25,281 bases of DNA, taken from a virus. Below, in pieces: positions 1 to 25,281 of this stretch; within the stretch, counting starts at the first letter, position 1; each line of letters opens with the position of its first letter. The notes under the pieces were generated by a model, which made no database searches, was not told the origin of the DNA, and saw nothing but the letters and a program-made list of their open reading frames with translations. Position numbers and translations under genes: made by a program. The stretch lies in IMG/VR virus record IMGVR_UViG_3300019458_000004, positions 64,001 through 89,281 of that record; one strand, 5' to 3'.

Positions 1-24
1 CTTGAAATGTTGGTGTGGTCTTAA

Positions 25-41
25 TTAACAACTATTATGTA
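25..41 (+). promoter_or_regulatory. Phage-type promoter motif, copy 1
   Basis: The sequence TTAACAACTATTATGTA lies 60 bases upstream of the start at 102. It is identical over 17 bases to the copy at 18941 and differs at one base from the copy at 9496. No -35/-10 pair with normal spacing can be built around it. The repeated placement in front of operons on the coding strand is what supports a promoter; the polymerase that reads it is unknown. Confidence 0.7.
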
Positions 42-101
42 AAGATTTTGAAGAGTTAAAAGTTAAAATTATCACATAACAATTAACTTTTAAAGGATAT
101 T

Positions 102-1283
102 ATGCTCGGAAAAGATAAATTGGTCTTAGATACTGCCAACTTAACAGAAAGTGATAATGTTGGTGCTTATTTAAGAGCTTCTGATGGAAGCTTAATTGCG
201 CACACGGCCAACGCATTACACGTAGCTGTTCAAGGTACAGTAACTGTAACTGCTACAGATTTTGATATACGCGATTTGACACATGTTTCAGATAGCATCA
301 AAGTTGGAGATGGAACGGATTTTTTAGCTGTTAATGCCGACGGTTCTGTTAATGTTCAAGTGCCTTATGATTATGCCGAAGATTCTGTGCATGTTAGCGG
401 CGAAGTTGGTGCATTTGTTTTGGGTGTCAGACAAGACGCAGATACTTCACCAGTAAGTTCCGATGGTGACTACCATCCATTTATTTTCAATGATACCGGA
501 CGTTTAAAAGTTGAAGCGAATTTTGATACAGCTTTCGACTTCGTATATCCAGAAGATAGCGGACACACTACAGGCGACCCAGGTGCATTCATTCTTGCTG
601 TTCGTAATGATGCAAACGCTGTATTAACTTCTGCCGATTTAGACTATTCTGCCATTGCGGTTGATTCTGCCGGTCGAGTAAAAATTGTTGGTACTGTTAC
701 GGCCAATGCTGAAAAAGCTGAGGATAGTGCTCATGTTTCTGGTGATATCGGCAATTATGTACTTGCAGTTCAACAAGCAACTCTTGCTTCATCAGTCAGT
801 GCTGATGGCGATTATGCATCATTTAAATTAAATGATCGCGGTGCCTTATGGAGCGTGCCTGTTGGTACTGTAGCCGATGATGCGGTTGATACCGAAAATC
901 CTGTAAAAGTTGGTTCACGAGCCCGGATCGGCGCCCTATTAGCCATTTCAACTAACGGAGATCGGGCCGACGCTTTATCTGATAGATATCGTCGAATTTA
1001 TGTTAATAACGGACCAAACATTTCTGCATTGAATTCAGTCGCAACTGTCACAACTACAGCGGCCAATCTTTTAACAACACAATTATCCGGACGAAGACGT
1101 TATTTAATTCAGAATCTTGGCGCATTAGCTATTTATTTAGGCAACGACGCAACTGTAACTACGTCAACAGGATTCAAAATGGCATCAGGTTCTAATATGG
1201 ATGTTGAACTTGGAGAAGATGTTTCTTTATTTGCTATTGCGGCGGCGGGTTCACAAAATGTTCGTATTCTTGAATTAGCATAA
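102..1283 (+). CDS. Repeat-containing virion decoration/fibre-like protein
   Basis: 393 aa, start ATG with AAAGGA five bases upstream, ending in tandem stops TAATAA. No signal peptide or membrane segment. Three copies of a unit of about 45 residues are visible at residues 92-137, 150-195 and 206-251. Each begins with a motif of the form (A/P)EDSxHxSGDxGxF and ends in ND-x-GRLKV. A diverged fourth unit with ENPVKVGSRARIG lies at about 261-301. The C-terminal domain (about 311-393) is a separate beta-rich module with GRRRYLIQN, AIYLGN and a final RILELA; the next gene encodes the same module alone. Proteins built this way are common among phage structural genes, but the exact position in the particle cannot be told from sequence. 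First gene after promoter copy 1. Confidence 0.75.
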   Translation: MLGKDKLVLDTANLTESDNVGAYLRASDGSLIAHTANALHVAVQGTVTVTATDFDIRDLTHVSDSIKVGDGTDFLAVNADGSVNVQVPYDYAEDSVHVSGEVGAFVLGVRQDADTSPVSSDGDYHPFIFNDTGRLKVEANFDTAFDFVYPEDSGHTTGDPGAFILAVRNDANAVLTSADLDYSAIAVDSAGRVKIVGTVTANAEKAEDSAHVSGDIGNYVLAVQQATLASSVSADGDYASFKLNDRGALWSVPVGTVADDAVDTENPVKVGSRARIGALLAISTNGDRADALSDRYRRIYVNNGPNISALNSVATVTTTAANLLTTQLSGRRRYLIQNLGALAIYLGNDATVTTSTGFKMASGSNMDVELGEDVSLFAIAAAGSQNVRILELA

Positions 1284-1352
1284 TAACCCAATATATTAAT
1301 AAAAGGGTAAGGGCTTTAGTTTCTATTCTTTTTTCTTTTTCTAATTTTATAT

Positions 1353-1658
1353 ATGATTATTGAAAGCCCTGAATTAGCTGATGTTATAAGCGATGGTTAT
1401 GTTTCAGGAACTATTTCTGTTACAACTTCGGAAATCGAAGCAAAAGTTGGCGTCAGCCCATTAACTGGTAGAGAAATATTAACTATCTATAATGGTGGTA
1501 ATAAAACTATTTTTTATGGGCCAACTGGGGTAACCATAATGACAGGTATTCCTATTTTTAAAGACCAAGTTGTTTCTCTACCAATTGGCCAAAGTCTCAG
1601 TATTTTTTTAATTACTTATTCTGGAACTCAAACGGCTAGAATCCAGGAATTTGCATAA
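1353..1658 (+). CDS. Small virion protein, stand-alone copy of the C-terminal module of the preceding protein
   Basis: 101 aa. Residues 20-101 align by eye with residues 313-393 of the protein encoded at 102-1283. Shared points in order are TVTT, G(R)R(E)xLxIxNxG, an xIxYG/IYLGN element, TVT/VTI-x-TG, an SLFxI/SIFLI strand, and the ending RIQEFA versus RILELA. This looks like duplication and separation of one beta-sandwich module, probably a virion-binding or surface domain. There is no Shine-Dalgarno sequence before the ATG; the 35 bases upstream are strongly pyrimidine-rich, so initiation may be weak or unusual. The stop is directly followed by the ATG of the next gene. Confidence 0.7.
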   Translation: MIIESPELADVISDGYVSGTISVTTSEIEAKVGVSPLTGREILTIYNGGNKTIFYGPTGVTIMTGIPIFKDQVVSLPIGQSLSIFLITYSGTQTARIQEFA

Positions 1659-2441
1659 ATGCCTGTTATAATCTCACCAGTTGCTCGTTCAGTACCTTTT
1701 GATAATACTTCAAATGGATTTCCTGCTGCCGCTGATAATGTACAAACAGCGATTGAATACGCTTTACAATTTGATCCACAAACTATTTCCGGTATCCAGT
1801 TTGATGATTTTAATAATTTAGTTACATGGTCACCTTCAACATTAGGAATAGGTTCTGTTGCTTCAGTTAGTACAGGAAATGCTACTTTGGCATCAGGTAA
1901 ACATCTCGGTGTTGCGGAACTAGTAGTTGGTGGAATTCTTGGCGCTCATGCATCCTTAGTGCAAAGTGCCGGATTATCAACATCTACCGTTTTTGGTAAT
2001 GGAGCAGCCGAATATAAGTCATTAATTCATATTCCGGCATTAGCAACAGTAACAAACGATTACGTATTTCGATGCGGATTAGGAACTTCGGCTAATGCTG
2101 ACCACGCAAATGGGATATATTTTGAATATAATAGAAGTCAATCAACAAATTGGAGACTAAAAACAGCGAGTAATAGCACCAGAACCGTTAATACATCTTC
2201 TATAGCAGTTGTTGCTGGTTCTTGGATACAATTAAGATGGGGCGTAAATAGTGCCGGAACTCAAGTAGATTTTTACATTAATGGTGTTTTAGCTGGGTCC
2301 AATACAACGAATATTCCAACGGAGACAGGTCAAGGATGTGGACCAAATTTTCAAATGACCCGTACAGCGGTTTTAGCCGGTACCTTAAATATTTATTTAG
2401 ATTATTTTTATTTTCTAAAAACTTTTACAGCCAGGGATTAA
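1659..2441 (+). CDS. Tail fibre/adhesin-like protein with lectin-like C-terminal domain
   Basis: 260 aa, ATG immediately after the TAA of the previous gene, with AGGA about ten bases upstream. Residues 14-36 carry the pattern FDN-x-SNGFxAADNVQTAIE, a short N-terminal attachment motif I recognise from many phage tail fibre proteins. The rest (about 45-258) is beta-rich with alternating hydrophobic residues, including GSWIQLRWGV, VDFYINGVLAGSN and a final DYFYFLKTF. This pattern resembles a concanavalin A/LamG-type jelly roll. The likely role is binding a host-surface glycan or decorating a fibre. The fold assignment rests on strand pattern only. Confidence 0.65.
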   Translation: MPVIISPVARSVPFDNTSNGFPAAADNVQTAIEYALQFDPQTISGIQFDDFNNLVTWSPSTLGIGSVASVSTGNATLASGKHLGVAELVVGGILGAHASLVQSAGLSTSTVFGNGAAEYKSLIHIPALATVTNDYVFRCGLGTSANADHANGIYFEYNRSQSTNWRLKTASNSTRTVNTSSIAVVAGSWIQLRWGVNSAGTQVDFYINGVLAGSNTTNIPTETGQGCGPNFQMTRTAVLAGTLNIYLDYFYFLKTFTARD

Positions 2442-2443
2442 AT

Positions 2444-2779
2444 ATGAAATTGATTGTATTAAAATACAAATATGTTGAAAATGCACCCGAAGATATGCCA
2501 CTAGAATGGCCGGCTGAAGTAAGAGAAGTAGGCGATAATGATTCCGCACCGGGTAATGATTGGATTATTATGACGAATGGTGAATATCAAACATATTTAT
2601 CTACATATCAAGAAGCATATGATGAGTGGTTTTCACAACAAAATTTGGATATGATTATAGGAATACCAAGTTCATGCACAGATAAAGGAACTAAGGGACA
2701 GTTTTCTCACGATGCGAACTATCTATATATTTGTATAGCTAAAGACACTTGGAAAAGAATTGCAATATCAAGTTGGTAA
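2444..2779 (+). CDS. Fibre-associated protein with conserved C-terminal TWKR motif
   Basis: 111 aa. The open frame extends upstream to 2336 but that part overlaps the previous gene and encodes an unrelated basic, aromatic stretch. The ATG at 2444, three bases after the previous stop and with AGGGA upstream, is the sensible start. The last 30 residues hold GTKGQFSHDANYLYIC followed by DTWKRIAISSW. This closing motif is common at the C-termini of phage fibre and other surface proteins, where it probably forms a small trimer-tip or assembly fold. The first 80 residues are acidic and unrecognised. Confidence 0.7.
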   Translation: MKLIVLKYKYVENAPEDMPLEWPAEVREVGDNDSAPGNDWIIMTNGEYQTYLSTYQEAYDEWFSQQNLDMIIGIPSSCTDKGTKGQFSHDANYLYICIAKDTWKRIAISSW

Positions 2780-2806
2780 TGATATATTATACAATACAGG
2801 AGTTTT

Positions 2807-3055
2807 ATGAAATATACAAAAAATGATTTAATTAATATCCAAAATCTACTTAAAATTACTCGTCGTGGTAAATATGAATTAGATGGAGAGGAATCTATTG
2901 CATTCGCTCATGCTTGTACTTGGCTTGCCCGGCTTTACCAAGAAATTAAAAAAGAGGTTGAGCCCGAACAAGCTAAGCCCCCAATCGTGGCTAAAGAGTT
3001 AAAACCGGCTATTCGCCAATCAACCGCGAAAAAAGCTTCGAAATCAAAGAAATAA
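2807..3055 (+). CDS. Small basic-tailed hypothetical protein
   Basis: 82 aa with a good CAGGAG ribosome binding site seven bases before ATG. Residues 1-48 are predicted helical, with a mixed-charge N-terminus. Residues 49-82 are rich in Lys, Pro and Ala and end in KKASKSKK, probably a disordered basic tail that could touch nucleic acid or an acidic partner. It is the last gene before a 129-base non-coding gap with a promoter motif. I do not recognise a family. Confidence 0.6.
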   Translation: MKYTKNDLINIQNLLKITRRGKYELDGEESIAFAHACTWLARLYQEIKKEVEPEQAKPPIVAKELKPAIRQSTAKKASKSKK

Positions 3056-3075
3056 CCATCTTAATTAATCCCCTG

Positions 3076-3169
3076 TCTTTTATTCGATGCAAGGCACTCC
3101 CTACCAACCCTTAACCTAGTTAACAACTTAAATAGATTAAATATCTAAACCATTACCATCTTTTATTCG
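3076..3169 (+). repeat. Short direct repeat in the 3056-3184 intergenic region
   Basis: TCTTTTATTCG occurs at 3076-3086 and again at 3159-3169, on either side of the promoter motif at 3120. CCATCTT also occurs twice in this gap. The downstream copy lies in the leader of the gene at 3185, where no Shine-Dalgarno sequence is present. Function unknown; chance or a local duplication are both possible. Confidence 0.4.
3120..3136 (+). promoter_or_regulatory. Phage-type promoter motif, copy 2 (diverged 3' half)
   Basis: TTAACAACT is intact but the 3' half reads TAAATAGA instead of ATTATRTA. It sits in the 129-base gap in front of the 77-aa membrane protein and protease genes, with 48 bases to the start at 3185. 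Likely a weaker member of the promoter family. Confidence 0.5.
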
Positions 3170-3184
3170 TTATGCTCTTTCAAT

Positions 3185-3418
3185 ATGGCTAAAGTTAGAT
3201 TTCGAAATCGAACAAATGATATAATTAAGGCTAAATATGTCGAAAAAAGAACTTTCACAATCGGTTTATTTGCCTTTGGTTGCGTTTTTAGTCTTCTTTT
3301 GACTGCTACATACCGGCTTTACATTTTAGGCGATTTGACCACTATTATACAGCAAATACAGAGCCAAATAACAACTTATTATAATCAATTAGAAACCTTT
3401 ATAAAAGGGTTGTTTTGA
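3185..3418 (+). CDS. Small single-TM membrane protein overlapping the protease gene
   Basis: 77 aa. The N-terminus is basic (residues 1-22, many Arg and Lys). One hydrophobic segment at about residues 24-46 (FTIGLFAFGCVFSLLLTATY) should span the membrane once with the N-terminus in the cytoplasm. A polar, Gln-rich, probably helical C-terminal tail of about 30 residues would face the periplasm. The stop codon overlaps the TTG start of the serine protease, so the two are translationally coupled and probably act together. Possible roles are protease partner, holin-like pore former or superinfection-exclusion peptide; sequence alone does not decide. There is no Shine-Dalgarno sequence before its ATG; the leader is pyrimidine-rich. 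Confidence 0.65.
   Translation: MAKVRFRNRTNDIIKAKYVEKRTFTIGLFAFGCVFSLLLTATYRLYILGDLTTIIQQIQSQITTYYNQLETFIKGLF
3368..3385 (+). promoter_or_regulatory. Candidate internal promoter motif upstream of the protease
   Basis: ATAACAACTTATTATAAT matches the copy at 5347 in 15 of 18 positions, including the same extra T after AACT. It lies within the coding sequence of the 77-aa protein, 30 bases before the protease start. Coding constraint could explain part of the match, so this is a candidate only. Confidence 0.35.
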
Positions 3419-4167
3419 AAAATTTGAGCGAAAAGTTAAAATACACCGGAAAAATAATGTTTATTGCACTACTTTGTATTTCCGTAGCAATTAAAGGTCC
3501 AGAATTTCATTATGATTATGTTCGAAATAAAGTTCAAAAAACGACCGTTTTAGTGACTAATGAAACTAAAACGCGGGGAGGCAGTGGCGCCCATGTAATT
3601 GCGCCGAGCGGTAAAGTTTATATTATTACTAATGCTCATGTTTGTAATTTAAGTAAAGACGCAAATATCTTTATTACCGATAATTTTGGTAGAACTATTC
3701 CAAGACGTATTCTTGAAATTAGTAATTTTACTGATCTTTGTTTAGTTGAATCTCTTCCTAATTATCAAGGAGCTTTAAAGCTCGGTAGTGATGTGCGATC
3801 CGGGCAAATTATCGCTGCTGTAGGTCATCCCATTCTTATGCCAACAACTATGAGCCGGGGTGAAATTATCGGTGTAAAAGAAGTTGATGTTTTTGATCAT
3901 ATTATGGATGTTTTTGATAAAAACGATAAGTGTGATCTTCCCAAAAACCGCATTATTCAGATTGACACATTTTTTGGTCCAATAACGGCATGCTTTGTTC
4001 ATGTAAAAGCTAACTTGACTACCTCCGTGGTTTTACCCGGTTCATCGGGTTCACCGATGGTTGATTTTTATGGTAACTTAGTTGGGGTTATTTTTGCGGG
4101 AAACCAAGCTAATTGGGGATTAGCTATTACGTTAGCGGACATAAACCTTTTCTTAAAACCATATTAA
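3415..4167 (+). CDS. Membrane-anchored trypsin-like serine protease
   Basis: 250 aa. The start is TTG at 3415 with AAGGG five bases upstream, overlapping the previous stop; ATG at 3457 is a weaker alternative. Residues 1-14 are basic, and 15-27 form a signal anchor (MFIALLCISVAI). The rest is a chymotrypsin-fold protease of the HtrA/V8-like type. The catalytic triad is visible as His75 in ITNAHVC, Asp107 in FTDLCLVE and Ser211 in PGSSGSPMVD, with GHP and GVIFAGN strands in the expected places. Four cysteines lie outside the membrane (77, 109, 173, 193) and could form disulfides, fitting a periplasmic domain. No PDZ domain. Its position before scaffold and capsid genes suggests a maturation protease, but the anchor and cysteines argue for action on envelope proteins. 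Target unknown. Confidence 0.85.
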   Translation: MKNLSEKLKYTGKIMFIALLCISVAIKGPEFHYDYVRNKVQKTTVLVTNETKTRGGSGAHVIAPSGKVYIITNAHVCNLSKDANIFITDNFGRTIPRRILEISNFTDLCLVESLPNYQGALKLGSDVRSGQIIAAVGHPILMPTTMSRGEIIGVKEVDVFDHIMDVFDKNDKCDLPKNRIIQIDTFFGPITACFVHVKANLTTSVVLPGSSGSPMVDFYGNLVGVIFAGNQANWGLAITLADINLFLKPY

Positions 4168-4249
4168 TAAGTTTTAACATTTTCCTACCTCAATAATGAG
4201 ATGGATAACTTAAATCTACCCCTAATGGGATGATGAACTAAGGAAATAT

Positions 4250-5227
4250 ATGTCAGAACAAGCCCAAAACCCCGCTCCTGCGGCTAGTGAAGCCAATCAA
4301 GAAGCGCAAGCCTCCGAAACTAATGAACAGGCTAACGAATTAGCTCAAGAACAATCAGAAGGTGCGGAACAAACCGCCGCCGAAACTAAAAAAGAAGAAG
4401 CAAAGATTGCTAAAAAATTAAAGCAATTAAAGCTTAAAGTTGACGGTAAAGAAGTCAATGAAGATCTTCCTTTTGAAGTTGATGAAGGATCTGAAGCGGC
4501 TGAATACATGACTAAACAGCTTCAATTAGCTAAAGCTGCCCAAAAACGTATGGGTGAAGCTTCTGATTATAAAAAGAAGCTCGATCAAGTTGGTGAATAT
4601 CTTCAACAAGCTAAAGGTAATCCTAACAAAATTCGCGAATTGATGAAGGATCTTGAAATTGATGAAAGACAATTAGCTGCAATGATTGTAGAAGAAGAAT
4701 TAGAAAAGGCTAAGAAGTCACCAGAACAATTAGAGAAAGAAGCATTACAAGCTGAACTTCAAAAGATCAAAGACGAGCGCGAAAGCGAAAAAAAGGAAAT
4801 GGAAGAGCGAGAATATCAACGCTTAGTTCAACAAGAAACCGAACGCTATTCATTAATGATTGATGGTGCATTAAGTAAAGCCGGTTTACCGAATAATCAA
4901 GTTTATCGTGAACGTGTTGCTAAGTATTTATCTAAAGCAATTGAAAAAGGTGTTGAAGTTACGGCAGAAGATGTGGTTCCTCTTGTAAAAGAAGAAATTG
5001 CACAGGAAATTCAAGCGCTATTTGCCGCAAGCCCAGAAGATTATGTAGAACAACTTCTTGGTAAAGATACCCTTAAGCGTCTACGTAAGCGTAATCTTGA
5101 AAAAGCTAAGGCAGGAGATCAACCCCCTGTTCCTCTTAAGCAACAAGTAAAAGATACGGGCTCTGATAAAGTTAAGCCTAAAGAAGAGCCTAAAGTTAGC
5201 TTTAAAGATTATTTTAAGAAATTATAA
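4250..5227 (+). CDS. Capsid scaffolding protein
   Basis: 325 aa with AAGGA five bases before ATG. Residues 1-55 are a low-complexity, disordered stretch of Ala, Glu, Gln and Asn. Residues 60-200 are highly charged, with long helices and coiled coil (heptad pattern strongest at about 145-200). The C-terminal 50 residues are Lys- and Pro-rich and end in FKDYFKKL, the short basic helix that in scaffolding proteins binds the coat protein. No Cys or Trp. Composition, length and position just upstream of the head protein genes are typical of phage scaffolds. There is no sign of a protease domain fused to it. Confidence 0.85.
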   Translation: MSEQAQNPAPAASEANQEAQASETNEQANELAQEQSEGAEQTAAETKKEEAKIAKKLKQLKLKVDGKEVNEDLPFEVDEGSEAAEYMTKQLQLAKAAQKRMGEASDYKKKLDQVGEYLQQAKGNPNKIRELMKDLEIDERQLAAMIVEEELEKAKKSPEQLEKEALQAELQKIKDERESEKKEMEEREYQRLVQQETERYSLMIDGALSKAGLPNNQVYRERVAKYLSKAIEKGVEVTAEDVVPLVKEEIAQEIQALFAASPEDYVEQLLGKDTLKRLRKRNLEKAKAGDQPPVPLKQQVKDTGSDKVKPKEEPKVSFKDYFKKL

Positions 5228-5346
5228 TTCTCATTTTAGTAATAAGAAGTTTTTATTTTAGGCTGAAATTGGGTATATAGTTGCCAAATTTACACATTTT
5301 AGTGAAAATCACTAAGAAAACATAATTTGATAAACCAACATTAAAA

Positions 5347-5367
5347 TTAACAACTTATTATATAAAG
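5347..5367 (+). promoter_or_regulatory. Phage-type promoter motif, copy 3 (capsid operon)
   Basis: TTAACAACTTATTATATAAAG, with one extra T after AACT compared with copies 1, 5 and 7. It lies in the 256-base non-coding stretch between scaffold and head genes, leaving a leader of about 115 bases before the start at 5484. It would drive the two capsid genes. Confidence 0.65.
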
Positions 5368-5376
5368 TTTTTTACA

Positions 5377-5436
5377 GGCGTCTAGCCGACTGCGTATAAC
5401 TTGATAATACTAGGTATGCATATCTAATAGCCAGTC
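5377..5436 (+). other. Potential structured 5' leader of the capsid operon
   Basis: Downstream of the promoter motif three small stems can be drawn: GGC (5377-5379) with GCC (5385-5387); GACTG (5388-5392) with CAGTC (5432-5436); and inside the latter TAGGTA (5411-5416) with TATCTA (5421-5426) around TGCA. After it comes an unpaired A-rich run with the ribosome binding site. Such a leader could protect the very abundant capsid mRNA from 5' decay. The rest of 5228-5483 holds no gene that I can see, only a weak 6-bp hairpin at 5299-5315. Confidence 0.35.
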
Positions 5437-5483
5437 TGAATAGTAAACCAATAACAATAATTAAATAAAAAAAGGAAAATAAA

Positions 5484-5948
5484 ATGTCTTATAGCTCAAA
5501 GGACGAACTTGTCCAAAATAGACAACTAAAAGTCCAGCGTGTGAGTATTCCTCTTCTTATTACTGGTAATGCGACTCCGGCTAGTGTTGTTCCTCGTAAT
5601 GACGAGCCGGCTCGTCTTTTTCTCCAGACTGAGGGAGTAAATCAAATCACGGCTGCGTTAGATACTAATGAAACGGCTACTTATACGGTTGCTACGCCAG
5701 CTGATGCGACTGGTGTTTTCCGGCTTCTTTTTAAGGTAAAGGAATCGGTGGAAAAAGTTGCTTGTGCGTATGTGGTCAATCGTATCGATGGTACGTTTGA
5801 ACCATGTTTTCTAGGTAGTGCTACTGGAATTACGACCGGCTCTGGTGGTGGAAAATCCATTATGCTTGGTTGTGATTCTGACGTTAACCTCGCATCGGCG
5901 GATCTTAATGCCTGCCTAGTTGTTGAATACGTCATTTCAGAACAATAA
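5484..5948 (+). CDS. Small head protein, probable capsid decoration protein
   Basis: 154 aa, start ATG after an A-rich leader with AAAAGGAAAA. The sequence is beta-rich with a Gly-rich loop (GITTGSGGGKS) near residue 118 and no membrane segment. It is directly upstream of the major capsid protein in the same short operon and shares its special codon choice (CTT, CGT, GGT, GCG; few TTA leucines), which implies very high expression. Those facts fit a decoration/cement or minor head protein present in hundreds of copies. I do not recognise the family, so the role is inferred from context. Confidence 0.6.
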   Translation: MSYSSKDELVQNRQLKVQRVSIPLLITGNATPASVVPRNDEPARLFLQTEGVNQITAALDTNETATYTVATPADATGVFRLLFKVKESVEKVACAYVVNRIDGTFEPCFLGSATGITTGSGGGKSIMLGCDSDVNLASADLNACLVVEYVISEQ

Positions 5949-5967
5949 TTTAAGAAAGGAATAAAAT

Positions 5968-7224
5968 ATGTCTGCAATTAATACGTTCGGAGATCCAGCA
6001 GCTACCGTAGGTACGATGAATGGATTTTTCAAAGAACTATACGCCGATAAAATTAAGGTTCTTTATCCGGAAGATGTTCATCTTTTGAACATGATCGATT
6101 TCGCGGGTAAGGAAAAGAATCTCGGTAATCTATATCACCAACCAGTTGCGCTTGGTCTAGAACACGGTATCACGTATGCCGGTCCTGACGAAGATGCGTT
6201 TAATCTTCTTCCTGCTGTCTCTTCCCCGATGCGTGATGCACAAGTGAAGGGTAACGCGAAGGTTATGCGTTCGCAAATTGGTTATAATGCTCTTTCTCGC
6301 TCTGGTAGCGATAAAGCGTCATTCGGAAGTGCGTCTAAGTATGTGGTCGAAAACGCTATGCGTTCTTTCACCAAAATCCTTGAGATTGAGCTTCTTTACG
6401 GTCAAATGGGATACGGAACGGTTTCCGCTGTTTCAGCGTCAACGGTTACGATCACTCTAGCTGAGTGGGCTCCGGGAATTTGGTCAGGCTCCAAAGGGAT
6501 GCCGATTGAAATCCGTGATTCTACGGGCGCAACTTCTCGTGGTCAGTTCGTAATTTCAAGTGTCAATCTTGATACGCGCGTTCTAACTCTTGATAGCTCT
6601 GCTGCGGCGGCTGGCGTTGTTGCCACTGACGTAATTTGGCGTCGAGGTGCTTATAACAATGAATTTGCGGGAATTCACAAGATCCTAAGTCAATCAAGCG
6701 GTTCGCTCTTTAATATTTCTGTGAGCGATTTCGAATTATGGCGCGGAAATAGCTTTAGCGCGTCCAGCGCGGCTCTTAGCTTTAATAAGCTAAATCTCGC
6801 GGTCACTCGTGCGATTGAAAAGGGCCACATGGGTAAAATGCTTGCGCTAGTTTCTCTAAAAGCGTGGGCGAATATGATGTCAGATCAAGCTGCTCTTCGG
6901 AAATACGATGGTAGCTACTCCAAACAAAAGATGGAGAACGGTTCTGAGCGTCTTGTGTTCCATTCTCAAAACGGAGAAATCGAAATTCTTCCTTCTATTT
7001 ATGTGAAGGAAGGATATTCTTATCTCTTGTCTGAGGATAACTGGATGCGTGTTGGAAGTCGTGATATTTCCTTCAATATTCCGGGAATGCCTGGGGATCA
7101 AATTCTTAGACAGCTAGAGAATTCTGCTGCCTACGAATTTAGGATGTATACAGATCAAGCTTTGTTCTGTAGCGCTCCTGGCCGGAACGTGCTTATCACT
7201 GATGTTGTGAACTCAACGACCTAA
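5968..7224 (+). CDS. Major capsid protein
   Basis: 418 aa, GAAAGGA ribosome binding site, tandem stop TAATAA. The N-terminal part holds FFKELYADKIKVLYPEDVHLL and the run GNLYHQPVALGLEHG, followed by RDAQVKGNAKVMRSQIGYNA and KILEIELLYGQMGYG. This is the pattern of a podophage coat protein family with an HK97-like fold. Residues about 150-225 form a beta-rich insertion with TITLAEW and RGQFVISSV strands, placed where P22-like coats carry their inserted domain. Codon use is unlike most of the window: leucine is CTT/CTC/CTA with TTA almost absent, and AAG is frequent for lysine. It lies after the scaffold gene, and a terminator follows directly. No N-terminal propeptide is obvious. Confidence 0.88.
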   Translation: MSAINTFGDPAATVGTMNGFFKELYADKIKVLYPEDVHLLNMIDFAGKEKNLGNLYHQPVALGLEHGITYAGPDEDAFNLLPAVSSPMRDAQVKGNAKVMRSQIGYNALSRSGSDKASFGSASKYVVENAMRSFTKILEIELLYGQMGYGTVSAVSASTVTITLAEWAPGIWSGSKGMPIEIRDSTGATSRGQFVISSVNLDTRVLTLDSSAAAAGVVATDVIWRRGAYNNEFAGIHKILSQSSGSLFNISVSDFELWRGNSFSASSAALSFNKLNLAVTRAIEKGHMGKMLALVSLKAWANMMSDQAALRKYDGSYSKQKMENGSERLVFHSQNGEIEILPSIYVKEGYSYLLSEDNWMRVGSRDISFNIPGMPGDQILRQLENSAAYEFRMYTDQALFCSAPGRNVLITDVVNSTT

Positions 7225-7250
7225 TAATTAAATTAGGGATTGAATTAAAA

Positions 7251-7279
7251 GGGCTGGGAAGCAATTCCTGGCCTTTTTT
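7251..7279 (+). terminator. Rho-independent terminator after the capsid gene
   Basis: Stem GGCTGGGAA (7252-7260) pairs with TTCCTGGCC (7265-7273) through nine pairs, two of them wobble. The loop is GCAA, a stable GNRA tetraloop. Six T residues follow at 7274-7279, and an A-run precedes the stem. It is the only strong intrinsic terminator I can see in the window and closes the capsid operon. Confidence 0.88.
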
Positions 7280-7304
7280 ATTTTAACTATAATATTTTTC
7301 CAAG

Positions 7305-7321
7305 TTAACAACTAATAGTAT
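7305..7321 (+). promoter_or_regulatory. Phage-type promoter motif, copy 4
   Basis: TTAACAACTAATAGTAT, with the first ten bases matching the consensus and a partly diverged 3' half. It lies 26 bases beyond the capsid terminator and 31 bases before the start at 7353, so it would restart transcription for the fibre genes. Confidence 0.6.
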
Positions 7322-7338
7322 ATTATCACTATTTTTTA

Positions 7339-7350
7339 AGGATTAATCCT
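7339..7350 (+). promoter_or_regulatory. Palindrome covering the ribosome binding site of the gene at 7353
   Basis: AGGATTAATCCT is a perfect 12-base palindrome. Its 5' arm contains the AAGGA/AGGA ribosome binding sequence, and its end is two bases from the ATG. It could form a short 4-bp hairpin masking the site or be an operator-like sequence. It may also be chance. Confidence 0.35.
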
Positions 7351-7352
7351 AC

Positions 7353-7841
7353 ATGCCTACTATTATAATTACTGGCATTCCAATTGAATTTCCAAATACC
7401 GGTGCTGTTCCTGTTAACTCTGAAGCTCAAATTCAATTCGCTAAAGCCGTTGAAGCAGCACTATCTGGTTTAATTTCAACCGGCGACGTTTCTAAACAGA
7501 TTTTTACACTTAATGCGGCTCATAATATAGCATCTAACGTAACTTTAACCGGGTTGTCTTTTAATACTTCTGTAGTTCGTGCTGCTTTTATTCGCTATTC
7601 AGTTTATCGCGAAGTTACACAGCCCGCAAGTGCTTCTGAAGCCGGCGAAATGACAATTATTTATAATGTTAATAATCCAACTAATCAAAAATGGGAGTTG
7701 CAACAAGAAAGAGTTGGCGATGCATCTATAAGTTTTACTGTTGATGATAACGGACAATTTTCTTTTTCAACGACTTCGATTGGAACGGGCACTCATTCTG
7801 GTACGATTGCGTTTGTTGCCCAATCGTTAGCTCAATCATAA
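7353..7841 (+). CDS. Fibre-associated structural protein
   Basis: 162 aa. The N-terminal 45 residues have a hydrophobic start (PTIIITGIPIEF) and a short helix (QIQFAKAVEAAL). Residues 48-162 are beta-rich and hold patterns I have seen in phage tail fibre modules: SVVRAAFIRYSVYRE, GEMTIIYN, QKWELQQERVGDASISF, DDNGQFSFSTTSIG. No signal peptide. It is followed closely by the RGGTG-type fibre gene, and the two probably assemble on the same fibre or tail tip. Exact function unknown. Confidence 0.65.
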   Translation: MPTIIITGIPIEFPNTGAVPVNSEAQIQFAKAVEAALSGLISTGDVSKQIFTLNAAHNIASNVTLTGLSFNTSVVRAAFIRYSVYREVTQPASASEAGEMTIIYNVNNPTNQKWELQQERVGDASISFTVDDNGQFSFSTTSIGTGTHSGTIAFVAQSLAQS

Positions 7842-7844
7842 ACA

Positions 7845-7850
7845 GGGAGG
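7845..7850 (+). promoter_or_regulatory. Ribosome binding site that fixes an ATA start
   Basis: GGGAGG, the strongest Shine-Dalgarno match in the window, ends four bases before ATA at 7855. No ATG, GTG or TTG lies within reach in the right frame; the first TTG in frame is at 8242, deep inside a conserved domain. This site is why the gene is called from 7855. Confidence 0.6.
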
Positions 7851-7854
7851 ATAT

Positions 7855-8970
7855 ATAGCTTTCGGGTTTAAAAATTTTCTCAAAGGAATTAGATTAGTCC
7901 CCGTTTCTTCTACTAATGTTTCTGTAAAGGGAGACATCGAAGTTCTTGATTCAAACGGAAAAGTAAATTATTTTAATGGGACTTCAGCTTCGCCATTAGT
8001 CACGGAAGCGCATGCGTCGACTTTAACTAATAAATCAATTGATGCAGATCAAAATACTGTTACTAATATCGAAAATGCTGATATTAAATCCGGTGCAGCC
8101 ATTGATCGTAGTAAATTAGCCGCAGGGAGTTTTAATCATGTTGTTATTAATAACGGCTCTGGAGTTTTATCTAGCGAAGTCCAATTAGCTATTACTAGAG
8201 GTGGAACGGGACAATCAACTGCTAATACTGGATTTAATGCATTGGCCCCAAGCACAACTAAAGGGGATTTAATAGGCCATAATGGAACTATTAATGTACG
8301 GATTCCCGTAGGAACAAATAGCCAGGTTTTAACTGCAGATTCTTCCCAAGCAAGTGGTTTACTTTGGACCAATTCGGCTGTTGCTGATAATTCTATTACT
8401 GAATTTAAACTTACAACTTCAGTTGCTGGTAATGGTTTAACTGGTGGTAACGGAGTTCCGTTGGCTGTTGTGGTAGACGGCACAACGATTGAAATTAATG
8501 CGGATACTTTAAGAACAAATACAGTTATTGCCCGTTATAATTCAAATGGCGTCGGTCAAACTTTCGGAGTCGGTACATTTTTAAATATGCCGGGGTTACA
8601 GATTGATACTGATAGTGCTGTAACCTCAACAAGTCCTTTTATTTTTACAGTGCCTGTGACTGGTTATTATGAAGTTTACGCACAACTAGACTTTGTAGAC
8701 GATTCGTGGAATAACGGAACTTCATCTTTTGCTTTAACGATTGAAAAAAATGCACCAACGGTTGGAACGGGTACCACTCAAGCTATTCGTTGGGGAGCTT
8801 TATTAAGCTCTTCTGGACCAACACAGAGATATTGGGTTGCTGTACAATCATTAGACTTATATTCTGCCTCGGACACTATTAAGATAGGTGGTTTACCTTC
8901 AACTTCTTTTAACCCCTCAACAACCGGATTAACCCAACGTTGTTTTATTTATATTCATAAGGTAAATTAA
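7855..8970 (+). CDS. Tail fibre protein with RGGTG motif and C1q/TNF-like tip; apparent ATA start
   Basis: 371 aa if initiated at ATA (7855). The frame is open throughout. The N-terminal sequence after the start, AFGFKNFLKGIRLVPVSS, then VKGDIEVLDSNGKVNYFNGT and TNKSIDADQNTVTNIENADI, is the conserved beginning of a widespread family of phage fibre proteins, which normally begins with Met-Ala-Phe-Gly. RGGTGQST at residues 115-122 is the classical fibre motif, followed by GDLIGHNG. Residues about 222-371 have the strand pattern of a C1q/TNF-like jelly roll (FTVPVTGYYEVYAQLDF, RCFIYIHKV), the likely receptor-binding tip. Starting at the TTG of 8242 would remove the conserved third of the protein, so ATA initiation, or an ATG-to-ATA change or error, is more likely. 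Confidence 0.75.
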   Translation: MAFGFKNFLKGIRLVPVSSTNVSVKGDIEVLDSNGKVNYFNGTSASPLVTEAHASTLTNKSIDADQNTVTNIENADIKSGAAIDRSKLAAGSFNHVVINNGSGVLSSEVQLAITRGGTGQSTANTGFNALAPSTTKGDLIGHNGTINVRIPVGTNSQVLTADSSQASGLLWTNSAVADNSITEFKLTTSVAGNGLTGGNGVPLAVVVDGTTIEINADTLRTNTVIARYNSNGVGQTFGVGTFLNMPGLQIDTDSAVTSTSPFIFTVPVTGYYEVYAQLDFVDDSWNNGTSSFALTIEKNAPTVGTGTTQAIRWGALLSSSGPTQRYWVAVQSLDLYSASDTIKIGGLPSTSFNPSTTGLTQRCFIYIHKVN

Positions 8971-9140
8971 TGCCGTTTAAATCGGAAAAACAGAGGCGTT
9001 ATATGAATTGGGCCGCTTCAAAAAGAAAAATTAAACAATCCGTTGTTGATGAGTTTAACCAAGTCTCGAAGGGGATGGAATTACCAGAAAGATCCAAAAA
9101 GGCCAAAATAGCGGCTTTAAAACATTTAAGGAGTAAATAA
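8970..9140 (+). CDS. Small basic phage protein, 56 aa
   Basis: 56 aa, beginning MPFKSEKQRRYMNWAA and rich in Lys and Arg. ATG overlaps the TAA of the fibre gene and its own TAA overlaps the ATG of the next gene, so three genes are translationally coupled; AAGG lies seven bases upstream. Short proteins starting MPFKSEKQRRY are familiar from many phage genomes and are of unknown function. The composition suggests binding to DNA or an acidic surface. Confidence 0.75.
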   Translation: MPFKSEKQRRYMNWAASKRKIKQSVVDEFNQVSKGMELPERSKKAKIAALKHLRSK

Positions 9141-9499
9141 TGTCATTAGAACCTATTCAAAATATTAATAAAGTTATTATTAATGCTGCTGATTTAGGAG
9201 CAGATCAAACTTCAGAAACCGTTGAAGTTCGTGAATCGGTTGGTTTTGCCGCTCAAATTTATTGGTCCGGAGGAACGGCGACAGCCGGTGATGTAATTGT
9301 CGAAGGAACGAATGATGATCAAGCTAGCGATTCAACGCCAACCTACACACAAATTTCTTCAGATTCGGTTTCAACTACATCTGGTAGTTTAATGAAAAAT
9401 AATAGCGGTGTGTATTATTCATATGTTCGGGTGCGATGGGATCAATCGGCCGGAACCGGGGGCACAATTACTTGTATTATTTCAGCAAAACGACGTTAA
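9140..9499 (+). CDS. Small beta-rich virion protein
   Basis: 119 aa with AAGGAG six bases before the ATG, coupled to the preceding 56-aa gene by a one-base stop/start overlap. The beta-rich pattern runs FAAQIYWSGGTATAGDVIVEGTND, PTYTQISSDSV, YYSYVRVRWDQSAGTGGT and a final IISAKRR. This series of strands with G-T-x-x-C/I-x-I-SAKR at the end resembles small phage structural proteins of the sandwich type often found with fibre genes. No enzyme motif. The stop codon lies inside the promoter motif at 9496. Confidence 0.6.
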   Translation: MSLEPIQNINKVIINAADLGADQTSETVEVRESVGFAAQIYWSGGTATAGDVIVEGTNDDQASDSTPTYTQISSDSVSTTSGSLMKNNSGVYYSYVRVRWDQSAGTGGTITCIISAKRR

Positions 9500-9512
9500 C
9501 AACTATTATATA
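9496..9512 (+). promoter_or_regulatory. Phage-type promoter motif, copy 5
   Basis: TTAACAACTATTATATA, one base different from copies 1 and 7. Bases 2-4 (TAA) are the stop codon of the preceding gene. The next start is at 9561, 48 bases beyond the motif. Confidence 0.7.
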
Positions 9513-9560
9513 TCGTTAAAGTTAAATTTTCTAGTCATTTATTGATTTTTAAGGAGTTTT

Positions 9561-9794
9561 ATGGCGTTTTTAGTTCTAGAAATTGAAGTTCCTGGCCAAG
9601 GTATTAATCAGCTTAATGCTAGCTGTCAGCGTCCAACTAAACCGCATGATGCGGTTAATGCTTGTCGCAATCTTTTAGAAGCTATTTGTGCTGGCGCAAT
9701 TGATGCCTCGGTGCAAGTCACTTCTCGCGATACCACGGCTTCTGTGTCTACTTCTGGTAGCGGTTCGCAACAAGAATCGTATAATTTACGGTAG
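9561..9794 (+). CDS. Hypothetical small virion-region protein
   Basis: 77 aa, strong AAGGAG site seven bases before ATG. The N-terminal half (residues 1-50) could form a small mixed fold with LVLEIEVPGQGINQL and a helix DAVNACRNLLEAICAGAI containing two cysteines. The C-terminal 25 residues are Ser/Thr-rich and look disordered. First gene behind promoter copy 5. No family recognised. Confidence 0.6.
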   Translation: MAFLVLEIEVPGQGINQLNASCQRPTKPHDAVNACRNLLEAICAGAIDASVQVTSRDTTASVSTSGSGSQQESYNLR

Positions 9795-9796
9795 AT

Positions 9797-10470
9797 ATGA
9801 GGAAAAAGTGTCGTAAATGTGGAGAAACTAAACTCCTTTCTGCCTATGCAAAAAGCGGTATAAAACAATACCCTTATCGCGGCACTTGTAAACAATGCAA
9901 TAATGAAATGGCTAAACAACCTCATAATCCGTTAATTAGTTTTTGCAAGCAGAATGGATTAAAAATATGCAGCAATTGTCAGATTATTAAATCTATTGAT
10001 TCTTTTTATAAGATAAAAAATCGTCAAACTTCGAATTTTAAAGAATGTAAAAATACGTTTTTAAAAGCTTGGCGTAAAAGTAATCGCCAAAAAGTTAATA
10101 AAATTGCCAAAACCTGGCGAGATAAAAATGAAGAAAAGGTTAAAGAAACTAATCAGGTTAACTATTTGGCCAATAGAGAAAAAATAATCGAAAATGGGTT
10201 GAAAATAACAGAGGAAAATATAACGCATATCATGTTAATAGGTATCTGAGTAAAATTAAAAGAACGCCCCAATGGTTAGCTAAAGAACATTTATTACAAA
10301 TAGAAAAGTTTTATACCAAAGCTCAACAATTAACGGTAATAACGGGGATTCAGTATGAAGTTGATCATATTGTGCCTTTAAATGGTAAAAATGTTTCTGG
10401 TTTGCACGTTCCGTGGAATTTGCAAATTTTAACAAAAACGGAAAATATTAAAAAGTTTAACAACTTTTAA
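9797..10470 (+). pseudogene. Frameshifted HNH homing endonuclease with N-terminal zinc fingers
   Basis: The first frame runs 9797-10249 and encodes CxxC pairs (CRKCGETK, CKQC, CSNCQIIK) plus basic WRKSNRQK-type repeats, then loses similarity. A different frame (reading from about 10183 to the stop at 10468-10470) continues with NNRKWVENNRGKYNAY, RTPQWL, a helix, and the HNH core EVDHIVPLNGKNVSGLHVPWN. Joining at the run of six A at 10179-10184 restores a continuous protein (REK-NNRKW), so one A is missing relative to a working gene. Causes could be real decay, a homopolymer sequencing error, or slippage on AAA AAA. A second expected zinc-finger pair near KECKNTF has one Cys only. Free-standing HNH genes are mobile, intron-type elements. 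No clear ribosome binding site. Confidence 0.8.
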
Positions 10471-10473
10471 GGA
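10457..10473 (+). promoter_or_regulatory. Weak candidate promoter motif at the end of the HNH gene
   Basis: TTAACAACTTTTAAGGA shares the first nine bases of the promoter consensus, but the 3' half is not conserved and runs into the ribosome binding site of the next gene. It overlaps the stop codon of the HNH reading frame. It could be a degenerate promoter or a coding coincidence (Phe-Asn-Asn-Phe). Confidence 0.25.
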
Positions 10474-10482
10474 GAAAGTTTT

Positions 10483-10827
10483 ATGCATAAATTTGATAAA
10501 TTACTAGAAAAAAAAGGAAAAAAACTTTCAGGTGTTGAACAACGTGCTAAAGGAGATGTTCTTTCGGGTCTTAAATATGGTCCTGCTGATGCTTTAAGTG
10601 AAAAGTTAGCCGGACTTAAAAAGGTATCAGTCGCGGCTCCAACACAAGAAGGCTTAGAAGAAGGTCTTGATAAAGCCAAGGAACTTGTAAGCGATTTTCC
10701 AGAAGGAAACGAAGCAGAAGATTTGGAATTAAAACCAAAAGAAGAATGTACGCCCGAAGAAATTGATCAAAAAATACAAATGTTAATGGATTATAAAAAA
10801 GAACTTTTAGAAAAAGATCAGGAATAA
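10483..10827 (+). CDS. Small acidic helical hypothetical protein
   Basis: 114 aa, start ATG with AAGGAG ten bases upstream. Charged and helix-forming, without Trp. Residues 1-25 are basic; 55-114 are acidic with PEEIDQKIQMLMDYKKELLEK as a likely amphipathic helix. No signal peptide or membrane segment. It lies between the HNH remnant and a fibre gene and ends 11 bases before the latter, so they share a transcript. A chaperone or assembly role for the fibre is possible from context only. Confidence 0.6.
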   Translation: MHKFDKLLEKKGKKLSGVEQRAKGDVLSGLKYGPADALSEKLAGLKKVSVAAPTQEGLEEGLDKAKELVSDFPEGNEAEDLELKPKEECTPEEIDQKIQMLMDYKKELLEKDQE

Positions 10828-10838
10828 AAGGAGTTTAA

Positions 10839-12176
10839 ATGGCTTTACCATTAACTGAAACAGATAAGTTTTTACTACTCAGTGCGGTTGGTGCGCCGGA
10901 AACGCGTGATCGTATTTCCGCACTATTAGATCTGGCTGGAACCGGTAATATGACTGGACCCGCTTCAGCCACGGATAATGCTTTGGTTCGTTATGACGGA
11001 ACGACGGGTGCTTTAGTTCAAAATAGCGGCGCACTGCTTGATGATTCTAATAATTTAAGCGGAATTACTCTTTTAAGTTTGACTAATTTACGATCAGGGG
11101 ATGGATTAGCGACTTCACCAGTTTACAGTTTTTCGGCTGATACTGACACCGGATTATTCCGTGTCGCAACAAATGAAATTGGTTTTTCTACTGGTGGAAC
11201 TCAAAGATTAAGCATTAATTCGACAGATATTACATCAACTTTACCTTTTTACCTAGCTAATGGGGCAACATCCGTTCCAAGTCTTACTTTTGCTAGCGAT
11301 ACCAATACCGGTATATGGCGTGATAGCGCAGACGATATGCGTATGGGGGTTGGCGGCTCTGAGCGGTTGAGTCTTAAATTAACTACTGTTGAAATTACCG
11401 ATGTTCCTTTAAGATTAGTCGACGGTTCAGTTGCCACACCAAGTCTAAGTTTTCAAACAGAGACTAATACCGGAATATATTTAGGGGCTTCTAATGAAAT
11501 GTCTTTTTCAGTTGGTGGAACTGAGAGATTTCGAATAACTAATATTGCAACAGTTAACTTCTTACCATTTTACGCGTCTTCTGGTACAGCTGCTGCTCCT
11601 AGTATAACTTTTAACTCAGACACTGATACCGGTGAATATTTATTTGCAACTAATTCAATAGGATGGGCATGTGCTGGAGTTTCAGTTTTAACTCTATCAG
11701 AAAACCAGTTTAATTTTACTGGTAGTCAAGCAGTTGGTAGCTCCACGTTGTTTAAACTTAATCACGATGATAATACCAACCCTAATTCATCAGCGCGTCA
11801 TTTAATTAGTTCCGGTGGGTCAAGTGGGGGCGATCCATATGTTCAATTTAGAGTAGGCGCGGTTCAAGGTTCGAGTGTAGCTAATTTTAATTTAGGGATT
11901 GATAATGACGATAGCGATCTTTTTAAAATTTCTGTCGGGGGTTCTTCTTTATCAACATCTCAAGCTTTTTCTATCGACGCACTAAATAACGTTGCTATTG
12001 GATTTAATGTTATAGCAACAACTGCTACTGATGGTTTCTTGTATATACCAACTTGTGCCGGAACACCAACTGGAGTACCTACTACATTTACGGGCCGAGC
12101 GCCACTTGTCGTGGATAGCACTAATAATAAGCTTTATTTTTATAGCGGCGGTGCTTGGCGGGATGCTGGGCCGTAA
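10839..12176 (+). CDS. Repeat-built tail fibre/spike-like protein
   Basis: 445 aa, AAAAGGAG site, tandem stop. Residues 1-35 form a short helical attachment segment; residues 36-75 hold GNMTGPASATDNALVRYDG, a known phage fibre linker motif. Four repeats of about 52 residues follow at about 92-138, 145-189, 199-243 and 252-292. Each contains (S/P)SxxFxxDTxTGxxxxxxNExxFSxGGTxRLxI; the fourth is degenerate. The C-terminal part has a beta-rich domain and the ending APLVVDSTNNKLYFYSGGAWR, which resembles trimerising or chaperone-adjacent fibre ends. The role is probably host recognition or particle decoration. The repeats explain the strong nucleotide similarity between 11100 and 11660. Confidence 0.75.
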   Translation: MALPLTETDKFLLLSAVGAPETRDRISALLDLAGTGNMTGPASATDNALVRYDGTTGALVQNSGALLDDSNNLSGITLLSLTNLRSGDGLATSPVYSFSADTDTGLFRVATNEIGFSTGGTQRLSINSTDITSTLPFYLANGATSVPSLTFASDTNTGIWRDSADDMRMGVGGSERLSLKLTTVEITDVPLRLVDGSVATPSLSFQTETNTGIYLGASNEMSFSVGGTERFRITNIATVNFLPFYASSGTAAAPSITFNSDTDTGEYLFATNSIGWACAGVSVLTLSENQFNFTGSQAVGSSTLFKLNHDDNTNPNSSARHLISSGGSSGGDPYVQFRVGAVQGSSVANFNLGIDNDDSDLFKISVGGSSLSTSQAFSIDALNNVAIGFNVIATTATDGFLYIPTCAGTPTGVPTTFTGRAPLVVDSTNNKLYFYSGGAWRDAGP

Positions 12177-12233
12177 TAAACTAAGTTAGTGGCAACTTTG
12201 AGATTAAAAACAAACGACTAGCAAGAGAGTTTA

Positions 12234-13493
12234 ATGACAAACCCGTGGCTTTCATCCAATGATATTATTGAGGCGGTAAAACGTCGAATATCATTTCCTG
12301 TTTATCAATCAACTTTTGAGGATACGGATATTCTTCAATTTGCTAATGATGTTATGAGGGAAGAAATTCTTCCTAACATATTGCAATACCATGAAGAATA
12401 TTTCGTTGTTGATTCTTCAGTTGAGTTAAAACCAAACCAAAGTAAATACCCGATTCCAAACCGTGCTGTTGGCATGAAATTGCGCGACATTGCATTTGGT
12501 GATGGGAACGTTACTGATTCTTTACCATACGGGAATCTCTTTGAAACCACTAGGGTTAATGCCGATGATAAAGTGTGGTTTGAAGGATCGGGACTTGGAA
12601 ACGGTATTGCTTATCAAATATATTTACAAGGGAATGATGTAGTTATTACTCCTTCGGTTGATAGCTCACCTACCGGTCTTCTAGTTTTTTATTGGTTCAT
12701 GCGGCCAAATCAACTAGTCGAAGAAACGCGAGCATTTATTATTTCCGCATTTTCTAAAACGATTGTTGTAGATAACACTTCTTTAAATTCAGGCGATACG
12801 ATTACTCTTGGCGTTGAAGATAACGGAGATATTACAGAAACGGTCTTAACTGCTGGATCAAGTTTTGCGATTGGAGCTACTTCTTCAGCTTCAGCTACTA
12901 ATCTTGCTACGGCTATTAATGCGGCGAATCTTGGTTTTACGGCTTCAAATGGAACGCCAGCAACTAATACGGTAACTATTACTTATTCAAATCGCAATAA
13001 TACAATTGCCTCTTCAGATACGGCCGCTTTAGCGGTCCAGTCAACCCTCGGCCTTGTTTCAAGTTCTTCTGTTCCATCGAATATAACTGTTGGTAGTTAT
13101 GTTGATTTATTACAAACATTGCCGGGACACAAAATCATTAATTATGATGTTTTAGTTCCAACAAATGGCGCCTCGGGCAATACGATTTCTCTTGGCGAAG
13201 ATGATGTTCCAACGAATATTATAGTTGGTGATTACATTACATCTAGAAATGAATGCATTATTCCACAAATTCCACCGGAATTGCAATCAAATCTCGTACA
13301 AAGAGTTTGTTCGAGAATTTTAGAAGCTATTGGGGATAAAGAAGGTATGGCTGTTTCTGATGCCAAAATTGAAAAATTAAATCAAACCGAGGCAACTTTA
13401 ATTGATGATCGAGTAAATGGATCTCCCCAGAAAATATTAGCACGACATTCTTTATTACGTTATGGAAGTCTATTAAATCGTCGTCTCTGGTAA
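12234..13493 (+). CDS. Head-tail connector (tail tubular A/P22 gp4-like) with inserted domain
   Basis: 419 aa, AGAGAG upstream of ATG. The first 60 residues, with FEDTDILQFANDVMREEILPNILQYHEEYFV, and the C-terminal part (345-419, IPPELQSNLVQRVCSRILEAIGDKEG ... LLRYGSLLNRRLW) form helices typical of adaptor proteins that attach the tail to the portal. Residues about 173-275 are quite different: Thr/Ser/Ala-rich, with TIVVDNTSLNSGDTITLG and ATNLATAINAANLGF. That stretch is an inserted beta-domain of a kind found in many phage surface proteins. The family is usually about 200-300 aa, so the insert explains the extra length. Located directly before the stabilisation-protein gene, as in podophages. 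Confidence 0.75.
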   Translation: MTNPWLSSNDIIEAVKRRISFPVYQSTFEDTDILQFANDVMREEILPNILQYHEEYFVVDSSVELKPNQSKYPIPNRAVGMKLRDIAFGDGNVTDSLPYGNLFETTRVNADDKVWFEGSGLGNGIAYQIYLQGNDVVITPSVDSSPTGLLVFYWFMRPNQLVEETRAFIISAFSKTIVVDNTSLNSGDTITLGVEDNGDITETVLTAGSSFAIGATSSASATNLATAINAANLGFTASNGTPATNTVTITYSNRNNTIASSDTAALAVQSTLGLVSSSSVPSNITVGSYVDLLQTLPGHKIINYDVLVPTNGASGNTISLGEDDVPTNIIVGDYITSRNECIIPQIPPELQSNLVQRVCSRILEAIGDKEGMAVSDAKIEKLNQTEATLIDDRVNGSPQKILARHSLLRYGSLLNRRLW

Positions 13494-13505
13494 ACAGGGA
13501 ATTTT

Positions 13506-16500
13506 ATGCCAGCACAAGTAGTTTTAAAAGCACTTGGAATCGTCTCTTCTCCAAATCAATTAGCCCTTCCTGAAGGCGCAATGTCAACTGCGTCCAATGT
13601 TGTTATTAAACGTGACGGTATTGTCGAACAACGCCGAGGTTTTAAGCTTTACGGCACTCAAACTGCTTCAGCCATAAAACAATTATTCACGTATAAAACA
13701 CGCCTTCTTCGACATTTTGGTTCTACCCTACAATTTGATAGTGAAGTTCTAAACGCTAATAACGAATCTATTTTTAATTCATTTGCTGGTAGCTACTCTG
13801 AAACTGAAGCCGGGCTTCGCATTAAATCAATTGAATCCAATGGTAATTTCTATTTTACTACATCAAGTGGTATTAAGAAGATTTCAGCGGCGAGCGCCGA
13901 TGAATTTTCAACTGCTGCTGGTTATATTACAAATGCTGGTGGTGTCAAAGCTATTAACGGTTCTGCTCGAATAGATTTAGAATTAGGCAATTCAACCGGG
14001 TTTCTCCCTGAAGATAGCGCAGTTGCCTATCGTTTTCTCTGGACAATTAATGATGCGAATAACAATGCAATTCCCGGAACTCCGAGTGAAAGGGTTATTT
14101 TATATAACTCACTCCTTAATTTCTTAATCCCAGATTTTGATCATCTTTTAGGAGCTTTGGACGATATTACCACTACTACAACTACAGCTTTTATTGGCGA
14201 TGGTAATTACATTACGACTTTAAAATTACAAAGCACCGCTTCTTCAACAGATATTAAAACACAAATAATTGCTTTAGCTGAAAAAATTGATGAGGATATT
14301 TTATATGCAAATGACGCCGGAACGGCCCCTATTAACCTTAGCACTTCAGAAGTAGCTTCTGGAATTGCTACTATTACAGCAAGTGCTGGTGATTTTACAC
14401 AATATCTTGAAGTAGGTAGTAAAATCTTTTTATCAGGTTATGTTGGGGCTGCTGTCGGACTTAATGGTGCTCAAACCGTAGCCTCGGTTTCGGCTTTAAC
14501 TGTTACTTTTAATACCACAGTCGCTGATTTTGGCGCTTTAGCTAATAGTGGTGCCGAACAAATTGTTTCTTACGAATATCGAAATTCGATTGAGAACATC
14601 TCTTATCAAAACACAATCTTCAATTTAAACACAACTACGATTAATAACCCGGCAACAAACAACCAATTAAAGATTCTTCAAGCCGCTATTTTAGGATTCA
14701 TTACACAGTTGCAGGACGAACCAATCACGGTTATTTCAAGTAGCAATCAAACAGCCTATATCACACCTCTAGATGTTACAACGACGATTAACGTTATTTT
14801 AACGATTAATATTCCAGAAGAAATTAATTCAAATTATTTCTTACAAATTTATCGTTCGGATATTGCTGAAGCGACTGGGACAACTATTTTAGCCGATTTA
14901 ACTCCGAACGATGAAATGCAGCTTGTTTATGAAGCATTTCCTACGACAGCCGAACTTTCGGCTGGCATAATGGAAGTTTTAGATGAAGTATCTGATGAAT
15001 TTGCTGGGGCTAATTTATATACAAATCCGTCTACCGGGGAAGGCATTCTTCAAGCCAATGATGTTCCTCCTTTAGCTAAAGACATTAATCGGTTTAAAAA
15101 TGTTCTATTTTATGCTAATACGGCAACTCGTCAACGTTTAAATTTAAACTTGCTCGGTGTTACCAATTTTAAAGCTGGTAATGTTACGAGTGTTACGGCA
15201 ACTAATCCGGCTGTTATTACAACTGATGTCGATCATGGATTAGCCGATGACGATCTTGTTTATGTTAATGGAACCGGTGTTGCTGCAATTGATGGCAAAG
15301 TTTGGAAAGTTAACGTTACTAGCGCTACAACCTTCGAAATTCCGGTTATGGGAATGGTGTCTTCGGTCGGGTATTGGACTAATTCCATGGTTGCGGTTAT
15401 CGACTCCATTTCAACTCGACAATACTATTTTATTAAGGAAATGCAGGAATCAAGGACATTCACCTCCGATACAAAAGCCAATACTAATGAGGGCGCTTCG
15501 AACGCAAATTATTTTACGCTTTATACCGGCAAAAACGATAGGTCTTTTTATGTTTGGTTTAAAAAGACTGGTGCTGCTGTTGATCCTCTACAGGCAGGAT
15601 TTGATGAAGGAATTATGGTGGATATTTCTTCAGCTACTATTGTTACAGCCGATGACGTTGCTGCTAGAACACGTGATGTTCTTTCGCGTTATCCATTGTA
15701 TTTTAATATTTCTGGGGCTACAAATCAAATTATTATTCAAAACGTTACTGCAGGAATTGCGACTGATAGTATTGTAAGTACACTAGGTGGGGTTTGGGCT
15801 GTTTCGACAACACAACAAGGTCGCGGTGAAAATGCCTCATTGAATGAGGTTTTATTATCCACTTTCGTGTCGCCGGCTCAGGCATTGGATGCTTCCGCCC
15901 GAAGTTTCCAGAACGTTTTAAATAGAAATTCAACCGAAAATACCTATGTATATTATCTTTCGGGCCTTGCGGATGCTCCCGGAAAAATGCTTGTTGAAGG
16001 TCGAAGTTTAGCTGAGGGGCAGTTTTATGTACTGGCTAACAATAGCTTGGTTGGTGATTCCTTCGATCCGCCTATCACTCCAACTCATTTTATTTCAGGT
16101 AATACGGCTGCTAATCCTTCCGTTGTAACTACCACGGCTGCCCACGGCCTTGTTTCTAACGATAGTGCTGTAATTGCTTTCAGTAATTCAACACCATTTA
16201 TCAATGGTATTCAAACTGTGACTAATTTAAGTGCGACAACTTTTAGTGTTGCGATTAACGTTACAGTAGCCGGAACTTCTGGTGTTTTAATTAATTCCGA
16301 TGAAGCTGTTTTTTCAGATAATGAAAGAAAGATTAATCGTATCTATTATTCAAAATTAAATCAACCGGAAGCAGTTCCATTGGTTAATTATTTTGATGTG
16401 GGTTCACAAGAAAATCAAATCTTACGTATTTTCCCTCTTCGGGATTCTTTGTTCGTGTTTAAAGAAAACGAAGGATTATATCGCATTTCTGGTGAAACTG

Positions 16501-18521
16501 CACCATTTAATTTAGCTTTATTCGATTCAACTTGTAATTTAGCCGCCGCCGATTCAGTTAGCGCATTAAACAATCAAATTTTTTGTTGGACAGATAGTGG
16601 AATTCAAGCCGTTTCAGAAGCAGGTGTCGATACAATGTCGCGAGATATTGACAATATTATTCTAAAACTCGCTTCTTCCGTTTATTCGAATTTTTCAACA
16701 GTAACGTGGGGCGTTGGGTATCACTCCGATCAAACTTATATTGTTTATACCAATTCATCCATAACAGATGATGTTGCAACAATTGGTTATCGTTATAATC
16801 TTGAAACCGGTCGTTGGACTTCTATTGATAAATCAACTACATGTGGAATTGTTAATAGTAAAGATGATAAATTTTATCTAGGTGCCGGTGATCTAAATTA
16901 TATTGAACAAGAACGTAAAAGTTTTGACCGAACTGATTATGCTGATAGAGAATGGGTTAAAACAATTACTTCAAATAGTTTTTTTGATAGTGGAGAACGA
17001 ATTAAATTATCCTCGGTTTCAGATACTAATGTCGGGGATGTTTTAGCACAAGAACAATACGTTACTGTTTATAATTTCAATGCATTATTAGCCCATTTGG
17101 ATTTAGATTCTAGTATTGGTATTGTACCAATTCTTTCAATTTCCACTGGTGCTACCCCGACAATTGTAACTAAAAATAATACTTTTCTTCCTACGGATGT
17201 TGATATTGGTACGGAAACAATTACTATTACATCACACGGATTATTAAATGGTCAAAAGGTTCGTTTTGAATCAACTGGTACACTACCAGGAGGATTAACA
17301 GCTAACGACACGGTATTTGTGATCGGTGCTACAACTAATACTTTCCAAGTTTCTCAAACGTTCGCCGGGGCCGCGATTGATCTAACTTCAACTGGAACTG
17401 GAGCACATACCGTTTTTCGATTTAACAATCTTTCAGTGGGTGATTTTGTTACTTTAACAGCCACAAATTGTGATCCGAATTTAGACGGAACACACGAAGT
17501 TATATCTGTGTTGAATGGTTACACATTTACGATTAATGCTCCAAGTTCAATAACAACGGCTGGGACGGCCGGGTTTGCAAGATATTCTTATTCTTCGAGC
17601 CAAGAAATGATTGGCGGCGATGATATCCGCGCCAAACTTATTGAATTAGTAAATAAGCTAGATACAGACCCCGGTACAGTTTTTGAGAATTACTTTGATA
17701 TTATTGATATTAAATCGGGTTCTATTACATCAAATACGGCAGCAAATCCAACGGTGATTACTTCAACGGCTCATGAATTACAGACTGGCCGTTATATAGC
17801 TATTACAGGTACTAATTCTACGCCTACATTTAATGGCAATTATGCTATTACCTTTTTAAGCGCAAATACGTTTTCTGTGCCTGTTTCTATTCAAATCGCG
17901 GGTTCAGCAGGCTCATGGTCAACTTTAACCAGCGATTATAGGGACTTACAAGCTTGTTTTAATGCGATTACTAATCAATTAAACCTAGATCCGGGGGTAA
18001 TTTTTAATAATTACCAACAAATTACCGAGACTACCATCATAGAATCGCTTATAACCGCTGTAAACACCTTTACAAACGAAGTTTCGCTTACCCCCGGTAT
18101 CAACTTCCTCGTAGGCTCAGCGACTGTTTATAACGCAATAGAATCGATTATACAGTATACGCCACAAACGATGGAAGATCCACTTGGTTGGAAACATATG
18201 ACTAATTTCACCATGATGTTCGAAAATAAAGCATTTACGAACGCTACTGTAGCCTTTGCATCTGACTTACTTCCTGAATTTATTGATGTTCCTTTTGAAG
18301 GAGATGGCAATGGTATTTTCGGACATAATGATTTTGGATCTGGTTTCTTCGGGGGAGGAAGTCACGGAGCACCTTTTAGAACATATTTTCCTCGTCAGGT
18401 TATGCGCTGTAGGTATTTTTTAATTAAATTTACGCATAGAATTGCGCGAGAAAGCTATGCTTTATTCGGTATTACCTCAGATGGCAATATTTCTCAGTCA
18501 AACAGAGCTTATCGAAGGTAA
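13506..18521 (+). CDS. Very large tail hub/stabilisation protein (P22 gp10/tail tubular B-like) with inserted repeats
   Basis: 1671 aa, CAGGGA site seven bases before ATG. The start has LPEGAMSTASNVVIKRDGIVEQRRGF, the signature of the phage stabilisation/tail-tubular-B group. The middle has IFPLRDSLFVFKENEGLYRI and CWTDSGIQAVS (about residues 980-1045), which look like propeller blades. Family members are usually about 470-800 aa. The excess comes from beta-modules at about residues 279-358, 559-615, 864-920, 1219-1306, 1307-1362 and 1407-1472. Most have the form NPxVxTxxAHGLxxGDxVxxxG...NGxxxVTxxxxxTFxV; two share NTAANP almost exactly. The C-terminal part ends with GDGNGIFGHNDFGSGFFGGG and an aromatic strand. 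It forms the tail tube/nozzle below the connector. The inserts probably decorate the outside. Confidence 0.82.
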   Translation: MPAQVVLKALGIVSSPNQLALPEGAMSTASNVVIKRDGIVEQRRGFKLYGTQTASAIKQLFTYKTRLLRHFGSTLQFDSEVLNANNESIFNSFAGSYSETEAGLRIKSIESNGNFYFTTSSGIKKISAASADEFSTAAGYITNAGGVKAINGSARIDLELGNSTGFLPEDSAVAYRFLWTINDANNNAIPGTPSERVILYNSLLNFLIPDFDHLLGALDDITTTTTTAFIGDGNYITTLKLQSTASSTDIKTQIIALAEKIDEDILYANDAGTAPINLSTSEVASGIATITASAGDFTQYLEVGSKIFLSGYVGAAVGLNGAQTVASVSALTVTFNTTVADFGALANSGAEQIVSYEYRNSIENISYQNTIFNLNTTTINNPATNNQLKILQAAILGFITQLQDEPITVISSSNQTAYITPLDVTTTINVILTINIPEEINSNYFLQIYRSDIAEATGTTILADLTPNDEMQLVYEAFPTTAELSAGIMEVLDEVSDEFAGANLYTNPSTGEGILQANDVPPLAKDINRFKNVLFYANTATRQRLNLNLLGVTNFKAGNVTSVTATNPAVITTDVDHGLADDDLVYVNGTGVAAIDGKVWKVNVTSATTFEIPVMGMVSSVGYWTNSMVAVIDSISTRQYYFIKEMQESRTFTSDTKANTNEGASNANYFTLYTGKNDRSFYVWFKKTGAAVDPLQAGFDEGIMVDISSATIVTADDVAARTRDVLSRYPLYFNISGATNQIIIQNVTAGIATDSIVSTLGGVWAVSTTQQGRGENASLNEVLLSTFVSPAQALDASARSFQNVLNRNSTENTYVYYLSGLADAPGKMLVEGRSLAEGQFYVLANNSLVGDSFDPPITPTHFISGNTAANPSVVTTTAAHGLVSNDSAVIAFSNSTPFINGIQTVTNLSATTFSVAINVTVAGTSGVLINSDEAVFSDNERKINRIYYSKLNQPEAVPLVNYFDVGSQENQILRIFPLRDSLFVFKENEGLYRISGETAPFNLALFDSTCNLAAADSVSALNNQIFCWTDSGIQAVSEAGVDTMSRDIDNIILKLASSVYSNFSTVTWGVGYHSDQTYIVYTNSSITDDVATIGYRYNLETGRWTSIDKSTTCGIVNSKDDKFYLGAGDLNYIEQERKSFDRTDYADREWVKTITSNSFFDSGERIKLSSVSDTNVGDVLAQEQYVTVYNFNALLAHLDLDSSIGIVPILSISTGATPTIVTKNNTFLPTDVDIGTETITITSHGLLNGQKVRFESTGTLPGGLTANDTVFVIGATTNTFQVSQTFAGAAIDLTSTGTGAHTVFRFNNLSVGDFVTLTATNCDPNLDGTHEVISVLNGYTFTINAPSSITTAGTAGFARYSYSSSQEMIGGDDIRAKLIELVNKLDTDPGTVFENYFDIIDIKSGSITSNTAANPTVITSTAHELQTGRYIAITGTNSTPTFNGNYAITFLSANTFSVPVSIQIAGSAGSWSTLTSDYRDLQACFNAITNQLNLDPGVIFNNYQQITETTIIESLITAVNTFTNEVSLTPGINFLVGSATVYNAIESIIQYTPQTMEDPLGWKHMTNFTMMFENKAFTNATVAFASDLLPEFIDVPFEGDGNGIFGHNDFGSGFFGGGSHGAPFRTYFPRQVMRCRYFLIKFTHRIARESYALFGITSDGNISQSNRAYRR

Positions 18522-18527
18522 GAATTT

Positions 18528-18944
18528 ATGCGTTTGCCAAATTATCTTAGATTAAATAAAGTCGATTATCCGGAAGAAACTAAACCGGTTATTGATCGTT
18601 TAGCGGGAAGTTTAAATCCAAGTATTGAATCTTTATATAATCTAGCAAATAATCGTATTTCTTTATCTGATAATATAGCGTGTGTAGTTAAAGATATCAT
18701 AGTCATTGTGGGAAGTGATGGAATTCCTTTGACTTCAATAGGAATTGCTTTAGGAACAACGGTTCAAAAAGTTTTGGGCTCGCAAGTTTTATATGCGCTA
18801 AACCAAACTTCGGATACTGTTTATCCAACGGCGCAACCCTTTATTACGTTTACACAAAATGGGAGTACTTTTGAAGTAGACCATATTGCGGGATTACCGG
18901 CAAATAATCAATTTTTACTTAAAGTAGTAGTTTATGCTACTTAA
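18528..18944 (+). CDS. Small tail protein
   Basis: 138 aa, AAGGTAAG site, six bases after the tail hub stop. Residues 1-50 contain an RLPNYLRLNKVDYPEET start and a short helix; the C-terminal half is beta-rich with PFITFTQNGSTFEVDHIAGLPANNQFLLKVVVYAT. The closing pattern (xHIxGLPANNxFxLxVxV) is common at the ends of small phage tail proteins encoded beside the tail hub, so a tail-tip or fibre-adaptor role is likely. The stop codon is contained in the promoter motif that follows. Confidence 0.65.
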   Translation: MRLPNYLRLNKVDYPEETKPVIDRLAGSLNPSIESLYNLANNRISLSDNIACVVKDIIVIVGSDGIPLTSIGIALGTTVQKVLGSQVLYALNQTSDTVYPTAQPFITFTQNGSTFEVDHIAGLPANNQFLLKVVVYAT

Positions 18945-18957
18945 CAACTATTATGTA
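18941..18957 (+). promoter_or_regulatory. Phage-type promoter motif, copy 7 (ejection protein operon)
   Basis: TTAACAACTATTATGTA, identical to copy 1. Bases 2-4 are the stop codon of the small tail protein. Only 16 bases separate it from the ATG at 18974, without any Shine-Dalgarno sequence between. If RNA starts at or just after the motif, the message is almost leaderless. (Copy 6 is the weak candidate at 10457.). Confidence 0.7.
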
Positions 18958-18973
18958 TTAGTTTTTATCTTTT

Positions 18974-20116
18974 ATGGCAAATAATATTAAAATTAACAAT
19001 CCTTTAGGCGTTCAACCGCAGCAAAAAAGAGGCAGCGGTTTCGTTAATTTAAACAAGATTTTACAAGCTAATATCGGTAATAGGTTTGGACAAACAGTCG
19101 CGCAAGGAATTAGTCAAGGGGTGGGACGGGTTCAACAAGGGATAGGACAACTTAAAAGTGAGTTTCAACAAGAAGCCGATAAACAGAATTTAGCCTCGGT
19201 TGCTAATAAGCAAGCTGTCTCGGATGCATTGAAAAGTATTTCATCCGGTCAGACTAAGGTTTCTGATGAATTAATTAAACAATTTGGGACTTTCCGGGCT
19301 GGGGAATATGAGGGTCCGCGAGAATTAGATTCAAGTAAATTAACTCAAATTGGTTCCAAAGCAGCAGAAGTTCAAAGATTTGGACGGGATTTAGGAAGCG
19401 GGGGAGATAAAACGCGCGTTCTTCAAGCATTTGCGGGTCAAGGTCCATATTCGGTTGGACAAAGCCGTTTAGATGCTCTTCTGCTTGGACAAGGACCACA
19501 AGCTAGGCAACAATTAGCACAGGCTCGGCAACAAACGCTCGGTTTAACCCAACAACTAGGAAAAGAACAGGATATTGCTCGCCAAATTGGTCGATTACGA
19601 GTCGGCGAAGCACAAAAATTTGCCAAAGATGTTAAGGGACAATTAACAAGTGCTGAAACCGATATTGGAACGAAAGTAGGAGAACAGCAAAAGGAGTTTA
19701 TTAAAGGGCAAAAAAATCTTTTTAATCAATTATATGAAGCCGGGGCTGATTTAAGCCCGGAGCAGCTTTCTTTTATTGGAAAACCAGAAAAAGTTGCTTT
19801 CACTCCTTCGGGCGGAAAGTATAAACGTTTTGATATTGGTACAACTGTTCCTTTGGGAGATATTAGTTCGGGGGTTGTTACGACTCCTGAACAACGGGCT
19901 ATGTTGACGGCGTTGAATCAATTACAAGGGAGGAATTATCTCGCTCCAACTGAACAATACGTCGCTTCTCCTGAACAATCAATTCAATCCGGAATTTATG
20001 GCTCGCAAGGCCAAATACCATTTCAAGAACTTATAAATTTAATTAAACAGACTAGGCAAACTGAAAGAACACAACCAATTAAAACCCCGCCTAGACCAGG
20101 AGCACGATTTTTATAA
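18974..20116 (+). CDS. Probable internal virion/ejection protein
   Basis: 380 aa. Rich in Gln, Gly, Ala and charged residues, mainly helical, no Cys or Trp, no membrane segment. Residues 35-75 and 160-230 have coiled-coil-like Q/A/L patterns (QARQQLAQARQQTLGLTQQL). The C-terminus is Pro/Arg-rich (TPPRPGARFL). This composition and its place as the first gene after the tail hub, in front of three other large helical proteins, match podophage internal virion proteins that leave the head with the DNA. The start has no ribosome binding site. The family is not recognised beyond that. Confidence 0.6.
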   Translation: MANNIKINNPLGVQPQQKRGSGFVNLNKILQANIGNRFGQTVAQGISQGVGRVQQGIGQLKSEFQQEADKQNLASVANKQAVSDALKSISSGQTKVSDELIKQFGTFRAGEYEGPRELDSSKLTQIGSKAAEVQRFGRDLGSGGDKTRVLQAFAGQGPYSVGQSRLDALLLGQGPQARQQLAQARQQTLGLTQQLGKEQDIARQIGRLRVGEAQKFAKDVKGQLTSAETDIGTKVGEQQKEFIKGQKNLFNQLYEAGADLSPEQLSFIGKPEKVAFTPSGGKYKRFDIGTTVPLGDISSGVVTTPEQRAMLTALNQLQGRNYLAPTEQYVASPEQSIQSGIYGSQGQIPFQELINLIKQTRQTERTQPIKTPPRPGARFL

Positions 20117-20144
20117 TACTAATTATAAAACATAAAGTAACTAG

Positions 20145-20546
20145 ATGTTTAATGTTAGAAAATTTAAACAAACTGATTTTGAAATGCTTCACAATTGGTG
20201 GAAAATACAAGATGAATTTCCTCCAACGCGAGAAATGCTTCCGGAAGAAAGCACTTTTATTTGTGAATTTAATGAGATTCCAATGGTTTCCATTACAGTT
20301 TATTTAACCAATTCTAAAGAGTTTTGTATGTTGGATAATTTTATTGGCAATCCGGATGTTCCAAAGGATTTAAGGAAAGAAGCATCTAGTTTAATTATTG
20401 CGTATTCTGAACAATTTGCTAAAGATTTAGGTTATAAATCTATATTGTGTATGTCTTTAAAAGAAAAGCTTTCAAATTATTATCAAAGCTTTGGATATAT
20501 AAAACGTTTAACTAACGTTTCAACTTTTAATAAGGAGTTACTCTAA
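20145..20546 (+). CDS. GNAT-like acetyltransferase-fold protein
   Basis: 133 aa. It begins with MFNVRKFKQTDFEMLHNWWK, the N-terminal strand-helix of the GNAT fold. A central strand-rich part (FICEFNEIPMVSITVYL, CMLDNFI) is followed by a long helix, and the C-terminal SLKEKLSNYYQSFGYIKR fits the Y-x3-GY (YYQSFGY, residues 112-118) end of GNAT proteins. The acetyl-CoA P-loop (Q/R-x-x-G-x-G/A) is not clear, so catalysis is doubtful. T7 gp13 and its relatives are GNAT-like proteins encoded among ejection genes, and this gene sits in the equivalent place. Weak ribosome binding site. Confidence 0.65.
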   Translation: MFNVRKFKQTDFEMLHNWWKIQDEFPPTREMLPEESTFICEFNEIPMVSITVYLTNSKEFCMLDNFIGNPDVPKDLRKEASSLIIAYSEQFAKDLGYKSILCMSLKEKLSNYYQSFGYIKRLTNVSTFNKELL

Positions 20547-20995
20547 TGTCTCGAAAGCCGTGTAAAATCGAGGCATGTCCTTCAAAAAGTGCTAATGGTG
20601 GAATGTGTTGGCGACATTATAATATTGATTATAAAAATCGTTACAGTGTATCTAGAAAACGTAAATATAAACGAAGTGAAAAAGGTAAATTACATCAAAA
20701 AATATATCACGATAAGGCTCGTTTAGAAGCTTTATTGCATTATAGTCAAAACGAATTAAAGTTTAATTGTTGCGGTGAAACTACGTATGAGTTTTTAACC
20801 TTAGAGCATATTTTTAATAATGGTGCTCAACATCGAAGAGAAATTAATAACAGGAATTTATATATTTGGTGTCGCAAAAATCAATTTCCTGTGGGATTTC
20901 AAGTTTTGTGTATGAATTGTAATTTTGCTAAAGAAAAATATAGAGGTTGTCCCCATATGAAATCAAAGAATGTATTAAGAAAGGCGGGTATTTAG
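20546..20995 (+). CDS. HNH homing endonuclease with N-terminal zinc finger
   Basis: 149 aa, TAATG overlap with the preceding gene and AAGGAG upstream. Cys6, Cys11, Cys21 and His24 form a small zinc finger. Residues 33-65 are very basic. The HNH core is FLTLEHIFNNGAQHR (residues 83-97) and then QVLCMNCNFAKEKYRGCPH (119-137), with Cys75/76 and Cys122/125. The usual D-H of the first motif is E87-H88 here. The layout, including LYIWCRKNQFPVGFQ, is that of free-standing phage HNH endonucleases. The gene separates two ejection-protein genes and is probably a mobile insertion. Unlike the copy at 9797, its frame is intact. Confidence 0.85.
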   Translation: MSRKPCKIEACPSKSANGGMCWRHYNIDYKNRYSVSRKRKYKRSEKGKLHQKIYHDKARLEALLHYSQNELKFNCCGETTYEFLTLEHIFNNGAQHRREINNRNLYIWCRKNQFPVGFQVLCMNCNFAKEKYRGCPHMKSKNVLRKAGI

Positions 20996-22195
20996 GTGCC
21001 TCCTGTCGTGATAGCCTCTGTTGCAGCGGGTACAACTTTAGCTGGCGGAGTTGTCGGCGCCATTGAGCGTTCAAATGCTAGTGATGACGCTAAAGACTTA
21101 ATGAAACAACGACTTGCCGAGTTCGAAAGAGCCGGTACGCCGCCGAATACTGCGTTACCTTTAGTTTTACAAGAATTTAAACAACAAGGTATCCTTTCCC
21201 CAGAATTAGAAAAACAAATTAATATTGAAGCATCTAAAGTTGCTCAAATTCAAGAAGATCCGAAACTTCGCGATGCCGCAATGCAAGGTCTTCAATTACT
21301 ACAACAAAGCAGTGAGCGTGGATTTGGAGCCGAAGAAGAGGCAGCCTTTGCACAAGCTCGTCGAGAAGCTGGTAAAGAAGCTCAAGGTAGATTGCAATCC
21401 ATTTTACAACAAGCACAAGCTAGGGGAATGGGTAGAAGTGGTGCGGAGTTAGCCGCTCAATTATCGGCGTCCCAAGCCGGCGATGAAGCGTTGGCCAACC
21501 AAGGATTAGATATTGCTGCTGAAAGAGCTAGAGCCCAACGAGATGCGATTAATCGCATGTTTGGAGCGGCTACTGAATTACGTGAACAAGATTTTGGTGT
21601 TGCTAGAACAAAAGCCGAAGCTAAAGATCTGCTTAATCGTTTTAGAGTTGGAATGGAAGCCGACCAACAAGCTAGAAATGTTGCTGCGTTACGCCGTGCT
21701 GAGGAACTAAATTTAGCCGAAAAACAACGTATTGCTGATGTTAATATCGCAATGGCTAATCAAGAACAAGCGCGACAAAATGAAGCCAGGCTTAGGGATT
21801 GGCAATCGAAAATGGACTTAGCAAGAGCCAAAGGTGGAGTTTATGGCGATCAAGCAGAGCAACGTTTACTGGAAGGAATTTCAGCGGCCGAAGGTTGGGC
21901 ACAAGTTGGACAAGGTGTTGGTAGTGCGATAACAGGGCTTGGGGAATATGGAATTAATAAACCGAAAGAAATTGAAACAACATCACAAGTTGGTGATATA
22001 ACTCCAATGGGGCCAGAAAGTATAAGAGATGCTGAAGTTCTTGCCGAAGATTCTTTAGGACGCACTATGAATAGAGATATTACAACGATGGGACCAGAAA
22101 GTCGCCAAAATATCCAAACTTTACCGGTTGATTATTTAGGTCGCAAGAAAAAACCACGTGGAGGTTTTCCGAGCGGCGGCCCAACTTACGTTTAA
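20996..22195 (+). CDS. Probable internal virion/ejection protein with GMG-SGAELA motif
   Basis: 399 aa, GTG start directly after the TAG of the HNH gene, with AAGGCGGG upstream. A short hydrophobic, Ala/Gly-rich N-terminus (residues 4-22) is followed by long helices. The segment QARGMGRSGAELAAQLSASQ (141-160) is a motif I recognise from many uncharacterised podophage virion proteins. Residues 165-275 are Ala/Arg/Gln-rich coiled coil. Two copies of a unit beginning MGPES and ending LGR lie at 338-356 and 365-383. The hydrophobic start may insert in the host membrane during DNA entry. Placed between other ejection-type proteins. Confidence 0.65.
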   Translation: MPPVVIASVAAGTTLAGGVVGAIERSNASDDAKDLMKQRLAEFERAGTPPNTALPLVLQEFKQQGILSPELEKQINIEASKVAQIQEDPKLRDAAMQGLQLLQQSSERGFGAEEEAAFAQARREAGKEAQGRLQSILQQAQARGMGRSGAELAAQLSASQAGDEALANQGLDIAAERARAQRDAINRMFGAATELREQDFGVARTKAEAKDLLNRFRVGMEADQQARNVAALRRAEELNLAEKQRIADVNIAMANQEQARQNEARLRDWQSKMDLARAKGGVYGDQAEQRLLEGISAAEGWAQVGQGVGSAITGLGEYGINKPKEIETTSQVGDITPMGPESIRDAEVLAEDSLGRTMNRDITTMGPESRQNIQTLPVDYLGRKKKPRGGFPSGGPTYV

Positions 22196-22204
22196 GGACT
22201 ACTA

Positions 22205-23596
22205 ATGGCAGTTTTTGATGATTTAGGACAATTGGTTCTCTCAAGAGAACAACTTGATGAACTTCGTAAGCGAGGTTTTAAGGTGCCGGTAGAAGATCGT
22301 TTATCAAAAGCCGAAAGAGAAGCCCCTCTTTCGAAACCGATTCCTACACCTTCTTCTTATGTGCCAGATATAGCAAATATATCTCCACAAGAAATAGAAG
22401 AAGGGTCGGATTTTTTACAAAAAGCTGGAGTTCTTCCTGCAGCCCCTAAATCTAGAGGACTTTTTGATATTTTAAGCTCAACAGTGCGGGATATTCCGTT
22501 AGAAGCCAAAACTAATGCGATCCCTAATCGTCAACCCGGTTCAGAAGTAAAACCTAAAATGGATTCTTCTTCAGAAGTAGTTCCGGAGGAAGAGATTGAC
22601 CAATCTGCACCATCTCCGCTATCTATTTTAGATTTTGGAGCTAATAATCTTGCCAATCAACAAGCATTGCGAGATGCGCAACAAAAACAGGCGGATTTAC
22701 AATTTCTAGCTAATATGAATCGAGCGGCAGCACAAACCGCTCAGGGAATCGCGCGCACCGATAAATTGGATACGTCTGTGGCTGACGCTGTTGAACGTCA
22801 AGGAAAACAAGCAGTTGAAAATTACCAACAACAAGTTGAATTTCAAAAACAAGATCCAAATAGTTCTTATTCAAAAGGTCTTAAAGATTATTTTAAGAAT
22901 AAGCTTAAGATGGAAATTAAAGGTGATGCGTCAGCGGCTGAATTAGAAAAGATTATGCCGTTTGCTGTGCGAGAATATGAAGCAGGACTTGAACAAGAAC
23001 GATTAAAACAACAAAAAGCTGACGATTTGGCGTTTAAAAAAGAAGAAAAAGAAGCAGTTCGTAAAGAAAAAGCAGAAAAAGCTGCTCAACCTAGCGATAA
23101 ACAAGTAGAAAATATTCAAGAAATGGATATTACTTTAGATACAGCCAATGATATTTTAAATCAATTTAAAGAAACGAAGGATGCGATTGGCCCCATTCAA
23201 GGTAGAATACCCGATCTTTTAACAGGAGCCGAAAAACTAGCCTATCAAGCTAAAGTTGGACGATTAACTGATCAATATAGACGTGTTGTTACTGGTGCGG
23301 CGGCAGGAGATAAGGAACTTCGACGTATTGAATCCCGGTTACCAAAAATTACTGATACAGATGCTCAATTTGAAAAAAAATTGGTCGATTATATTAAACA
23401 AATGGAGCAAGGAAAACAAAGATACCTTAGTAATTTACAAAAAAAAGGTAAAGAAGTAGAGTCTTATGGGCAATCAAAAATCGACTCTCCAGATTTAGGT
23501 ATTGAACGCAAAATTGATATTTTTATGTCAAAAAATCCAGATGTTAAATCACGCGAAGAAGCCCTGAAAATATTAAAGGACGCGGGACATATTTAA
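22205..23596 (+). CDS. Probable internal virion/DNA-transfer protein
   Basis: 463 aa, AAGGA site before ATG, ten bases after the preceding gene. Residues 1-150 are Pro/Ser-rich and probably disordered. Residues 155-305 are helical and charged (Gln-, Lys-, Glu-rich coiled coil). Residues about 310-430 contain IGPIQGRIPDLL, RVVTGAAAGDKELRRI and ESRLPKITDTDAQFEKKL, a conserved helical region I know from phage and prophage structural proteins of the DNA-transfer type. The C-terminus has PDVKSREEALKILKDAGHI, a short helical tail. No membrane segment. Stop and next start overlap (TAATG). Confidence 0.65.
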   Translation: MAVFDDLGQLVLSREQLDELRKRGFKVPVEDRLSKAEREAPLSKPIPTPSSYVPDIANISPQEIEEGSDFLQKAGVLPAAPKSRGLFDILSSTVRDIPLEAKTNAIPNRQPGSEVKPKMDSSSEVVPEEEIDQSAPSPLSILDFGANNLANQQALRDAQQKQADLQFLANMNRAAAQTAQGIARTDKLDTSVADAVERQGKQAVENYQQQVEFQKQDPNSSYSKGLKDYFKNKLKMEIKGDASAAELEKIMPFAVREYEAGLEQERLKQQKADDLAFKKEEKEAVRKEKAEKAAQPSDKQVENIQEMDITLDTANDILNQFKETKDAIGPIQGRIPDLLTGAEKLAYQAKVGRLTDQYRRVVTGAAAGDKELRRIESRLPKITDTDAQFEKKLVDYIKQMEQGKQRYLSNLQKKGKEVESYGQSKIDSPDLGIERKIDIFMSKNPDVKSREEALKILKDAGHI

Positions 23597-25281
23597 TGGC
23601 TGAAAAAAAGAAATACGATTTTAGTGGGTTGGATGAAGTTAATTCTAAATATGATTTTAGTGGTTTAGAAGATAAGACTGTTCCTAATTTAACACCCGCT
23701 TTAAATGGATCTAGCCCTTCAACAATTGAAGATATTATTACGGCGGCTCCAAATCTTTTTGGGGGAGCCGAAGAATTAGCTGGTGTAAGTACCGCAATTG
23801 GTCAAAAAGCTGCCGAATTTTTAAATCCGGATCTTATTCCGAAAAAAACATTCTATGAAATGTATCGCCAAGGATACGAGAAAGAAAAAGCTGCACAAAA
23901 AGCCGCTCAAGAACGTTCCCCTTGGGCTTATGGTGGAACTAGAGTGCTTGGGGGACTTTTGACTGCTATTCCGGCTGCACCATTAGCAGCAGTTGCTCCG
24001 GTCAGTACGGCTATCGGCGCTGGGGCTTTAGCGGGGGGTTTAGAAAGCGAAGCAACTATTGAAGAACCGTTAGAATTAGCAAAAGATGTTGTTCTTGGGG
24101 GTACTACTGGCTATGCCCTTCAAAAAATTCTTCCTGGTGGTCCTAAAAAGCCTAAAGTTGAAAAAGACATTTTAGAACGAGGCGAATTTCTTCCTCAATT
24201 AGAAACCGCTGTTAAAATGGGAGAAGAAGGGGTTTCTTTAGGTTCGTCACTTATTGAATCCGGAAAACTTAGTGCTAGAAGAAATAAAGCTTCTTCCGAT
24301 TTAGCTAAAAAATTTATTAGACCGCGAACTGAACTAGGAAAAGTTCTTAAAGCCACAACTAAACAAGAGGGTTTAGTTTTAACACAAACTTTAGACGATA
24401 TTGCGGCGGCTAGCAACTTAGAAAAAGTTCTTGAATCAAGTAAAGCTGCTATTGGACGAAAAGCACCAGAATTAATTCAAAAAATACAGAATATGCAACT
24501 AGGATTATTGTCACCAAATGAAACCTATGCTTTAAGTAAAAAATTACAAAAAATTCTACCGAAAATTGCAGATCCGGAGCAAGCGCAAATTTTTAAAACT
24601 GGTTTAGATTCTATTAAGGATGTTTTAGGTAAATCGGTTCCTGGATTTAAAAAAGCCGCTCAAGATTTTGCACAATTTGCTGAAATGGGACCAGAAGCTT
24701 TATTAGCTAGAGGAATTGACCCTGAATTAAAAAATATTTTTTTGGGCGATTTAAAAGATCAAGGTAGTGCTAAAATTGCTGAAAAAGTTGATGCTTTAAT
24801 TCAAGGACTTCGTACCGGTGGTGCAGGAGCCAAACAAAAACAACATGAATTATTCACAGTTTTACGTGAATTAGAAAAATATCCGAAATTAGCCGCTCGA
24901 TTTGGTCTAGAACCAAAAGAATTAGCTCGCCAATTTACTCGTGCTGCCGATGAAGCGGCTGTTGTTAAAAAAGGTGCCGAGTCAGGGGTTTTTCAACAAT
25001 TATGGGAACGGGGATTATTCGGTCTTAGAAAAGCATCTGAAACGGGACTTTTAAAAGGTGCTAATGTTTACGGCCAAGCTAAGCGTAAAGTGCGTGATTT
25101 TGTGCAAAGTTCTCAGGAACAGTTCGTGTCAGCGGCTGATGCTTTACGTCAATATGGTGGACCAGATCTTCAAGGTATTGCAGAAAATTTAGCTTCTGAA
25201 GTACCACAAAAACGTAATGCGGCGATCTTTTCTATTTTACAATTACCAAAGGCTAAAGATATTTTAGGAATTGAATCCGAC
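23596..25281 (+). CDS. Large ejection-type protein, 3' end outside window
   Basis: At least 562 aa, reading open to the last base; no stop in this window. ATG overlaps the preceding TAA. The N-terminus holds KYDFSGL twice, at residues 6-12 and 18-24. Residues about 118-147 are an Ala/Gly-rich hydrophobic stretch (LGGLLTAIPAAPLAAVAP, then AIGAGALAGGL) that could enter a membrane. The remainder is helical, Lys/Ala/Leu-rich and lacks cysteine. Large size, last place in the virion gene series and the hydrophobic segment fit a podophage channel-forming ejection protein (T7 gp16-like in role). No lysozyme or transglycosylase motif is visible in the part present. Confidence 0.65.
   Translation, partial: MAEKKKYDFSGLDEVNSKYDFSGLEDKTVPNLTPALNGSSPSTIEDIITAAPNLFGGAEELAGVSTAIGQKAAEFLNPDLIPKKTFYEMYRQGYEKEKAAQKAAQERSPWAYGGTRVLGGLLTAIPAAPLAAVAPVSTAIGAGALAGGLESEATIEEPLELAKDVVLGGTTGYALQKILPGGPKKPKVEKDILERGEFLPQLETAVKMGEEGVSLGSSLIESGKLSARRNKASSDLAKKFIRPRTELGKVLKATTKQEGLVLTQTLDDIAAASNLEKVLESSKAAIGRKAPELIQKIQNMQLGLLSPNETYALSKKLQKILPKIADPEQAQIFKTGLDSIKDVLGKSVPGFKKAAQDFAQFAEMGPEALLARGIDPELKNIFLGDLKDQGSAKIAEKVDALIQGLRTGGAGAKQKQHELFTVLRELEKYPKLAARFGLEPKELARQFTRAADEAAVVKKGAESGVFQQLWERGLFGLRKASETGLLKGANVYGQAKRKVRDFVQSSQEQFVSAADALRQYGGPDLQGIAENLASEVPQKRNAAIFSILQLPKAKDILGIESD

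Follow-up and report, generated by a model that had tools for sequence, protein, structure and literature searches.

A predicted periplasm-facing, DegS-like serine protease of uncultured phages and its co-occurrence with a subtilase

Most of what is known of phage proteases concerns cytoplasmic enzymes of head maturation; these belong to protein families other than the one considered here, are not exported and stay in the head module. The described proteases closest in structure to the enzyme of this locus are DegS and AlgW, members of the HtrA group (S1C) that act as site-1 proteases in sigma-E-type pathways; DegS is gated by its PDZ domain. A further structural relative, the MarP (Rv3671c) family, consists of membrane-tethered periplasmic proteases that carry a multi-TM domain. 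Here we analyzed a window of 25,281 nucleotides, corresponding to bases 64,001-89,281 of an 89,281-base virus record (IMGVR_UViG_3300019458_000004), which encodes a trypsin-fold serine protease whose fold is ordinary and whose setting is unusual. Judged by its structural model, the enzyme would resemble the protease domain of DegS devoid of its PDZ domain, but it lacks the defining features of the DegS/HtrA proteases.

Sequence and modelled fold of the protease

The protease gene occupies positions 3415-4167 of the window on the plus strand and encodes a protein of 250 amino acids. According to the list of open reading frames its TTG start codon overlaps the TGA stop codon of a gene for a 77-aa single-TM protein (3185-3418, plus strand), and the resulting 4-nt overlap, TTGA, has the geometry of translational coupling. 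Both frames and their overlap are exactly as given in the first-pass annotation, which had also described a trypsin-like protease with a complete triad (75, 107, 211), a signal anchor and four ectodomain cysteines; all of these elements were recovered. The protein matches Pfam Trypsin_2 (PF13365, 1.5e-13) with 52.1 bits against a curated cut-off of 27.6, and PHROG 9683 ‘protease’ over residues 10-156 (E 1.1e-12). The His75-Asp107-Ser211 triad is intact and invariant in a family alignment of 27 sequences, as are the cysteines found two residues after the catalytic His and Asp: His75 and Cys77 (3637-3645) belong to the motif TNAHVC, and Asp107 and Cys109 (3733-3741) to the motif TDLC. The nucleophile Ser211 (4045-4047) lies in a PGSSGS motif (4036-4053), and Cys173 and Cys193 (3931-3993), a second cysteine pair, complete the four cysteines of the ectodomain. 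The N-terminal signal anchor (3415-3537) has a hydrophobic core at approximately residues 14-32 preceded by a basic N-terminus, and hydropathy and charge predict an N-in/C-out orientation.

Modelling with AlphaFold2 from the family alignment (mean pLDDT 92.4, pTM 0.85) gave one long helix over residues ~1-41, followed by a beta-rich domain. The top structural matches were the protease domains of DegS, HtrA1, AlgW and MarP, with a Foldseek E value of ~1e-11. The closest of these was the Yersinia DegS-type protease 5jd8 (Z 25.6, rmsd 2.0, 178 residues), and Z scores of 23-26 against DegS, HtrA and AlgW chains assign the model to the HtrA/DegS (S1C) protease-domain fold. A PDZ domain was found neither by Pfam nor in the model, and the chain ends at residue 250, right after the protease domain. 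The NCBIfam models for DegS, DegQ, DegP, HhoA and others scored 15-38 bits, below their cut-offs of more than 400, and the MarP model NF033740 was likewise below threshold (32.3 against 250 bits).

Export elements and distribution of the family

An N-terminal hydrophobic export segment, assigned by hydropathy and motif, was observed in 27 of the 27 aligned members. Most possess anchors; a canonical lipobox is present in L050, L051, L052, L059 and L060, and the N-termini of L055 and L062 resemble cleaved signal peptides. Since the type of export element varies and the segment is nevertheless always present, export appears to be conserved as a function. The second cysteine pair is jointly present in 24 members and jointly absent in three, a C-terminal pair contributes either two cysteines or none per member, and the number of ectodomain cysteines is even throughout the alignment (27/27). 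Disulfides formed in an oxidizing compartment predict even cysteine numbers, and the observed parity thus fits a disulfide-bonded periplasmic enzyme. From these features we infer a protease that is very probably tethered in the host inner membrane and active in the periplasm, with a predicted topology in which the catalytic domain faces the periplasm and the cysteines pair into disulfides. A periplasm-facing enzyme, as proposed in the first-pass annotation, is well supported by the conserved export elements, the even cysteine numbers and the DegS-like fold.

Profile searches of IMG/VR identified 34 viral loci of the protease family, to which a second pass added no members, and a search seeded with the subtilase described below gave strong matches in at least 14 additional records; overall, the family is present in more than 30 uncultured phages. 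A tblastn search of 50,697 phage records with three members as query gave no true match. The plasmids searched contained distant Do-type proteases only, and the bacterial genomes searched contained only distant homologues, with the exception of L062, which lies among phage-like genes on an 11.5-kb contig binned in a Bacteroidetes MAG. The sole match annotated as a phage, OR844991.1 (‘Staphylococcus phage SA 1306 Kay’, 209 kb, L005), was discarded because at the matched place it appears to be a Staphylococcus aureus chromosomal contig, encoding a 774-aa HtrA-type protein beside TerC-like and transporter-like genes. In a FastTree phylogeny of the protease domains, a single edge with a support of 0.97 splits 30 viral from 22 cellular sequences, the latter being hits of the same search only. 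In the literature searched we found no paper that treats phage-exported proteases of the trypsin or subtilisin type as a class, and in the parts of PMC12409349 considered here capsid assembly proteases are the sole phage proteases named. The family is apparently an exported variant of trypsin-fold proteases that was not described before and is restricted to phages. The portal protein of the window phage has its closest annotated match in a Silvanigrella phage (31% identity), a weak hint that the host may belong to the Bdellovibrionota.

The adjoining TM gene and a second exported protease

The 77-aa protein encoded upstream of the protease has a basic N-terminus, a TM segment at approximately residues 24-42 and a short amphipathic C-terminal tail predicted to lie outside; it showed no significant family in Pfam, PHROG or NCBIfam. 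The sibling phage L170 keeps both genes, here with the overlap ATGA, and its TM protein and protease are 57% and 68% identical to those of the window phage. The corresponding dN/dS values of 0.26 and 0.24 reveal purifying selection, indicating that both genes are real and constrained. Both proteins diverge faster than the scaffold-like protein (84% identical, dN/dS 0.16) and the major capsid protein (MCP; 96% identical over the first 158 residues, dN/dS of this fragment 0.03). Beside other members of the family, homologues of the 77-aa protein were found only in L170. Small TM genes in general are commoner next to the protease gene (12 of 46 neighbours, compared to 32 of 477 other genes; odds ratio 4.9, p=1.3e-4, an optimistic value given that some of the phages are related and the gene calls heuristic). 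Across the family these adjoining genes are unrelated in sequence; in one clade (L036, L040, L042, L047) the protease follows a similar TM gene of 85-93 aa. The two-part membrane device envisaged in the first-pass annotation is therefore borne out in part: the pair and its overlap persist in the sibling phage and small TM genes are enriched, but no homologue of the 77-aa partner was found with the other members, of which all those aligned possess the export element. In L170, a gene for a patatin-like phospholipase (L170:2187-3008; PF01734, 6.7e-21) lies directly upstream of the pair; as a component of the cassette it was rejected, being absent from 20 other records including the window phage.

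Outside the window, the same phage encodes an exported S8 subtilase of 230 amino acids on the minus strand (G000:C1:40854-41543, L095:854-1543; PF00082, 1.3e-11) with intact D/H/S motifs. Its TTG start follows directly after the stop codon of a 49-aa TM open reading frame, an arrangement similar to that of the trypsin-like gene. An S8 subtilase was present in 12 of 32 records of the protease family (11 of 31 when the window phage is left aside) but in none of 31 unrelated viral controls (p=8e-5), and among records of at least 60 kb in 11 of 15 compared to 0 of 6 controls (p=0.004). Reciprocally, the trypsin-fold family was carried by 21 of 50 viral records selected for S8, whereas any Trypsin_2 at all was seen in one of 31 controls (p=6e-5); shared ancestry and fragmentary records confound all of these counts, which also rest on small control sets. 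L031, L046 and L205/L260 have the two genes side by side, and in L193 only a lipoprotein-like gene parts them. Inspected by eye, the S8 proteins also have export elements, in the form of signal peptides or lipoboxes, and their mature part contains an even number of cysteines. Given the test in both directions and the recurrent adjacency, a functional link between the trypsin-fold protease and the S8 subtilase is plausible despite the weakened statistics, and the subtilase encoded elsewhere in the genome is a more consistent partner of the protease than the 77-aa protein. Small S8 subtilases were also detected more widely in uncultured phage contigs, many of them 150-175 kb in length (155 loci matched, 80 kept as L171-L250); several of those inspected appear to be exported, and few descriptions of the group seem to exist.

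Genomic position and proposed role

A scaffold-like gene (4250-5227, plus strand; homologues with 55% identity in L038 and 84% in L170) lies between the protease gene and the gene for the MCP (5968-7224, plus strand; PHROG 14242, 6.1e-13; 28% to the MCP of the Silvanigrella phage). The first-pass annotation had placed the protease between fibre and head genes; the head genes are indeed found downstream, and for a fibre gene upstream weak support comes from a gene at 1659-2441 that matches SO2946-like_C and Laminin_G_3. Elsewhere in the window, small CxxC-rich open reading frames, possibly HNH or zinc-finger proteins, at 9797-10249 and 20546-20995 showed no significant family match, and a 133-aa frame among virion-protein genes (20145-20546) looked GNAT acetyltransferase-like by eye and had no Pfam match.

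The gene lies directly upstream of the scaffold gene in the window phage and L170 and close to that gene in L038, a position that would by convention suggest a protease for the maturation of heads or virions. This position is not constant, and among the relatives the neighbouring region may be one of lysis or DNA metabolism, or a divergent one. The protease gene of L003, a phage with a portal 46% identical to that of the window phage, is divergent from the terminase gene TerL; the gene lies near the terminase in L032, L043 and L057, and in the clade of L049-L054 and L059 it is located among DNA-metabolism genes (as judged by eye and one tblastn search). A lysis-gene neighbourhood was observed in six relatives: the protease gene adjoins or lies close to a lysozyme gene in L039, L048 and L252 and an M15-type endolysin gene in L055, and an Rz-like spanin is encoded two genes down in L047 and directly after the protease in L257. 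The window phage and the L049-L054/L059 clade do not share this neighbourhood; in the former, an endolysin-like gene (G000:58238-58804) is ~9 kb away from the protease gene, which sits within the structural region. The gene's position outside the head module in relatives makes a role in head maturation unlikely, and the signal anchor, the even cysteines and the lack of any prohead-protease family among the Pfam, PHROG and NCBIfam matches render it very improbable indeed. Consistent with this, no family member was seen in the partial record of the Silvanigrella phage whose portal, MCP and tail genes are homologous to those of the window phage. The doubt already expressed in the first-pass annotation, that this is a head-maturation enzyme, is thereby reinforced. 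A recurrent gene order in L036, L040, L042, L047, L251 and L256-L259 consists of a small TM gene, the protease, a TM and coiled-coil gene (Rz-like where matched) and a signal-peptide protein with a C-terminal TM segment, and may represent an uncharacterized lysis cassette.

We favour, with a probability of about one half, a reading in which the phage secretes a DegS-like protease, often together with a subtilase, that cleaves host envelope proteins and aids envelope disruption and lysis. The protease would be made in the cytoplasm and exported by Sec, leaving its N-terminal helix in the inner membrane, whereas in some relatives it would be lipidated or cleaved instead. Its trypsin/DegS-like catalytic domain would then fold in the periplasm, stabilized by two disulfides, and cut host proteins in their periplasmic domains, in many phages together with the S8 subtilase; such cleavage during infection would assist in disrupting the envelope and lysing the cell. 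In this scheme proteolytic activity and host-protein substrates are presumed, and the frequent pairing with a second exported protease suggests an attack on host envelope proteins. Lacking a PDZ domain, the enzyme is probably a constitutive or partner-regulated cutter rather than a peptide-gated stress sensor. The link to lysis is the least certain element. The gene’s location among DNA-metabolism genes in the L049-L054/L059 clade indicates that its timing need not be late and that a lysis role is not general. A more tentative extension, possible but well short of even odds, is a two-enzyme programme of periplasmic proteolysis in many large uncultured phages, in which the exported DegS-like protease and a small disulfide-bonded subtilase would together clear an envelope protein layer of the host, or one would activate the other.

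Other functions of a periplasmic protease appear less probable. Exclusion of superinfecting phages, with the anchored enzyme degrading a receptor or the tail and ejection proteins of incoming phages in the periplasm, would suit an anchored periplasm-facing enzyme with a small TM neighbour, a variable, moron-like gene position and a divergence between siblings that exceeds that of most head genes; we regard it as unlikely, since an unspecific envelope protease would threaten the host early in infection too. Somewhat less likely still is a regulatory site-1 protease that switches the envelope stress response by a DegS-like cut in a host TM regulator of the anti-sigma type. Two of the best structural matches, DegS and AlgW, have the same architecture of a single N-terminal TM segment and a protease domain, but the gating PDZ domain is missing from the phage enzyme, the lipoprotein and signal-peptide versions need not remain at the inner membrane, and the pairing with a subtilase points to a role of lower specificity. 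That same pairing would suit bulk proteolysis, and the fold is that of the HtrA quality-control enzymes, so the protease might replace or supplement host HtrA when infection causes stress, or degrade host protein for amino acids; the absence of a PDZ domain, from which oligomeric cages of the DegP kind would not be expected, leaves this explanation about as doubtful as the regulatory one.

If a widespread, exported and disulfide-bonded family is indeed often encoded together with an exported protease of another clan, phages would act on the envelope proteins of their hosts from within the periplasm, a proteolysis step of which we found no description in the literature searched. The two-enzyme programme, if true, would add a proteolytic step to infection or lysis beyond holin, endolysin and spanin. 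What the window protease shares with the head-maturation proteases of the HK97, T4 gp21 and lambda gpC types is that, in the window phage, its gene adjoins the scaffold gene. It matches PHROG 9683, an entry annotated as ‘protease’ without a described function or location. MarP likewise is a membrane-tethered periplasmic trypsin-like protease (Z 23.3, weak NCBIfam match), but the window protease scores far under the cut-off of that family and possesses one TM helix where MarP has several. DegS and AlgW share with it a single N-terminal TM segment and a periplasmic trypsin-like domain; the window protease differs from both in being phage-encoded, in having no PDZ domain, in its conserved cysteine pairs, in a sequence identity of only 20-24% and in belonging to a viral clade set apart from the sampled cellular homologues by the edge with 0.97 support. 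Finally, the exported phage S8 subtilases (PF00082, PHROG 3677) are serine proteases of an unrelated clan and fold that occur in the same phages and likewise combine an export element with even cysteine numbers.
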